64,000 nt of DNA. Source: Limnochorda sp. L945t (GTDB lineage Bacteria; Bacillota; Limnochordia; Limnochordales; Geochordaceae). Position numbers and translations under genes: made by a program. The notes beneath the pieces are model-generated. The model saw only the letters and a program-made list of their open reading frames with translations. It did not search any database and was not told the DNA's origin. The stretch lies in assembly GCF_035593305.1 (NCBI RefSeq), contig NZ_CP141615.1:3069722-3133721 (forward strand). Direction: 5' to 3'. The first letter of the stretch is position 1. Every line of letters begins with the position of its first letter. This document shows positions 1-64,000 of this stretch, piece after piece.

Positions 1-1
1 C

Positions 2-1225
2 GAGATGCTGCGCTTGGTGCGGTCGATGGGCGGAGGGGGGTGGCAGCTCTTCTGGAAAGTGCGGGTGCCCTCGGCGCTCCCGTCCTTCTTCACGGGGGTC
101 AAGGTCTCCATCACCTACGCGCTCATCGCGGCCGTGGTCTCCGAGTGGATGGGCGCGAGCGAGGGGCTCGGGGTCTTCATGTCGCGGTCGGCGCGGGCCT
201 TTCAGACCGACCGGCTCTTCGCGGCCGTGGTCGGCGTGAGCGCCTTGAGTGCCGCGCTCTTCCTGGCGGTGGAGGGGCTGGCCCGGTTCGCCATGCCGTG
301 GCACTACGGCCGGGCGGCCCCCCGCCGGCGCCGTCCTGCTGCCACGGCCCTCGTCGCGGCTGCCGAGGGCGACGGCCCGGGCAACGGGACGGAGACGCCC
401 CTCTCCGCCATGTCGCCCGGCGCACAGACCTCCCGCGCAACGCTCGTAGTCGAAGGCATCTCCAAGCGTTTTCGGATGCCCTCGGGTGACGAGGTCGGGG
501 TGCTGGAGGGCGTCAGCCTGTCCGTGCGGCCGAACGAGCTGGTGGCGCTCATCGGCCCCAGCGGATGCGGCAAGAGCACCCTGCTGCACATCGTCGCCGG
601 GGTCGAGGCGCCCGACGCAGGCCACATCCGTCTGTCGGGGTCGGATATCACGGGGCGTACGGGCCTGGTGCGCCTCATGCCCCAGCAGGACCTGCTCATG
701 CCCTGGCGGACCGTGCTGGGCAACTGCCTGATGGGCCCCGAGGTACAACGTCGCAACCTTGCGGCAGCCCGAGCCCGAGCCCTGGCCATGCTACCCTTGT
801 TTGGGCTGAGCGGCTTCGAGCACGTCTATCCGGCTTTGCTGTCCGGTGGCATGCGACAACGGGCCAGCCTGCTGCGGACCGTGCTCGCCGGGGAGGGGCC
901 CCTCTTGCTGGACGAACCGTTCGGAGCGCTGGACGCGCTGACGCGCCGGCGCATGTGGGCGTGGCTGCTGCACGTGCGGGCCAGGCTCGGGGTCTCCGTT
1001 CTCCTGATCACCCACGACGTGGAAGAGGCCGTGGCCCTGGCCGACCGCGTGTACGTCCTGAGCCCGCGACCTGCACGGGTCATCGCGGAGCGGCGCGTCC
1101 GGGAGCGGCCCGGGGAGCCTCTCGAGGCGCGCCGCTCCCAGGAGCTGCGCCACGAACTGTTGGAGGCGCTGGGCGTGCCGCCGTCAACCGTGGCCGTTTG
1201 GGGAGCCGACGCTGTCCGGGGGTGA
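2..1225 (+). CDS. ABC transporter permease-ATPase fusion (NitT/TauT type), 5' end outside the window
   Basis: The frame is open from base 2, so the gene begins upstream. The first 100 or so residues are the C-terminal part of a NitT/TauT-type inner-membrane permease: an EAA-like stretch (ALPSFFTGVKVSITYALIAA) followed by a last membrane helix. An Ala/Pro/Arg-rich linker then leads into a complete ATPase with Walker A GPSGCGKST, a Q-loop at QQDLLMPW, signature LSGGMRQRAS and Walker B LLLDEPFGALD. Members of this family import nitrate, sulfonates or thiamine precursors; the substrate cannot be read from the sequence. Permease and ATPase are usually separate proteins, so the fusion is unusual. 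The gene ends 25 bases before a convergent gene. Confidence 0.85.
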   Translation, partial: EMLRLVRSMGGGGWQLFWKVRVPSALPSFFTGVKVSITYALIAAVVSEWMGASEGLGVFMSRSARAFQTDRLFAAVVGVSALSAALFLAVEGLARFAMPWHYGRAAPRRRRPAATALVAAAEGDGPGNGTETPLSAMSPGAQTSRATLVVEGISKRFRMPSGDEVGVLEGVSLSVRPNELVALIGPSGCGKSTLLHIVAGVEAPDAGHIRLSGSDITGRTGLVRLMPQQDLLMPWRTVLGNCLMGPEVQRRNLAAARARALAMLPLFGLSGFEHVYPALLSGGMRQRASLLRTVLAGEGPLLLDEPFGALDALTRRRMWAWLLHVRARLGVSVLLITHDVEEAVALADRVYVLSPRPARVIAERRVRERPGEPLEARRSQELRHELLEALGVPPSTVAVWGADAVRG

Positions 1226-1250
1226 GGGGCCGCAGGGGCGCGGCCGAGTT

Positions 1251-3386
<2,136 letters not shown>

Positions 3387-3471
3387 GGTATCGGCCTCCT
3401 CTTGCCGCCGCTCCGGGTGGAGTAGTATACCCGGGCACACGGGCGGAGGGGGAGGCCTTCCGCATCGAAAG

Positions 3472-3509
3472 GGCCGGCAAGCCCGTCCCAGCCGGCGAGC
3501 CTGCCGGCC
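3472..3509 (-). terminator. GC-rich hairpin after the cytochrome gene
   Basis: Arms GGCCGGCA (3472-3479) and TGCCGGCC (3502-3509) are perfect complements around a 22-base loop, and the stem can extend inward past one mismatch. On the minus strand the hairpin is followed by CTTTCG. It lies between the cytochrome stop and the thioredoxin-like gene, where a terminator or attenuator would be expected. The U-tract is weak. Confidence 0.45.
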
Positions 3510-3573
3510 ACCCTTCCTCGTTCGATCATGTGCGGTGCGTTCAGCGGCGGCCGTAGGGCCACCCGTCGCCACG

Positions 3574-4359
3574 TCACGTGTGAGGCTCGTGGCACTGGAT
3601 GCAGTTCATCTTGATCTCGCGGACGTTGTTGAGATCCTCTTTGCCGTGGCAGCTGAGGCAGTCCTTGATCCCAGCGGCAGGCGTGAAGGCCGCCTTGAAC
3701 GTCCCATCCTGCTTGCTGTTGAGCAGCTCGACCGTGCGCCGCGCCACGTCGGCGCACAACCGGGCACAGCGCTCGGCCCGCTCCTTGGACTCGGCGCCCA
3801 TCCCGGAGGCCGTGGCCCACTTGCTGACTGAGACGTGGCACAGAGGGGAACCTGCCACGCTGGTGGGCATGGGCTCCTTCCCTTGTGGGACGTAGTGCGG
3901 GATCTCGGCCTGGGTGTACCATCCCACGACCTCGTTGGTAAGTTGCTGGTAGGCGGGTTTGGCGGAGACCAGGTTGATGACCACGCCGGCTCCGTTGAGC
4001 GCACCGCAAAGCGACCCCCACCCGACCACGCCGCCCTCGCCGTAGCGGAACATGTCATATGGCAGCACGGTGTACGGGTATCCGACCTTCTCCCGCAACT
4101 CGCTCAAGACGGCCTTCGCGACCGCGTAGTGGCAGCCGCCCTCGTAAAAGGCCTGGTGCGCCTTGACGGCCACCGCGTCGGGATCGAGTTTGGTGTATGG
4201 CCAGGGCCACTCCGGCACGTCGCCGGCGGCCGCCCGGGACGGAGGCAGCCCTTTGCCCGCGAACAGTGCTCCCAGCACGAAACCCCCGGCAAATCCTCCC
4301 GTGGTCGCCAGCAGGTCGCGTCGCGAAACGCCGGCTCCTCGCCCTTCGCTCTGCGCCAT
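3574..4359 (-). CDS. Tat-exported split-Soret-type cytochrome c (C_GCAxxG_C_C family)
   Basis: A 261-residue protein. The N-terminus has a twin-arginine motif SRRDLLA followed by a Gly/Ala-rich hydrophobic stretch, so it is probably exported folded. The body carries the [12 protein letters not shown] element and spaced cysteines of the C_GCAxxG_C_C family. Two haem-binding CxxCH motifs lie close to the C-terminus (CLSCH and CIQCH). This layout matches split-Soret cytochromes, periplasmic di-haem electron carriers known from anaerobes. The ATG at 4359 has GGAGG upstream and places the RR motif about 12 residues in. It lies downstream of the two-component pair on the same strand and may be regulated by it (inference). 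Confidence 0.85.
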
Positions 4360-4470
4360 GCGTCTCCACCCCTCCTTCACGGCCCATGAGGACGGGGTTG
4401 CCTTCGGCAGGGCATTCGGCAGGGCCTGGAGACGCTCGTCACGGAGGCGGGCATGCATCCGTCTCGACTT

Positions 4471-5745
4471 TCATCCGGTGCAACCCGTAAGGGTCAAAGC
4501 CCGCGACGCCGGCACCGTCACGGTAACGCCGAACCCCTCACCCGGCCGGTTGTCGATGCGCACGGTGCCGCCGAGGGCTTCCACCCGCTCCTGCATGGAT
4601 GACAGCCCGAAACCGGGGGTCAACTCCTTGGCCCCGGCTCCGTCGTCGTAGATGCTCAGCCGCACCGCCTCGGGGGACCATTCGAGCACGACGTCGATCC
4701 GGCGGGCGCTGCCGTGGCGCCCCGCATTGGTGAGCGCCTCCTGGAGCGACCGGTAGAGGGCGTTGGCTGCGCCCCTCGAGAGCGCCACGGCCGTGCCGGT
4801 CTCTCTCCAGCGGACGGCGATGCCGGTCTGTTCGGCAAACTGCGAGGCGAGCCGGCGCAGGCTGTCGGCCAGCGGCACGCCCTGCAGGAGGTCCGGGTAC
4901 AGCGAACGGACCGCCCGGCGCACCTCGGCCAGGCCTTCGCGAGCGCTGACCACCGCTTTGCGAACGGCGTCGAGGGCGGGGCCCGTCTGCGAGCCGTCCC
5001 CTTCGAGCAAGGAGGCGACCACCTCGAGCTGCAGGATGAGGCCCGTCAGGGTGTGGGCAAGGGTGTCGTGGATCTCCTGCGCGAGGCGGTTGCGCTCGCG
5101 CATCGCGGCCAGCTCCTCCACCTGTGCCGCGTAGGCCTGCAGCCGCCGATGGGCCTCTTCGAGCTCCTGGTGGGACTGGCGCAGGCGCTCGTTGCTCTGC
5201 TCCATCTCGGCCCGCAGCTGCATCTGCAGGCGCGCCAGGTAGGAGACGAGGGCCGTGAAGAGCAGGCCGAGGGTCAAGGAGAGGACGTTGACGACCCACG
5301 ATTGGGGATCGGCCTGGATCGGGATGTTCACGGCCAGCGACCCCGCGATGACGGCCCAGATCATGGCCGAGGCCCACCACCATCCCCGTTGCGGCAGGTA
5401 GAGGATGGTCTGGCCCTCGACCGCCAGAAAGAGGAAGTAGGTGAAGTAAGCCCGGGACGGCACCAGGACCAGCGCACCGAGGCTCAGAGCCTGCAGTGCG
5501 ATGACGCCGAAGGCGAGCGGGGAGGTCTCGGCAATCCGATAGGAGGCGAGATGCAGCGCGATGTAGGCCAAATTCCCCGCGGTCGCTGCCGCCACCACGA
5601 TCCCCGGCTGTCCCTCCCCCAGCAGGTAGGCGACCTGCAACAAGAGGTTGGCGCCGGCGAGGGCGATGGTGCCGGCGGACAGGAGGTGAAACATCCTGGT
5701 CTCCCGGGGAGACGGACGGTAGGGAGCCGGCTCCGAGGCGCTCAC
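4471..5745 (-). CDS. Sensor histidine kinase, NarL/DesK type (HisKA_3)
   Basis: A 424-residue membrane kinase. Residues 20-170 form about six hydrophobic segments with no obvious extracellular sensor domain. A coiled coil follows (about 172-215), then the HisKA_3 box with phospho-acceptor His226 in AQEIHDTLAHTLTGL. The ATPase part has the N-box Asn340 (LQEALTNAGRHG), the G1 box DDGAG and the G2 box GFGLSSMQERV. The GTG start overlaps the stop of the response-regulator gene by 4 bases, so the two are translationally coupled. The signal is unknown; the multi-helix sensor suggests the membrane or a membrane-soluble cue. Confidence 0.9.
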   Translation of the reverse strand: MSASEPAPYRPSPRETRMFHLLSAGTIALAGANLLLQVAYLLGEGQPGIVVAAATAGNLAYIALHLASYRIAETSPLAFGVIALQALSLGALVLVPSRAYFTYFLFLAVEGQTILYLPQRGWWWASAMIWAVIAGSLAVNIPIQADPQSWVVNVLSLTLGLLFTALVSYLARLQMQLRAEMEQSNERLRQSHQELEEAHRRLQAYAAQVEELAAMRERNRLAQEIHDTLAHTLTGLILQLEVVASLLEGDGSQTGPALDAVRKAVVSAREGLAEVRRAVRSLYPDLLQGVPLADSLRRLASQFAEQTGIAVRWRETGTAVALSRGAANALYRSLQEALTNAGRHGSARRIDVVLEWSPEAVRLSIYDDGAGAKELTPGFGLSSMQERVEALGGTVRIDNRPGEGFGVTVTVPASRALTLTGCTG

Positions 5746-6437
5746 GAGGCATCCGCCTCCCCCGTACCCGCTCGCAGCTCCCGAGCCAGGATGGCGGCCC
5801 GCACCCGGTCGTTGGTCCCGATCTTCGCGTAGATGGCGCTGATGTAGTTTTTGACGGTGCCCTCGGTCAGGAAGAGCCTGCGGGCGATCTCGCGGTTAGA
5901 GAGCCCGTCGGCGATGAGCTGGAGGACCTCCCACTCCCGCTCGGTCAGGTCCAGAGGGCTATCCGCGGGGCGGTAGGGAGCCCGAGCCGGTTTGGACGCC
6001 TCCGACGTCGCGGTACGATGCCCGCCGGCCACGACCAGCCGGGCGGCCACCGGCGGGCTGATGAACGTGCCCCCGGCCTGCACCGCGGCGATGGCCGCGA
6101 AGAGCGCAGGAGGCGGGGAATCCTTCAGGAGGTACCCGGCGGCCCCGGCCGCCAGGGCCTCCCGCACGTACTCGTCGTCGTCGTACGTGGTCAAGACGAC
6201 CACGTGCACCTCGGGGTGAGCGGCCTTGACGAGGCGGGTGGCTTCGACTCCGTCCATCACCGGCATGCGGACGTCCATGAGCACGACGTCCGGCCGAAGC
6301 CGGTCGGCCAGCTGCACGGCCTCCCGGCCGTCTCCTGCGACCCCTACCACGTCGAGATCGGGCTGGAGGGCGCAGAGTGTCTTGAGCGCCTCCCGAAAGA
6401 GGGCCTGGTCGTCTACGATGAGGAGCCGAGTGGCCAT
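5742..6437 (-). CDS. Response regulator, NarL/LuxR family
   Basis: A 231-residue DNA-binding response regulator. The receiver domain (residues 1-120) has the acidic pair DD at 9-10, phospho-acceptor Asp55 in VVLMDVRMP and the conserved Lys in LLKDS. A linker of about 40 residues leads to a LuxR-type helix-turn-helix (LTEREWEVLQLIADGLSNREIA). The ATG at 6437 matches the family start (MATRLLIVDD); a GTG ten codons upstream is possible and neither has a strong ribosome site. It forms a pair with the downstream kinase and lies 45 bases after the Omp85-like gene. The envelope cluster, the cytochrome gene or both are plausible targets (inference). Confidence 0.92.
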   Translation of the reverse strand: MATRLLIVDDQALFREALKTLCALQPDLDVVGVAGDGREAVQLADRLRPDVVLMDVRMPVMDGVEATRLVKAAHPEVHVVVLTTYDDDEYVREALAAGAAGYLLKDSPPPALFAAIAAVQAGGTFISPPVAARLVVAGGHRTATSEASKPARAPYRPADSPLDLTEREWEVLQLIADGLSNREIARRLFLTEGTVKNYISAIYAKIGTNDRVRAAILARELRAGTGEADAS

Positions 6438-6482
6438 GCTCGTCTCATGCCGGAAGTTTCCACCCACCCCGCTTCGCAGCCT

Positions 6483-7505
6483 TCAAAACCGCCCGCTGGC
6501 CCGCAGGGCGACGCGAGAAGCTCCCGCCTCGGTCCAGGCCAGGTCTGCACCGATCAACACCCCCATGATGGGGTAGGCGGCCGTCAGGCCGTAGCTGGCG
6601 TGCCAGTCGAGCCGGCTCCAGGGCGTGTCGTGCCCGGCCACGGCCCCGGCGTCTACGAATGGCCCCATCTGCAGCTCGGACAGGAAGGGCACCTGAAGCG
6701 GGGCCAGCCACGCCCGCCGGTACTCCAGGGTCAGGTTGAGGAAGATCGGCCCCGAGAACGCCTCCGGGCCGTAGCCCCGCAGCCACGCGTCCTCGTAGCC
6801 GCCCATGTGGAACTGGTAGCCCGGGAGCGCCTCGCTGCCGACCGAGTAGCCGAGGCGGGGGATGACGTCCAGGTGGCCGTAGGAGACCGGAACGGCCAGC
6901 GTGAGCGCGTAGAAACGGCCGGTCGAGCCGTCTTCCGCGTGGGTCTGGCCGTACGTGGCGCTGGCCACGGTCTGGACGGCCAGCGGCCAGGCGTAGACGA
7001 CTTGCGCCTGGTGCGCCAGGTACCCATAGGTCACGCGCTGATCGAGGAGGGCGGCCTCTTTGCCCACGAGCCCGTGGAAAAGGCGCGCCCTCACCACGTC
7101 ACGCCAGTTGGGCCGCCATACGAGTTGTACCTCCGCGCCCTGTTCGCGGGCCTGCCCGAGCAGGTACACGTCGGGCCAGTCCAGATACCCTACCCCTACT
7201 TCCGCTGCCGGCTCCACGGGGACGGCGACCCCTACCCGGTAGTGAGCCCGTTGGGTGAAAAAGCCCCAGCCGGCGCCTGCGGAGAGCCGGGCCCCGTACG
7301 GTAGCGAGCCCCATCCCGCCTCGACTCCGGCCACGTAACCTCCGAGGTCCAGCAGCGGCTCTACGAAAGGCTCGGCGGCGCTCGCGGGCGAAGGCGACAC
7401 GGTGAGCGACGCGACGGCGAGGATCCACAACGAGAAAAGGGCTCCGAGCCGGGTCCACCCTTCCGCCGGGTGCCCCGGAGCGTGATGCCGGCGCAACGAT
7501 GGCAT
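6483..7505 (-). CDS. Omp85-superfamily outer-membrane beta-barrel without POTRA domains
   Basis: A 340-residue protein. The ATG at 7505 follows GGAGG with a 9-base gap and gives a signal peptide ending near SPASAAEP. The mature part of about 290 residues is built of alternating amphipathic strands. It contains an LRGYG motif (the L/VRGF-Y loop of BamA and TamA barrels), the usual following strand NLTLEYRRAW, GPFVDAGAVAG, and a C-terminal Phe. No POTRA repeats are present, so it looks like the surface-antigen barrel alone. It implies a true outer membrane. It is the last gene of the Lol-like cluster, separated from it by 155 bases. Confidence 0.75.
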   Translation of the reverse strand: MPSLRRHHAPGHPAEGWTRLGALFSLWILAVASLTVSPSPASAAEPFVEPLLDLGGYVAGVEAGWGSLPYGARLSAGAGWGFFTQRAHYRVGVAVPVEPAAEVGVGYLDWPDVYLLGQAREQGAEVQLVWRPNWRDVVRARLFHGLVGKEAALLDQRVTYGYLAHQAQVVYAWPLAVQTVASATYGQTHAEDGSTGRFYALTLAVPVSYGHLDVIPRLGYSVGSEALPGYQFHMGGYEDAWLRGYGPEAFSGPIFLNLTLEYRRAWLAPLQVPFLSELQMGPFVDAGAVAGHDTPWSRLDWHASYGLTAAYPIMGVLIGADLAWTEAGASRVALRASGRF

Positions 7506-7611
7506 GCGGATCAGCCTCCCTTGAAGGGGGTACCGGAGTCTTCGGCGGCAAGTCATAGGAATCCTCATCCCCTATCCGGGCGTTGTTGGAAAGCGACCGG
7601 CCCTCTTCCGG

Positions 7612-7627
7612 CCCGGCAGCTGCCGGG
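7612..7627 (-). terminator. 16-base perfect palindrome between two envelope genes
   Basis: CCCGGCAGCTGCCGGG is perfectly self-complementary and is flanked by further GGCC/CCGG pairing that could extend the stem. It lies 34 bases past the stop of the beta-rich protein gene and upstream of the barrel gene on the minus strand. Read-through control between the two genes is likely. No U-tract follows. Confidence 0.35.
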
Positions 7628-7660
7628 CGCCCGGTGGCAGGCCGGCCACGCGGATGGTCC

Positions 7661-8938
7661 TTAGAGGACGGTACGCACGACCAGCTGTACGCTCCAGGCG
7701 GCAGGGCCTGCTCCGAACTCCGAGCGCTGCGATCCGGAGAAGAACAGCATCCGGAGCGCCGGCTCGACTCCTGTCCACCCCTGGAAGCTCACCTCCGGGA
7801 TCGCCACCCAGCTGCCGTCGTCCAGGTCGACGCTCCCGGAGAGCGCCGGCGCCCACGTGGCTCGAGGGTCTTCCCGGACCAGGCTGAAGTCCAGGTACCG
7901 GCGCCGCAGGGGTAGGCCGTCGGACGCCAGCCGGCCGAGGGTTCGAAGGGCGGCTCCCGAGTTGGACGCGGCGGCGAGAGCGGAGGACGACGGGAGCCGC
8001 CCCGCCGCTGCATCCCAGAAGATTGCCGCCTCTGTATCATCCAGGCCCCCGGGCTCGATGCGGTACTCCGCGACCCAGTTCCATCCGCCCGGAGAAGGGT
8101 ACCAGAGGCCCGCGAGCCACCGCAGGGCGACACCGTCCGCGTACGCGCCCGGTCCGATGGCTTGCCACCCGTTTTCCGGTGCCGGAGCGACGACCCGGAT
8201 CGGCCGGTATGGGCGAGCCAGGACGCCCTCCGCATATCCCTGCAGGCCGGGCGCGATTTCCCGGGAAATGCTCGCGGCCATCCACGGCCCCTGGCCGGTG
8301 CGGTGACCGAGCGCGAGGGCCATGTCTCCGCTCTCCCCGGCCGCGGACCAGCGCATCCAGGGCACCGCTGTTGCCTCCCAGAAGGCATAGCCCACGCTGG
8401 TGGTGACGGGCGGGCTCTCACCGGCCAGCATGAGCTCGGCCACGAAGGGGGAGGCGCCCATCTCCTCGAGGGGGTTGGACGGCCTGCGGCGAAAGGCCGT
8501 GCCCCACTCGGGGATGAAGCGCCCGATCCGCACCGTGCCCCCGGGTACGATCCATGACGCGACGGCCCGGTCGAGGGTGGCCGTGGCCTGCGGGACGGTG
8601 CCGGGGCCCTCTGCTTGGGGCCCCACGCTCCACTCGCCTCTTACCTCCAAAGAGGCCGCCCCGCCGGCCGGCCAGTCCACGATCCCGGTCCACTCGACGG
8701 AGAGCGCGGTGCGGGCGTGGAGCACGCTCCCGCCCTGGGCGCGTCGCCACTGCTCCTCCACCGGGCCCGGCCAGATCGTGCCGGGCCTCGGCTCTGTCGA
8801 CTCCACCAGGTGCCGGGCCTCGAGATGGACAGGAGCACCCTGCGCCGGGGCTTCGGCGGCGCGGCAGCCCACCGCGAGCGCCAGGCAGGCGGCGAAGCGT
8901 AGCACGAACTGCCGGCGGGGTGGGCGAGCTGCTGCCAT
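7661..8938 (-). CDS. Exported beta-rich protein, probably outer membrane; function unknown
   Basis: A 425-residue protein with an N-terminal export signal (FVLRFAACLALAVGCRAAEA). The GC pair could also act as a borderline lipobox. The mature protein has many short alternating strands rich in Trp, Gly and aromatic residues (such as WNWVAEYRIEPGG and RRRYLDFSLVRED) and ends WSVQLVVRTVL, a pattern typical of beta-barrels. No named family was recognised. It starts 6 bases after the LolA-like gene and must be co-transcribed with it. A cargo or outer-membrane partner of the adjacent Lol-like transporter is a reasonable guess, not shown. Confidence 0.65.
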   Translation of the reverse strand: MAAARPPRRQFVLRFAACLALAVGCRAAEAPAQGAPVHLEARHLVESTEPRPGTIWPGPVEEQWRRAQGGSVLHARTALSVEWTGIVDWPAGGAASLEVRGEWSVGPQAEGPGTVPQATATLDRAVASWIVPGGTVRIGRFIPEWGTAFRRRPSNPLEEMGASPFVAELMLAGESPPVTTSVGYAFWEATAVPWMRWSAAGESGDMALALGHRTGQGPWMAASISREIAPGLQGYAEGVLARPYRPIRVVAPAPENGWQAIGPGAYADGVALRWLAGLWYPSPGGWNWVAEYRIEPGGLDDTEAAIFWDAAAGRLPSSSALAAASNSGAALRTLGRLASDGLPLRRRYLDFSLVREDPRATWAPALSGSVDLDDGSWVAIPEVSFQGWTGVEPALRMLFFSGSQRSEFGAGPAAWSVQLVVRTVL

Positions 8939-8944
8939 CGCGCC

Positions 8945-9844
8945 TCACTCTCCCAGGAGCAGCGCAGCGCTGCTCAAGAAGTCAGGCCGGAAGTAGCGGG
9001 GCGGAATGGTTCGGGCACGGATGGCCACCGTCTCGATGAGGGTCACCGTCCCCTGATCCTCCTGGAGGAGATCTCGGACCGCCATGCGCACGAGGGCCTT
9101 TCGGCCGGAGACCTCGCCCCACTGCTCGTACTCCAGCTGTTTGAGGGGCACGCCGCTGACCGAGTAGAGAATCGCCCGGCGGTACCGGCCCTGCTGGCGA
9201 TCGATCCAGACCGTGGCGCGCCGGTACGGGGCCGAGCGGCTGCGGGCCTCGAGATCCAACCGCCACGACGGAGAGCCGTCGAGGGTTTCCTCCCGAGCCT
9301 CTGTGACGGTATAGTCGCCGCTGAAGAGAATGCCGGCGGCCTCTCCGACGCCTGCGTCGCCAAAGACTCGCTGCTGGGCGGAGATGCGCAGGGGGGTGCG
9401 CAGGCCGGGACGATACATCCAGGTGTTGGAGCCGACCACGAGGAAAGTCTGGCCGCGCAGGCCGGCCGGCTCGTCGAAGATGACCAGCTGCCCTGCCTGG
9501 CCGGCTTCGCTTCCCTGCGAACCGGCCGCCGCGGAGCGGAAGAAGACCCGGATCACGGCCACGTCTGAAGGCCCCTGGGGGGGCAGCAGCTCTCCGGAAC
9601 CGGACCGCTGGTGCCGGGTCACCCGGAAGGTGAACACTCCCTCCTCCAACCCCTCGGCCCGGTAGCCATCGGCCCGCTCCAGGAGAGCGGCGGCTTGCTC
9701 CACCGGCAGCGCCGTCCCGGCCGTGTCGTTGCCCTGAGTAGCTCGGGCCGCAGTGCCTGCCGCTGCCACCGCGACGAGGGTCACGAGGGATGCGACGGCC
9801 ATCCGGCGCAGCACGACGGTGCGCCGCTCGAAGTGCTCATACAT
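8945..9844 (-). CDS. LolA-like outer membrane lipoprotein-sorting protein (COG2834 type)
   Basis: A 299-residue protein. A signal peptide (LRRMAVASLVTLVAVAAAG) precedes a LolA-like half-barrel domain. The later half shows the typical family run: a substrate Arg/Tyr strand (RSAPYRRATVWIDRQQGRYRRAILY), then LKQLEYEQWGEVSGR and a closing IPPRYFRPDFL. Members of this group carry lipids or lipoproteins across the periplasm and usually sit next to FtsX-type transporters, as here. Its ATG overlaps the end of the permease gene by 8 bases. Together with the LolD-like ATPase and FtsX-like permease it forms a plausible lipoprotein or lipid export route. Confidence 0.8.
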   Translation of the reverse strand: MYEHFERRTVVLRRMAVASLVTLVAVAAAGTAARATQGNDTAGTALPVEQAAALLERADGYRAEGLEEGVFTFRVTRHQRSGSGELLPPQGPSDVAVIRVFFRSAAAGSQGSEAGQAGQLVIFDEPAGLRGQTFLVVGSNTWMYRPGLRTPLRISAQQRVFGDAGVGEAAGILFSGDYTVTEAREETLDGSPSWRLDLEARSRSAPYRRATVWIDRQQGRYRRAILYSVSGVPLKQLEYEQWGEVSGRKALVRMAVRDLLQEDQGTVTLIETVAIRARTIPPRYFRPDFLSSAALLLGE

Positions 9845-11060
9845 GGCGCAGCGCCTCCACCACCTGGATCCGCGTCGCGGCCCAGGCCGGATAGATGCCC
9901 GAAAGCAGCGCCGCCACCAGGCCGACCACCGCCGGCGCAGCAGCGGTGCCCCATCCCATGCGCACGGCGAGGGGTACCGGCTCGTTCATCGTGGGAGGCA
10001 CGTAGGTCAGGTGCGCGTGATTGATCATCTCGCCTATCCCCCATCCCAGCGCGACGCCTGCGGCGGCCCCCAGAGCTCCCAGGATGGCGCCCTCGGCGAG
10101 GATCTGGAAGAACAGCGCCCCGCGCCCGGTCCCGAGCGCCAGCACCGTTCCCATCTCCCGGATGCGCTCGAAGAAGCTGAGTGTCAGGCTTTCGAGCACG
10201 GAGACCAGCACGACGCCGAAGATCACCACCGACAGGAAGCCGAAGATCGCGTCGTACATGCCGCGCACTTGCCGCATGAAGGTGGCCAGTTGGGCTCTCG
10301 TGCGGACCTCGACGTCGAGCCCGGCAGCCCGCAGCGCTGCTTGCAGGCCGGCGGCCGCCCGCTCGACCTCCGCGTCTTGCTTACCCCGATCTCCGCTCAA
10401 CAGGACGGCGAGCCGGTCGGCGCCGTCCGTTCCCATGAGGCGGCGTGCGTCCTCGAGGGGCACGACCGCCAGGCGACTGTCCGCCTCGGCCATGCCCGTC
10501 TGGATGAGGCCGACCACCTGAGCGTTGCCCGCGTTGTAAGCACCATCCACCGTGCTCGTGAAGACGGTGACCCAGTCGCCGAGCTCGACGCCGAGCGCCC
10601 GGGCGAGCTGCGTCCCGAGCAAGACGCGCTCCTTGTCGCCCGCCAGGAGCCGCCGCCCCTCCCGTACGGCCGATCCCGCCGAAGCGAACTCCGCGCCCGG
10701 CGGCGAGCCCTCGGCCACGAAGACCGTGCTGTTGGCGGCGTTGCCGACGAGCCCGCTGACGGAAAGGAGGGGGTGGGCCGACTCGACGCCGGGGTACTGC
10801 CGCACGACCTCGATCAGCCGCGCGAGCGTGGGCCCGTCCAGCAGGCGGTCCCGGAGCTCGCCGCGGTTTTCCCAGTAGGCGGGCCGTGCGATCTGCAGAT
10901 GGCCGTACTGGGAAGTGGCGACCTCGTTCAAACCCCAGAACGTGAACCGGTTGTATCCGTTGGCGATCATGAGCGCGGCGACACCTGCGGCGATGACGAG
11001 ACCGCTCAAGGCGCTACGGCGCCGGTTGCGTGCGACGTTACGCGCGGCGATCCGCCACAT
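9837..11060 (-). CDS. ABC transporter permease, FtsX/LolCE/MacB type
   Basis: A 407-residue permease of the type VII ABC fold. One membrane helix lies at residues 15-35 (SALSGLVIAAGVAALMIANGY). A periplasmic domain of about 230 residues follows, then three C-terminal helices, the first with the conserved FFERIREMGTVLALG hinge seen in FtsX-family proteins. These transporters do not move substrate through the membrane but transmit ATP-driven motion to the periplasm. The start is one base after the ATPase stop. It pairs with the upstream ATPase and downstream LolA-like protein. Confidence 0.9.
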   Translation of the reverse strand: MWRIAARNVARNRRRSALSGLVIAAGVAALMIANGYNRFTFWGLNEVATSQYGHLQIARPAYWENRGELRDRLLDGPTLARLIEVVRQYPGVESAHPLLSVSGLVGNAANSTVFVAEGSPPGAEFASAGSAVREGRRLLAGDKERVLLGTQLARALGVELGDWVTVFTSTVDGAYNAGNAQVVGLIQTGMAEADSRLAVVPLEDARRLMGTDGADRLAVLLSGDRGKQDAEVERAAAGLQAALRAAGLDVEVRTRAQLATFMRQVRGMYDAIFGFLSVVIFGVVLVSVLESLTLSFFERIREMGTVLALGTGRGALFFQILAEGAILGALGAAAGVALGWGIGEMINHAHLTYVPPTMNEPVPLAVRMGWGTAAAPAVVGLVAALLSGIYPAWAATRIQVVEALRHV

Positions 11061-11061
11061 G

Positions 11062-11748
11062 CTATCCGTTCACCTCCGTGAGCTTCCCGTCTCGCATCCG
11101 CACCATCCGGCGCGCGTAGGGATTGGCCAGCGGGTCGTGGGTCACCACGACGACGGCCACGCCGGTGCTCCGGTTGAGCTGGCTCAACAGCTCGAGGACG
11201 GCCTGGCCGTTGTCGCTGTCCAAATTGGCGGTGGGCTCGTCCGCCAGCACGATCCCGGGCCGGTGCACGAGGGCCCGGGCAATGGCCACCCGTTGCTTCT
11301 GCCCGCCCGACAGCTGATCCGGGCGCCGGTGTCCCAGGCCGGCCATGCCGACCGACTCCAGCACCTCCATCACCCTGCGCCGGCGCTCGCGTCGCGGCCA
11401 GCGGTTGAGGAGGAGTGGGTACTCGACGTTCTCGAAGGCCGACAGCACGGGCAGGAGGTTGAATGTCTGGAAGACGAATCCGATGTCCTTGCGCCTGAGC
11501 TCCGCCAGGCGGCGCGCCCCGAGCGTGCCGACGTCGGTGCCCTGCACCTCCACCCTTCCGGCGGTGGGGCGGTCGAGGCAGCCCATGATGTGCAAGAGCG
11601 TGCTCTTGCCGCTTCCGGAAGGGCCATGGATGACCACGAAGTCGCCTTCTCGCACCTCGAAGTCGATGCCGCGCAGCGCCATGACGGGCTCGGCACCATT
11701 GCGGTAGGTCTTGGTCACACCCTGGAGACGGACGACCGGGCCGCTCAT
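11062..11748 (-). CDS. ABC transporter ATPase, LolD/MacB type
   Basis: A 228-residue ATPase with Walker A at 42-50 (GPSGSGKST), Q-loop VFQTFNLLPVLSAFENV, signature LSGGQKQRVAIARAL and Walker B VLADEPTANLDS. The sequence is typical of the LolD/MacB/FtsE group that works with FtsX-like permeases. The ATG at 11748 overlaps the stop of the upstream TPR gene by 4 bases, so translation is coupled. An upstream open extension in the same frame belongs to the TPR gene's antisense frames and is not used. Confidence 0.93.
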   Translation of the reverse strand: MSGPVVRLQGVTKTYRNGAEPVMALRGIDFEVREGDFVVIHGPSGSGKSTLLHIMGCLDRPTAGRVEVQGTDVGTLGARRLAELRRKDIGFVFQTFNLLPVLSAFENVEYPLLLNRWPRRERRRRVMEVLESVGMAGLGHRRPDQLSGGQKQRVAIARALVHRPGIVLADEPTANLDSDNGQAVLELLSQLNRSTGVAVVVVTHDPLANPYARRMVRMRDGKLTEVNG

Positions 11749-12602
11749 CCCGCATTCCCCTTTTCGGCCGCCTGCCGGAATTGCCGGGCCATGCCCCCAT
11801 CGGGGTAGATGGCGAGCGCCCTCGCGTAGGCCTCCCGGGCGGCCTGGGACCGGCCCATCTTCTGCAAGAGATTGCCCTGCCACACGTAGGCGAGGTAGCG
11901 GTCGAGGTCGGTGCGCGCGACCTTCAGAGCCTGTTCGACGAGCTGCAGTCCCCGCGCCGGGCCGCCGCCCAGTCCTGCCGGCGCACCCCACTCGAACTGC
12001 GCCATCGCCAGGAACGCGGCGGGGTTGCCGGCATCGAGGCGGATGGCCATCTCGAGCTCTCGCTGGGTGCGGGAGACCAGGGACAGGGCCGCGCTTCCCC
12101 GGTAGGCGAGCAGCCGCATGGAGACCTCGCCGAGGAGCCGGTGCGCCTCGGACTGTCGAGGCGCGATCTCGACCGCCCGGAGCGCCGCCCGTTCTGCCCT
12201 TTCCAGGAGCGCATAAGCTTCGGCGTTGGGCCCCTGGCCCTCGGTGACGTTGACCAGCTCCAACAGGGCGATGGCTTCGTCACTGAGCGCCTCGCCTTCG
12301 CCCTCGGCGTCGCCGCGGGAGCTGGCCGAGAGCGCTGCTTCGTGCAGCCGATCGGCGAGCGCCCGCAGGTCGTCGAGCGCCGGAGCAGCCTGCGGGCCTC
12401 CCCGGTGGAACTGTTCGCGGGCACGCTGAAGCTGCTGCCGCAGGGCGTCGATCGTCTCCCGTCCTGCCACGGGCGAACCGGCCGCCGAGGCATCGCCCGG
12501 AGCCCCCGCCAGGACGCCACCAGGGAACGTCAGGCTCCATCCCAGCGCAGCCAGCGCGACCGACGCAGCCAACGTCACGAACCACCGCCGAACCATTCCC
12601 AT
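11745..12602 (-). CDS. Exported TPR-repeat protein, first gene of the Lol-like cluster
   Basis: A 285-residue protein. The start at 12602 is well supported: GGAGGTGAT, a near-perfect match to the anti-Shine-Dalgarno sequence, lies 4 bases upstream. Residues 3-35 form a signal peptide or anchor (RRWFVTLAASVALAALGW). The rest is helical with several TPR units (for example LLGEVSMRLLAYRG, AFLAMAQFEWG, AYVWQGNLLQKMGRSQAAREAYARALAIYPDGG). TPR proteins act as scaffolds; here a role in the envelope with the adjoining transporter is inferred from the 4-base overlap. It is transcribed divergently from the GntR operon. Confidence 0.85.
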   Translation of the reverse strand: MGMVRRWFVTLAASVALAALGWSLTFPGGVLAGAPGDASAAGSPVAGRETIDALRQQLQRAREQFHRGGPQAAPALDDLRALADRLHEAALSASSRGDAEGEGEALSDEAIALLELVNVTEGQGPNAEAYALLERAERAALRAVEIAPRQSEAHRLLGEVSMRLLAYRGSAALSLVSRTQRELEMAIRLDAGNPAAFLAMAQFEWGAPAGLGGGPARGLQLVEQALKVARTDLDRYLAYVWQGNLLQKMGRSQAAREAYARALAIYPDGGMARQFRQAAEKGNAG

Positions 12603-12683
12603 GGGGATCACCTCCGGATCAGAGCCTACGGGCGAGCGGGCGGCGTGCCCATGGACCGGCGTCACGAAAGGCGGCACGAGGAG

Positions 12684-12717
12684 GTCACGTGACGGCGGTC
12701 ACGGTGCGGTCACGGTG
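12684..12717. promoter_or_regulatory. Palindrome and tandem repeat in the divergent promoter region
   Basis: GTCACGTGAC (12684-12693) is a perfect 10-base palindrome. Two abutting copies of CGGTCACGGTG follow at 12696-12706 and 12707-12717, each sharing the GTCAC core. They lie between the TPR gene (minus) and the GntR promoter (plus) in a 302-base divergent gap. A second regulator of one or both operons may bind here; no factor is identified. Confidence 0.45.
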
Positions 12718-12730
12718 TCGATCGCCCCTC

Positions 12731-12772
12731 TTGCGCTCTGGTGCTGTAGTGCACTATCATACTAGTGCACTA
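12731..12772 (+). promoter_or_regulatory. Promoter and double palindromic operator of the GntR-ABC operon
   Basis: The self-complementary decamer TAGTGCACTA occurs twice, at 12747-12756 and 12763-12772, with centres 16 bases apart. A -10 hexamer TATCAT (12755-12760, five of six to consensus) lies between and within them, with a weak -35 TTGCGC at 12731-12736 and an 18-base spacer. YtrA-type GntR repressors are known to bind such sites upstream of their own operon, so bound protein here would block RNA polymerase. Autorepression by the GntR product is the natural reading. Confidence 0.75.
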
Positions 12773-12904
12773 TGGCTCTGGGGCATCTCGGGAAAGGGAA
12801 CATGGCTGCGTGGCTCGCCCTGGTGCCGGGGCCACGGGCAAGGGTCCGGATCCGGGGGACGGAGGTGGAGATCGACGATCGCTACACTCGACTGGCGCAT
12901 CGAC

Positions 12905-13282
12905 GTGGAGTCGCCGCGGCCCATCTACCTGCAAATCATCGACGAGGTCAAGCGGGCAATGGCGCGCCGGGATCTGCTCCCGGGGGACCGGATCCCGTCG
13001 CAGCGGGAGTTGGCCCAGATGCTGAGGGTCAACCCCAACACGGTCCAGCGGGCGTTTCGTGAGATGGAGGTGCTGGGTTTGGTGGAGACGGTGCGCGGGG
13101 AGGGGACCTTCGTCCGCGACGACCCCGCGCTGTTGAGCCAGGTGCGATCGGAGATGGCCCGACAGGCGGTGGCGCACTTCGTCAAGCAGATCCGCGGGTT
13201 GGGCTTCGCCGAGGAGGAGGCCGTGTCGATGGTGCGTGCCGCTTTCCGGCAATCCGAGCCCGAGGGCGATCGCAGGGCGTGA
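12905..13282 (+). CDS. GntR-family repressor, YtrA subfamily
   Basis: A 125-residue regulator. A winged helix at the N-terminus (SPRPIYLQIIDEVKRAMARR, then GDRIPSQRELAQMLRVNPNTVQRAFREME) is followed by a short helical tail, the size and shape of the YtrA group rather than the effector-binding FadR or HutC groups. The GTG at 12905 is the only in-frame ATG/GTG/TTG near the domain start; no good ribosome site precedes it, so the start is uncertain. It heads an operon with an ABC ATPase, permease and DUF4097-like protein. In Bacillota such operons respond to cell-envelope stress or peptide antibiotics. Confidence 0.88.
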   Translation: MESPRPIYLQIIDEVKRAMARRDLLPGDRIPSQRELAQMLRVNPNTVQRAFREMEVLGLVETVRGEGTFVRDDPALLSQVRSEMARQAVAHFVKQIRGLGFAEEEAVSMVRAAFRQSEPEGDRRA

Positions 13283-13325
13283 AGCATCGGGGAGACGTAG
13301 CCGACCGGGAAGGGAGCCTCGCGAC

Positions 13326-14039
13326 TTGAACGATACGCAATGGCTGGTCGAGTCCACCGCGCTCGTGAAGCGCTACGGGCGCGTCGAGGCGCTGCGGGGC
13401 GTCGACCTTCGGCTGGGTGCGGGCCAGATCGTGGGCCTCGTGGGTCCCAACGGGAGCGGGAAGTCGACGTTCCTCAAGGTGGTGGCAGGGCTGCTGCATC
13501 CCGACGGCGGGAGCGTGAAGGTCCGCGGGCGCTCGCCGGGCCTCGAGACGAAGCGCTGGGTGGCCTTTCAGCCGGAGATCGACCACCTCTACCGGTGGAT
13601 GACCGTGCAGCAAGCCATGGAACTGCAGGCGTCCGTCGTGGGCGATTGGGATGCCCGCAGGGCAGCAGAGCTGCTCGAATTCCTCAACCTGCACCAGCAG
13701 CGCCGCACCCCGGTCCGTAACCTCTCCCGGGGTATGCGGGCCCGGCTCAAGCTGGCCATGACGCTCTCGCGTAACGCACCCATCGTGCTCCTGGACGAGC
13801 CGCTGTCCGGCATCGATCCGCCCTCGCGCGGGCGCATCATCCGGGCGCTCATCGGGCAGTTCCGCACCGACGAGCAGGTGGTGGTGCTCGCCACTCACGA
13901 GGTGGCCGAAACCGAAAGCACGTTTGATCGCGTGGTCTTCCTGGAGAGAGGCACCGTCAAAATCGACGAAGACGCGCAGGAGCTGCGCGAGCGCTACGGC
14001 AAGTCGATCCAGGCGATCATGGAAGAGGTGTACGCATGA
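13326..14039 (+). CDS. ABC transporter ATPase of the YtrB type
   Basis: A 237-residue ATPase with Walker A GPNGSGKST, signature LSRGMRARLKLAM (Arg replaces the usual second Gly) and Walker B IVLLDEPLSGID. The TTG at 13326 follows GGGAG with a 9-base gap; the longer upstream frame overlaps the GntR gene and lacks homology. It couples to the permease through a 4-base ATGA overlap. The operon layout matches the GntR-regulated ABC systems linked to envelope stress in Bacillota. Confidence 0.9.
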   Translation: MNDTQWLVESTALVKRYGRVEALRGVDLRLGAGQIVGLVGPNGSGKSTFLKVVAGLLHPDGGSVKVRGRSPGLETKRWVAFQPEIDHLYRWMTVQQAMELQASVVGDWDARRAAELLEFLNLHQQRRTPVRNLSRGMRARLKLAMTLSRNAPIVLLDEPLSGIDPPSRGRIIRALIGQFRTDEQVVVLATHEVAETESTFDRVVFLERGTVKIDEDAQELRERYGKSIQAIMEEVYA

Positions 14040-14851
14040 GCGCGCGCTCGGCGCAAGGCAACGCCGTCGCCCTCGGGCGGGCGTTCCGTCGACTGTATCG
14101 CAAGGATCTCGAGTCGCTGAAGTTCACCCTGGCGCTGTTCTCGGTGCTGATAGCGGCCTGGGACGGTTACTTGCTGACCAGAGTGAGGGCGTGGGAGCCG
14201 GGTTTGCCGCTCGGGCTCTCCTTCATCCCGCTGGCCTTCATCCCGTTTTGGATCATCTGGGACGCTATCCAGTCGTACCGGTCGGAATGGCACTCCGGGA
14301 CCATCTACTTCGTGCTCTCCGCTCCCGTGCCCGGCTGGATCCACGCCCTATCCAAGCTGGCCGCGGTTGCCACGAGCTTTACCGCGCAGTCGGCGCTGGC
14401 GCTGGGCGGGACGTGGAGCATCGCCGCGGCGACCCTGCCGCGATTCGCCGATGTGGACGCGTGGTTGAGCCAGCTCCCTTCCGGCTACACCACCCAGGTG
14501 CTGCTGGGGATCGTGGCGGTCTACTGGATCCTCGGGGTAGGGACGATCCTGCACTTCCAGGCTGCTTATGTGGCGAGCCAGTTGGCCAACCGGCTGCAGT
14601 TGCTGGTGCTGCTCGCGGCGCTGGCCGTCGAGCAGTGGGTGGTGTGGCGGATGGGAGGCCTCGGCCACTACCTGTTCGCCTGGGTGCCGGACTTCCGTTT
14701 CACGGCGTTCAACGTGACGCCCCAGGGGGTCCAGATGCTCAAGGACTTCCTGGTGGTCGATAGCGGGCCGGTACTGGGGTGCGCTGTGGCCGAGATCCTG
14801 TTTTTCGTTGCGACGGCGTGGCTGTTGCAGCGGGCGGTGGAGGTGTCCTGA
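14036..14851 (+). CDS. ABC-2-like membrane permease subunit
   Basis: A 271-residue membrane protein with about six hydrophobic helices (such as FTLALFSVLIAAWDGYLL, IPLAFIPFWIIWDAI and VLLGIVAVYWILGVGTIL). The sequence is not close to a named family, but position, size and helix pattern fit the permease partner of the preceding ATPase. The start overlaps the ATPase stop by 4 bases. Substrate and direction of transport are unknown. Confidence 0.8.
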   Translation: MSARSAQGNAVALGRAFRRLYRKDLESLKFTLALFSVLIAAWDGYLLTRVRAWEPGLPLGLSFIPLAFIPFWIIWDAIQSYRSEWHSGTIYFVLSAPVPGWIHALSKLAAVATSFTAQSALALGGTWSIAAATLPRFADVDAWLSQLPSGYTTQVLLGIVAVYWILGVGTILHFQAAYVASQLANRLQLLVLLAALAVEQWVVWRMGGLGHYLFAWVPDFRFTAFNVTPQGVQMLKDFLVVDSGPVLGCAVAEILFFVATAWLLQRAVEVS

Positions 14852-14853
14852 CC

Positions 14854-16089
14854 TTGAACGTGAAGCGTGCGGCGCTATGGGCGCTGTTGGCGTTGTTCGT
14901 CGTGGCGATGGTGGACTGGCGGGCCCAGGTGCTGTGGGCCACGCACGACGTCCACTCGATCGGCTGGGGTTACCAGGAGCTTTTCCGGGTTCGAGGACAC
15001 TCGCTCCGGGACCTGATGGAAGGCCAAGGCATCTCCGCCGACGAGTGGGCCATGCTGGCGAGCGAGGGCGCGATCGACGAGCGCAGCACTCCGAAGGCAT
15101 CGGCGTCGACGAAACTGGAGGCTTCGCTGGCCCCGCGTAAGGCGCTGGAGGTCGAAAACCCGTTCGGGAGCATCCGCCTCGACGGCGTGGCTCGGGATCA
15201 GATCCCGGCGGGCGGGCCCGACGTCGAACTGGAGTCCCGCCTGACGGTGTACGCCACCAGCGAGCAAGCGGCCCGGCAGTACCTGCAGCAACTCCGTGTG
15301 CGGCTCGTCTCCACGGAGGAGGGCGGCGCCCGGCTGGAGGTCGACCGGCCTGCCCTCACTCCCTCCGAGGTGAAGCGGGTCAAGCTCGAGCTTGCCGGGC
15401 GCATGCCTTCCGACGGCCTCGTGCAGCTGCGAAACAGCTCCGGGACGGTCAGCGTCTCCGGTGTGGCTGGGCCGTCGTTCGTGTACAACTCCATGGGCCG
15501 CACGGAGCTGCACGATTTGCGGGGCCACTGGCGGGTAGACGTGCCGTTCAGCGACCTGACCGTCCGGCGGGTGGCAGGATCCATGGAGGTATCAGGTAGC
15601 TACGCCTCCAGCACGATCGACGACGTCCGGGGCGACTTGACCGTGCGGGCTGACTTCCGGGACCAGCGAATGAGCGGCGTCGGCGGCCGGCTCTCGGCTC
15701 GCGTCCGCTACGGACGCCTCGAGGCGGACGGAGTGGGAAGAGGCGCGGAGGTAGACGGCCACTTCGCCGACGTCACCCTGCGCGACGTGCGCGGGGACGT
15801 CGCGGCCTCGACCGGCTACGGCAACCTGCTCGTGGAAAGGCCGCTCGGCAGCGTCGACCTCACCTCCCGCTACACGGGCGTACGCGTCGAGCTGCCAGAG
15901 CCGCTGGACCACCGGTTCGACGTGGAGGTGCGGATGGGCGATCTCGTCAACCGGACGGGGCTGCCAGAGGCGCCGCGGGTTACGCAGGGAGCGGAGCACT
16001 TCGTGGCTGCGGCGGGCGGCGGGCGCCACGTCGTGCGGATCCGGGCGGAGTACGCAAACGTGGAGATCCTGGCCCGGGGCGGGCAGTAA
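14854..16089 (+). CDS. DUF4097-like putative adhesin, membrane anchored
   Basis: A 411-residue protein. The TTG at 14854 has GGAGG 10 bases upstream and lies 2 bases after the permease stop. A single N-terminal helix (ALWALLALFVVAMV) anchors it, followed by a helical region and then, from about residue 170, a right-handed beta-helix-like run of short repeats (VQLRNSSGTVSVSGVAG, GSMEVSGSYASSTIDDVRGDL, VDLTSRYTGVRVELPE). This is the DUF4097/DUF4098 pattern, found in LiaX-like envelope-stress proteins. Being fourth in a GntR-ABC operon supports a cell-surface stress role (inference). Confidence 0.78.
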   Translation: MNVKRAALWALLALFVVAMVDWRAQVLWATHDVHSIGWGYQELFRVRGHSLRDLMEGQGISADEWAMLASEGAIDERSTPKASASTKLEASLAPRKALEVENPFGSIRLDGVARDQIPAGGPDVELESRLTVYATSEQAARQYLQQLRVRLVSTEEGGARLEVDRPALTPSEVKRVKLELAGRMPSDGLVQLRNSSGTVSVSGVAGPSFVYNSMGRTELHDLRGHWRVDVPFSDLTVRRVAGSMEVSGSYASSTIDDVRGDLTVRADFRDQRMSGVGGRLSARVRYGRLEADGVGRGAEVDGHFADVTLRDVRGDVAASTGYGNLLVERPLGSVDLTSRYTGVRVELPEPLDHRFDVEVRMGDLVNRTGLPEAPRVTQGAEHFVAAAGGGRHVVRIRAEYANVEILARGGQ

Positions 16090-16257
16090 GATCCGTCACC
16101 CGACGATAACCGGCGTGTTACGTGGTGGTAAAGGGACGGTCACGATGGTGGCGGAGACTGGCGTTGCCAGGCAAACAGTCCGGTCCGGCACCCGGAGGCC
16201 GGTGAACCCGGGCGGGCTCTCGGGTGACCCACCGACCGGTAGATCAAGGAGCATCTC

Positions 16258-16884
16258 TTGGAAGTCCAGGCGGCAGTTCCACGTGAGCTGACCACGGATC
16301 CGGACGTCGAGATCGTGCGCCGCATGGCGGCGGGTGAACAGGAGGCGCTCCTTCAGCTCCACCGACGCTACCGGCGGCGGGTGCTCGGCTACATCGTCAA
16401 GCTGGTGCGAGACCCGGCGCTGGCGGAGGAGGTCCTCCAGGACGTATGGCTGGCTGCCTGGCAGGGCGCGGGAAGGTTTCGTGGAGCGTCGCGGGTGAGC
16501 ACGTGGCTGCTGGGCATTGCCCACCACCGTTCCCTCAATGCCTTCCGCCAGGCGGATCGCCGCAGGCTCGAGCCCGTTGCCCCCGAGAGGCTGCGGGCGA
16601 CGGAGCCATGGGAAGGCGACGAGGGGTCGGCCGTCGCATCCGGGCTCGAATCGGCGGAGATGCGGGAGCTCCTGGCGCAGGCCATGGAGCGCCTGTCCCC
16701 CGTCCACCAGGCGGCGCTCCGGCTCGTCTTCCTCCACGGGCTCTCGCTCAAGGAGGCGGCCGCCGTGATGGGTTGCCCGGTCGGAACGGTCAAGAGCCGC
16801 CTCAGCCATGCCCGCCAGCGACTCCGGGAGTGTCTGGAGGCGGAGAACGCACCGGCGCCCGCACCTGCCTGTGCAACGCGGTAA
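16258..16884 (+). CDS. ECF-type RNA polymerase sigma factor
   Basis: A 208-residue sigma-70 family protein with only regions 2 and 4. Region 2 includes LVRDPALAEEVLQDVWLAAW and the -10 recognition helix near FRGASRVSTWLLGIAHH. Region 4 includes LSPVHQAALRLVFLHGLSLKEAAAVMGCPVGTVKSRLSHARQRLRE. The TTG at 16258 is preceded by AAGGAG with a 6-base gap. A small zinc-finger protein, the likely anti-sigma factor, follows immediately. The 168 bases upstream hold no clear ECF-type promoter. Confidence 0.93.
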   Translation: MEVQAAVPRELTTDPDVEIVRRMAAGEQEALLQLHRRYRRRVLGYIVKLVRDPALAEEVLQDVWLAAWQGAGRFRGASRVSTWLLGIAHHRSLNAFRQADRRRLEPVAPERLRATEPWEGDEGSAVASGLESAEMRELLAQAMERLSPVHQAALRLVFLHGLSLKEAAAVMGCPVGTVKSRLSHARQRLRECLEAENAPAPAPACATR

Positions 16885-16907
16885 GCTCGCCCGGAGCCTC
16901 GCCGGAG

Positions 16908-17204
16908 GTGCCGGGCCATCATGTCGACCCATGGTTGCCCTGGTACGTCAACGGCACCCTCGGCCCACGGCTGCGCCTGCGCGTGGAGCGACACCTGGCG
17001 CGCTGCGAGTCCTGCCGCCGGGAGCTCCGCTGGTGGGAGGCCATCCGCGACGCCGTCGTCAGGCAGGCCTCTGCCGGGCCGAAGACGGGTATCCCGCCCG
17101 GCAGCCCGCTCACTGCTCGTAGCCCCGGATCCGCATCCGAGCGCTCCTGGCCGGTTGGCACACCTCGACATCCTTCTCCAGGCCCGCGAACGTCGCGGCG
17201 CTAA
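16908..17204 (+). CDS. Putative zf-HC2 anti-sigma factor, soluble and short
   Basis: A 98-residue protein in a different frame from the sigma gene, starting 23 bases after its stop. The zinc finger is HHVDPWLPWYVNGTL followed by HLARCESCRRELRWW, the His-x3-Cys-x2-Cys pattern of anti-sigma zf-HC2 domains. After about residue 60 the protein becomes Pro/Ser/Arg-rich with no membrane helix, whereas most such factors are anchored. The GTG start is uncertain: no ribosome site sits at a good distance and the frame extends upstream. It could be a cytoplasmic ZAS-domain regulator or the remnant of a longer one. Confidence 0.6.
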   Translation: MPGHHVDPWLPWYVNGTLGPRLRLRVERHLARCESCRRELRWWEAIRDAVVRQASAGPKTGIPPGSPLTARSPGSASERSWPVGTPRHPSPGPRTSRR

Positions 17205-17387
17205 GACGCCGGAGCAGCGGCGAAGAAGAAGGACGCGGCGGCGTCCCGCGGGAGTCCGGTGAGAAGGGGGCGCACTTCTCCGGCCGACGGTCTATATTCT
17301 AGGGGTCCCCTTTTCGATCCCGGTGCCCGTCCGCACGGCGCGGCGCCGACGGCCGGCCCTGCAGCCATCACGTGATCGCCGGGGGGT

Positions 17388-18023
17388 ATGATGGTGGAAC
17401 CACAATGGATCCGGTGGGCCAAGCGCATCCAGGCGATTGCGCAGACGGGCCTCTCCTTCGCCAGGGACCCCTATGACCTCGACCGCTACCGGGAACTTCG
17501 TGAGCTCGCGACCGACATGCTGGCCCACGGGGCCGGGCTCGATGGCTCGCCTGACCGGCTCCGCGTGCGAGAGCTATTCGCCGGCGAATCGGGCTACCCG
17601 ACCCCGAAGGTCGACGTGCGGGCGGCCGTCTTCCAGGAGAGCCGGGTGCTCATGGTGAAAGAACGCTCCGATGGGCGCTGGTCCATCCCCGGGGGCTGGG
17701 CGGACGTGGGGTCCTCGCCGGGGGAGATGGCCGTTCGCGAAGTGTACGAGGAGTCGGGATACCGGGTGCGCCCGGTGCGCATCCTGGCCGTGTGGGACAA
17801 CTCCCGCCACCATGATCGCCCGGTGGCGTACGCCGTCTACAAGATCTGCATCGGGTGCGAGCTGGTGGGTGGGGAGTCCCGCGCCGGGACGGAGACGGAA
17901 GCGGTAGGGTGGTTTTCGCTGGACGCGCTGCCGGAGCTCTCCGTGACCCGGATCACCGAGCAGCAGCTGCGGCGGCTGCACGAGCTCCACACGCATCCCC
18001 AACTCGGACCCGACTTCGATTGA
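17388..18023 (+). CDS. Nudix hydrolase with N-terminal Nudix_N domain (YjhB-like)
   Basis: A 211-residue enzyme. Residues 1-70 form the helical Nudix_N domain seen in Bacillus YjhB-type ADP-ribose pyrophosphatases. The Nudix box lies at about 102-125 (GGWADVGSSPGEMAVREVYEESGY). The metal-binding REVYEESG core is intact, while the first Glu of the consensus is Ser here. The enzyme would hydrolyse a nucleoside diphosphate linked to another group; ADP-ribose is the family favourite. It lies 12 bases upstream of lipA and may be co-transcribed. Confidence 0.88.
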   Translation: MMVEPQWIRWAKRIQAIAQTGLSFARDPYDLDRYRELRELATDMLAHGAGLDGSPDRLRVRELFAGESGYPTPKVDVRAAVFQESRVLMVKERSDGRWSIPGGWADVGSSPGEMAVREVYEESGYRVRPVRILAVWDNSRHHDRPVAYAVYKICIGCELVGGESRAGTETEAVGWFSLDALPELSVTRITEQQLRRLHELHTHPQLGPDFD

Positions 18024-18035
18024 GAAGGTGCCAGG

Positions 18036-19022
18036 ATGGTCACGGAGATCAAAGCCGTACGCGGGGGCCTGCGCAAGCGTCCTACGGACGGGCCCGGCAC
18101 CGCCACGGCGCGGCCCAAGCCGGAGTGGCTCAAAGTACCGTTGCCGGTGGGGCCCGTGTACGCCCGGGTCTCGGGACTGGTGCGCGAGCTGGGCCTGCAC
18201 ACGGTGTGCCAGGAGGCCCGGTGCCCCAACGTGGCGGAGTGCTGGGGCCATGGCACCGCCACGTTCATGATCCTGGGGTGGGTGTGCACGCGGGCGTGCA
18301 AGTTTTGCGCCGTGGCGACCGGCAACCCGAGGGGAGCCGTCGACGCCGGGGAGCCGCAGCGGGTGGCCACCGCCGTCCGGGAGCTCGATCTCGAGTACGT
18401 CGTGCTCACCTCGGTCGACCGGGACGACCTGCCCGATGGGGGTGCCGCGCACTTCGCGCGCACCGTCCGGGCCATCAAAGAGGCTGCGCCCTCGACGCGG
18501 GTGGAGGCGCTCACACCCGATTTCCGCGGCGACCGGGCGGCGGTCGCCCTGGTGGTCGACAGCGGGCTCGACGTGTTCGCCCACAACCTGGAGACGGTGC
18601 GCAGGCTCACGCCCCGGGTGCGGGATCCGCGGGCGACGTACGACCAGAGCCTGGAGGTCCTGGCCTTCGGCAAGCGGCATCGCCCGGAGGTGCTGACCAA
18701 GTCCAGCCTCATGCTCGGGCTCGGGGAGACGGACGGCGAGATCCGGGAGGCCATGCGGGACCTGCGAGCGGCGGGCGTCGACATCCTCACCCTCGGGCAG
18801 TACCTGCGCCCCAGCAAGAGCCACCTCTCCGTGGAGCGGTACGTCACGCCGGCGGAGTTCTTGCGCTACCGGGATTGGGGATACGAGGAGGGGTTCGTCG
18901 AGGTCTTCAGCGGGCCGCTCGTGCGCAGCTCGTACCGGGCAGACCGGGTGTTCGAGGAGGCCAAGGCGGGCCAGCCGGCCGGCGCCGGGGCCGGGGGCGT
19001 GGCGGCTTCGCGCCCGGACTGA
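18036..19022 (+). CDS. lipA: Lipoyl synthase
   Basis: A 328-residue radical-SAM enzyme that inserts sulfur at C6 and C8 of protein-bound octanoate to make the lipoyl cofactor of 2-oxo acid dehydrogenases and the glycine cleavage system. The auxiliary cluster ligands are Cys58, Cys63 and Cys69 ([13 protein letters not shown]), with the C-terminal RSSYRAD serine. The SAM-binding cluster is Cys84, Cys88 and Cys91 (CTRACKFC). Length matches the family. No octanoyltransferase gene (lipB or lipM) is in the window. Confidence 0.97.
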
Positions 19023-19049
19023 CCACCTGCGCCAAGCGGAGGAAGACCC

Positions 19050-21638
19050 GTGCGAGCGTACCGGCACCGGCTCGTGGCGATGCTGTTCGCAGCGGCCGTC
19101 GCGGGGGCGGCCGTGGAAGCGAGCGTGGCCCCTCCCGGCTTCGCAGGGCCGGTGCTGGAGCCGCTGGAGGAGCTGCCGGTGGCGCCGGGCGTCCGGCTGC
19201 AAACTTACGCCTTTACGGGCGACGCCGGTGTCAGCCGGGTCTACGTCCTGTCCGCGAAGCTCCGCGGGGCTCCGGTCCGGATCCGCACCACCAGCCCCGG
19301 CCCAGGGGGCGGGGTGCTCGGCCTGGCGTCTGTGCCCGTGCAGGCGTCCTGGGTCTCCGTGGAAGCCCGTTCGACGGTCGTCGGCGCCGTCAACGGAGAC
19401 TTCTGGACAGGCCCGCCCCTCGCAGGCGTGCCTTATCACCTGCAGATCCGGGAAGGGGAGCTCCTCTCCAGCCCTCAACCGGTGGGAGCGGCGTGGGGCC
19501 TTACCTCCGAGGGCCAGATGCTGCTCGAGCCCGTACGCATGGACGCCGTCATCTGGACGGCGGGCGGTTCGAGGAGCCGGCTTTTGGCGGTCAACAAGCC
19601 TCGAGGCCCGCAGGCGCTGGTTCTCTACTCGCCTTCGTGGGCAGCTTCGACCCGCACGGGGCCCGGGGGAACGGAGGCCGTCATCGCCGCGCTGACGCCT
19701 CCTTTGCCGCTGCGGGCCGGGGTGACCTACACCGGCACGGTGAGTGCCGTGGTGGAAGGCCCGGGCGATACTGCCATCCCGCCGGGAAGCCTGGTACTAT
19801 CGGGCGCGGGCGAGGCGGCGCAGTGGATGGCCCGCGTGCTCCGGCCCGGTACTGCCGTGCGCCTTCGGATCGACCTGTGGGGCGAATCCGGCCGCACCTG
19901 GAACGATGTGATCGAGGCCATCGGCGGCGGCCCCGGGTCCTTGCTACGCAACGGGCGTCCGGACCCGGGCCTTCCCTCCGTCGAGGGGGTGCACCCCCGG
20001 ACGGCCCTGGGCGTGAGGGGCGACGAGCTTCTGCTCGTCGCCGTGGACGGGCGCCAGCCTCCCTACAGCACCGGCGTCACCCTCGAAGAGCTGGCCTGGA
20101 TACTCCGGGGGCTCGGCGCCACGGACGGGCTCAACCTCGACGGCGGGGGGTCGACGACCCTCCTGGCGCGCCTGCCCGGGGAGCCAGGCTTGCGGCTCGT
20201 CAACCGGCCGTCCGACGGGTCGGAGCGGGCGGTCGGCAACGCCCTGGCCGTGGTGAGCACGGCCGCTCCCACCGGCGTGCTGCGCCACGTCTTCTTGCGC
20301 CCCTCGCGGCTGGTCTTGCTGCAGGGCAGCGCCTGGCCTCTGCGGGTGCTGGGAGCGGACGACGTGCTGGCACCGGTGGCCGTCGACCCGGGCACCGTCC
20401 GGTGGGCCGTCGAGGGAGGGGTGGCGGAGGTCGACGCGGCCGGGCGGCTGCGAGCCCGGCGCCCCGGCGAAGGTTGGGTCGTGGCCAGCGCCGGGGGCGT
20501 GACAGCCCGCGTGCCCGTGCGGGTCGTCGGGGCTCCCGACCGGGTGCAGATCGAGCCGGACCCCGTGGTGGTGGACCGCGGCAGCGCGGCCGAGTTCGTG
20601 GTGAGGGCCTCGCACGAGGGCCAGGAGCTGCTGGTTTCGCCCGAGCTGTTCGACTGCCGGATCTCCGGTGTCGCCGGCACGTGGATCGAGGGCCATGGCC
20701 TGGTACGGGCGGGCCCGTCGGCCGGAGGCGAGGGCCTGCTCACTTGCGGGAGAACCGGCCTGGCCCCCGCCAGCGCCCGCCTCGTGGTCGGCAAGTCGCC
20801 GGTCCTCCTGGAGGGCTTCGAAGGCCCCTGGCGCGTGCAGGCCCTCGCCGTGCGGGCACGGGCGTCGGTACGCGTGGCCCAGCGGCCGCTTCCGGTGAGG
20901 CTCGGCACTTACTCCCTGGAGCTTGCCTACGACTTTACCGCGGGCCCCGCGGGTACCCGGGCCGCCTACGTGGTCTGGCCGGACGGCCTGCCCCTGGATG
21001 GCCGGCCTCGTAGCCTGGGCCTGTGGGTTTATGGGGACGGCGGCCGCCACTGGCTGCGGGCCACGCTGTACGACGCGCTTCGCCGGGACGGGCCGGGAAT
21101 CACGGTGGACTTCACACCCAAGGACGGGCTCGACTGGGTCGGGTGGAGGCACGTGCAGGCCCCGATCCCGCCGGACGTGCGCCCTCCGGTGACGGTGCGA
21201 CGGATCTACGTGGTGGAGACCGACGCCTCGCGCGGCGGCCGGGGCACCCTCTACTTCGACCACCTGCGGGCCATCTACTCCGACACCGGCGAGGATCTCG
21301 AAGGACCCGTCGTCGTCCCCCGGACGCCGCCTCCCGGCGCGCGGGTGGCGGGCGCGATGCCCGAGATCGCCGTACAGATCCACGACCGGGGCGCCGGCGT
21401 GCAACCGGCCGGCATCCTGGCGATGCTGGACGGTCGTCCGGTGCCGGTCCGCTGGGACGAAGGGAGCGGCCGGGCGACTTTGGTGCTCGCTGCGCCCCTG
21501 GCGCCGGGTCTGCACCACGTCAAGGTGGAGGCGGCCGATCGGGCGGGTAACCCCTCCCAGCCGTGGGCCGAGTGGAGCTTCACCGTGGAGGCTGCGCCCG
21601 GGCCCGCACCAGCAGCACCGGGCCGCGCCATTGACTGA
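19050..21638 (+). CDS. Exported phosphodiester glycosidase family protein (NAGPA domain)
   Basis: An 862-residue protein starting at GTG 19050 behind GGAGGAAG. A signal peptide (VAMLFAAAVAGAAVEASVA) leads into a phosphodiester-glycosidase domain of about 350 residues, with the family marks VVGAVNGDFW, HPRTALGV and GLNLDGGGSTTL. Domains of this type act on sugar phosphodiesters, including exopolysaccharide links. The remainder is beta-rich: an Ig-like region around 400-480, a carbohydrate-binding-like region near 590-730, and a closing Ig-like domain (HHVKVEAADRAGNPS). Its 3' end overlaps the opposite-strand stress-protein gene by 59 bases. Confidence 0.85.
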   Translation: MRAYRHRLVAMLFAAAVAGAAVEASVAPPGFAGPVLEPLEELPVAPGVRLQTYAFTGDAGVSRVYVLSAKLRGAPVRIRTTSPGPGGGVLGLASVPVQASWVSVEARSTVVGAVNGDFWTGPPLAGVPYHLQIREGELLSSPQPVGAAWGLTSEGQMLLEPVRMDAVIWTAGGSRSRLLAVNKPRGPQALVLYSPSWAASTRTGPGGTEAVIAALTPPLPLRAGVTYTGTVSAVVEGPGDTAIPPGSLVLSGAGEAAQWMARVLRPGTAVRLRIDLWGESGRTWNDVIEAIGGGPGSLLRNGRPDPGLPSVEGVHPRTALGVRGDELLLVAVDGRQPPYSTGVTLEELAWILRGLGATDGLNLDGGGSTTLLARLPGEPGLRLVNRPSDGSERAVGNALAVVSTAAPTGVLRHVFLRPSRLVLLQGSAWPLRVLGADDVLAPVAVDPGTVRWAVEGGVAEVDAAGRLRARRPGEGWVVASAGGVTARVPVRVVGAPDRVQIEPDPVVVDRGSAAEFVVRASHEGQELLVSPELFDCRISGVAGTWIEGHGLVRAGPSAGGEGLLTCGRTGLAPASARLVVGKSPVLLEGFEGPWRVQALAVRARASVRVAQRPLPVRLGTYSLELAYDFTAGPAGTRAAYVVWPDGLPLDGRPRSLGLWVYGDGGRHWLRATLYDALRRDGPGITVDFTPKDGLDWVGWRHVQAPIPPDVRPPVTVRRIYVVETDASRGGRGTLYFDHLRAIYSDTGEDLEGPVVVPRTPPPGARVAGAMPEIAVQIHDRGAGVQPAGILAMLDGRPVPVRWDEGSGRATLVLAAPLAPGLHHVKVEAADRAGNPSQPWAEWSFTVEAAPGPAPAAPGRAID

Positions 21639-22494
21639 GGATCTTGGGCGTCACGCTCCCTGCCCAGAAGGCGTCCCAGCCCTTGAGGGCATGGCTCGCC
21701 ATGACCACCAGGTCGATCCGGGCATCCCGGAAGGCCCCCACGAGCTCGGCTGCCGGCTCACCCCGGCGCACCTGGGCCTTGGGCGGAGCCGCCTGCTCGC
21801 ACAGGCGCGCGCCCAGGCGCTCGAGGTAGTGCACGGCCGCCTGTTCCTCGATGTCGAGCCGGGCGTCGACCGTCCGGGGAAGCAGGCGCCCTGCTGCCGC
21901 TCGCTCCATGGGCAGGTCGCTCCTGCGGGGCACGACCGTCACCAGGTGCAAAGTAGCCCCGAGCGCTGTGGCCAGCTCGCAGGCGACGGGAAGGGAGTGC
22001 TCGTGGTGCGGGCCGCCGTCCAGCGGCACGGCGATCCGCTCGCATCGCCACGGCTCGGGGGTGGCGTCGGGGTGGACGACGAGCACGGGGTGGGTGCCGT
22101 GCACGAGCACCTGCTGGGCAATGCTGCCCACCAAGAACCCCCGCATCCCCCCGTGCCCGTGCGTGGAGAGCATGACGAGATCGTTGGCCAGCTCCTCGGC
22201 GTGCTGCACGATGCTGCGCGCCACGTCGCCCTCGGCCGCCTCGTGCACGTGGCACTCGACGGACAGGCCCTTACCCGCCAGGCGCTGCATCACGCCGTCC
22301 AGGTAAGCCCCTGCCTCGGCAGGGTCGCAAAGGTGCCGGTCCCCGTGGACCTGGACCGGCGCCCGGGCCTCGATGACGTGGAGCAGGGTGACGGAGGCCG
22401 CCAGGGAGCGCGCCATCGTCTCGACGACGGGAAGCACCGCCTCCGCCAGCCGGGAGCCGTCCAGGGGCACCAGCAAACGGTTGAACAGCGGCAA
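21580..22494 (-). CDS. Tandem-domain universal stress protein
   Basis: A 304-residue protein made of two UspA folds. The first (about 1-145) carries the ATP-binding pattern G-x2-G-x9-G-S in GHGGMRGFLVGSIAQQVL. In the second (about 150-304) the pattern is degenerate (ALKGWDAFWAGSVTPKIL), suggesting only one ATP site. The TTG at 22494 is chosen because GGGAGG lies 8 bases upstream, inside the end of the Nramp gene. The gene follows that stop by one base, so the two are likely co-expressed. Confidence 0.88.
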   Translation of the reverse strand: MPLFNRLLVPLDGSRLAEAVLPVVETMARSLAASVTLLHVIEARAPVQVHGDRHLCDPAEAGAYLDGVMQRLAGKGLSVECHVHEAAEGDVARSIVQHAEELANDLVMLSTHGHGGMRGFLVGSIAQQVLVHGTHPVLVVHPDATPEPWRCERIAVPLDGGPHHEHSLPVACELATALGATLHLVTVVPRRSDLPMERAAAGRLLPRTVDARLDIEEQAAVHYLERLGARLCEQAAPPKAQVRRGEPAAELVGAFRDARIDLVVMASHALKGWDAFWAGSVTPKILSQWRGPVLLVRARAQPPR

Positions 22495-22495
22495 C

Positions 22496-23893
22496 TCACA
22501 GGCCTCCCGTGAGCGTCTGCTGGAGCAGGTACGCGTTGAGCACCACGATGAGCGCCGACACGGCACCCGCCACCGCCGTCGTCAGGCGGTGGTTGACCAG
22601 CGGCCCCATGATATCCCGGCGGGCCGTAAAGATCACCAGGGGCACCACCGCGAAAGGCAGCCCGAAGCTGAGCACCACCTGGCTGATGACCAGGGTGCGG
22701 GTCGGCTCGAGCCCGAGGGCGATGACGACGAACGAGGGCGCCATGGTCACGATGCGGCGGACCCAGACGGGGATGTGCCAGTGCAGGAACCCCTGCATGA
22801 TCACCTGCCCCGACATCGTGCCCACCGTCGAGGAAGAGAGTCCCGACGCCAGTAGCGAGATGGCGAAGACCCAGCTGGCGGCCGGCCCCAGCAGCGGCTG
22901 CAGGGTGCGGTGGGCGTCCTCGATGGTCGCTACGTGGGTGAGGCCGGCTCTGTGAAAGGTGCTGGCCGCCATGATCAGCATGGCGGCGTTGACCAACCCG
23001 GCGATTCCCATGGCCAGCACCACGTCGACGACCTCGTAGCGGAACAGGCGTTGCATGAGCTGGGGTTCACGGATGACGATGCGGCCCTGGGTGAGACTGG
23101 AATGCAAGAAGACGACGTGGGGCATCACGGTGGCGCCCAGGATGCCGGTGGCCAAGAGGACGCTCTCCGGGCCGGCGAAGCTCGGCACCACCGCGTGGTG
23201 GACGATGAGCCCCCAGTCGGGGCGGTCGAGGATGGTCTCGACGACGTAGGCGAGGGCGATGACCCCGACCATGGCGCTGATGACCGCCTCGAGCGGGCGG
23301 AAGCCGTGGCGCTCCAGGGCCAGGATGACGAAAGTGGCGACGGCCGTGAGCACGGCGCCCCATAGGAGCGGAACGTGGAAAAGCAGGTTGAAGCCGAGCG
23401 CCGCTCCCAGGAACTCCGCCAGGTCCGTGGCCATGGCCACGCCCTCCATGAGCAGCCACATGGGATAGAGCAGCGGGCGGGGGAGCCGATCGCGCAGCAG
23501 CTCGGCCAGGTTGCGGCCCGTGGCGATCCCGAGCTTGGCCGAGAGCGCCTGCACGAGCATCGCCATCAGGTTGCTGGCCAGGATGACCCAGACCAGCCGG
23601 TAGCCGAACTGGGCTCCGCCCTGGATGTTGGTGGCGAAGTTGCCCGGATCGACGTACGCCACCGAGGCGATGAACGCCGGGCCCAGGAAAGGGAGCAGCC
23701 GCTCCCAGGCGCGCCGGCGGCTTCCCCCGTGGAGGACCTCGATGGCCACCGCCACGGTGGATGCGTCCCGGGAGCGGGCGGGGATGCTGTCGGGAGGCGG
23801 GCCGGTGGGGCCCTGCGGTGCCGGCCGGGAAGGCAGGCCCGCGCCCTCTGCAGCGCGGCCGCCTGAGGCCTCCGCGTGAAACGGGTGTTGCAT
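22496..23893 (-). CDS. mntH: Nramp-family divalent metal transporter (MntH-like)
   Basis: A 465-residue proton-coupled Mn2+/Fe2+ importer with 11 predicted helices. The metal-binding motifs DPGNFATNIQGG (TM1) and MPHVVFLHSSL (TM6) are both intact. The first 60 residues are a Pro/Gly-rich cytoplasmic tail. The ATG at 23893 has no strong ribosome site. A metalloregulator-like palindrome lies a few bases upstream. A universal stress protein gene follows in the same operon, linking metal uptake with stress response. Confidence 0.92.
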   Translation of the reverse strand: MQHPFHAEASGGRAAEGAGLPSRPAPQGPTGPPPDSIPARSRDASTVAVAIEVLHGGSRRRAWERLLPFLGPAFIASVAYVDPGNFATNIQGGAQFGYRLVWVILASNLMAMLVQALSAKLGIATGRNLAELLRDRLPRPLLYPMWLLMEGVAMATDLAEFLGAALGFNLLFHVPLLWGAVLTAVATFVILALERHGFRPLEAVISAMVGVIALAYVVETILDRPDWGLIVHHAVVPSFAGPESVLLATGILGATVMPHVVFLHSSLTQGRIVIREPQLMQRLFRYEVVDVVLAMGIAGLVNAAMLIMAASTFHRAGLTHVATIEDAHRTLQPLLGPAASWVFAISLLASGLSSSTVGTMSGQVIMQGFLHWHIPVWVRRIVTMAPSFVVIALGLEPTRTLVISQVVLSFGLPFAVVPLVIFTARRDIMGPLVNHRLTTAVAGAVSALIVVLNAYLLQQTLTGGL

Positions 23894-23899
23894 GGTATG

Positions 23900-23913
23900 T
23901 TAGCCATCCCTAA
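23900..23913 (-). promoter_or_regulatory. Candidate MntR/DtxR-type operator upstream of the Nramp gene
   Basis: On the minus strand the sequence reads TTAGGGATGGCTAA: arms TTAGG and GCTAA around four bases, one mismatch from a perfect inverted repeat. It sits 7 bases upstream of the start codon. DtxR/MntR family operators commonly have TTAGG..CCTAA arms. A near-consensus -10 (AATAAT) lies just upstream, so bound repressor would block transcription. Confidence 0.5.
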
Positions 23914-23947
23914 ATGATTATTTCAGCGCGACTTATCCCGCCTCATT

Positions 23948-25318
23948 CTAGCGGTTGGGGGTTTCCCCGGCAACTGCCGCCCCTCCCGTGGCGGAGGGCG
24001 AGGGGCGCCCTCGCCACGTCGCACGGTAGCCCATGAACGCCGTGGCCGCCACCGCACAGGCGCCGGCTGCCGCTGCCAGTACGCCCGGAGGCGACCACCG
24101 GTCGTACATCGCGCCGCCGCCGACGGGCCCCAGCATCCTTCCCGCCTGCACGGCTCCGCCCATGACGCCCTGGAAGAGTCCTGCCCGGTGGGCCGGCGCG
24201 ATCTCGGCCACGGCCGCCGGGAGCGCCGGGAGCACCAGCATCTCGCCCAGCGTCAGGATCGCCATGCCGGCTACGAACCCCTCGTAGCGGGGCACCTGCC
24301 AGACGAGGAGGAAGGCGGCGGCGAACAGGCTCGTCCCCGCGATCATCTGGCCGGGCAGGCTCTTCAGCCACCGGCGCACGACCCCCACGATCAGCGGCTG
24401 GCCGAACACGATGATGAGGCCGTTGAGGGTCCAGAGCATGCCGTACGAGGAGAGGGAGTATCCGAGCTCCCGCATGTAGACGGAGATGACGGCCTGCCAC
24501 TGGCTGTACGCCATCCAGATCAGCGCGACCCCCATGGCAATGAGGCCGAGCGCGGCCAGCGCGCGGCCAGGAGCCTCCCGGTCGAGCGAGCCGCTCGAGC
24601 CCGCCGCTGCCTTTGCCGGCCGCGGTCGCCGCAGCCGGGGACCGCCGCGCGCCGGCGCAAGGGTAGCCGGTAAGGAGCGCCACACGACCGCCCCGTAGCC
24701 CAGGGCTGCCGCGGCGTTGACCAGAAAGGCAGCGGTGAACGAGCGTTCGGCGACCACGCCTCCCAGCGCCGTCCCGACGGCGACGCCTGCATTACGGGCG
24801 ACGTAGAGGAAGTTGAAGCCCTTGCGCCCTCCCTCCGGCCAGACGCGGGCCAACAGCGCGCTCTGAGCCGGATCGAGCAGGCCGTAGGCGAAGCCGTTGA
24901 GCCCCATGGCGACCACGTAGACGGACCATATCCGCACGAGGCCGATCACCGCCAGCATCGCTCCGGCCAGGACCAGGGCCGCCAGCATGACCCCTCTGGG
25001 CCCCACCCAATCGAAGAGCGCCCCGCCGGCCAGCTGGCCGGCCAGCCCTGCTCCGGACGAGAGCAGCAGCACCAGCCCCGCCACCACCAGGGGCTTGCCC
25101 AGGGCGAAGTGGATGTACACCGTGTTGATGGGCCATACGAACGACGAACCCACGGTCAGCACGAAACCGCCCAGCGCCAGCACCCATAACACCGAGGGAA
25201 CCTCATGCGGTTCGCCGATGCCGGCGGCTCTGGCCAGCCACGCTGCAGCTCCTGCCGGCCGCCGCGAGGAACCCGGCAACGCCACGCGCTCGCCCGCTTT
25301 CCCGCCCGTCCGGGGCAC
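23948..25318 (-). CDS. Major facilitator superfamily transporter
   Basis: A 456-residue transporter with 12 predicted helices in two halves joined by an Arg/Pro-rich loop near residue 235. The MFS motif A region is visible after TM2 (GGALFDWVGPRGVM). The substrate is unknown; drug or small-molecule efflux is most common for this architecture. The GTG at 25318 is the upstream-most plausible start and its ribosome site is weak. It follows the MBL-hydrolase gene by 51 bases on the same strand. Confidence 0.85.
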   Translation of the reverse strand: MPRTGGKAGERVALPGSSRRPAGAAAWLARAAGIGEPHEVPSVLWVLALGGFVLTVGSSFVWPINTVYIHFALGKPLVVAGLVLLLSSGAGLAGQLAGGALFDWVGPRGVMLAALVLAGAMLAVIGLVRIWSVYVVAMGLNGFAYGLLDPAQSALLARVWPEGGRKGFNFLYVARNAGVAVGTALGGVVAERSFTAAFLVNAAAALGYGAVVWRSLPATLAPARGGPRLRRPRPAKAAAGSSGSLDREAPGRALAALGLIAMGVALIWMAYSQWQAVISVYMRELGYSLSSYGMLWTLNGLIIVFGQPLIVGVVRRWLKSLPGQMIAGTSLFAAAFLLVWQVPRYEGFVAGMAILTLGEMLVLPALPAAVAEIAPAHRAGLFQGVMGGAVQAGRMLGPVGGGAMYDRWSPPGVLAAAAGACAVAATAFMGYRATWRGRPSPSATGGAAVAGETPNR

Positions 25319-25369
25319 CCTGCGCGGATTCGCACCCGCCGGGCTGACCCCTGCCGGAGCAGGGTCCGC

Positions 25370-26386
25370 TCAGGCCGGGGCGTAGCGGATGACGGGCTCC
25401 TCCACGGCGTGACGGAGCCTGCCGTGCTCGACCAGCCACTCCAGGTGCGACAACGCCTCGGCCACGGCAAAGCGGGTGCCGATGAGCTCGGGCTGCGGTC
25501 CGAAGAGTTGGAGCTGCACGTCCCACGCGGTGGCGAGCAGGTCCCCCCGGCCGTCGGCGGCAGCCGCTCGTGCCGAGACGATGGCTTCTACCCGGTCGAG
25601 GCGTTCCCGGTGGTGGGCCCGCAGTTCGTCGATGCGCCGGGCAAGGTCCTCGATGGGGTGGCGGTGCCCGGGCAACACGAGCCGGGCGGGAAGCTGCTGC
25701 ACGCGCTCGAGCGAGCGCAGGTACTCGATCAGCGGGTTGATGCGGGAGTGGGGCCAGAGGCTGATGTTGGGCGTGATGGGGCGCAGGATGAGGTCGTCGG
25801 CCACGAGCAGGCGCTCGTCCGGTTCCCACAGCACGAGCAGGCCCTCGGAGTGGCCCGGCGTCCACAACACCTCGAACGACCGGCGTCCCACCCGGATCCG
25901 GGAGCCCTCGGCCAGCGGGGTCAAGCGGGGGAGCGGGTGCACCATGGCCACCTGCTGCAGGTGGTGTGCCGGGAGCTGGCGGGTTACCTCGCCGGGCACG
26001 CCGTGGCGCACGAACTGCGCTTCGATCGCCTCTCCCGCGTCGCTGCCCCCGTCCCAGAACCGTTCGACTTGCGGCAACTCCTTGTCCAGGATCAGCACGG
26101 GCGCATGGCACCGTTGCTGGAGCCAGCCGGCGCAGCCGATGTGGTCGGGGTGATAGTGGGTCACCACGATCTGCTCGATGTCGGCAAAGCCGATGCCGAG
26201 CTCGCCCAGGACCTGTTCCCAGCGAGCCTCGGCTTGCGGGGTGTGATGCCCGGCATCCACGACGGTCCAGCCGGCGTCGCCCTCGATCAGGTAGCTGTTC
26301 ACGTAGCGAAGCGGCACCGGGATGGCGATCGGGACCCGCCAGATCCCCGGGAACACCTCTTCGTGCGGCGGATCTGCATGCACCAC
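25370..26386 (-). CDS. Metallo-beta-lactamase fold hydrolase
   Basis: A hydrolase of about 338 residues from the chosen GTG at 26386. The metal-binding motif is THYHPDHIGC (HxHxDH), with further ligands at TPGHSEG and near LVADDLIL and LPGHRHP. The C-terminal 80 residues resemble the winged-helix extension of LACTB2-like and glyoxalase II-like proteins. The substrate is unknown. The frame runs about 30 codons further upstream but that part is Arg/Pro-rich; two adjacent GTG codons (26386 and 26383) mark the likely start. Confidence 0.8.
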   Translation of the reverse strand: MVHADPPHEEVFPGIWRVPIAIPVPLRYVNSYLIEGDAGWTVVDAGHHTPQAEARWEQVLGELGIGFADIEQIVVTHYHPDHIGCAGWLQQRCHAPVLILDKELPQVERFWDGGSDAGEAIEAQFVRHGVPGEVTRQLPAHHLQQVAMVHPLPRLTPLAEGSRIRVGRRSFEVLWTPGHSEGLLVLWEPDERLLVADDLILRPITPNISLWPHSRINPLIEYLRSLERVQQLPARLVLPGHRHPIEDLARRIDELRAHHRERLDRVEAIVSARAAAADGRGDLLATAWDVQLQLFGPQPELIGTRFAVAEALSHLEWLVEHGRLRHAVEEPVIRYAPA

Positions 26387-26623
26387 GGGCAAGCCCCCCA
26401 CACGCTCCCGGGATTCGACGCCCGGGGACCTCTCCCTTGGGATCCTCCGGGGGAGAACGGGCCGGGGGAGGGGCAACGGGGAGAGACGGCGAGCGGGGTA
26501 TCGCTGCGGGGAAAAGGACGCGGGTCCAGGCTACCCGGCCCTGCCGTCCGGGATTGCTGCAGGGGAGGGCGATAGTTAAACTAAACTCGCCCAGACAGAA
26601 ACGGGCCGCTTGGAAGGTGTTCC

Positions 26624-27337
26624 ATGCAAGCACGTGGTCGGAGCCGTAGCTCTGAGCGTGGGAGGATAGCGCACCTAACTATGGTCATGGCGCTGGGTGC
26701 GCTACTGGGGATGGCGAGCCTCCTCCGGGGGGATCCCGGCCGTGCCATGGGCGTCGACCCGCTCTCGTGGCGGCCCTCGGGAGAGACGGAGGCACGGTTT
26801 CTCGGCATCGTGCGGCAGAGTGAGGACCACTCCTGCGGTTACGCCGCGGTCGCGACGGTGCTCGCGTCGCTGGGTCACCCTGTGAGCGAGCGGGAGCTCA
26901 TGGACGGCACCGGGCCCGGAGCGAGGTTGCGACCCGCGTCGGTGGCCGATCTGATCCGGGTGTTCGAGCGCCACGGCGTGCGGGCCCACGCGGTCCGCAG
27001 CAGTTGGGAGCAGCTCCGATCCTACTTCGCACGATTCACGCGGCCCGCCGTCGCGCTGGTCGACCACGGCCGTCGCCACTTCACGGTGCTGCTGGCGGCC
27101 GATGCCGACGCCGTGTACCTGGCCGACCCGAGCCTCGGGCACCGGGTCTTGAGTCCCACCCGCTTCCGGGCCGGCTGGACCGGCGTGCTCGTACTGGTCG
27201 ACCCCGGCGGCCGGCTGGGTTCTTCCGGATCCGGAAGCGAGACGGCGGTGGTAGAGGCGTTGCGGCAGATGCGCAAGAGACATCGCCTGCTCATGCGGTG
27301 GCCGGTGGGTGACGGCTGGGCAGGCGGCGGGAGGTGA
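26624..27337 (+). CDS. Exported C39-family cysteine peptidase without an ABC transporter
   Basis: A 237-residue protein. The ATG at 26624 follows GGAAGG with a 6-base gap. Residues 14-35 form an export signal or anchor (RIAHLTMVMALGALLGMA). The C39 peptidase domain (60-195) has the oxyanion Gln65, catalytic Cys71 in DHSCGYAAVATVL, His152 in RRHFTVLL and Asp168 in YLADPSL. C39 domains cut leader peptides after double-glycine-like sites and are normally fused to ABC exporters; here the peptidase is alone and apparently exported. It heads a cassette with an exported beta-rich protein, a bacteriocin-like precursor and a small membrane protein. Confidence 0.85.
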   Translation: MQARGRSRSSERGRIAHLTMVMALGALLGMASLLRGDPGRAMGVDPLSWRPSGETEARFLGIVRQSEDHSCGYAAVATVLASLGHPVSERELMDGTGPGARLRPASVADLIRVFERHGVRAHAVRSSWEQLRSYFARFTRPAVALVDHGRRHFTVLLAADADAVYLADPSLGHRVLSPTRFRAGWTGVLVLVDPGGRLGSSGSGSETAVVEALRQMRKRHRLLMRWPVGDGWAGGGR

Positions 27338-28176
27338 GGAAGGTGGCCTGGATCTCGAGGGACAGAGCTCACCGGGTGGCCCTGGTCGGCGTGACGGTTG
27401 CCTCCTGGCTTGGTCTCGGTGGCATGTCCGGCTCGGGGTGCCGCGCCGCCGGCTTCATCCAGCCCGGCCCGGTCGATGGGTGGAGAGTGCGTCTTTCGAT
27501 CGAGCGGGCCGCTTCCCCGGGAGGGACCTGGCCGGAGTGGCGGGAGGAGCCCACGTCCGTGGGCCTGGAAGGCTCTCGTCGCTGGGTGTGGAGCGCCGCA
27601 GGGGTGGAGTGGCGATCGACCGCCGGCGCTTCGTGGCGGGCAGTGCATCGACCCGGCCGGTCAGACCTCGAGTGGCCTCTCGGGCCGGACGCAGGGCCGT
27701 CCGGGAGCTGGGGCGTCCTTTTCGAAGGCGCCAGCCTCGCCCTCACCGCCTCCGCCCGCGACGAGGCGGACGCATCGAGCCGCGAGTGGAGCGTGGCGCT
27801 GGGAGTGCAGGCGCCCGACGACGGCGGGCCGTGGTATCCGGTGCAGACCATCGGGATGACATGGGCCTGGGTCATGGATCCCGCTTTGGTCGCCGTCGGG
27901 GGGGCGATGAGCGCGGGCGGGGGCAGCGCTCCTCTTGCCAGGTGGACTTTGCAGGGCCAGTGGGTCCACGTGCTTTCGGACCGCCTGGGCCTGCATGGTT
28001 CGGTGGAAGCGGGGTGGAGCCTCCCCGGCCGGGAGCTGGCGGCCCGCGTGGCGTCGGGCCTGACCCTCTTCCGGGACAGCCGGAAGGACGTATCGGTGAC
28101 GGTCTCGTGGAGGCTGGACGACCCGGGCGCCTATGCGCTCTGGGCGGAGTTGCAGTGGCCCTCGGACGGGGCGTAG
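27334..28176 (+). CDS. Exported beta-rich protein of the C39 cassette; function unknown
   Basis: A 280-residue protein whose GTG overlaps the peptidase stop by 4 bases (a GTG three codons later is also possible). The N-terminus has an export signal (ALVGVTVASWLGLGGMSGSGC), with a cysteine that is only a poor lipobox. The mature protein alternates short strands rich in Trp, Ser and Gly, for example WRVRLSIERAA and DVSVTVSWRLDD near the C-terminus. A small beta-barrel or beta-sandwich at the outer surface is plausible. No family was recognised. Its tight coupling to the C39 peptidase suggests a joint job. Confidence 0.6.
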   Translation: MRKVAWISRDRAHRVALVGVTVASWLGLGGMSGSGCRAAGFIQPGPVDGWRVRLSIERAASPGGTWPEWREEPTSVGLEGSRRWVWSAAGVEWRSTAGASWRAVHRPGRSDLEWPLGPDAGPSGSWGVLFEGASLALTASARDEADASSREWSVALGVQAPDDGGPWYPVQTIGMTWAWVMDPALVAVGGAMSAGGGSAPLARWTLQGQWVHVLSDRLGLHGSVEAGWSLPGRELAARVASGLTLFRDSRKDVSVTVSWRLDDPGAYALWAELQWPSDGA

Positions 28177-28226
28177 GCGGGGCCGGCAAGACAGAAGGCG
28201 TGTACGGGCGTGAAGGGAGGAGCACG

Positions 28227-28679
28227 GTGGCGACTCACGGTTGGCGGGCGGTAGCAGCAGCGGTGCTGGTGTCGGCGCTGGCAGTGGTGGTCCCCGCGCC
28301 GGCGGCCGGCGCGGCCGAGGTGGCAGGTCCCTTCGACCCGGCGGATTTTGGCGTGCCTCTGGGTCCGGAGGAGCAGCAACAGCTCTCGGGGGAGTGGTGG
28401 CCCATCGCCGTCGGAGCGGCTATCGGAGCCGTGGACGGCGCGTACAGCTACGCTCGCTCGTGCGGCTATCACCCACGCTCCGGGCGGTACTGGACCGGCA
28501 TGGCGGCCGCCGCCCTGGTCGGGGGCGGCCTGGGTGCCATCAACGGGAGCATCCAGGTCGGCATGCGCGCGGCCCGGGCCGGCCTTCAGGCGGGATACTC
28601 CATCTACTCGTGGGCCCGCACCAAGGTCGTCAACGAGATCAGCGGCAGGGCCTGGAGCAGCTGGAGCCGGCACTGGTAG
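28227..28679 (+). CDS. Bacteriocin-like precursor with Sec signal peptide and Gly-rich core
   Basis: A 150-residue protein starting at GTG 28227 behind a strong GGGAGGAG site. Residues 6-29 form a Sec signal peptide ending AAGA. Next comes an acidic, leader-like stretch ending LGPEEQQQLSGE (45-56), similar in layout to double-glycine leaders although the second Gly is Glu. It is followed by WWPIAVGAAIGAVDGAYSYA and, after a Cys79 region, AAAALVGGGLGAINGS. The WWP..G..GA repeats resemble class II bacteriocins. The tail (115-150) is basic and aromatic. Together with the C39 peptidase upstream this suggests a maturing peptide substrate. Antimicrobial activity is inference. Confidence 0.6.
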   Translation: MATHGWRAVAAAVLVSALAVVVPAPAAGAAEVAGPFDPADFGVPLGPEEQQQLSGEWWPIAVGAAIGAVDGAYSYARSCGYHPRSGRYWTGMAAAALVGGGLGAINGSIQVGMRAARAGLQAGYSIYSWARTKVVNEISGRAWSSWSRHW

Positions 28680-28732
28680 GGAGGACCCGGCGGGAGAGCG
28701 GCCCGCGCGTGGTGACGCAACGGTAGGAGGAG

Positions 28733-28757
28733 GGCGGCCGGCCCCGCCTTCTTCTTC
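28733..28757 (+). terminator. Terminator-like hairpin after the bacteriocin-like gene
   Basis: A stem GGCGG/CCGCC (28733-28737 with 28744-28748) around a 6-base loop is followed by TTCTTCTTC. It would end or thin transcription between the precursor gene and the small membrane-protein gene. Confidence 0.5.
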
Positions 28758-28801
28758 ACGTCGAGCAGCCTACCCCGATGGGCAGCGGAAGGGGCACACT
28801 C

Positions 28802-29083
28802 ATGGCAACGGCCAAGTCGAAGCCACGTCCACGGTTCTCCTGGTGGGGGTTACTCGTCTCCCAGCTGGCGGTCGTGCTGGGCACGGAGCTCGTGGTGTGG
28901 TGGGACGTCGGTTTGTTCTGGACTATCGGGTGCATGAGCTACGCCGCCGGTTACGCGATGTTCAACTTCCATCCCCCGTACAGGGAGCCCGCACGTCACC
29001 TTGCCATCACGTACGGGGTCTGGTTGGCCGGCATGGTCGCCGACAAGCTGATTCCCTTCCACCTGGTGCCTCCCGGGCCGTGA
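28802..29083 (+). CDS. Small membrane protein, candidate immunity protein
   Basis: A 93-residue protein with a basic N-terminus (MATAKSKPRPRF) and two or three membrane segments (WGLLVSQLAVVLGTELVVWW, FWTIGCMSYAAGYAMF, LAITYGVWLAGMVADKL). The ATG at 28802 follows GGAAGGGG; an ATG 24 bases upstream has no ribosome site. No family was recognised. Small multi-helix proteins next to bacteriocin genes are often immunity proteins, and that is the working guess here. A terminator-like hairpin separates it from the precursor gene. Confidence 0.6.
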   Translation: MATAKSKPRPRFSWWGLLVSQLAVVLGTELVVWWDVGLFWTIGCMSYAAGYAMFNFHPPYREPARHLAITYGVWLAGMVADKLIPFHLVPPGP

Positions 29084-29280
29084 ACCCGCTGCCGGGCGAC
29101 CAGTCGCCGCCGGTGCGGCCGGCCCGTAACGCGCGGGCGTGCGGCGAAGGTTTACGAGGGGGTCATGGTGGCCGCAACCTCGATGTGCTATGCTGCCATG
29201 AGCAGGCCGGACGCAGGTGCCGGCACGGCGGGGCCGTCCACGGGACGGGAGGGCGGACCTTGCGAAGGGGTTAACGACCG

Positions 29281-29877
29281 GTGGGTTTGGAGTTGGGCTG
29301 GCAATGGATTGTGATTGCGCTCGCCGCGTATCTGTTGGGCTCTGTGCCGGTGGGGTACGTGACGGCCAAGCGCAAGGGCGGCATCGACATTCGCCGCCAC
29401 GGAAGCGGTAACGTCGGCGCCACCAACGTGACCCGGGTGCTCGGAGTGCGGGCGGGCGCGATCGTCCTGGCAGGCGACGTGGCCAAGGGGGCCCTCGCCG
29501 CCTGGCTGGGCATGCGCCTCGGGGGCGTCAATGGCGCCGTGCTGGCGGGCGTGCTGGCCGTGGTCGGGCACGCATGGCCCGTCTTCCTGCGCTTTTCCGG
29601 GGGGAAGAGCGTGGCCACGGCCCTGGGCGCGGTCGTGGTCGTCTCCGGGTGGGTCGCGGGCGCGCTGATCCTGACGTGGGGCCTGGTGGTGCTGGCGACT
29701 CGCTACGTGTCGCTGGCCTCCATGGTGAGTGCCTCCAGCGCGCCCGTGTGGCTGTGGCTGGCCTACCACGACCATGCCGTCTTGGTCGGCGGGCTCGTGA
29801 TGACGGTGGTGGTCATCCTGCGCCACCGCTCCAATGTGCGGCGGTTGGTCCAGGGGGCAGAGCACAGGGCTTACTGA
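29281..29877 (+). CDS. plsY: Acyl-phosphate glycerol-3-phosphate acyltransferase PlsY
   Basis: A 198-residue membrane enzyme that transfers the acyl group of acyl-phosphate to glycerol 3-phosphate, the first step of phospholipid synthesis in most bacteria. Conserved loops are present: GSVPVGYVTAKRKGGIDIRRHGSGNVGATN, GHAWPVFLRFSGGKSVATALG and the closing RHRSNVRRLVQGAEHR. Length and five-helix topology match the family. The start is GTG with AAGGGG upstream. A possible extended -10 (TGCTATGCT at 29186-29194) precedes it; the 197-base gap before the gene shows nothing else clear. Confidence 0.95.
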   Translation: MGLELGWQWIVIALAAYLLGSVPVGYVTAKRKGGIDIRRHGSGNVGATNVTRVLGVRAGAIVLAGDVAKGALAAWLGMRLGGVNGAVLAGVLAVVGHAWPVFLRFSGGKSVATALGAVVVVSGWVAGALILTWGLVVLATRYVSLASMVSASSAPVWLWLAYHDHAVLVGGLVMTVVVILRHRSNVRRLVQGAEHRAY

Positions 29878-29964
29878 GGCGGCCGGCCCGTGGCGGTTGC
29901 GTGCGGCCGGCTGCCAGGGTATCCTTGACCTGGTAGCCCGTTCGACAAGCGAGCGAGTTCCCAG

Positions 29965-30100
29965 CCCCTGGTGCCAGGGCGCGTAGCCCTGGCTTAAAGT
30001 GGGGAAGTCCGGTGAAAGTCCGGCGCTGTCCCGCAGCGGTAACCGGGGCGAGCGCGGCCCAGCCGTGGCCCCGCCCGGAAGCCCGAATACCTGCCAGGGG
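29965..30100 (+). promoter_or_regulatory. Cobalamin riboswitch (AdoCbl/B12 element)
   Basis: The outer stem P1 pairs CCCCTGG (29965-29971) with CCAGGGG (30094-30100). Inside lie the conserved pieces GGTGAAAGTCCGG, GCTGTCCCGCAGCGGTAA (the B12 box region) and GAAGCCCGAATACCTGCC near the 3' side, in the correct order. It ends 46 bases before the start of the cobalamin-binding protein gene. Binding of cobalamin should turn the btuFCD operon off. Confidence 0.95.
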
Positions 30101-30146
30101 AGCCCACAGGTGACGCCCAGGTAAGGGCGCCTCTCGAGGAAGGGGA

Positions 30147-31100
30147 GTGGCAAGGGTGTGCACCCGTCCCGGCTTTTCCGGTCCAGGCCGCCTGGGGTGG
30201 CCGGCTCTCCTGGTGGCCGTCTTGCTGCTGACCGGTGTCGCCATCCCGGCGCTTGCGGCGACCAGTTACCCGCTCACGGCGCAGGACGCCCTTGGGGTGA
30301 CCAGGACCCTGCCGTCCGAGCCCCAGCGTATCATCTCGCTGGTCCCGTCGATCACGGAGGATCTCTGCGCCATCGGTGCGTGCGACCGGCTGGTGGGCGT
30401 CGACGACTACTCCGACTACCCCGAAAGCGTCAGGCGGCTGCCCCGCCTCGGGGGCGTCTACGACCCCAATCCGGAGCGGATCCTGGCGCTCGAGCCCGAC
30501 CTGGTCCTGCTCAGCAAGTACGGTAAGCTGGCCCAAACCCTCTCCCAGGCAGGCGTCACCGTCTTCGTGATGGAGACGGAGCGCTTCGAGCACATTTTCG
30601 ACAACATCGAGACCCTGGGGCTTCTGCTCGACCGCCAGGCCGAGGCGCGGGCCCTCAACGAGCGCCTGCGGGCCGAAGTCTCCCGGATCGCAGCCTCGGT
30701 TGCCGGGCGACCTCGCCCCACCGTCTACTACGAGATCGACGAGACGCCCTACTCGGTGGGACCCGACTCGTTCATCGGGACGCTCTTGGAGAAGGCCGGA
30801 GGGCGCAACGTCGTGCCGGCCAGCCTCGGTACGTTCCCGAAGATCAGCCCGGAGCTGGTCATCGCCGCAGACCCCGACGTGATCCTCCTCGGAGATGCCC
30901 CTTACGGGGTGACCCCGCAAAAACTCGCCTCGCGCCCCGGCTGGTCTCGTCTGCGGGCGCTGCGCGAGGGGCGAGTCGTGGCGCTGACCCAGGCGCAGGT
31001 CGACGTGCTCAACCGGCCGGGCCCGCGGGTGGTGGAGGCGCTGCGTTTCCTGGTCGAGGCGCTCCATTCCACCGGGAAGCGAGCGGCGAGCGGCCCATGA
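30147..31100 (+). CDS. btuF: Cobalamin ABC transporter substrate-binding protein
   Basis: A 317-residue periplasmic or surface binding protein of the class III (BtuF/FhuD) fold. A signal peptide (PALLVAVLLLTGVAIPALA) is followed by two lobes joined by a long helix. The start of the mature protein (PQRIISLVPSITEDLCAIG) is typical of BtuF. The cobalamin riboswitch upstream supports the substrate assignment. The GTG start at 30147 follows GAGGAAGGGG. It overlaps the permease gene by 4 bases. Confidence 0.9.
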   Translation: MARVCTRPGFSGPGRLGWPALLVAVLLLTGVAIPALAATSYPLTAQDALGVTRTLPSEPQRIISLVPSITEDLCAIGACDRLVGVDDYSDYPESVRRLPRLGGVYDPNPERILALEPDLVLLSKYGKLAQTLSQAGVTVFVMETERFEHIFDNIETLGLLLDRQAEARALNERLRAEVSRIAASVAGRPRPTVYYEIDETPYSVGPDSFIGTLLEKAGGRNVVPASLGTFPKISPELVIAADPDVILLGDAPYGVTPQKLASRPGWSRLRALREGRVVALTQAQVDVLNRPGPRVVEALRFLVEALHSTGKRAASGP

Positions 31101-32230
31101 AAGAGGCGGGGACGCTGCGGGCGCACGCCGCCTCCGCTTCGGCGTCGGCCCCGGTCGCGCGGGTGCAGCGGTGGCTTGCCCGGCTGGCGGCCCCATGGCC
31201 GGGCCTGGGGTGGGCCGTGCTGGCGGCAGGGCTGGCGGGTGTGGCGGTGTTCGCCGCCCGGTGGGGAAGCATCGGGGTCACGTGGACCGACGTCGCGCGG
31301 GGACTGCTCGGCGGGATGACGGGCGAGCCACTCGAAGGGCGGGCGGCCATCGTGTGGCAGCTCCGGGTGCCCCGGGTCCTGGCGGGGATGCTGGCCGGGG
31401 CCGCCCTGGGCGTCTCAGGGGCCGCCCTGCAGGGGCTGTTTCGCAATCCGCTGGCCGACCCGTACTTGATGGGGGTGGCGCCGGGCGCCATCTTCGGCGT
31501 GGCGGTCGCGCTGAGCGTGGCCGGCGCCGCCGCACCGGCGTTCGCAGGAAAGGTGGCCGCGGCGCAGGCGGCCGCCTACGTGCCCGCCGCGGCGTTCGTG
31601 GGCGCGCTGGGGGCGGTGCTGGCTGCCGTGGTGCTGGCCCACACCGCAGGGGGCCGCCGCACCACCGATCTCATCCTGGCCGGCGTGGTCGTGGGAAGCG
31701 TGCTGACCGCCGCCACCACGTACCTGATGCTGCGAGATGCCGACCGGATCCGGTCGGTGTTCGCGTGGACGCTGGGTAACCTCTCGCTGGTCGGATGGCC
31801 GGAGCTGGGCGCCGCGCTGCCGTACGGCGTGGCCGGCATGCTGCCGCTGCTCGGCGCAGGGCGTGTGCTCAACGCCATGCAACTGGGCGAGGACGTGGCC
31901 CAGAGCCTTGGCATCCCGGTGCAGCGGCTGAAGCTCGGCCTCATCGCGGCTGCCTCCCTGGCGACGGCCGCCGTGGTGTCCCAGGTCGGGGTGATCGGGT
32001 TCGTGGGGCTGGTGGTGCCCCACGCCGTGAGGCGCCTGGCGGGGAGCGACTACCGGAGGGTCCTGCCGGCCTCTGCCCTGGGCGGAGCCATGTTGCTGGT
32101 GCTGGCCGACCTGGTTGCCCGGATGGCGGCCAGGCCGGCGGAACTGCCCGTGGGGGTCGTGACCGCTCTCGTCGGGGGCCCCTTTTTCCTCTACCTGCTG
32201 CGCAAAGGGCATGGGCATGCTCCGTCTTGA
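31097..32230 (+). CDS. btuC: Cobalamin ABC transporter permease
   Basis: A 377-residue FecCD-family permease with about ten helices. Characteristic pieces include LRVPRVLAGMLAGAALGVSGAALQGLFRNPLADP and GVIGFVGLVVPHAVRRLAGSDYRRVLP, the latter being the coupling region for the ATPase. The first 30 residues are an Ala/Ser-rich cytoplasmic extension. Coupled by overlap to both btuF (4 bases) and btuD. Confidence 0.93.
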   Translation: MKEAGTLRAHAASASASAPVARVQRWLARLAAPWPGLGWAVLAAGLAGVAVFAARWGSIGVTWTDVARGLLGGMTGEPLEGRAAIVWQLRVPRVLAGMLAGAALGVSGAALQGLFRNPLADPYLMGVAPGAIFGVAVALSVAGAAAPAFAGKVAAAQAAAYVPAAAFVGALGAVLAAVVLAHTAGGRRTTDLILAGVVVGSVLTAATTYLMLRDADRIRSVFAWTLGNLSLVGWPELGAALPYGVAGMLPLLGAGRVLNAMQLGEDVAQSLGIPVQRLKLGLIAAASLATAAVVSQVGVIGFVGLVVPHAVRRLAGSDYRRVLPASALGGAMLLVLADLVARMAARPAELPVGVVTALVGGPFFLYLLRKGHGHAPS

Positions 32231-32978
32231 GGGGATCTGGCACCGCTACGGAGCCATCGAGGCGCTACGGGGCGTGTCGCTCGAGTGGGGCCCCGGCCTC
32301 ACCATGGTGCTGGGGCCCAACGGGAGCGGCAAGACGACGCTCTTGAGGATAGCCGCCGGCTTGGTTGCGCCGCTCGGGGGGAGGGTCCTGCTCCAGGGCC
32401 GGCCCCTGGCCCGGCAAACGGGCTGGCAGCGCGGCCGGCTCATCGCTTACGTCCCGCAAGACGGCCCGCTGCCGGAGGGCATGACGGTCTACCAGGTGGT
32501 CATGCTGGGACGCTTGCCCCACCTGGGATGGCTGGGTGCCGAAGGCCAGGAAGACGTGCGGGCCGTGCAAGAGGCGATGCACCTGGCTTCCGTCGAGGCG
32601 CTGCGGGATCGCCCGGTCCAGGAGCTCTCCGGCGGGGAACGTCAGCGGGTTCGCATCGCCAGGGCACTGTCGACCCGGGCCCCGGTCCTCTTGCTGGACG
32701 AGCCGGAGAGTCACCTCGACCTCTCCCACCAGTCTGCCCTTGCCGGCATCCTGCGCCGCCAGGCCGTGGAGGGCCACACCGTGGTCATGGTCGTGCACGA
32801 CCCCAACCTGGCGGCCCTCGCCGACCGCGTGATCGTGCTGGCGGGGGGGCGGGTGGTCGCGGACGGCCCTCCCGCCCACGTGCTGGTGGATCGTGTCATG
32901 GCGGCTATCTATGGGGACGGCTTCAGAATCGTGCAGGCTCACGACGGCCTGCGGGCCGTCGTGCCCTCGGCCGGATGA
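32217..32978 (+). CDS. btuD: Cobalamin ABC transporter ATPase
   Basis: A 253-residue ATPase with Walker A GPNGSGKTT, signature LSGGERQRVRIARAL, Walker B VLLLDEPESHLDL and switch His in VVHDPN. The ATG at 32217 has AAAGG 8 bases upstream; an ATG at 32211 is too close to that site. The start overlaps btuC by 14 bases. The 3' end overlaps the convergent cydB by 40 bases. It powers cobalamin import with BtuC and BtuF. Confidence 0.92.
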   Translation: MLRLEGIWHRYGAIEALRGVSLEWGPGLTMVLGPNGSGKTTLLRIAAGLVAPLGGRVLLQGRPLARQTGWQRGRLIAYVPQDGPLPEGMTVYQVVMLGRLPHLGWLGAEGQEDVRAVQEAMHLASVEALRDRPVQELSGGERQRVRIARALSTRAPVLLLDEPESHLDLSHQSALAGILRRQAVEGHTVVMVVHDPNLAALADRVIVLAGGRVVADGPPAHVLVDRVMAAIYGDGFRIVQAHDGLRAVVPSAG

Positions 32979-33988
32979 GCGGGCGTCCGGGGCGACTTGA
33001 ACACGGCCCACAACAGCCCCAGGGCCGGGACCAGCAGCGCGAGCCCGGGGAGGGAGATGCCGATGACCGTCGACACCACCCCGGCGGGCGCGGCCGCCTC
33101 CTGCAGGCTCAACGTGGGATAGACCACGTAAGGCCCCCGCGCCAGCGCGAACGACCCGACCATGCCGGCCACCTGCAGTGCGGCCAGGACGCGGGCGGCC
33201 GGATAGTCGCGCCGCCAGAGCGACGTCGCGGCGAGGACGGCAGCGACCAGGCCGCCGGCGGTGACCGGCAGGGCCGGCGGGGCGAAAAGCCTATCGGCGA
33301 GCGCGGGAGCCGCCTCGGCGAGGCTCCCCAGGCTCATGAGGGTGAGGCCCGCCACCACCCCTGCCGACGCCAGGGCCCGCCTGCGAAACAGGGCCTGCAG
33401 CTCGCCGCCGGTCTCCAGGGTCATGAAGACGGCGGCAACGTAGGCGCTGGTGGCCGCCGCCAGCAACCCCACCCCGAGCGAGAGCGGCGACCACCACCCC
33501 GCCGATCCCAGCGGCCGGTCAGCGACCAGCGGCGTGCCGCCCTCCCCCGGCGTCAGGAGCCCTACGGTCATGCCCATCAAGAGGGGCGTCAGGAGGCTCG
33601 CTACCCCGAAAACCCACGACCAGGCTCCCCGGCGGCCTCCGACCTGCGCCTCGGGCGCGGGGCGCAGGGCGAAGGCTGCACCCCGCAGGATCAGGCCGGC
33701 CAGGGCGAGATGCAACGGCCAGAACAGGGCCACCGTGATGGTCGAAAAGCCTGACGGAAAGGCGGTGAAGGCCACTACCAGCGCGAAGATGAGCCAGACG
33801 TGGTTGACTTCCCATACCGGGCCCATGGCCCGGGCGATGGCGCCGCGCTGCCTGGCCGCGGACGGCCCGGAGGCGAACAGATCCCAGATACCCCCTCCGA
33901 AATCGGCTCCTCCGAAGAGGGCGTAAAGACCCAGGGCCACGAGCACCAGAAGGCCGGCCTGAAGGTGGGAGGGGATGGGCACCGTCAT
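32939..33988 (-). CDS. cydB: Cytochrome bd oxidase subunit II
   Basis: A 349-residue membrane subunit with about eight to nine helices. The family signature near the N-terminus is present (GLYALFGGADFGGGIWDL) with WEVNHVWLIFALVVAFTAFP. It is the structural partner of CydA in the quinol oxidase that reduces O2 with high affinity without pumping protons. The ATG at 33988 overlaps the cydA stop by 4 bases. No cydX-like small gene or cydCD transporter is visible nearby. Confidence 0.93.
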   Translation of the reverse strand: MTVPIPSHLQAGLLVLVALGLYALFGGADFGGGIWDLFASGPSAARQRGAIARAMGPVWEVNHVWLIFALVVAFTAFPSGFSTITVALFWPLHLALAGLILRGAAFALRPAPEAQVGGRRGAWSWVFGVASLLTPLLMGMTVGLLTPGEGGTPLVADRPLGSAGWWSPLSLGVGLLAAATSAYVAAVFMTLETGGELQALFRRRALASAGVVAGLTLMSLGSLAEAAPALADRLFAPPALPVTAGGLVAAVLAATSLWRRDYPAARVLAALQVAGMVGSFALARGPYVVYPTLSLQEAAAPAGVVSTVIGISLPGLALLVPALGLLWAVFKSPRTPAHPAEGTTARRPS

Positions 33989-35397
33989 ACCCACGCCTCC
34001 TTCGCCGTGACCGGCCGGTCGTGTGCCCGGGCCGCGGGCTCCTCGCTCCCGGGTGACGCGAGCCCCGTCCAGTTCAAACGGCGCATGAGCCACATCAAGG
34101 CCCCGCCGAGCAAGAGGTACAGGCCCAGGAAGGCCATCAGGGTGGCCTGGATCCCTGCCGCCGGCGTGACTGCCTCGCCGGTTCGCATCACGCCGTAAAC
34201 GATCCAGGGTTGGCGGCCCACCTCGGCCACCACCCATCCCGCCTCGAGCGCGACGAGACCGAGCGGCGAACTCACCGCGAGCGCCCCCAGCAGCCAGCGT
34301 GGCAGCGGCGACCAGATCTGCCCGCGGCGGCGGGCGTACGTCCACCAGAACCAGGCGGCCACCGCCAGCATGGCGATGCCGGCGCCCACCATGGCCTGGA
34401 ACGAGAGGTGCGTGACGGGAACGTTGGGCCACCGGTCGGCCGGCGTCTCGTCCAGGCCCTGCACGGGCGCCGTCGGATCCCGGTAGGCGAGCCAGCTCAA
34501 GGCGTGCGGGATCTCCACGGCCCCGATCACCTGCCGGCCCTCCACGTCCGGCCAGCCTCCGATCCGCAGGGGAGCCCCGGCCTCCGTCCGGAACTGGGAC
34601 TCCATCGCCGCCAGCTTGACGGGCTGCTGGCGGGCCACCAGGCGCGCGCTCGCGTCCCCGGTGATCGGCATGAGGGCGGCGACGACGGCTCCCACGGCCA
34701 GGGTGACCACCAGCGCCGCATGGATGCGCTCGCGCCTCACCCCGTCGAGGGTCCCGGCCGCTGCGTGCTTGCGCGCCCACCACGCGTAGGCGCCGGCCAT
34801 CGCGAAGGCGGTGGCGGCGTACGTGGCCAGCGTGGAGTGGATGGCCATCACCGGCCACGTGGGGTTGCCGAAGAGCAGCCGGGCCGGGCTGGCGACGGCC
34901 CCGTCAGAGCGCAGCCACGCTTCCGCTCCCACAGGGTTTTGCATCCAGGCGTTGGCCGAGCTCACCAGCACGCTGGAGGCCGCGGAGAAGACGGCCACCC
35001 CCCACCCCGTGAACCAGTGCGCCCACGGGCGCAGCCGGTCCCACCCGTAGACGTACAGCGCCAGGAAGATGGCCTCGAGGAAGAAGGCGAACGCCTCGGC
35101 GGTGAACGCCGGGCCGATGACGGGCCCGAAGCGCTGCATGAATGCCGGCCACAGCAAACCTAGCTCGAACGAGAGCGCCGTGCCGCTCACCGCGCCGATG
35201 GCGAAGAACGCGGCCGTGAGCTTGGCCCAGCCCTTCGCCAGAGCCAGGTAGTGAGGACGGCGCCGAACGATGCCAATGCCTTCGGCCAGGAGCATCAGGA
35301 GCGGCATCCCGACGCCGAACGCCGCGAAGATCATGTGGAAGCCCAGGGAGAAGCCCATCTGAACCCGGGCGGCCATCAGATCGGTCAAGGGTGCCAT
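33985..35397 (-). CDS. cydA: Cytochrome bd oxidase subunit I, short Q-loop type
   Basis: A 470-residue quinol oxidase subunit. Haem and proton-path residues align with the E. coli enzyme: His21, Glu101, Glu108 and His187, with GRQPW and a following Met (VMRTG, about 404) as haem ligand region. The Q-loop quinol site KLAAMESQF is present but the loop is short, as in CIO-type and many Bacillota enzymes. The ATG at 35397 has GGGAGG upstream. It suggests life at low oxygen. Confidence 0.95.
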   Translation of the reverse strand: MAPLTDLMAARVQMGFSLGFHMIFAAFGVGMPLLMLLAEGIGIVRRRPHYLALAKGWAKLTAAFFAIGAVSGTALSFELGLLWPAFMQRFGPVIGPAFTAEAFAFFLEAIFLALYVYGWDRLRPWAHWFTGWGVAVFSAASSVLVSSANAWMQNPVGAEAWLRSDGAVASPARLLFGNPTWPVMAIHSTLATYAATAFAMAGAYAWWARKHAAAGTLDGVRRERIHAALVVTLAVGAVVAALMPITGDASARLVARQQPVKLAAMESQFRTEAGAPLRIGGWPDVEGRQVIGAVEIPHALSWLAYRDPTAPVQGLDETPADRWPNVPVTHLSFQAMVGAGIAMLAVAAWFWWTYARRRGQIWSPLPRWLLGALAVSSPLGLVALEAGWVVAEVGRQPWIVYGVMRTGEAVTPAAGIQATLMAFLGLYLLLGGALMWLMRRLNWTGLASPGSEEPAARAHDRPVTAKEAWV

Positions 35398-35461
35398 CCC
35401 GCCTCCCCTTGTCGCTTGCGAGTCCGGGGCATTCTAGCCACGGCGGCGGGAGGGCCGTAAT

Positions 35462-35531
35462 GGACAGTTGTCCCGCTACGGACAGTGCGAACGTACTGTT
35501 TATGTCTCCCAGGCTTCCGCGAGCGCGGAAG
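35462..35531 (+). promoter_or_regulatory. Repeats and hairpin upstream of the aldolase gene
   Basis: GGACAGTTGTCC (35462-35473) is an inverted repeat GGACA-GT-TGTCC, and GGACAG recurs at 35480, 18 bases on. Further down, CTTCCGC (35514-35520) and GCGGAAG (35525-35531) form a perfect 7-bp stem with a GAGC loop. The first is a candidate operator, the second a leader RNA hairpin. No sharp promoter was found between them. Confidence 0.4.
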
Positions 35532-35600
35532 AGGAAGAGACCTTTCCAGGCGGAAGTACCTTGCCCGTAAGCGGTTCAACGAGGGGAGTCGAATGGTGGC

Positions 35601-36572
35601 ATGCCTCTGATTACGCTTTACCAGTGCCTCAGGGAAGCCGAGAAGGGTGGGTACGGCGTCGGTGCGTTCAACGTCAACAACATGGAGCAAATCCAGGGGA
35701 TCATGCAGGCCGCCCGGCAGACCCGTTCGCCGGTCATCCTGCAAGCGAGCCGCGGCGCTCTGAAATACACCAACCTCACCTACCTGAAGCACCTCCTGCA
35801 GGCCGCCCTGGAGGAAAATCCCGACATTCCCGTCGTGTTCCACCTGGATCACGGCGATAGCCTGGAAACGGTCAAGACGGCCATCTCCCTGGGGTTCAGC
35901 TCGGTGATGATCGACGGCTCCCATCTCGAGTTTGAACAAAACGTGGCGCTCACCCGCTCCGTGGTGGAGTACGCACACGAGCGCGGGGTCTCGGTGGAGG
36001 CGGAGCTCGGCACTCTGGGGGGCATCGAGGAGGACGTGGCCGGGAAGGTCAAGCTGACCGACCCGGTGCAGGCCGAGGAGTTCGTCCGGCGGACCGGGTG
36101 TGACGCCCTGGCGGTGGCCATCGGTACCTCGCACGGCGCGTACAAGTTCAAGGCCGAGCCCAAGCTGGCACTCGATCTGGTGCCGGAGATCTACCGGCGC
36201 GTCCGCGTCCCGCTGGTCATGCACGGTTCGTCTTCGGTGCCGCAGGAGCTGGTCGAGGAGGTCAACCGGTACGGCGGGCGCATGGCGGGCAGCCGGGGCG
36301 TGCCCATCGAGAGCATTCAGCAGGCCATCAAGCTCGGCGTCCGCAAGATCAACGTCGACACGGACATCCGCCTGGCGGTCACCGCGGCGGTCCGCAAAGT
36401 CTTCGTGGAGTCGCCGGAGAAGTTCGACCCGCGGGAATACCTGGGGCCGGCCAGGGAGGCCATCGCCCGGGTGGTGGCGTCCCGCATGGAGGCGTTCGGC
36501 GCGGCGGGCCACGCCGGCGACTACGCGCCGGTACCGCTCGAGGAGATGCGGGCCCACTACCGCCAGAAGTGA
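35601..36572 (+). CDS. fba: Class II fructose-1,6-bisphosphate aldolase
   Basis: A 323-residue zinc aldolase of glycolysis and gluconeogenesis that splits fructose 1,6-bisphosphate into two trioses. Zinc and substrate motifs are clear: VVFHLDHGDS (His and catalytic Asp), AIGTSHGAYKF and VMHGSSSVPQE. GVRKINVDTDIRLA contacts phosphate. The length fits the class IIA/IIB enzymes of Bacillota. GAGGGGAG lies 12 bases before the ATG, a slightly long gap. A beta-glucosidase gene follows after 37 bases, so sugar release and glycolysis may be co-regulated. Confidence 0.94.
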   Translation: MPLITLYQCLREAEKGGYGVGAFNVNNMEQIQGIMQAARQTRSPVILQASRGALKYTNLTYLKHLLQAALEENPDIPVVFHLDHGDSLETVKTAISLGFSSVMIDGSHLEFEQNVALTRSVVEYAHERGVSVEAELGTLGGIEEDVAGKVKLTDPVQAEEFVRRTGCDALAVAIGTSHGAYKFKAEPKLALDLVPEIYRRVRVPLVMHGSSSVPQELVEEVNRYGGRMAGSRGVPIESIQQAIKLGVRKINVDTDIRLAVTAAVRKVFVESPEKFDPREYLGPAREAIARVVASRMEAFGAAGHAGDYAPVPLEEMRAHYRQK

Positions 36573-36609
36573 CCGTACCGGCAAGGCTCGGGGGGAGGCA
36601 TGATCCATC

Positions 36610-37959
36610 ATGGCGGAAGGCGGCTTTCCGCCCGGGTTCCTGTGGGGCGCCGCCACCGCGGCGTACCAGATCGAGGGTGCCGTCGACGAAGGTGGGCGCG
36701 GGGAGTCGATCTGGGACCGGTTCAGCCATACGCCGGGCAAGACCCGCGACGGTGACACCGGCGACGTGGCCTGCGACCACTACCACCGCTACCGCGACGA
36801 CGTGAGGATCATGCGGGAGCTGGGCCTGGCGGCCTACCGGTTCTCGGTGGCCTGGCCCCGCATCTTCCCCGAGGGACGGGGCCGCCCCAACCCCGACGGG
36901 GTCGCCTTCTACGAGCGGCTGCTCGACGAGCTCGAGAAGGCGGGTATCCAGCCGGTGGTGACCCTGTACCACTGGGACCTGCCCCAGGCCTTACAGGACC
37001 GGGGCGGCTGGCCCCACCGCGACACGGCTTACCGGTTTGCCGACTACGCGGCGTGGATGTTCGAGCGGCTGGGAGACCGGGTGCCGTACTGGATCACCCA
37101 CAACGAGCCGTTCGTGGTGAGCATCCTGGGGCACGTGACGGGCGAGCACGCGCCCGGGCTCAACGACCCGGCGGCGGGCTTCCGGACGGCCCATCACCTG
37201 CTCCTCTCCCACGGGCTGGCCGTCCAGGCGTTCCGGGAGGGGGGCCGGCGCAAGGGGCGGATCGGCATCACCCTCAACCTGTCCCCCGTCCACCCCGCGT
37301 CCGGCTCTCCCGAGGACGAGGCGGCGGCGCGCCGGGTCGACGGGCTCATCAACCGGTGGTTCCTGGATCCGCTCTTCCGCGGGGCGTACCCGGAGGACAT
37401 GGTCGAGCACTTCGGCCGCCTGATCCCGCTTCCGGAGGCGAGCGAGGACGACATGCGGCTCATATCCCAGGACGTCGACTTCCTCGGGGTCAACTACTAC
37501 TCCCGCCAGGTGGTGCGCCACGATCCGGGCGAGCTGTTCTTGCAGATGCGGCAGATCGACGGGCCCGGGCCCAAGACGGAGATGGGCTGGGAGGTGTATC
37601 CGGCGGGGTTGGGCGAGATCCTGCGGCGCCTGCACGAGGCGTACACCAAAGCGCCCCTCTTCGTGACCGAAAACGGGGCGGCGTACCCCGACACGGTGAG
37701 CCCCGACGGCGCGGTGCACGATCCGGACCGGATCGCCTACTTGCGGGATCACCTGCTGGAGCTATCGCGCGTGATCGCAGGCGGCGTGCCGGTGCAGGGG
37801 TACTTCCTGTGGTCCCTCATGGACAACTTCGAATGGGCCCACGGGTATTCCAAGCGCTTCGGGATCCTTTACGTCGACTACCCGACCCAGCGGCGTATCT
37901 GGAAGGACAGCGCCTACTGGTACCGGCGGGTCATCGAGGCCAACGCCGTCGTGGAGTGA
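36610..37959 (+). CDS. GH1 family beta-glucosidase
   Basis: A 449-residue cytoplasmic glycosidase. The N-terminal GH1 signature FLWGAATAAYQIEGAVDEGGRG is present. The acid/base is Glu166 in WITHNEPF (family usual TFNEP, here THNEP) and the nucleophile is Glu354 in VTENG. It likely hydrolyses cellobiose and other beta-glucosides; some members also act as beta-galactosidases. No signal peptide is present. It lies downstream of the aldolase gene and converges on acs across a strong palindrome. Confidence 0.95.
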   Translation: MAEGGFPPGFLWGAATAAYQIEGAVDEGGRGESIWDRFSHTPGKTRDGDTGDVACDHYHRYRDDVRIMRELGLAAYRFSVAWPRIFPEGRGRPNPDGVAFYERLLDELEKAGIQPVVTLYHWDLPQALQDRGGWPHRDTAYRFADYAAWMFERLGDRVPYWITHNEPFVVSILGHVTGEHAPGLNDPAAGFRTAHHLLLSHGLAVQAFREGGRRKGRIGITLNLSPVHPASGSPEDEAAARRVDGLINRWFLDPLFRGAYPEDMVEHFGRLIPLPEASEDDMRLISQDVDFLGVNYYSRQVVRHDPGELFLQMRQIDGPGPKTEMGWEVYPAGLGEILRRLHEAYTKAPLFVTENGAAYPDTVSPDGAVHDPDRIAYLRDHLLELSRVIAGGVPVQGYFLWSLMDNFEWAHGYSKRFGILYVDYPTQRRIWKDSAYWYRRVIEANAVVE

Positions 37960-37984
37960 CGTCCTGGACCGGCTCTGTGTCCAC

Positions 37985-38006
37985 GGGCGGCGGGCGCCCG
38001 CCGCCC
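37985..38006. terminator. Perfect 22-base GC palindrome between convergent genes
   Basis: GGGCGGCGGGC (37985-37995) is followed directly by its exact complement GCCCGCCGCCC (37996-38006). It lies 26 bases past the glucosidase stop and 70 bases past the acs stop on the other strand. A bidirectional terminator is the natural reading, although no U-tract follows in either direction. Confidence 0.6.
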
Positions 38007-38075
38007 GCCGGCCCTGCCCCCCAGGATGGGGGTGGGGGTAGCAGCGGCAAGCGCCCGCCGCGCTTTCTCCCGGCC

Positions 38076-40037
<1,962 letters not shown>

Positions 40038-40080
40038 GCCGTGCAGCCCCCCGTGTGCATTTGTGCTTGCGCCCACGATG

Positions 40081-40094
40081 TGAGAGCGATCTCA
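40081..40094 (-). promoter_or_regulatory. Inverted repeat in the acs leader
   Basis: TGAGA (40081-40085) and TCTCA (40090-40094) form a perfect inverted repeat around four bases. It lies about 25 bases downstream of the predicted transcription start of acs, where a repressor would block elongation. No factor is identified. Confidence 0.4.
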
Positions 40095-40124
40095 ACCGCG
40101 GCGCAGCGAGATACAGTAACCTTT

Positions 40125-40153
40125 ATCATAGCGATACTCGTAAAGGATTGCAA
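40125..40153 (-). promoter_or_regulatory. Sigma-70-type promoter of acs
   Basis: On the minus strand TTGCAA (40153-40148, four of six to TTGACA) and TATGAT (40130-40125, five of six to TATAAT) are separated by exactly 17 bases. The local AT content is far above the surroundings. Transcription should start near 40118, giving a leader of about 80 bases. Confidence 0.7.
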
Positions 40154-40259
40154 AACGGTACGCCACGGCGCGAAAGGCGGACGGCCGCAAGACCCTCGAA
40201 AGAACGGGGACATGCGGCCATCCGGCTGGGACGATGTGGGCGGGCTCACACGGGGGAGC

Positions 40260-40682
40260 CTACGCGTGCTCGGGCGACCCCGGCCCGTGATGGCGATGGG
40301 GGCCGGCGTGGGCCTCTCCCGTGTGGGTGAAGAGCAGCGAGACGGGCAGCGACCGCACCCGGCGCTTCAGGTACGGCTCGGGGTCGGCCAGCACCTGGGA
40401 AAGCCGCGTCCCCGCCTCGACGGGGATGAATTCCAGGTGATGACGCTGCGCCAGCTCGTGGGAATGCTCGCAAAACGTCCCGGGTACCGCCAGCACGGCC
40501 TTGACGCCGCTATCGACGAACAGCCGGGTGACCACCGCCCGCCGCCCCTGTCGAACCGTCTGAGCCGGGTTGGGAAGGTGGGTCACCTGGCCGGAGTCGG
40601 TGTCGGCGATGGCCGCAATGGGGCCGTCGGGAAGCGGCACGATAGTGTCCTGGTCCGTATCCAGCACAGCACCGATGCGCAT
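40260..40682 (-). CDS. Orphan NifX/NifB-C-terminal-like protein (NifX-NafY fold)
   Basis: A 140-residue protein. The first 110 residues match the NifX/NafY fold that binds metal-sulfur clusters (MRIGAVLDTDQDTIVPLPDGPIAAIADTDSG, then VTRLFVDSGVKAVLAVPG). The C-terminal tail is His-rich (HTGEAHAGPHRHHGPGSPEHA) and may bind metal. No nitrogenase genes are nearby, so a role in handling metal clusters or metal ions is more likely than nitrogen fixation. A CsoR-type palindrome lies between its promoter and start codon, which also points to metal or sulfur sensing. Confidence 0.75.
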   Translation of the reverse strand: MRIGAVLDTDQDTIVPLPDGPIAAIADTDSGQVTHLPNPAQTVRQGRRAVVTRLFVDSGVKAVLAVPGTFCEHSHELAQRHHLEFIPVEAGTRLSQVLADPEPYLKRRVRSLPVSLLFTHTGEAHAGPHRHHGPGSPEHA

Positions 40683-40706
40683 GGTATCCCCCCTGGCTTG
40701 GGCTCA

Positions 40707-40738
40707 TACCCCGTGGGGTAGCCCGCCACAGTGTACCA
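40707..40738 (-). promoter_or_regulatory. Extended -10 promoter with CsoR-type palindrome upstream of the NifX-like gene
   Basis: On the minus strand TGGTACACT (40738-40730) fits an extended -10 (TGn plus TACACT). Just downstream is the inverted repeat TACCCCGTGGGGTA (40707-40720): arms TACCCC and GGGGTA around two bases. G-tract palindromes of this form are typical operators of CsoR/RcnR/FrmR family repressors. Bound protein would cover positions about +3 to +16. Confidence 0.55.
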
Positions 40739-40895
40739 CTCGGCAAGGCGCCGGTGGCAAGCGCGGCCGGAAGGGGCGTTGCGCCCGGGATGCGAAGGAT
40801 CAGCCGGCCGGCAGCACGCACACGGGCCGCGTGGATGCGGCTCGCGGACGAAAGGTGGACGGGAGACCATTTCCCGGGAAATCCTGCGGGAGTTG

Positions 40896-42668
40896 ATGTC
40901 GGCCATGACCCGGCTTCGCCGGGAGGCCGCGACCATCGACGAGATCGACGGGTGGGCGACCCGCCTCGAGCAGCATCTGGCCGAGCTCGAGCTGTTGATG
41001 GGGATGGCCCTTCCGGAAAGCCTCGAGCCGGCCTTCGTCACGCCGGCAGGCAGCATGCCACTCCCGCCTGCTCCCTCCCAGTCCCCGGGCGGCCACCCCC
41101 CGGCGCCGGAGGCGCCCTCCGCGCCCGGAAGGCTTACCGGTGCGCCCTCACATACGGGGGGCGGGTACCCGCCGGCGCGGGATGCCGCTTCGGGTGGCGG
41201 AAGCCCCGCTCTCCCGACTCTCTGTGCGACGCTCCGGGCCGTCCGGGAAGGGCAACGCTCCCCGTCCGACCTGGTCGACGAGGCGCTTTCCCGCATCCGG
41301 GCCATGGCCCCGCTTCACGCCTTCATCGCGGTCTTCGAGGAGGCGGCGCGCCGGGAGGCGGAGCAGGCGGAGCGACGCATCGCCTCCGGCCGGGCTCGCC
41401 TGCTCGAAGGCGTACCGGTGGCCGTCAAGGATCTCGTGGCCATGGCCGGATACGCCATGACGGGAGGCTCCAGGGCGCTGGAAGCCCGGGAGGCGACGTC
41501 CGACGCTCCCGCCGTGGCGCGCCTGCGCCGGGCAGGTGCGATCGTGGTAGGCGCCGCCAACTTGCACGAGCTGGCGTACGGGGTGACCTCCGAAAACCCC
41601 CACTACGGCGCCGTGCGCAATCCCAGGGACCCGGAGCGCGTGGCGGGGGGTTCGAGCGGCGGCTCCGCGGCGGCCGTCGCGACAGGCATGGCGCTGGCAG
41701 CGCTCGGGACCGATACGGGCGGATCAATCCGCATCCCGGCTGCGGCCTGCGGGGTGGCCGGGCTCAAGCCTACTTACGGCCGGGTATCGCGGGAAGGCGT
41801 CTTCCCGCTGGCGTGGAGTCTCGACCACGTGGGACCGTTGGCGCCGGGCGTGGCGGACCTGGCCGTGCTGCTGGCACTGCTCGCCGACGAGCCGGCCCGC
41901 CTGGAGCATGACTTCGCGCGGGCCCTGCTGAGCGGCGAGGGCGAGGATCTGGAGGCCCTGGACCTGCCTCCGGCGTTGCGGGCCGCAGCGCGCCTGGCTC
42001 AGGCCGCGGACGGGCCCGCGCTACCCGCCTCGGCGGAACGGGCGGCCGCCGGGCTGCGGTTCGGCGTGCCCCCGGACGACTGGGCGCAACCGCTCCAACC
42101 CGCCGTGTCCGCAGCGTGGCAGCGGGCCAAGGAGGCGCTCCGCGGGGCCGGGCTGCCCCTCTACGAGGTCATCCTTCCACCCCTGGCGCACGTCCGGGTA
42201 GCCCAGTTCGTCATCCTGCAGTCCGAGGCCGCGGCCGTCCACCGCCACCGGCTACGATCCCGCTGGCAGGACTACGGCGCCGACGTGCGGCTGCGCTTGA
42301 AGATCGGGGAGTTCTTGAGCGCGATCGACTACTTGCAGGGCCAGCGCCTGCGGCGCCAGCTCACCGACCAGGCCCGAAGCGCCCTCGCGCAGGCCGACGT
42401 GCTGCTGCTGCCTACCCTTCCCCTGACGGCGCCTCCGATCGGCACCCGCTGGGTCACGATCCAATCCGAGACGGAGCCCACGCACCGCGCCCTCACCCGG
42501 TTCACTTCCCTGTTCAACCTGACGGGGCTGCCCGCCCTCAGCCTCCCGGCCGGGAGCGACGATGGGGGATTGCCCGTGGGCCTCCAGCTGGCTGCTTCGT
42601 GGGGGCGGGAGCTGGACCTGCTGCGAGCGGGAGTGGTGCTCGAGGCCTTGCTGGGCGCAACGGGCTGA
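40896..42668 (+). CDS. Amidase (GatA family) with an N-terminal GatC-like segment
   Basis: A 590-residue protein. Residues 1-50 form a helical region resembling part of GatC or the AtzG/DUF4089 helper ([17 protein letters not shown], then LEPAFVTP). A Pro/Gly/Ser-rich linker of about 55 residues follows. The amidase-signature domain has the full Ser-cisSer-Lys triad: Lys178 (VAVKDL), Ser253 ([10 protein letters not shown]) and Ser277 ([12 protein letters not shown]). It hydrolyses an amide bond, but substrate is unknown; no gatB is adjacent, so tRNA amidation is unlikely. The ATG at 40896 is a best guess because the frame opens upstream. Confidence 0.85.
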
Positions 42669-42748
42669 GAGAGCGCGCATGGCCGCCCGCCTCCTGCTGC
42701 GGGCACTCGGGCCGCCGGCAGGCCATAGGATCGCCTGGGGGAGACAGC

Positions 42749-42973
42749 GTGAGCCTTTACCCTTCGGATCCGCTGCAGGTCAACGTCCTGGGACGCGAAT
42801 ACCGGGTCACCCGCAGGAGCCTCGGGCCCGGGCCCTTGCGGGTCGGGAGCCGCTCGTTCTGGCTCGAGGAGCTGGAGATCGTCGTCCGGTCCGCGTGGCC
42901 GATGGCGTGGCGCCCGGGCGAACGGGGCCGGGACCCGGAGCGATGGGATGCCGGCGACGCTATCGAGCGATGA
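42749..42973 (+). CDS. Small protein of unknown function
   Basis: A 74-residue open frame starting at GTG 42749 with GGGGGAG 5 bases upstream. The sequence (YPSDPLQVNVLGREYRVTRR, then LEELEIVVRSAWPMAWRPGE) is soluble and mixed, with no recognised domain and no signal peptide. It lies between the amidase gene and the convergent alcohol dehydrogenase gene, 80 bases after the amidase stop. The ribosome site is the main evidence that it is translated. Confidence 0.45.
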   Translation: MSLYPSDPLQVNVLGREYRVTRRSLGPGPLRVGSRSFWLEELEIVVRSAWPMAWRPGERGRDPERWDAGDAIER

Positions 42974-42991
42974 AGGAGCGCCGGCCGGGAG

Positions 42992-44011
42992 CTACCGGCC
43001 GCCCACCTCCAGGACCAGTGCTCCTTCGACCTGCGCTCGGGAGAGGCGCTGCAGCGCTTCGTTGGCCCGCTCGAACGCCACCGCCTCGGCGTGCACCTGC
43101 AGCGGGATCCGCCCGGCGAGGGCCATCCACTCCGCGGCGTCCCGGCGGGTCGCATTGGCGACGCTCACGATGCGCCGTTCCCAGTAGAGGCGGTCGTAGG
43201 CGAAGGACGGGATGGCGTCCATGTGAACGGCGTTGATGGCGAGCGTTCCCCCGCGCCGCAGCACGCCCAGCGCCGCCGGTACGAGGCTGCCGGCCGGAGC
43301 GAAGGTGATGGCGGCGTCCGCCAGGAACGGCGGCGCCTGCCCGGCCTCCCCGGCCCAGACCGCTCCCAGTTGCAGCGCCATCCGGCGGTGGGCTTCCTGC
43401 CGCGAGAAGACCAGCACCTCACAGCCCCACGCGGCGGCAACCTGCAGCGTCAGGTGGGCCGAAGCGCCGAAGCCGAACAGGGCCAGGCGCTGGCCGGGCC
43501 GGACGCCCGCCACCCGTAACGACCGGTAGCCGATGATGCCCGCGCACAGCAGGGGTGCCGCCTCGATGTCCGGGTAACGGCCGGGCAGGGCGACGAGGTT
43601 TTCCGCCGGTGCCACCACGTACTCGGCATATCCCCCGTCGACGTGATAGCCGGTGAACCGCGGCGCCTCGCAGAGGTTTTCCTCGCCCCGCAGGCAGTAC
43701 TCGCAGTGCCCGCACGCCTGGTACAGCCACGGCAGCCCGGCCCGTCCCCCGGGCACGACCCCTGCCGGCAGGCGCGCTTCGCTGCCGGGCCCGAGCGCGT
43801 CCACGTAGCCGACGATCTGGTGCCCGGGCACGACGGGAAGCGTGGCGGCCGCCAGATCGCCTTCCACGACGTGCAGGTCGGTGTGGCAGACGCCGCACGT
43901 CGCGACCCGCAAGCGCACCTCGCCCGGGCCCGGCTGGGGGATGCTCCGCTGTCGCAGCTGCAGGGGATGACCGCTTACCGGCCCCTGCCGCTCCAGCACC
44001 CACGCCTTCAT
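42992..44011 (-). CDS. Zinc-dependent alcohol dehydrogenase
   Basis: A 339-residue MDR enzyme. Catalytic zinc ligands begin at CGVCHTDLHVVEGD with PGHQIVGYV (Gln replaces the usual Glu after His). The structural zinc cysteines are CGHCEYCLRGEENLC. The NAD(P)-binding loop reads LFGFGASAHLTLQVAAAWG, the GFGASAH form found in one branch of AdhP-like enzymes. The ATG at 44011 has GGAGG 6 bases upstream. It interconverts an alcohol and aldehyde, exact substrate unknown. It is divergent from the sugar symporter gene. Confidence 0.9.
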   Translation of the reverse strand: MKAWVLERQGPVSGHPLQLRQRSIPQPGPGEVRLRVATCGVCHTDLHVVEGDLAAATLPVVPGHQIVGYVDALGPGSEARLPAGVVPGGRAGLPWLYQACGHCEYCLRGEENLCEAPRFTGYHVDGGYAEYVVAPAENLVALPGRYPDIEAAPLLCAGIIGYRSLRVAGVRPGQRLALFGFGASAHLTLQVAAAWGCEVLVFSRQEAHRRMALQLGAVWAGEAGQAPPFLADAAITFAPAGSLVPAALGVLRRGGTLAINAVHMDAIPSFAYDRLYWERRIVSVANATRRDAAEWMALAGRIPLQVHAEAVAFERANEALQRLSRAQVEGALVLEVGGR

Positions 44012-44107
44012 GGGACCCCTCCTTCCCTGCCTGCTACGCCTCTTCCAGAAACCAGGGAATTCCCGGGGGTCGGGCGAAGCTCCGTACCGACGGGAGGCGG
44101 TACCCCT

Positions 44108-45454
44108 TTGTCGACGTCGCACAAGCTGGCGTACAGCATCGGTTCGCTCGGCGCCTCGTTACCGTACCAGGTGATGACCGCGTACATCGTCTTCTACTAC
44201 GTGGACGTCCTCAAGGTTTCCCCCGTCACCGTCGCGACGGCGATGTTCCTGTGGAGCTGGTGGAACGCCTTCAACGACCCCCTGCTCGGCTACCTGTCGG
44301 ACCGTACCCGTACCCGCTGGGGAAGGCGAATCCCGTACATCGCCGCAGGCTGGCTGCCGTTCGTCGTGGCGTTCTATGTGCTCTGGGCGCCCCCCGAAGC
44401 CGTGCTCGCAGCGGGCAACATGGCGGTCTTCTGGTACTTCTTCGGCGTCATGTGCTTGTTCGACTTCCTATATACCATGGTGGTGCTCAACTGGACGGCC
44501 CTGTTCCCGGAGATGTTCCCCCGATTGGAGGAGCGCTCGTCGGTTTCGGCCATGCGCCAGGCCTTCACCTTGCTCGGCCTGGTGGGCGTGGCCGTGGCGT
44601 CCACCCTGGCCGGGAGCATCGGGTGGGATCGGATGGGGTTATTGTTCGGGGTCATCGGAGGCATCGCCCTGGCCACCTCCCTGCTGGGGGCCCGAGAGGA
44701 TCCCCGTTACGCCCAGGCGCAGTCGCTGCCGCTACTCGAGGCCTTGCGGAGCACTCTGGTCAACCGCTCGTTCGTCACCTTCGCCCTGGTCAGCTTTTCC
44801 GTACAGCTCACCTTCAGCCTGATCATGGCGGCGGTACCCTTCTACACCAAGTACGTGCTGGGATTGCCCCCGCTGGGCAACACCCTGGTACTGCTCAGCA
44901 CGTTCGGGGTCATCGCCGTCGCGCTCCCGCTCTGGGCGCGCAGGACGGTTGCGGTGGGGCCGCGGCGTACGATGATCGAGGGGGTGACCCTCTACCTGAT
45001 CACGCTGGGCGGGTTCTGGTTCGCCTCCGACCTGGCGACCGGGATCGCCGCGGGCGCCCTCGTGGGTACCGGCATCGCGGCGGCCATGCTGCTCCTGGAC
45101 GTCCTCATCGCGGACGTCATCGACGAGGACGAGCTGCGCACCGGGCAGCGGCGCGAGGGCATGTACTTCGGGATGCACGCCCTCATCCTGCGCCTCAACG
45201 GTACTGCCCAGGCGGCCATCCTCGGCCTCGTGCTGGCGCGCTCGGGTTACGACGCGACGCTGGCCGTCCAGCCGCCGTCGGCCATCCTGGGCTTCAAGCT
45301 CTTGGTCACGGCAGTGCCGGCGGTGATCCTTTTGATCACCCTCTTCTTCCTGCAACTGTACCCCCTGCACGGCGAGCGGCTGCGCCTGGTGCGGGAGCAA
45401 CTCGAACGGCGGCGCCCGGGTGCCCCGTCCCCTGAGGCCACGCCGTCGGCCTGA
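44108..45454 (+). CDS. GPH-family sugar:cation symporter (MelB-like)
   Basis: A 448-residue transporter with 12 predicted helices. The N-terminus KLAYSIGSLGASLPYQVMTAYIVFYYVDVL and the motif DPLLGYLSDRTRTRWGRRIPYI are characteristic of the GPH family; the Asp in FNDPLLG corresponds to the cation site. DVIDEDELRTGQRREGMYFG in the C-terminal half also fits. It likely imports a glycoside with H+ or Na+. The TTG at 44108 is chosen for GGAGG 10 bases upstream. A YdcF-like gene follows after 5 bases. Confidence 0.88.
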   Translation: MSTSHKLAYSIGSLGASLPYQVMTAYIVFYYVDVLKVSPVTVATAMFLWSWWNAFNDPLLGYLSDRTRTRWGRRIPYIAAGWLPFVVAFYVLWAPPEAVLAAGNMAVFWYFFGVMCLFDFLYTMVVLNWTALFPEMFPRLEERSSVSAMRQAFTLLGLVGVAVASTLAGSIGWDRMGLLFGVIGGIALATSLLGAREDPRYAQAQSLPLLEALRSTLVNRSFVTFALVSFSVQLTFSLIMAAVPFYTKYVLGLPPLGNTLVLLSTFGVIAVALPLWARRTVAVGPRRTMIEGVTLYLITLGGFWFASDLATGIAAGALVGTGIAAAMLLLDVLIADVIDEDELRTGQRREGMYFGMHALILRLNGTAQAAILGLVLARSGYDATLAVQPPSAILGFKLLVTAVPAVILLITLFFLQLYPLHGERLRLVREQLERRRPGAPSPEATPSA

Positions 45455-45459
45455 CGGGC

Positions 45460-46107
45460 ATGGGGCTGTACCTGACGCCACGGCGGCCCGTGCGGGGCCG
45501 GGGGCTGCCCCGCCGGGCATGGTGGGTGGCCGTCCTGATAGCCCTTCTCGTCGCCGGCGTGGCGCTCTGGCGCACGTATCCCCTGGTGCTGGCCGGGATG
45601 GCCCGGTACCTCGTCGTCGACGACGGGCCCGCCCCTTCGGACGCCATCATCGTCCTGGGAGGCGACTGGAAGGGCCGGATCCAGAAGGGCATCGAGCTCT
45701 ACCGGGAGGGGTACGCGCCTCTGCTGGTGGTGACGGGAGGGCTCCTGGTCGCTCCGGACCGGACCCAGGCCGACTACCTGGCCGAAGTGGCGGAGCGCTC
45801 CGGGGTGCCGGCGCAGGCCATCGTCAAGGAGCCCCGCTCCGACAGCACCTACCAGGACGCCGCCCTCACCCTGGAGCTAGCCAGGGAGCACGGGTGGCGG
45901 CGGGTGCTGGTGGTCACGTCAGACTGGCACTCGCGCCGGGCGGCCACGATCTTCCGCAAGCTGTACGGCCCCGCCGGGATCGAGGTGCGAAGCGTACCCA
46001 GCCCTGAGTGGCGGTTCGAGACGAGCCGCTGGTGGGAGTATCCCGACGGGGGCGAGACGATCGTGATCGAGTGGGTGCGGCTCGTCTGGTACGCCCTGCG
46101 GTTTTGA
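45460..46107 (+). CDS. YdcF/SanA family (DUF218) membrane protein
   Basis: A 215-residue protein with one N-terminal helix (WWVAVLIALLVAGVALW) and a DUF218 domain facing outward. Family marks are DAIIVLGG near residue 62, the central DSTYQDA region and VTSDWHSRRA. DUF218 proteins such as SanA and ElyC act in cell-envelope homeostasis; the chemical role is not known. It follows the symporter gene by 5 bases and may be co-transcribed by chance of packing. Confidence 0.85.
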   Translation: MGLYLTPRRPVRGRGLPRRAWWVAVLIALLVAGVALWRTYPLVLAGMARYLVVDDGPAPSDAIIVLGGDWKGRIQKGIELYREGYAPLLVVTGGLLVAPDRTQADYLAEVAERSGVPAQAIVKEPRSDSTYQDAALTLELAREHGWRRVLVVTSDWHSRRAATIFRKLYGPAGIEVRSVPSPEWRFETSRWWEYPDGGETIVIEWVRLVWYALRF

Positions 46108-46134
46108 GGGACGGCCGGCTCCGGGCGCCTGCCA

Positions 46135-46878
46135 TCAGCGCCGCCACAGCCAGAGGAAGAGCAAGGCAAACGCGACGCTGTTGGCGATCTCGACCACGCC
46201 GGCCACGACGGGACGCACCTTGCGCCCGAGCGGAGTCGCCCACGCCCGCAGGGCGCTCGGCACGTAAGCGACGCCCACCTCGGGCACACCGAGCGCCGCC
46301 GGCACCGCCAAGAGCGCGAGGTGCGCGCCGTTGGAGAGCCACTTGTAGCGCACATCGCCGCGCTCCCGGAAAAGGGTCCTGACGTGAAACGCCGTGCCGA
46401 GGAAGAAGGCGAAGGTCAACGTCCACAGCATCCAGGCCGTCCGGTCGAGCGTCCCGCCGCCCACGAGGTAGGAGATGGGGCCCCAGAGTTGCAGGCCTCC
46501 GATGGCGAGCGCGTCGCTCACCAGCATGCGCTCCCGCTGCAGCCGCACCAGCGCCCACTGCGCGGCGAGCAAGGCTGCGGCGGCTCCCCCGAACAGCATG
46601 AGCACGGGCCACCGCCAGACCGGGTATCCCATCAGCAAGACGCCAAGGCCCGCCAACCCTCCGGCCCATGTCGACAGGCGTGCCCTGTGCCGGCCGCCGC
46701 GAGCCGCCTCCAGCAAGGCGGAGGAGCCCAGGTGAAAAGCCAGGGCCGCGAAGAGCAACAGGAGGTGCACCCACGTGAAGCGGCTCAACGCGGCCCCGAG
46801 GGCCAGCGGGACCAACCACATGAACCACACGCCGTGCTCCCTGGGCAGCACGGCCCGCAACGCTTCCCGCACCGCCAC
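46135..46878 (-). CDS. YwiC-like integral membrane protein
   Basis: A 247-residue membrane protein with about seven to eight helices. It starts with the YwiC family motif PREHGVWFMWLVPLALG, which is also the hallmark of UbiA-related proteins lacking the Asp-rich site. DGTLDR-like loops are absent, so prenyltransferase activity is doubtful. The family is found mainly in Bacillota, often near nitrate or respiratory genes; function unknown. The GTG at 46878 lies 21 bases after the TPR gene's stop codon. Confidence 0.78.
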   Translation of the reverse strand: MAVREALRAVLPREHGVWFMWLVPLALGAALSRFTWVHLLLLFAALAFHLGSSALLEAARGGRHRARLSTWAGGLAGLGVLLMGYPVWRWPVLMLFGGAAAALLAAQWALVRLQRERMLVSDALAIGGLQLWGPISYLVGGGTLDRTAWMLWTLTFAFFLGTAFHVRTLFRERGDVRYKWLSNGAHLALLAVPAALGVPEVGVAYVPSALRAWATPLGRKVRPVVAGVVEIANSVAFALLFLWLWRR

Positions 46879-46899
46879 CGCCGATCCGGTGCCCCCACC

Positions 46900-47709
46900 T
46901 CAGGCCCTGCCGGCGGGCAGCGATCCGACATCCTCGCCGAGCTCCCGGAGGCGCTTGCGGGCTTTTTCCCTGTAAGCCTCGTCGTTGCGCGGGTCCTTGC
47001 CTTCCATGGTGAGGACCTCCCGGTAGGTGCGCACCGCGCGCTCCCGGTCTCCTACCGCTTCGTACGCCTCGGCCAGGCCCAACCGGTACAACACGTCGTT
47101 GGGCGCGTATCGGACCGCCTGCTCCGCGTGGGTCACGGCCTTTTTCTTGTCGCCCACCGAGAGAGGCCAACCCGGCACCACCCGGTAGAGCGTCCCGAGG
47201 ACATAATGGGCTCCGGCATGCCGAGGATCAAGGTCGAGGGTCGCCTCCATCTCCCGCACCACGTCGCCGACCATGAACAGGCTGGCCAGGATCCCCCGCT
47301 CCTCGCCGACCCGGGCGATCAACACCCCGTGCCAGTAGTGGCCGTCCACCCCTCTCGGATCGAGGTCGACGGCCCGCTTGGCCAGATCCCGCCCCTCTTC
47401 CAGGACCGGCCGCTTCTCGGCCTTGGGCAGCCACTCGGCCAGCTGCCACGCGGCTCGCCCTGCCTTCCACGCGGCCTCGTACGAGCCGGGGTCGCCGGCC
47501 GCCGCCTCCTTGTACAGCCCGTACGCCTCCCGGAGCTCCTCCAGGGTGGTAGCCCGGTCGTACAGCGCATCCGCTTGTGCCAGCAGCTCCGGCGCCTTGC
47601 CGGCCGTCCCGGCCGCCGCTACCCCGGCCGTCCGGACCGCCGGCACTACCAGGACCGTCACGAGCAACGCCACCGCCCTGACCCCTATCAGTCGCCCGCC
47701 CATGCGCAA
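46900..47709 (-). CDS. Exported TPR protein
   Basis: A 269-residue protein with a signal peptide ([20 protein letters not shown]) and a set of TPR-like helices. Two regions stand out: [20 protein letters not shown] followed by [26 protein letters not shown], and [36 protein letters not shown]. The TTG at 47709 is preferred because GGAGG lies 8 bases upstream; the GTG three codons before overlaps the ribosome site. The layout resembles the RMDN-type and TatT-like helical repeat proteins. A periplasmic scaffold is likely. Confidence 0.75.
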
Positions 47710-47791
47710 GAAGGCCACCTCCTGCGGCTAACATTCCAAGACCGGGGCGGCCGTCCTCCCTCGCTGTCGCTCCCCGCATCCCGCCGGCGCC

Positions 47792-47800
47792 TGGTACAAT
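47792..47800 (+). promoter_or_regulatory. Extended -10 promoter of the aconitase gene
   Basis: TGGTACAAT matches the extended -10 form TGnTATAAT with one change. No -35 is needed for such promoters and none is clear. It would start transcription near 47807, leaving a leader of about 40 bases before ATG 47847, and it overlaps the alternative ATG at 47799, arguing against that start. Confidence 0.5.
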
Positions 47801-47846
47801 GAGCACTGGTTCGCGCAAATCCACGAAACGGGGGCTGCCATACGCC

Positions 47847-50561
<2,715 letters not shown>

Positions 50562-50659
50562 CGGTGGCCGGGGGCACTCCTCGAGGAGGCCCGCAGGCAG
50601 GTCAAGGTCATAGAGCCGTTATGTATACCGTGTCACATGCGGCGATAACATGACGCACT

Positions 50660-50688
50660 ATTGACATCATCCTACCCCGATGCCATAA
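50660..50688 (+). promoter_or_regulatory. Strong sigma-70 promoter of the ammonium transporter gene
   Basis: A perfect -35 TTGACA (50660-50665) and -10 CATAAT (50683-50688, five of six) are separated by exactly 17 bases. The surroundings are much more AT-rich than the genome average. The transcript would begin near 50695, about 50 bases before the amt start codon. It is the best promoter match noticed in the window. Confidence 0.85.
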
Positions 50689-50744
50689 TGCCGCCATCCA
50701 GACTCGGGCCGGCGTATCCGGCCGGTGGGGAGGATGATCGGCCC

Positions 50745-52343
50745 ATGGCAGGGGGCTTCATGTCAGAGTGCTGGCGGTGGCGCCGGGTCGGCCTCGCGGT
50801 CACCGTCGCCACGGTCGCGCTGCTGATCGCGGCGGTGGCCGTGGTGTACGCGCAGGCCGACCCCTCCGGAGCCGCGACCGGCGGTATCCAGGACGTTCCC
50901 GCGGCTGTCCCGGGCGCACCCACGCTGCAGGAGGTGGCCGCGCTCGCAGGTCACAACCGCGTGGCCATCAACATGGTCTGGACCCTGGTCACCGGGTTCT
51001 TGGTCATGTTCATGCAGGCGGGCTTCGCGCTGGTCGAGACGGGGTTCACCCGGGCCAAGAACGCCAGCCACACCATGCTCATGAACTTCCTCATCTACGC
51101 CATCGGCATGCTGGGTTACTGGCTGGTCGGGTTCGGGCTGCAGATGGGCGGCACCGGCGGGGCCGGCACGCTCGGCGGCGCCACCGGGCTGGACGGGGAG
51201 TTTACCGTCCGGCTCTTCGGCAACGAGTTCGGGCTGTTCGGCACGAAGGGTTTCCTGCTCACGGGCGCGGCGTACGATGCGGCGGCGTTCGCCCTCTTCC
51301 TCTTCCAGATGGTCTTCATGGACACGGCCGCGACCATCCCGACGGGAGCCATGGCGGAACGCTGGAAGTTTTGGCCTTTCGTCGTCTACGGCTTTTTCAT
51401 CTCCATGGTGACCTATCCGCTCTTCGCCAACTGGGTGTGGGGCGGCGGGTGGCTGTCGGCCCTCGGCCGTAACTTCGGGTTGGGGCACGGCTACCTCGAC
51501 TTCGCCGGCTCGTCGGTCGTCCACATGACCGGTGGCGTGACCGCGCTGGCCGGGGCGCTGGTGCTGGGGCCCCGCATCGGCAAGTTCAAGGCGGACGGCA
51601 CCCCGGTCGCCATCCCGGGGCACAACATTCCCATGGCGATCCTCGGCACGTTCATCCTGGCTTTCGGTTGGTTCGGGTTCAACGCCGGGAGCACGCTCGC
51701 AGGCGGCGATTTGCGCATCGGGGTCATCGCCACCAACACCATGCTGGCCTCGGCGGCCGGGGCGCTGGCGGCCGCGCTCTACACGGCGATGCGCTGCGGC
51801 AAGCCGGACACCAGCATGGCGGCCAACGGGATGCTGGCCGGCCTGGTGGCGATCACGGCGCCCTGCGCCTTCGTCAACGCGCCGGCTGCCGTGTTGATCG
51901 GGCTGGTGGCCGGCATCCTCGTCGTCTGGAGCGTCGACTTCGTCGAGAAGGTGCTGAAGGTCGACGACCCGGTCGGGGCCATCTCGGTACACGGCACCAA
52001 CGGCGCCTGGGGAGTGCTCGCCCTCGGGCTGTTCGCCGACGGGACGTACGGCGACGGCTTCAACGGGATCTCCGGCGGGGTGCGGGGGCTCTTGTACGGC
52101 GACGCCGGGCAGCTGCTCGCCCAGATCATCGGGCCGCTCGTCAACTTCGTCTTCATCTTCGCCCTATCGTGGCTCTTCTTCAAAGCGCTCGATGTGGTCA
52201 TGGGCATGCGGGTGAGCCGCGAGGCGGAGCTCGAAGGGCTCGACTTCCACGAGGTGGCCCTACCGGGCTACCCGGAGGTCACGCCGCCGGCCCTGCCCGA
52301 GGTGGCGCGGCCCGCGGCGGTGCCGCTCGCCGGCGGGAAGTGA
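50745..52343 (+). CDS. amt: Ammonium transporter
   Basis: A 532-residue Amt channel that admits ammonium. A signal peptide-like first helix ([24 protein letters not shown]) and a periplasmic stretch precede 11 helices. The twin-His pore is visible: [10 protein letters not shown] and [16 protein letters not shown]. Phe-gate and NxG motifs such as [13 protein letters not shown] are conserved. The cytoplasmic tail ([16 protein letters not shown]) is the normal P-II docking site. ATG 50745 has GGGGAGG 11 bases upstream; ATG 50760 is also possible. A half-length P-II gene overlaps its stop by 4 bases. Confidence 0.94.
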
Positions 52344-52531
52344 GGCGGACGGCAGGGCTCCGGGTCGCCATCATGGTGGTCGCCTCCGGCGAGAGGGCGG
52401 CCGGACGGGTGGTGGAGGCCGTCCGGGAGGGCGCTCACACCGGCCGAGCGGGAGATGGTAAGATCGTCGTGCTGCCGGTGGAGGACGCGGTACGGATCCG
52501 CACCGGCGGTCCCGGAGCACAGGCGGTGTAG
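52340..52531 (+). CDS. Half-length P-II protein (C-terminal half of GlnK) coupled to amt
   Basis: A 63-residue protein. It aligns with P-II residues of about 58-112: a strand [26 protein letters not shown], then the C-loop and closing strand [30 protein letters not shown]. The N-terminal half with the T-loop, the uridylylated Tyr51 and part of the ATP site is absent. The GTG overlaps the amt stop by 4 bases, the normal position of a full glnK. It is either a decayed gene or a mini-protein. The reading frame is intact and the GDGKI nucleotide-binding turn is kept. Confidence 0.7.
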
Positions 52532-52602
52532 CCGGGGGAGCGGCCTTCCCCGGCCCGTCTTGCGGGGAAGGGGAATCACCCACGGGCACACCCACCAGGC
52601 GA

Positions 52603-53511
52603 TTGCGGATCCTGGTAACCGGAGGCCACGGGCAGGTGGGAAGGGAGCTCGACCGCCTCGCCCGTGGCCCCGGTGCGACCGGCGCCACGTCGCTGTGGGC
52701 GCCGGGACGCTCCGAGCTCGATGTGACCCGCCCGCACGAGGTGCTCGCCGCACTGCTGGACTTCCGGCCCTCGGCGGTCATCCATGCGGCGGCGCTCACC
52801 GACGTGGATCGCTGCGAGCGGGAGGTCGAGCTGGCGCACCAGGTCAACGCCGAGGCGACGGCCGAGCTGGCCAGGGTGTGCGCCCGGCATCGCATCCCGC
52901 TGGTCTACGTGAGCACCGACTACGTCTTCGACGGGGCGAAAGGTCGCCCGTACGTCGAGGGCGACACTCCCCGGCCCCTGAGCGTCTACGCCCGGACCAA
53001 GTGGCAAGGGGAGCAGGCCGTCTCGGCGGCAGGCGGGCCTCATGCGATCGTGCGCACCGCCTGGGTTTACTCCATCTTCGGGCGCAACTTCGCGGTGGCC
53101 ATCCTGGAGGCGGCCCGCCGATCGGCGGAAGAAGGCTCCGGCGAGCCGCTGCGGGTGGTGGCCGACCAGGTGGGTTCGCCGACCTACGCCCGGGACCTGG
53201 CCACGGCGCTGTTGCGCATGGTGGAGATGGACCTCGCCTCCAGCCGGCGGCTCTTCCACGCCGCCAACGCCGGGGCCTGCTCCCGGTGGGAGCAGGCGCG
53301 GGCGCTCGTGGCCCTGGCCGGCTGGGAGGTGCCCGTCCTCCCCGTCTCCACCGGCGAGATGCCGCGCCCGGCCCGCCGGCCGGCCTACTCGGCCCTGGAC
53401 AGCGGAGCCCTGGCGGGCGAGGGCATCGCGATGCGGCCGTGGGGCGAGGCGCTCGAGGCCTTCGTCCGGGAGCTGGCCGAGGCCCGGCCCGACCTGGTGC
53501 GCCGGCCCTGA
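52603..53511 (+). CDS. rfbD: dTDP-4-dehydrorhamnose reductase
   Basis: A 302-residue extended SDR enzyme that reduces dTDP-4-dehydrorhamnose to dTDP-rhamnose for cell-surface polysaccharide. The NAD(P) motif is ILVTGGHGQVGRELDR. The catalytic motif is YARTKWQGEQ (YxxxK) after YVSTDYVFDGAKGRPY. The TTG at 52603 gives the usual family start (MRILVTGG); its ribosome site is weak. The other rfb genes are not in the window. Confidence 0.9.
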   Translation: MRILVTGGHGQVGRELDRLARGPGATGATSLWAPGRSELDVTRPHEVLAALLDFRPSAVIHAAALTDVDRCEREVELAHQVNAEATAELARVCARHRIPLVYVSTDYVFDGAKGRPYVEGDTPRPLSVYARTKWQGEQAVSAAGGPHAIVRTAWVYSIFGRNFAVAILEAARRSAEEGSGEPLRVVADQVGSPTYARDLATALLRMVEMDLASSRRLFHAANAGACSRWEQARALVALAGWEVPVLPVSTGEMPRPARRPAYSALDSGALAGEGIAMRPWGEALEAFVRELAEARPDLVRRP

Positions 53512-53545
53512 GGGCGCGCAGGCGACGTCCCCGGCGGGATGCCGG

Positions 53546-54799
53546 TCACGTGCCCCTGGCACGGTCTCGAGCCCGGGCGGCCGCCTGCCGCTGCATCGCG
53601 GCGAGCGGGAAGATGCTCGCCAGCTCCAGCAACAGGGCGAAGCCGATCAGGTAGGCCGGCGACAGGTCGTACAAGAAGCCCATGGCCGCGCTCCCGGCGA
53701 ACCACGCCACGCCGAAGGCCGTGTTGAAGACGCCGTAAGCCGCGCCCCGGACGGCGGCCGGGGCCAGGTCGGCGATCGCTGCCCGCATGATGGTCTCCTG
53801 GACCCCCATCGCCGCCCCCCACAGCAGGACGCCCGTCCACGCGGTGGCCGCCGACGGCCCGAAGGCCAGGACGACGGCCGGTATGGTGAGCAGCGGCGCC
53901 GAGAGCAGGGAGGCCATCCCGCTGCGATCGTACAGCCTGCCGGCCGCCAGGGCGGTGAGCGCGTCGACCCCCATGGCCACGGCGAACGCCACCGGAATCA
54001 CGGCGTCGGCCATCAGACCGTGAGCCTTGAGGTGGTACGAGATGAGCTGGAAGTGAGCGAACCCCGCGACGCTGAGAACCGAAAAGGCCACGTAGAGCCA
54101 GAACGTCGCGGGAAGCTTCGCCTCGGGCCGAACGCTCTCCTGGCCGGCCCGAGGTGCCGATTCTGAGGTCGGGCCTGGCGCCTCACCGGGCGCGCGCTCG
54201 AACTGCGCCGGCGCCGGGAAGATCACCCGCGCCGCCGCCAGGGTGCCGAGGGCGAGCAGCGCCGGGATCAGAAGGACGGCAAACCCTCGCGCGTACCCCT
54301 CCCCGGCGAACAGCGCCCCTGCCACCAGAAGAGGCCCCGTCACCGCCCCCACCTGATCCAGCGCCTCGTGCAAACCGAATCCGAACCCCCGGCCCACCTG
54401 GTGAGTGGCGTAGGAGAGCATGACGTCGCGGGAAGGCGTGCGGATCGCCTTGCCGATGCGCTCGACGACGATGAGCCCGGCGGCGACCTCCCACCGGCCG
54501 GCCAGGGCCAGCAGGGGCACGGCCAGAAGGTTGATCGCATACCCGATGCCCGTCAAGAGCCAGTACCGGCGCAGCCGGTCGGCCATGTAGCCGGAGCCCA
54601 GCCGCACGGCGTAACCGGCCAGCTCTCCCAGGCCGGCGACGACGCCCACGGCGCCGGCGCTCGCACCCAGGGCGAGCATGAACGGCCCCGTTGCGCTGCG
54701 CGCTCCCTCGTAGGTCATGTCGGCGAAGAGGCTGACGAAACCCAGGAGCACGATGAACCGTATCGCTCGCCTGCGATCCGCGCTCTCCGGGGTAGCCAC
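53546..54799 (-). CDS. Major facilitator superfamily transporter
   Basis: A 417-residue transporter with 12 predicted helices split by a Pro/Ser-rich loop near residue 205. The GTG at 54799 follows GAGGAGG. The first helix region (FIVLLGFVSLFADMTYEGARSATGPFM) matches a group of MFS proteins annotated as multidrug or unknown transporters, with LRRYWLLTGIGYAINLLAVPLLALAG and IGKAIRTPSRDVMLSY. The substrate is unknown. It is divergent from the HtrA protease gene. Confidence 0.85.
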   Translation of the reverse strand: MATPESADRRRAIRFIVLLGFVSLFADMTYEGARSATGPFMLALGASAGAVGVVAGLGELAGYAVRLGSGYMADRLRRYWLLTGIGYAINLLAVPLLALAGRWEVAAGLIVVERIGKAIRTPSRDVMLSYATHQVGRGFGFGLHEALDQVGAVTGPLLVAGALFAGEGYARGFAVLLIPALLALGTLAAARVIFPAPAQFERAPGEAPGPTSESAPRAGQESVRPEAKLPATFWLYVAFSVLSVAGFAHFQLISYHLKAHGLMADAVIPVAFAVAMGVDALTALAAGRLYDRSGMASLLSAPLLTIPAVVLAFGPSAATAWTGVLLWGAAMGVQETIMRAAIADLAPAAVRGAAYGVFNTAFGVAWFAGSAAMGFLYDLSPAYLIGFALLLELASIFPLAAMQRQAAARARDRARGT

Positions 54800-54925
54800 G
54801 GGGACGACCTCCTCATGCGAGCCATGTCGCGGCGGTGCGAACAGGTCAGAGTTCGAGCGGAGAGACCCTGTCCCTGCCCGTTTCCCGGCCAGCACGGGAG
54901 CAGCACGCGGTTCGCACGCAGAATC

Positions 54926-54985
54926 GTTGCCAAAGCCCTGTTGCGGTTGCCAAAGCCCTGTTGCGGTTGCCAAACCCCTGTTGCG
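54926..54985. repeat. Three 20-base tandem repeats upstream of htrA
   Basis: The unit GTTGCCAAAGCCCTGTTGCG occurs three times end to end (54926-54945, 54946-54965, 54966-54985). The first two are identical and the third differs by one base. A partial fourth (GTGGCCA) follows, then TAGAAT at 54998, a candidate -10 for htrA. The 20-base period is close to two DNA turns, so bound proteins would align on one face. Confidence 0.75.
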
Positions 54986-55051
54986 GTGGCCATCGGGTAG
55001 AATAGTAATCAGCAGGGAAGAGACAGGCCCCCCAGGGAGGAGGTTCCTACC

Positions 55052-56158
55052 TTGGACCATGCCCCCAGGTCCGGTGCTCGAGCGACGGGTCGCTTCCGCG
55101 TATCGAGGGTCGCGATCGCGCTCCTGATGGTCATCGCCGGCGCCTCCGGGCTTGCCGCGCTCGACGCGCCGCCGACGCGGGCCCTCGAGCCCGGAGAGCA
55201 GGCCCTCATCGACCTGTACTCCAGGGTGGCGCCCGCGGTGGTGAGCCTCGGCGCCGCCGATCGGCTGGGGTCCGGCTTCCTGATCGATACGGCCGGGCAC
55301 ATCGTGACCAACAACCACGTGGTCGCGGGCGTCCGCACCCTCGACGTTACCTTCCTGGACGGCACCATCCTCACGGGCACGGTCGTGGGGACGGATCCGG
55401 ACAGCGACCTTGCCGTGGTCCAGATCGACCGGGTGCCGGCTGGCGTACGCCCCTTGACCCTGGGAGACTCGGACGGGCTGAGGGTCGGGCAACAGGTCAT
55501 CGCGATCGGTAACCCCTTTGGGTTTAGCGGCACCATGACCACGGGGATCGTCTCCGGGCTCCACCGGGTCATCCCGGCGGGACTGAGGCCCTTCTCCATC
55601 CCGGACGTCATCCAGACGGACGCGGTCATCAACCCGGGCAACTCGGGGGGCCCGCTGCTCGACTCGTCCGGCACCGTCATCGGCGTGACCACCGCCATCC
55701 AGAGCCGCACCGGCGTCTTCGCGGGCGTGGGGCTGGCGGTGCCCTCCGGCCTGGTGCGCAAGGTGGTGCCGGTGCTCATCGAGCGCGGCAGCTACCAATG
55801 GCCGTGGCTGGGGGTGTCCGGCACCAACCTCTCGCCGGCGGTCGCCCGGGCCAACGGCCTGACCAGCACCCGCGGCGCGTACGTGCACCAGGTGGTGCGG
55901 GGCGGCCCGGCCGACAAGGCAGGGTTGCGGGGCACGCAGCAGGTCACGCGGCAGGACGGGCAGGAGGTCCAGGTGGGCGGCGACGTGATCGTCAAGCTCG
56001 ACGGCCGCCCCATCGACAGCTTCGACGACCTGTTGCTGGTGGTGGCGCGCTACACCGAGGTCGGGCAGACGATCCAGGTGCAGGTGGTCCGGGAGGGCAA
56101 GACGCTCACGCTCCCGGTCAAGCTCGAGGCCCGCCCGGCCACGGTGCCGGCGCAGTAA
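55052..56158 (+). CDS. HtrA/DegP-like serine protease with one PDZ domain
   Basis: A 368-residue envelope protease of the S1C family. One N-terminal helix (VAIALLMVIAGASGLAAL) anchors or exports it. The catalytic triad is His89 (TNNHVV), Asp119 (DSDLAV) and Ser198 (GNSGGPLL). A single PDZ domain follows (about 265-360) with GAYVHQVVRGGPADKAGL. Such proteases degrade or refold damaged proteins outside the cytoplasm. The TTG at 55052 has GGAGG 8 bases upstream. Three 20-base repeats in the promoter region suggest specific control. Confidence 0.92.
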   Translation: MDHAPRSGARATGRFRVSRVAIALLMVIAGASGLAALDAPPTRALEPGEQALIDLYSRVAPAVVSLGAADRLGSGFLIDTAGHIVTNNHVVAGVRTLDVTFLDGTILTGTVVGTDPDSDLAVVQIDRVPAGVRPLTLGDSDGLRVGQQVIAIGNPFGFSGTMTTGIVSGLHRVIPAGLRPFSIPDVIQTDAVINPGNSGGPLLDSSGTVIGVTTAIQSRTGVFAGVGLAVPSGLVRKVVPVLIERGSYQWPWLGVSGTNLSPAVARANGLTSTRGAYVHQVVRGGPADKAGLRGTQQVTRQDGQEVQVGGDVIVKLDGRPIDSFDDLLLVVARYTEVGQTIQVQVVREGKTLTLPVKLEARPATVPAQ

Positions 56159-56184
56159 ACCCGGTTGTCCCGGCGAGGGCGGCT

Positions 56185-57210
56185 TTACGCGGGCAGCGGC
56201 GTGACCGTTACCCCGGCCTGCAAGGCGGCCACGGCCTCAGCCGTCACCAGCCCGCCCCCGAAAGTCGTCACGTCGGCGGTCCCGGCTGCCACGCCGAAGG
56301 CGGTGAGCTCCGCCAGGGCCATGCCCCGGGCCAGCCCGAGCGCCAGGGCGGCAACCATGCTGTCTCCGGCCCCGACGGGGTCGACCACGGCGACGCGCGG
56401 GGCCACCACCCGCCACGCGCCGGCTGCGTCGACGGCGAGGGCGCCGGCACTTCCCAGCGAGACGACGGCTGCCTGCGGGCCCCACCCGAGCACGGTCCGA
56501 GCCGCCCTCACGAGGCGCTGCTCGTCTCCTGCCTGTGGCTCGTCGAGGGTGCGTTCACCGGACTGGGTGACCGGCCGCTCGCCTGCCGGCAGGATGCCCT
56601 GCTCGCCCAGCTGCGCGGCCAGTTCGAAGAGTTCCTGGCGGTTGGGCTTGATGAGGTGGGGGCGTGCCCGCAAGCCCAGGAGCAAAGGTTCCTTGCTCGA
56701 GTCGAGGAGGGTCCAGGCGCCCGCCCGCCGGGCCGCTTGCAGCACCCGGGCGTAAAAGTCCCGGCGCAGCGTGAGCGGCAGGCTGCCGCTGCACACGACT
56801 ACGTCGGCCTCGCCGGCCAATCGCTCGAGGGCGGCCGCGAGCTGTTGGACGCGCCGGGCATCGGCGTGGAGCCGTCCCTCTTCGTTGATGATGGTCGTCT
56901 CGCCGTTTCGGGGGTCCACCACGAGCGTGCAGGTGCGCGACAGGCCGTCCACCTCGACCAGGGTGGCCGGGATCCCTTCCCGCTCGAGATCGTCTCGGAT
57001 GAACCGGCCCGTCCACCCGGCGACCAGGCCCACCAGGTGGGGCTCCCCGCCTAGCGCCTTCACGGCCCGGGCGACGTTGGCCCCCTTGCCGCCCGCCACC
57101 GTGAGGGTCTGGTCCGTGCGAAAGACCCTTCCCGCCCGGAAGTCCCCCACGGCCACGGTCCGGTCGATGGCCAGGTTGGGGCCGAAGACGACGATCCGGG
57201 CCACCTTCAC
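56185..57210 (-). CDS. PfkB-family sugar kinase, 1-phosphofructokinase-like
   Basis: A 341-residue carbohydrate kinase. Motifs are GPNLAIDRTVAVGDFRAGRVFRT, the first PfkB signature AGGKGANVARAVKALGG, and the second VVDPVGAGDSMVAALALGLARG with catalytic Asp in GAGD. The LacC/FruK branch, which phosphorylates fructose 1-phosphate or tagatose 6-phosphate, is the closest match; the exact sugar is uncertain. It is 15 bases downstream of the SDR gene and divergent from the sugar ABC transporter, so all may serve one sugar pathway. GTG start with GGGAG upstream. Confidence 0.88.
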   Translation of the reverse strand: MKVARIVVFGPNLAIDRTVAVGDFRAGRVFRTDQTLTVAGGKGANVARAVKALGGEPHLVGLVAGWTGRFIRDDLEREGIPATLVEVDGLSRTCTLVVDPRNGETTIINEEGRLHADARRVQQLAAALERLAGEADVVVCSGSLPLTLRRDFYARVLQAARRAGAWTLLDSSKEPLLLGLRARPHLIKPNRQELFELAAQLGEQGILPAGERPVTQSGERTLDEPQAGDEQRLVRAARTVLGWGPQAAVVSLGSAGALAVDAAGAWRVVAPRVAVVDPVGAGDSMVAALALGLARGMALAELTAFGVAAGTADVTTFGGGLVTAEAVAALQAGVTVTPLPA

Positions 57211-57225
57211 CAGGGCTCCCTCATG

Positions 57226-57972
57226 TCACAAAGGCTCTCGCATGGGGCGCATCACGACCTCAATGATGCGCGACTTGGGAGGTTGGGCCACGGCGAAGTA
57301 GACGGCCTCGGCCACGTCCTCGGGATCGAGGTACTCCTCGAGCTGGGGGTCACCGGGCGTCCGCCCGGTGCCGAGCGCGAAGTGCGTGTGCACTCCGCCG
57401 GGGGCGATGGTGGTGACCTTGACCCCGTGCGGGCGCAGCTCGTAGTCGAGAGCCTGCGCGAAACCGACCTGCGCGTGCTTGCTCGCGCAGTAGACCGCCT
57501 CGTTGGGAAGCCCCTTCTTGCCCGCCACCGAGGCCACGATGACCACGTGGCCCGACCCCTGGCGCTTCAGGTGGGGCACGGCGAAACGGGCGAACAAGAA
57601 GGTGGAGCGCATGTTGGTCTCCATGATCCAGTCGTAGTCGTCCGGGCTGAACGCCTCGAGCGGCCCGTACTTGCCCACCCCGGCGTTGATGACCAGGATG
57701 TCGAACCCGCCCAGGGTCTCGATGGTGGCGGCGATGGCGCGCTGCACGTCCTCCACCCGCCGCCCGTCCCCGGGCAGCACCAGGGCGCGTGCCCCCTGGG
57801 CCTGCACGGCGCCGGCCACCGCCCGGAGGTCCGGCTCCGTCCTGGCGAAAAGGGCCGCATGCACTCCCTCCCGGGCCAGGCGTATCGCCACCGAGCGCCC
57901 GATGCCGCGGCTCGCTCCGGTGATCAGCGCGACCTTCCCCCGGAGCGCACCCCCACCCTGCTCTGCCGCCAC
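57226..57972 (-). CDS. Short-chain dehydrogenase/reductase
   Basis: A 248-residue classical SDR. The cofactor motif is TGASRGIG at residues near 15, with NAG at VINAGVGKYG. The catalytic motif is YCASK, with Ser in IVASVAGKKG. The C-terminal half (VKVTTIAPGGVHTHF) is typical. The GTG at 57972 was chosen for GGGAGGGG 8 bases upstream and for the family's usual length; the open frame continues upstream without homology. Substrate unknown; a sugar alcohol or keto-sugar is suggested by neighbours. Confidence 0.88.
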   Translation of the reverse strand: MAAEQGGGALRGKVALITGASRGIGRSVAIRLAREGVHAALFARTEPDLRAVAGAVQAQGARALVLPGDGRRVEDVQRAIAATIETLGGFDILVINAGVGKYGPLEAFSPDDYDWIMETNMRSTFLFARFAVPHLKRQGSGHVVIVASVAGKKGLPNEAVYCASKHAQVGFAQALDYELRPHGVKVTTIAPGGVHTHFALGTGRTPGDPQLEEYLDPEDVAEAVYFAVAQPPKSRIIEVVMRPMREPL

Positions 57973-58307
57973 TCCGGCAACCCCTCCCGCTCCTGCTCCT
58001 GCTGCGCTGGTCTCTCGCCACGGCCCTGCTTTCGGTGCGAGGGCTCGAGGCCCCTGTTTCCCGGTACCCGGGAGAACTCCTGCAGCGTCATGGGCGTGAG
58101 TCCATCCTTCGTAGGAGATCTCGACAAAGTCGGACGCCACAGGCCCGGACAAAGCGGAGCATGCACGGCCGCCCGTCCGGCGGCCACCTGGCCCCATGCT
58201 CCGGCTTGATACCGTTTGTGTAGCCCGTGTGCACGCATCCCTGTGCGGGCGGGAGGAATGGCGAGCTCCGTGTCGTAACCGATTCACGCGGGACTAAGTC
58301 GGCGCGT

Positions 58308-58320
58308 GCAACGAAGTTGC
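58308..58320 (+). promoter_or_regulatory. Inverted repeat upstream of the sugar ABC operon
   Basis: GCAAC (58308-58312) and GTTGC (58316-58320) form a perfect inverted repeat around GAA, 75 bases before the binding-protein start. A weak -10-like TACGAT follows at 58330. The arms resemble LacI-family half sites. The 423-base divergent gap (57973-58395) holds no gene; nothing else was recognised in it. Confidence 0.45.
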
Positions 58321-58395
58321 GTGGCGGTACGATACGAGCCCGCGGGGACGTGGGGTTGCGATGGCAGGGCAGCGAAAGGAGGCGGGATCATTTCT

Positions 58396-59409
58396 ATGAG
58401 ACGGAACGTACTGGTCGTCAGTTTGCTCGTCGTCGCGCTGGTGGTGGGGTTGTCGGCGGTAGCGCTGGGGGCGGCCAAACCCCCTGGCAGTAAGTTGACG
58501 TTCGCCTGGATCCCCAAGGCGCTCAACAACCCGGTCTTCGAGCTGGGGCGCGACGGCGCCTTCGCCAAGGCGAAGGAGTTGACCGCCAAGGGGCCGTATC
58601 AGGTCGAGGTGCTGTACGTCGGCTCCGTGGCCTCCGACGCGGCGGAGCAGGTCCGCGTCATCGAAGACGTCATCGCCAGAGGAGTGGACGGCATCGCCCT
58701 TTCAGCGAACGACCCTACGGCGCTGGCAGACGTCATCAACAAGGCGGTAGCCGCAGGCATCCCGGTCATGACCTGGGACAGCGACTCACCGGACAGTAAG
58801 CGGTTTACCTATCTGGGCGTCAACAACTACGAAGGCGGCAAGGCCGCGGCGGACCTCCTGGTCCGGGCCATGGGGACGAAGGGAAAGGTCGCCCTCCTGA
58901 CGGGTGTGCCGGGTGCCTTCAACCTCGAGGAACGCATCCGGGGATTCAAAGATGGAGTCAAGAAGTACCCGGGCATCGAAGTCGTTCGCACGGTGTACTG
59001 CAACGACGACATCAACCTGGGCGTACAGGTCGTCGAGGAGACCATGCAGGCGTACCCGGACCTGAAGGGCTGGTTCTTCGTCGGGCTGTGGCCGCTTTTC
59101 GCCGAGCGTGGCTCGATGCCCCTGTGGGAGGCGGCGGCCAAGAAGGGTATGAAGACGGTCGCCTTCGACACGTTGCCGGTGGAGCTCGAGTTCTTGAAGG
59201 ACGGCTACCTTGCCGGCCTGGTGGGCCAGAAGTACTGGGGATGGGGATACGACTCCATTCAAATCCTCTACGACCGGGTCGTCCACGGCAAGCAGTTCCC
59301 CAAGTGGGTCGACTCGGGCATGGACCTCGTGACCGCCAAGAACGTCAACGCCATGATCCAGGCGTGGGAGAAGAAGGACTTCACCAAGCCTCTGCCGCCT
59401 CCATATTGA
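58396..59409 (+). CDS. CUT2 sugar ABC transporter substrate-binding protein
   Basis: A 337-residue periplasmic-binding protein of the RbsB fold. Signal peptide [26 protein letters not shown]. The first lobe ([29 protein letters not shown]) and the conserved hinge and ligand parts ([37 protein letters not shown]) are clear. It likely binds a monosaccharide such as ribose or xylose; exact ligand unknown. AAAGGAGG lies 13 bases upstream of the ATG, a long gap. A large hairpin follows the gene. Confidence 0.9.
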
Positions 59410-59456
59410 GCCGGGCGGCAGCACGCTCGGGCAGCGCCTGGCGTAAGGTGCCATGC

Positions 59457-59493
59457 CACGCCGGGGGCGCCGCGTACGGCCGCCCCCGGCGTG
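59457..59493 (+). promoter_or_regulatory. Large stem-loop between binding-protein and ATPase genes
   Basis: A perfect 13-base-pair stem pairs CACGCCGGGGGCG (59457-59469) with CGCCCCCGGCGTG (59481-59493) around an 11-base loop. It starts 47 bases after the binding-protein stop. Such hairpins commonly protect the upstream mRNA or cut read-through, giving more binding protein than ATPase. Confidence 0.75.
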
Positions 59494-59531
59494 CGAAGCC
59501 GAGCCCGACGACACCTGAAGGGTCGGTCCGG

Positions 59532-61124
59532 ATGCACGCTGCAGCCTCCGAGACGGGCCAGCCTTACTGGCTGCTCATGAAGGGGATCTCGAAGAGCTTC
59601 CCCGGGGTAAAGGCCCTCGACGACGTGGACTTCGAAGTGGCGCCGGGCGAAGTGGTCGGGCTGGTCGGCGAAAACGGCGCCGGCAAGTCGACGCTGCTCA
59701 AGATCCTGAGCGGGGCTTACCGCCGCGATGCGGGAAGCATTTACGTGGCGGGCCGGCCCGTGGAGATCCAGGATCCCAACCATGCTCGCCAGCTCGGCAT
59801 CGCGACCATTTACCAGGAGTTCAACCTCGCGCCCAACCGGGACGTGAGCGCCAACGTCTTCCTCGGGCGGGAGATGCGACGCGGCGGGTGGGCGGGCTGG
59901 CTCGGGTTGGTCGATGCCGCATCCATGCGGCGGCGGGCCCGAGAGGTGCTCGACGGCTTAGGGGTGCCGCTCGACCCGGGGGCCGTGGTCGGCCGGCTGT
60001 CCGTGGCATACCGCCAGTTTGTCGAGATTGCCAGGGCCCTTGCCTTCGAGTCGAGGCTGGTGGTCATGGACGAGCCGACGGCCTCCTTGGGCCAGGAGGA
60101 CGTGCGGCGCCTCATGGACGTAATCCGGGCGCTGGCGGCGAGGGGCATCGGCGTGGTCTTCGTCAGCCACCGGCTCGAAGAGGTGCTGGCCATCGCCCAC
60201 CGGGTCGTGGTGTTGCGGGATGGCCGCCGGGTGGGGCAGATGGCGGCCAGGGATGCCACGGTGGAGGCTCTGGTACGCCTGATGGTGGGGCGGGAGGTGG
60301 AAGAGCGCGGGGCCGGTCGCCGCAGTACCGTGGGGGAGGCTACGGGCGTAGCGCCGCAACCGGCCAAATCGGCCCCCCTGCTCGAGGTGCGGGCACTGAG
60401 CCGCGCTGGCGTCGTCGAGAACGTGAGCTTCACGCTCCGCGGCGGCGAGATCCTCGGGGTGGCCGGCCTGATGGGAGCGGGGCGCACCGAGATGGTGCGG
60501 CTGCTGGCGGGCGCCGACCGGCCGACCGGCGGCGAGATCCGCCTGGAGGGCAGGCCCCTTGCCATCCGCTCTCCGGCGGACGCCATCCGGGCCGGGATCA
60601 TGCTCGTGCCCGAGGATCGCCAAAACCAGGGGCTCATCCTCAAGCTGCCGGTGCTCGAAAACATCGGGTTACCCTCCCTCGATCGGTTGAGCCGCGCCAG
60701 GGGCTTCGTGGTCAACCGGCGCGCGCTCGCCCGGATGGCAGAGACGCAAGTGCAGCGCCTGCGCATCCGGACCTCGGGGCTTTCGCAGAAGGCCATGTTC
60801 TTGTCCGGGGGCAACCAGCAGAAGGTGATCCTGGCCCGTTGGTTGGCCCAGGAGCCCAAAGTGCTCATCCTGGACGAACCGACCCGGGGCATCGACGTGG
60901 GCACCAAGGCAGAGGTGCACGAGCTCATCAGGACGCTGGCCAGGAGAGGGATTGGCGTGATCATGGTCTCCTCCGAACTGCCGGAGATCCTGGCGCTGTC
61001 CGATCGGGTGCTGGTCATGCACCGGGGACGGGTGGCCGGCCAGTTGGATCGGGCGGAGGCCACCCAAGAGCGCATCATGTGGATGGCCACGGGACATCGA
61101 GCGGTGGCGGCCGGAAGGGTGTAG
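59532..61124 (+). CDS. CUT2 sugar ABC transporter ATPase (RbsA-like)
   Basis: A 530-residue protein with two nucleotide-binding domains. The first has Walker A VGENGAGKST, signature LSVAYRQFVEIARAL and Walker B VVMDEPTASL. The second has a degenerate Walker A (GLMGAGRTE), signature LSGGNQQKVILARWL and Walker B LILDEPTRGIDVG, a layout specific to RbsA/XylG/MglA. It drives monosaccharide import with the permease that follows. ATG 59532 is preceded by GAAGGGT. Confidence 0.93.
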   Translation: MHAAASETGQPYWLLMKGISKSFPGVKALDDVDFEVAPGEVVGLVGENGAGKSTLLKILSGAYRRDAGSIYVAGRPVEIQDPNHARQLGIATIYQEFNLAPNRDVSANVFLGREMRRGGWAGWLGLVDAASMRRRAREVLDGLGVPLDPGAVVGRLSVAYRQFVEIARALAFESRLVVMDEPTASLGQEDVRRLMDVIRALAARGIGVVFVSHRLEEVLAIAHRVVVLRDGRRVGQMAARDATVEALVRLMVGREVEERGAGRRSTVGEATGVAPQPAKSAPLLEVRALSRAGVVENVSFTLRGGEILGVAGLMGAGRTEMVRLLAGADRPTGGEIRLEGRPLAIRSPADAIRAGIMLVPEDRQNQGLILKLPVLENIGLPSLDRLSRARGFVVNRRALARMAETQVQRLRIRTSGLSQKAMFLSGGNQQKVILARWLAQEPKVLILDEPTRGIDVGTKAEVHELIRTLARRGIGVIMVSSELPEILALSDRVLVMHRGRVAGQLDRAEATQERIMWMATGHRAVAAGRV

Positions 61125-61130
61125 CGAGGC

Positions 61131-62117
61131 ATGATGGACCGTACGGCCAAGGTCGAAGACGTTTCCCCGGCCCGGCGGGCGGTGGCCGGCATCCGGATGC
61201 AGGAAGTGGGCATCCTCGCGATCCTGCTGGTGATGTCGGCGCTGCTCGCCATCCGGGCGCCTCAGTTCCTCACCAGTACCAACATCTTCAACGTCTTGCG
61301 GGCCTTTTCGTGGATCGCCATCGCGGCCTTCGGCGAGGCGCTCGTGATCATCACCGCCGGGATCGACCTGTCGGTGGGCTCGGTCATGGCGGTCGCAGGG
61401 CTGGCCTCTGCGATGATGCTCACGGCGGGGCACTCGACGACGCTGGCGGTCGTGGCGGGGTTGCTGACGGGACTGTTCGTTGGGGCGGTCAACGGAGCGC
61501 TCATCTCGTGGGGGCGGCTGGCTCCGTTCATTGCGACCCTGGGCACCATGAGCATCGCGCGGGGCTTCGCCTACGGGCTGACCGGGGGCTGGCCCGTGCG
61601 GGGCCTGCCGGCATCGTTCAACTTTCTCGGGCAATACGACCTCCCCGTGGGGCCGTGGAAGGTGCCGCTTCCCGTCATCTTCATGCTGCTGCTCGCCGTC
61701 ATGGCCCACTTCTTCCTCAACCGGTCCGTCTGGGGCTACCGCATCTACGCCGTGGGAGGCAACGAGCAGGCGTCGGCGCTGGCCGGGGTCAACGTCCGGC
61801 GGATCAAGCTCCTGGTCTACTCGTTGAGCGGTCTGCTGGCGGGCGTCGGCGGCATCCTGATGACGGCCCGGCTCGGGGTGGCGGCGCCCACGGCAGGGCT
61901 CGGCTACGAGCTGGACGTGATCGCCGCGGCCGTCATCGGCGGCACCAGCCTCATGGGCGGCGAGGGTACCATCCTGGGGGTGCTCATCGGCGCGGCCATC
62001 ATGCAGGTCATCCGCAACGGCCTCGTGTTGATGGGCTTTCCCGCCTACTGGCAGCCGGCGGCCATCGGCGCGGTCATCATCGTCGCCATCATGATCGACC
62101 AGCTCCGCCGGAGGTGA
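61131..62117 (+). CDS. CUT2 sugar ABC transporter permease (RbsC-like)
   Basis: A 328-residue permease with about ten helices. The family signature [23 protein letters not shown] is present, as is the coupling region [29 protein letters not shown]. It lies 6 bases after the ATPase stop. The transporter set is complete: binding protein, double ATPase, single permease. Confidence 0.93.
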
Positions 62118-62156
62118 CGACCCCATCCGGCAGAGGTCCGGCGGCGCCTGCCGGTG

Positions 62157-62540
62157 TCAGGACCGCTGCTCCTTCTGGATCACGCACAGTTGTTCGAATG
62201 TCCCGCCAGACCTCGTCAAGTAGAGGATGCCCCCACGAGGGCGATGAACCTGACAGGCCGGGCAGGCGCGCCTCGGGGCGCCGCACCTCCGTCCGGTCCA
62301 GAGCCACCACGTGCCGGCCGGGCACGGTGCCGGCCCGAAACACCCTTGTTGCAGCGGGCCATTGCAGGATGGCGTCGTGGATGCCCCAAGCGCTGGGAGC
62401 TCGGCGAGCATGGCCCGGTCTCGGATACGGTCGCGCAGCGGTGAAAGATGCGGACCCAACGGCTTACGAAAGGCCCCCTTCCGCGCCCACCGGGCCAGCT
62501 CCATCACGGACGGCACGCGCAGGGCAAAGCCGAAAACAAA
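62157..62540 (-). pseudogene. Decayed transposase fragment
   Basis: On the minus strand, fragments in shifting frames read [36 protein letters not shown], then [23 protein letters not shown], and, one frame over, [17 protein letters not shown]. The order (helical start, VALDxTE, CPxC) resembles DDE transposases of the IS4/ISNCY kind, in which VALDGTE holds a catalytic Asp. At least one frameshift breaks it and the rest of the gene is absent. It fills most of the 425 bases between the sugar permease and the IS3-type element. Confidence 0.4.
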
Positions 62541-62542
62541 AC

Positions 62543-62571
62543 TGGGGTTGACCCGATTCCGCGGACACCTG
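62543..62571 (+). repeat. Left terminal inverted repeat of the IS3-family element
   Basis: It begins TGGGGTTGACCC. Over the first 25 bases 19 match the right end (63827 inward, TGGAGTTGATCC). Both begin with TG, as is usual for IS3 family ends. Confidence 0.75.
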
Positions 62572-62608
62572 CGCACTTGGGGCGGAGCCCCAACAAGGAG
62601 GGTGTCCC

Positions 62609-62904
62609 ATGCCACCAACCCGACCCCCCTACCCGCCGGCGTTTCGCGCCGAGGCCGTGCGGCGGGTGCGCACCTCCGGCAAGACACAGAAGGCGATCGC
62701 CGCGGGCCTCGGGGTCTCCACGGAATCTCTGCGCAAATGGGTACGCCAAGCCGCGATGGACGCAGGGGACGCGAGGGCCTGACCACCGCCGAACGGGAAG
62801 AGCTGCAGCGGTTGCGGCGTGAGGTGCGCATTCTCCGGGAAGAGCGAGCGATCCTGAAAAAGGCCGCGGCCTTCTTTGCTCGGGAGACCGACCGGACCCG
62901 GTAG
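62609..62904 (+). pseudogene. IS3 orfA, frameshifted
   Basis: From ATG 62609 (AAGGAGG 9 bases before) the first 57 codons give the helix-turn-helix part, [20 protein letters not shown].. to ..[16 protein letters not shown], then TGA at 62780. The expected leucine-zipper half ([33 protein letters not shown]) continues one base earlier in the -1 frame up to TAG 62902. A one-base deletion near 62765-62778 would explain it. A GAAAAAG run at 62856-62862 is the likely programmed -1 site into orfB, separate from this break. Confidence 0.75.
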
Positions 62905-62918
62905 CCGCCTTCCGGTTC

Positions 62919-63794
62919 GTGGAGCAGCAGAAGGCCGAGCATTCCGTCGCCATGCTGGGCCGGGTGCTGGACGTCTCCGCCAGCGGGGACTACGCATGGC
63001 GCCACTGCCCGCCCTCCCGGCGGGCCCAGCAAGACCGGGAACGCATGGACCGCATCCGGGCCATCCATGCGGCCAGCCGAGGCACCTACGGAACGCCCCG
63101 GGTGTGGGCAGAGCTGCGAATGGCTCCCGGCATCGACTGCTCTCGCCAGTGGCTGGCCCGGCTGATGCGCCAGATGGGCCTGCAGGGGGCGCATCGACGC
63201 ACGGGGCGGGGCCTCACCCGCCGGGACCCCCGCCGGCGGGTCTTCCCGGACCGCGTGCAACGCGTCTTCGCCGCCGATGCGCCCGACCGCCTCTGGGTGG
63301 CCGACCTGACCCAGCATCCCACCGACGAGGGGTGGCTGTACCTGGCGACCGTCCTCGACGCCTTCTCCCGCCGGGTGGTGGGCTGGGCCATGGGGGAGCG
63401 GCCCACGGCCGAACGGGTCATCGACGCCCTGAACATGGCCGTCTGGAATCGACGGCCCCGTGGCGAGCTGGTCCATCACTCCGACCACGGCGCCCAGTAC
63501 CCCTCCCTGGCCTTCAGCCGCCGCCTGGAGGCGGCCGGGATCCTGGGCTCCATGGGCTCGGTGGGGGATGCCCTGGACAACGCGGTGGCGGAAAGCTTCT
63601 TTGCCACCCTGCAGACCGAGCTGCTCGACCTGAGGCCGTGGCCGACCCGCCAGGTGCTGAAGACCGCTATCTTCGAGTACATCGAGGCCTTCTACAACCG
63701 CCGCCGGCGCCACTCGGCCCTCGGCTATCTCAGTCCGGACGAGTTCGCGAGGAGGTGGTACCTCCACCACGAAGTCCCTGATACGGCTGCTTAG
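62919..63794 (+). CDS. IS3-family transposase OrfB
   Basis: A 291-residue integrase-like transposase. A helical region (RIRAIHAASRGTYGTPRVWAELR) precedes the rve catalytic core with the DDE residues in LWVADLTQHPTDEG, HHSDHGAQYPS and DNAVAESFFATLQTE. The C-terminus FYNRRRRHSALGYLSPDEF is typical. GTG 62919 is the first in-frame start, but the frame is open back to the A-run at 62856, so it is normally made as an OrfAB fusion by -1 frameshifting. Confidence 0.92.
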   Translation: MEQQKAEHSVAMLGRVLDVSASGDYAWRHCPPSRRAQQDRERMDRIRAIHAASRGTYGTPRVWAELRMAPGIDCSRQWLARLMRQMGLQGAHRRTGRGLTRRDPRRRVFPDRVQRVFAADAPDRLWVADLTQHPTDEGWLYLATVLDAFSRRVVGWAMGERPTAERVIDALNMAVWNRRPRGELVHHSDHGAQYPSLAFSRRLEAAGILGSMGSVGDALDNAVAESFFATLQTELLDLRPWPTRQVLKTAIFEYIEAFYNRRRRHSALGYLSPDEFARRWYLHHEVPDTAA

Positions 63795-63797
63795 CCA

Positions 63798-63827
63798 CAG
63801 GTTGTCCACGAAACTGGATCAACTCCA
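63798..63827 (+). repeat. Right terminal inverted repeat of the IS3-family element
   Basis: Read on the minus strand it begins TGGAGTTGATCC and then GTTTCGTGGACA, pairing with the left end at 19 of the first 25 positions. It ends in CA at 63826-63827. Confidence 0.75.
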
Positions 63828-64000
63828 TCGGCTTCCGCAACCGGCTGCTGGTGCTGGTCAACTGGGGTTGGAACTATCTCTTCTACGACCGGGGCGTGCG
63901 GCGCATCACCGCTGAAGAGCCCGCGGCCCGCCCGGACGGCGGGTCGAGGGATGAGTCGAGAGTCGATCCACATGAAGATCTTCTGGACTCCCCTGGGTAA
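63827..64000 (+). pseudogene. ndh: 3' fragment of a type II NADH dehydrogenase gene
   Basis: From the last base of the IS element the frame reads IGFRNRLLVLVNWGWNYLFY, DRGVRRITAEEP and on to TAA at 63998-64000, 57 codons in all. The IGFRNRLLVLVNW.W.Y pattern is the membrane-binding C-terminus of NDH-2, the single-subunit NADH:quinone oxidoreductase. The first 300 or more codons are absent from the left flank of the element. The window ends exactly at its stop codon. Confidence 0.8.

What the first reader, a model, noticed from the sequence alone, without database searches (positions are those of the whole stretch)
26624..29083. Cassette of exported C39 peptidase, exported beta-rich protein, bacteriocin-like precursor and small membrane protein
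Seen: four consecutive plus-strand genes, the first two overlapping by 4 bases. The C39 peptidase has its full Gln-Cys-His-Asp set and a signal or anchor helix but no ABC exporter. The third gene encodes a 150-residue protein with a Sec signal peptide, an acidic leader-like stretch ending LSGE and a Gly/Ala-rich WWP..G..GA core like class II bacteriocins. The fourth is a 93-residue membrane protein. Known: C39 domains cut after double-glycine-like leaders, normally inside an ABC exporter. Inference: precursor and peptidase are exported separately by Sec and meet outside the cytoplasm, with the membrane protein giving immunity. I know of no described system built this way.
Basis: partly seen in the sequence, partly recalled or inferred. 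Interest (0 to 1): 0.8.

Follow-up and report, generated by a model that had tools for sequence, protein, structure and literature searches.

The report
Sec–C39–barrel secretion cassette for peptide
Four neighbouring genes in a two-membraned Firmicute appear to export a small cationic peptide in two steps, through the inner membrane by the standard Sec route and then, after a periplasmic protease trims it, out through a dedicated outer-membrane channel; the same arrangement turns up in other phyla and suggests what a long-puzzling protease of Pseudomonas amyloid secretion cuts.

Summary
The window is from Limnochordia, diderm Firmicutes. Gene 1 is an exported C39 peptidase of the FapD type. 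Gene 2 belongs to a family related to FapF, the outer-membrane channel of Pseudomonas amyloid secretion; its profile matches an Aeromonas FapF at 2e-8. Gene 3 has a Sec signal followed by a leader in the register of double-glycine leaders (LSxxELxxVxG[E/G/A]). This tandem recurs in 31 of 73 Limnochordia genomes; 7 of 18 family members match Pfam Bacteriocin_IIc, and 30 of the 31 genomes also have an exported C39. Gene 4 is one of several unrelated small membrane proteins that change with the precursor core, as immunity proteins do. The same cassette occurs in Deinococcus, Acinetobacter and Tistrella plasmids; in one Deinococcus the precursor slot carries Ntox33 beside DUF4279, a reported toxin–immunity pair. 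Most likely: Sec export, periplasmic C39 cleavage, exit through the barrel. New are the Sec-plus-GG tandem, which accounts for how substrates reach a periplasmic C39, its spread across phyla, and a candidate FapD cut site in FapE. No step has been tested biochemically.

The parts
26624..27337 (+). Exported C39 cysteine peptidase of the FapD type (237 aa); Gln65 26816-26818, Cys71 26834-26836, His152 27077-27079, Asp168 27125-27127; hydrophobic N-terminal signal/anchor
   Evidence: PF03412 2.9e-20; best NCBIfam FapD 8.1e-18; 12/12 class relatives match FapD; catalytic set invariant
27334..28176 (+). Exported FapF-related outer-membrane beta-barrel, proposed exit channel (280 aa); start overlaps the C39 stop by 4 bases (GTGA)
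   Evidence: Family profile vs Aeromonas FapF 2e-8, Deinococcus OM barrels 3e-22; PDB hits only FadL-like 3dwo and FapF, 0.035-0.07; adjacent to C39 in most class genomes
28227..28679 (+). Precursor of a bacteriocin-like peptide (150 aa): Sec signal, GG-type leader, cationic Gly/Ala-rich core
   Evidence: Class-wide family; 7/18 members match PF10439, best 1.7e-6
28227..28316 (+). Sec signal peptide of the precursor (residues 1-30; AxA-type cleavage near residue 29/30, by eye)
   Evidence: Sequence; heuristic signal detection in homologues
28317..28394 (+). Leader ending P-LGPEEQQQLSGE (residues 31-56); G55 28389-28391 invariant in family, E56 28392-28394; predicted cut after E56 by register (or after G55)
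   Evidence: Register match to LSX2ELX2IXGG in 29 of 31 distinct precursors after setting aside one false hit; invariant G55
28395..28676 (+). Mature peptide WWPIAVGAAIGAV... (94 aa, predicted pI 10.4, 34% Gly+Ala, glycine-zipper-like)
28802..29083 (+). Small multi-spanning membrane protein (93 aa; alternative ATG at 28778), candidate immunity protein or partner
   Evidence: Homologues only in the 4 genomes with this precursor core, directly downstream of it; two other hits at E 0.006-0.008 taken as chance

Best explanation
This is a two-step secretion cassette for a small cationic Gly/Ala-rich peptide in a diderm Firmicute. (1) Sec exports the precursor, the C39 peptidase and the barrel protein across the inner membrane (inferred from signals). 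(2) In the periplasm the FapD-type C39 peptidase reads the second leader (hydrophobic positions -12 and -4, acidic -8, invariant Gly -2) and cuts after residue 56 (or 55) (inferred from family, register and co-occurrence). (3) The peptide leaves through the FapF-related barrel encoded next to, and in one family possibly fused to, the peptidase (inferred). (4) The small membrane protein encoded just downstream protects the producer (inferred, weakest step). The cargo is most likely a pore-forming, class-II-bacteriocin-like peptide, though a conserved surface or autolysis role is possible.
For: Exported, not ABC-fused C39: own genome has one C39 and it stands alone; FapD is the best family. Outer membrane: Omp85 and OEP in own genome; Limnochordia are diderm by microscopy (PMC11456536). 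Barrel: class profile hits FapF and OM barrels, sharing the DPxxL and F[AV]xNE motifs; 4-base overlaps with C39 in several families and a single C39-beta ORF in family f2. Leader: 29 of 31 distinct precursors in canonical register, against 0 of 29 other small signal-bearing genes in the same loci; Bacteriocin_IIc 1.7e-6. Co-occurrence in 73 genomes: both 30, exported C39 only 11, precursor only 1 (a 79% complete genome), neither 31; Fisher 2.6e-10, not corrected for kinship. Precursor plus small membrane gene directly downstream in at least 21 of 31, with protein type changing with core. Same cassette in a distant Firmicute (G152), Deinococcus, Tistrella, Acinetobacter. Deinococcus NW-56 carries Ntox33 in the precursor slot with DUF4279 beside it, a pair proposed as effector/immunity in PMC13304343.
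Against: Most leaders end GE, GA or GD, not GG; Glu at P1 is unusual for characterised C39 enzymes. In family f13 the precursor core and its genomic site are conserved across genera, unlike a fast-changing bacteriocin. Most precursors are not adjacent to C39. The window's own beta protein has no significant hit alone and a degenerate FapF motif; it lacks FapF's N-terminal coiled coil. The fused C-terminal region in f2 matches the beta family only weakly (hhalign probability 35%). AlphaFold models of genes 2 and 3 were too poor to use (pLDDT 34 and 46). No expression, cleavage or activity data.
Confidence: 0.66

Rival explanations
1. The precursor is not an antibacterial peptide but a conserved envelope or extracellular structural peptide (surface fibre, amyloid-like or glycine-zipper membrane element) secreted by the same Sec-C39-barrel route; the small membrane protein is an assembly partner.
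For: Fap is the best-known user of a FapD-FapF pair and secretes amyloid (PMC5557850). In family f13 precursor and C39-barrel genes sit at conserved sites with conserved cores. Some members weakly match glycine-zipper families.
Against: No amyloid repeats in the precursors; cores differ between families and are paired with different membrane proteins; a Deinococcus relative carries a toxin domain with its reported immunity partner; cationic mature peptides.
Confidence: 0.27
2. The acidic stretch is an ordinary N-terminal helix of a secreted glycine-zipper protein, never cut; the C39 protein acts on something else, for example the barrel.
For: P1 is mostly Glu; for FapD, cleavage of FapF has been suggested (PMC5557850); 11 genomes have an exported C39 without a detected precursor.
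Against: Precise register match to LSX2ELX2IXGG, independent Bacteriocin_IIc hits, genome-wide co-occurrence, and the same leader in other phyla beside exported C39 with unrelated cores.
Confidence: 0.1
3. The peptides act on the producer's own population, as programmed lysis factors or signals, as proposed for gonococcal Nap peptides.
For: Nap peptides share the C39 plus FapF-type machinery, did not inhibit other bacteria and promoted self-lysis (PMC11798529). Vertical conservation in f13 fits an internal role.
Against: No data on Limnochordia physiology; the toxin-immunity form in Deinococcus points to competition.
Confidence: 0.2

Closest known systems
Fap functional amyloid secretion (FapABCDEF), Pseudomonas (PMC5557850, PMC6173800)
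   Same: Periplasmic Sec-exported C39 peptidase (FapD, proteolytically required) plus a dedicated outer-membrane barrel (FapF); C39 and barrel families related by profile; FapE-position proteins in five proteobacterial loci have a signal followed by an LSxxELxx-RG[G/R] leader
   Different: No amyloid-repeat FapB/C, no FapA, no FapE domain in this locus; barrel lacks the coiled coil; cargo is a small Gly/Ala-rich cationic peptide with a membrane protein next to it
nap island of Neisseria gonorrhoeae (PMC11798529)
   Same: C39 peptidase (NapP), FapF homologue (NapF), GG-leader bacteriocin-like cationic peptides and an immunity-like gene; periplasmic cleavage proposed
   Different: Authors leave the inner-membrane step open (NapH suggested); here a Sec signal precedes the GG leader. 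Nap peptides are 16-36 aa against 94 aa here; horizontally acquired against vertically kept in part of the Limnochordia
Class II bacteriocins exported by peptidase-containing ABC transporters
   Same: C39 fold and GG-type leader register; PF10439 and TIGR03949 matches; precursor followed by a small membrane protein
   Different: No ABC exporter attached; cleavage would be periplasmic after Sec; P1 mostly Glu; separate outer-membrane barrel
Fil putative pilus system of Acinetobacter (FilB)
   Same: Exported C39; FilB is among the top NCBIfam hits
   Different: Scores below FapD; no pilus genes here

Membership tests
Peptidase family C39 | C39 domain with Gln, Cys, His, Asp catalytic set | tested here: met
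   PF03412 72.9 bits over a cut-off of 22; Q65, C71, H152, D168 invariant
Fap system | FapD itself (NCBIfam equivalog) | tested here: not met
   Best NCBIfam is FapD at 8.1e-18, but 64.5 bits against an equivalog cut-off of 330: FapD-like, not FapD
Fap system | FapF outer-membrane barrel | tested here: inconclusive
   Family profile matches an Aeromonas FapF at 2e-8 and PDB FapF at 0.06; no coiled-coil domain; no confident model
Fap system | FapB/FapC amyloid-repeat subunits in the locus | tested here: not met
   No further gene in the cassette and no repeat protein; neighbours are a metallo-beta-lactamase-fold gene and a plsY-like gene (identities by inspection)
Class II bacteriocin with double-glycine leader (PF10439) | Leader register LSX2ELX2IXGG and family match | tested here: inconclusive
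   7 of 18 family members match, best 1.7e-6; the window member itself does not match and has Gln at -7 and Glu at -1
Class II bacteriocin with peptidase-ABC exporter | C39 fused to an ABC transporter | tested here: not met
   Single C39 in the genome, standing alone in a 250-aa open frame
Class II bacteriocin | Antibacterial activity with dedicated immunity | not testable with these tools
   Only genomic indication
nap-type C39/FapF peptide secretion | C39, FapF-like barrel, GG-leader peptide and immunity-like gene together | tested here: met
   All four present and adjacent; same set in G152 and Deinococcus D7000; gonococcal sequences were not compared directly

The most novel reading that the evidence does not exclude
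Exported C39 peptidases with FapF-type barrels form a general, so far unnamed secretion route of diderm bacteria (Firmicutes, Deinococcota, Proteobacteria) whose substrates carry two N-terminal signals in tandem, a Sec signal and then a GG-type leader cut in the periplasm. Its cargo ranges from bacteriocin-like peptides and toxin domains with immunity partners to Fap amyloid components, so that the SP-proximal GG leader of FapE is the missing substrate site of FapD.
Probability: 0.5. Interest if true: 0.8.

Novelty: new variant of a known kind. Interest (0 to 1): 0.64.

Why it matters
Two open questions become directly testable. What does the essential periplasmic peptidase FapD cut? PMC5557850 and PMC6173800 leave it unresolved and a 2022 review still calls the role of FapD unclear. 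How do GG-leader peptides reach a periplasmic C39, which the nap paper leaves open? A Sec signal in front of a GG-type leader answers the second in principle and points to a specific bond for the first. It also extends C39-dependent peptide maturation from ABC exporters to a Sec-dependent outer-membrane route in early-branching diderm Firmicutes and gives a search handle (signal plus leader near an exported C39) for undescribed antibacterial peptides and toxins.

Tried and rejected
AlphaFold on the precursor and on the beta protein with two-sequence alignments gave pLDDT 46 and 34; no fold search was run on such models. Pfam and NCBIfam on the window's beta protein alone found nothing, so a class-wide profile was built. 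A precursor hit in G249 is a long von Willebrand-type protein in a genome without C39 and was set aside as chance. The apparent C39-beta fusion in G070 was an overlapping open frame, not a fusion. A sigma-70 promoter scan found none, and terminator-like hits do not separate the genes, so operon structure is argued from overlap and order only. Similarity of gene 4 to NfeD (0.009) is below the Pfam cut-off and was not used. Considered and rejected: gene 2 as a soluble partner (barrel evidence), and C39 as an ABC-exporter remnant (best family is FapD, single gene).

Full report
What is there. The window lies in the 3.3 Mb genome of a Limnochordia bacterium; a sister Limnochordaceae MAG (Bu05) carries the locus at 93-99% protein identity. 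All four are intact in the sister genome with dN below dS, clearly so only for the precursor and membrane-protein genes. The host has an outer membrane: its genome encodes Omp85 and OEP proteins, and cultivated Limnochordia show a didermic wall (PMC11456536). 'Exported' therefore means periplasm or beyond.

Gene 1. It is a stand-alone C39 peptidase, the only one in the genome, with the catalytic set invariant in relatives. The best curated family is FapD, the periplasmic C39 of Pseudomonas amyloid secretion (8.1e-18, far under the equivalog cut-off), ahead of NHLM ABC and FilB; all 12 class relatives tested match FapD. Fifty of 73 class genomes have a C39 hit; by inspection of the fetched loci about 41 have an exported stand-alone form and the rest only ABC-fused forms.

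Gene 2. Alone it matches nothing. Its relatives lie directly beside the exported C39 in most class genomes, often with the same 4-base overlap; in family f2 C39 and a beta-rich region form one open frame, although that region's relation to the family is only modestly supported. The 27-member profile hits only outer-membrane proteins in the PDB, a FadL-like protein and FapF, at 0.035-0.07; it matches an Aeromonas FapF at 2e-8, a Vibrio one at 6e-6 and Deinococcus barrels at 3e-22 (E-values set for 1000 sequences), one of the latter over Pfam's OMP_b-brl cut-off. The shared motifs are DPxxL and F[AV]xNE. I take gene 2 as a FapF-related barrel, degenerate in this genus.

Gene 3. Relatives found by profile occur in 31 of 73 class genomes and, among 398 genomes spread over the phylum, almost only in the class. 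They share a layout: Sec signal, short linker, a 12-residue block in the register of the canonical LSX2ELX2IXGG leader (motif as given in PMC3897388) with invariant Gly at -2 and mostly Glu, Ala, Gly or Asp at -1, then a Gly/Ala-rich core, cationic in those computed. Seven of 18 match Bacteriocin_IIc. None of 29 other small signal-bearing genes in the same loci has the block; the pattern was tuned on the family, so this control is indicative. Classifying C39 as exported or ABC by inspection, exported C39 and precursor co-occur in 30 genomes, C39 alone in 11, precursor alone in 1 (79% complete), neither in 31 (Fisher 2.6e-10; kinship not corrected; at family level 11 families have both, 4 neither, 1 C39 only). 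Most precursor genes are not adjacent to C39; they are adjacent in the window's family, G066, G003, G030 and G152.

Gene 4. Homologues are confined to the four genomes with this core, always directly downstream of it. Other core types have other small membrane proteins in that place: about 105 aa with four spans in f13, 61-66 aa with two in f2. A partner that changes with the cargo is what cognate immunity looks like, but this is inference.

Outside the class. A distant Firmicute (G152) has precursor, 60-aa membrane protein, C39 and beta protein in a row. Plasmid-collection records show the same: Deinococcus D7000 in that order; Tistrella; Acinetobacter TR11 and SAAs474, the last with two precursors sharing signal and leader but differing in core. 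In Deinococcus NW-56 the precursor is signal, leader LSDAELDEVKGE and Ntox33 (3.7e-23), followed by DUF4279 (1.6e-16), C39 and an outer-membrane barrel; Ntox33-DUF4279 is proposed as a T6SS effector-immunity pair (PMC13304343). In fap-type loci of Vibrio, Photobacterium, Aeromonas, Polymorphobacter and Croceicoccus the FapE-position protein has a signal followed by such a leader, for example LTDDEMSSLRGG. PMC5557850 found FapE the only Fap protein without N-terminal peptides and left the FapD target open.

Mechanism and comparison. The evidence favours Sec export, periplasmic C39 cleavage after residue 56 (by register; 55 is possible because Glu at P1 is odd), and exit through the barrel. Shown: gene content, family relations, conserved tandem signals, co-occurrence. 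Inferred: cleavage, channel function, toxicity, immunity. Fap and the nap island (PMC11798529) are the same general plan, so this is a new variant, not a new kind. The addition is the explicit Sec-plus-GG tandem, its phylogenetic breadth and the FapE prediction. Literature searches found no paper joining polymorphic toxins with C39 peptidases and outer membranes, within an open-access library only.

Limits. Signal peptides were called by eye and by a simple rule; models were unusable; the gonococcal nap sequences were not fetched for comparison; there are no experiments.

Noticed in passing
L144:4572-5219, L151:5645-6154, L150:5698-6264, L143:4561-5244, L142:4567-5283: FapE-position proteins of five proteobacterial fap-type loci carry a signal followed by a GG-type leader (LADGELAHLRGR, LTDDEMSSLRGG, LSNSSLEEYRGG, ITDYELATMRGG, LSEEVLARQRGG), a candidate FapD cut site.
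   Followed up: partly
L148:3883-6277: Deinococcus sp. NW-56 plasmid: Ntox33 toxin domain behind a Sec signal and GG-type leader, DUF4279 gene, exported C39 and outer-membrane barrel in a row.
   Followed up: partly
L145:3454-6534: Acinetobacter sp. SAAs474 plasmid: two precursors with the same signal and leader but different cores, a 117-aa gene between them, and FapF-like barrel and C39 on either side.
   Followed up: partly
L161 (G152:C63) and L137 (G152:C201): One Firmicute genome carries both a Fap-like C39/FapF locus with small exported proteins and a bacteriocin-type cassette.
   Followed up: no
L037:6167-7525, L044, L045: In family f2 the exported C39 and a beta-rich C-terminal region are a single open frame, a natural fusion.
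   Followed up: partly
L065, L069-L072, L105, L108: In family f13 the precursor and a 105-aa multi-span membrane gene sit at a conserved site between an aminotransferase-like gene and an EamA-type transporter gene across genera, suggesting vertical inheritance.
   Followed up: no
L003:4570-4980 and L004:4640-4993: Streptomyces loci brought in by the C39 query have a classic EISDAELDxISGG precursor about 1 kb upstream of their C39 match.
   Followed up: no
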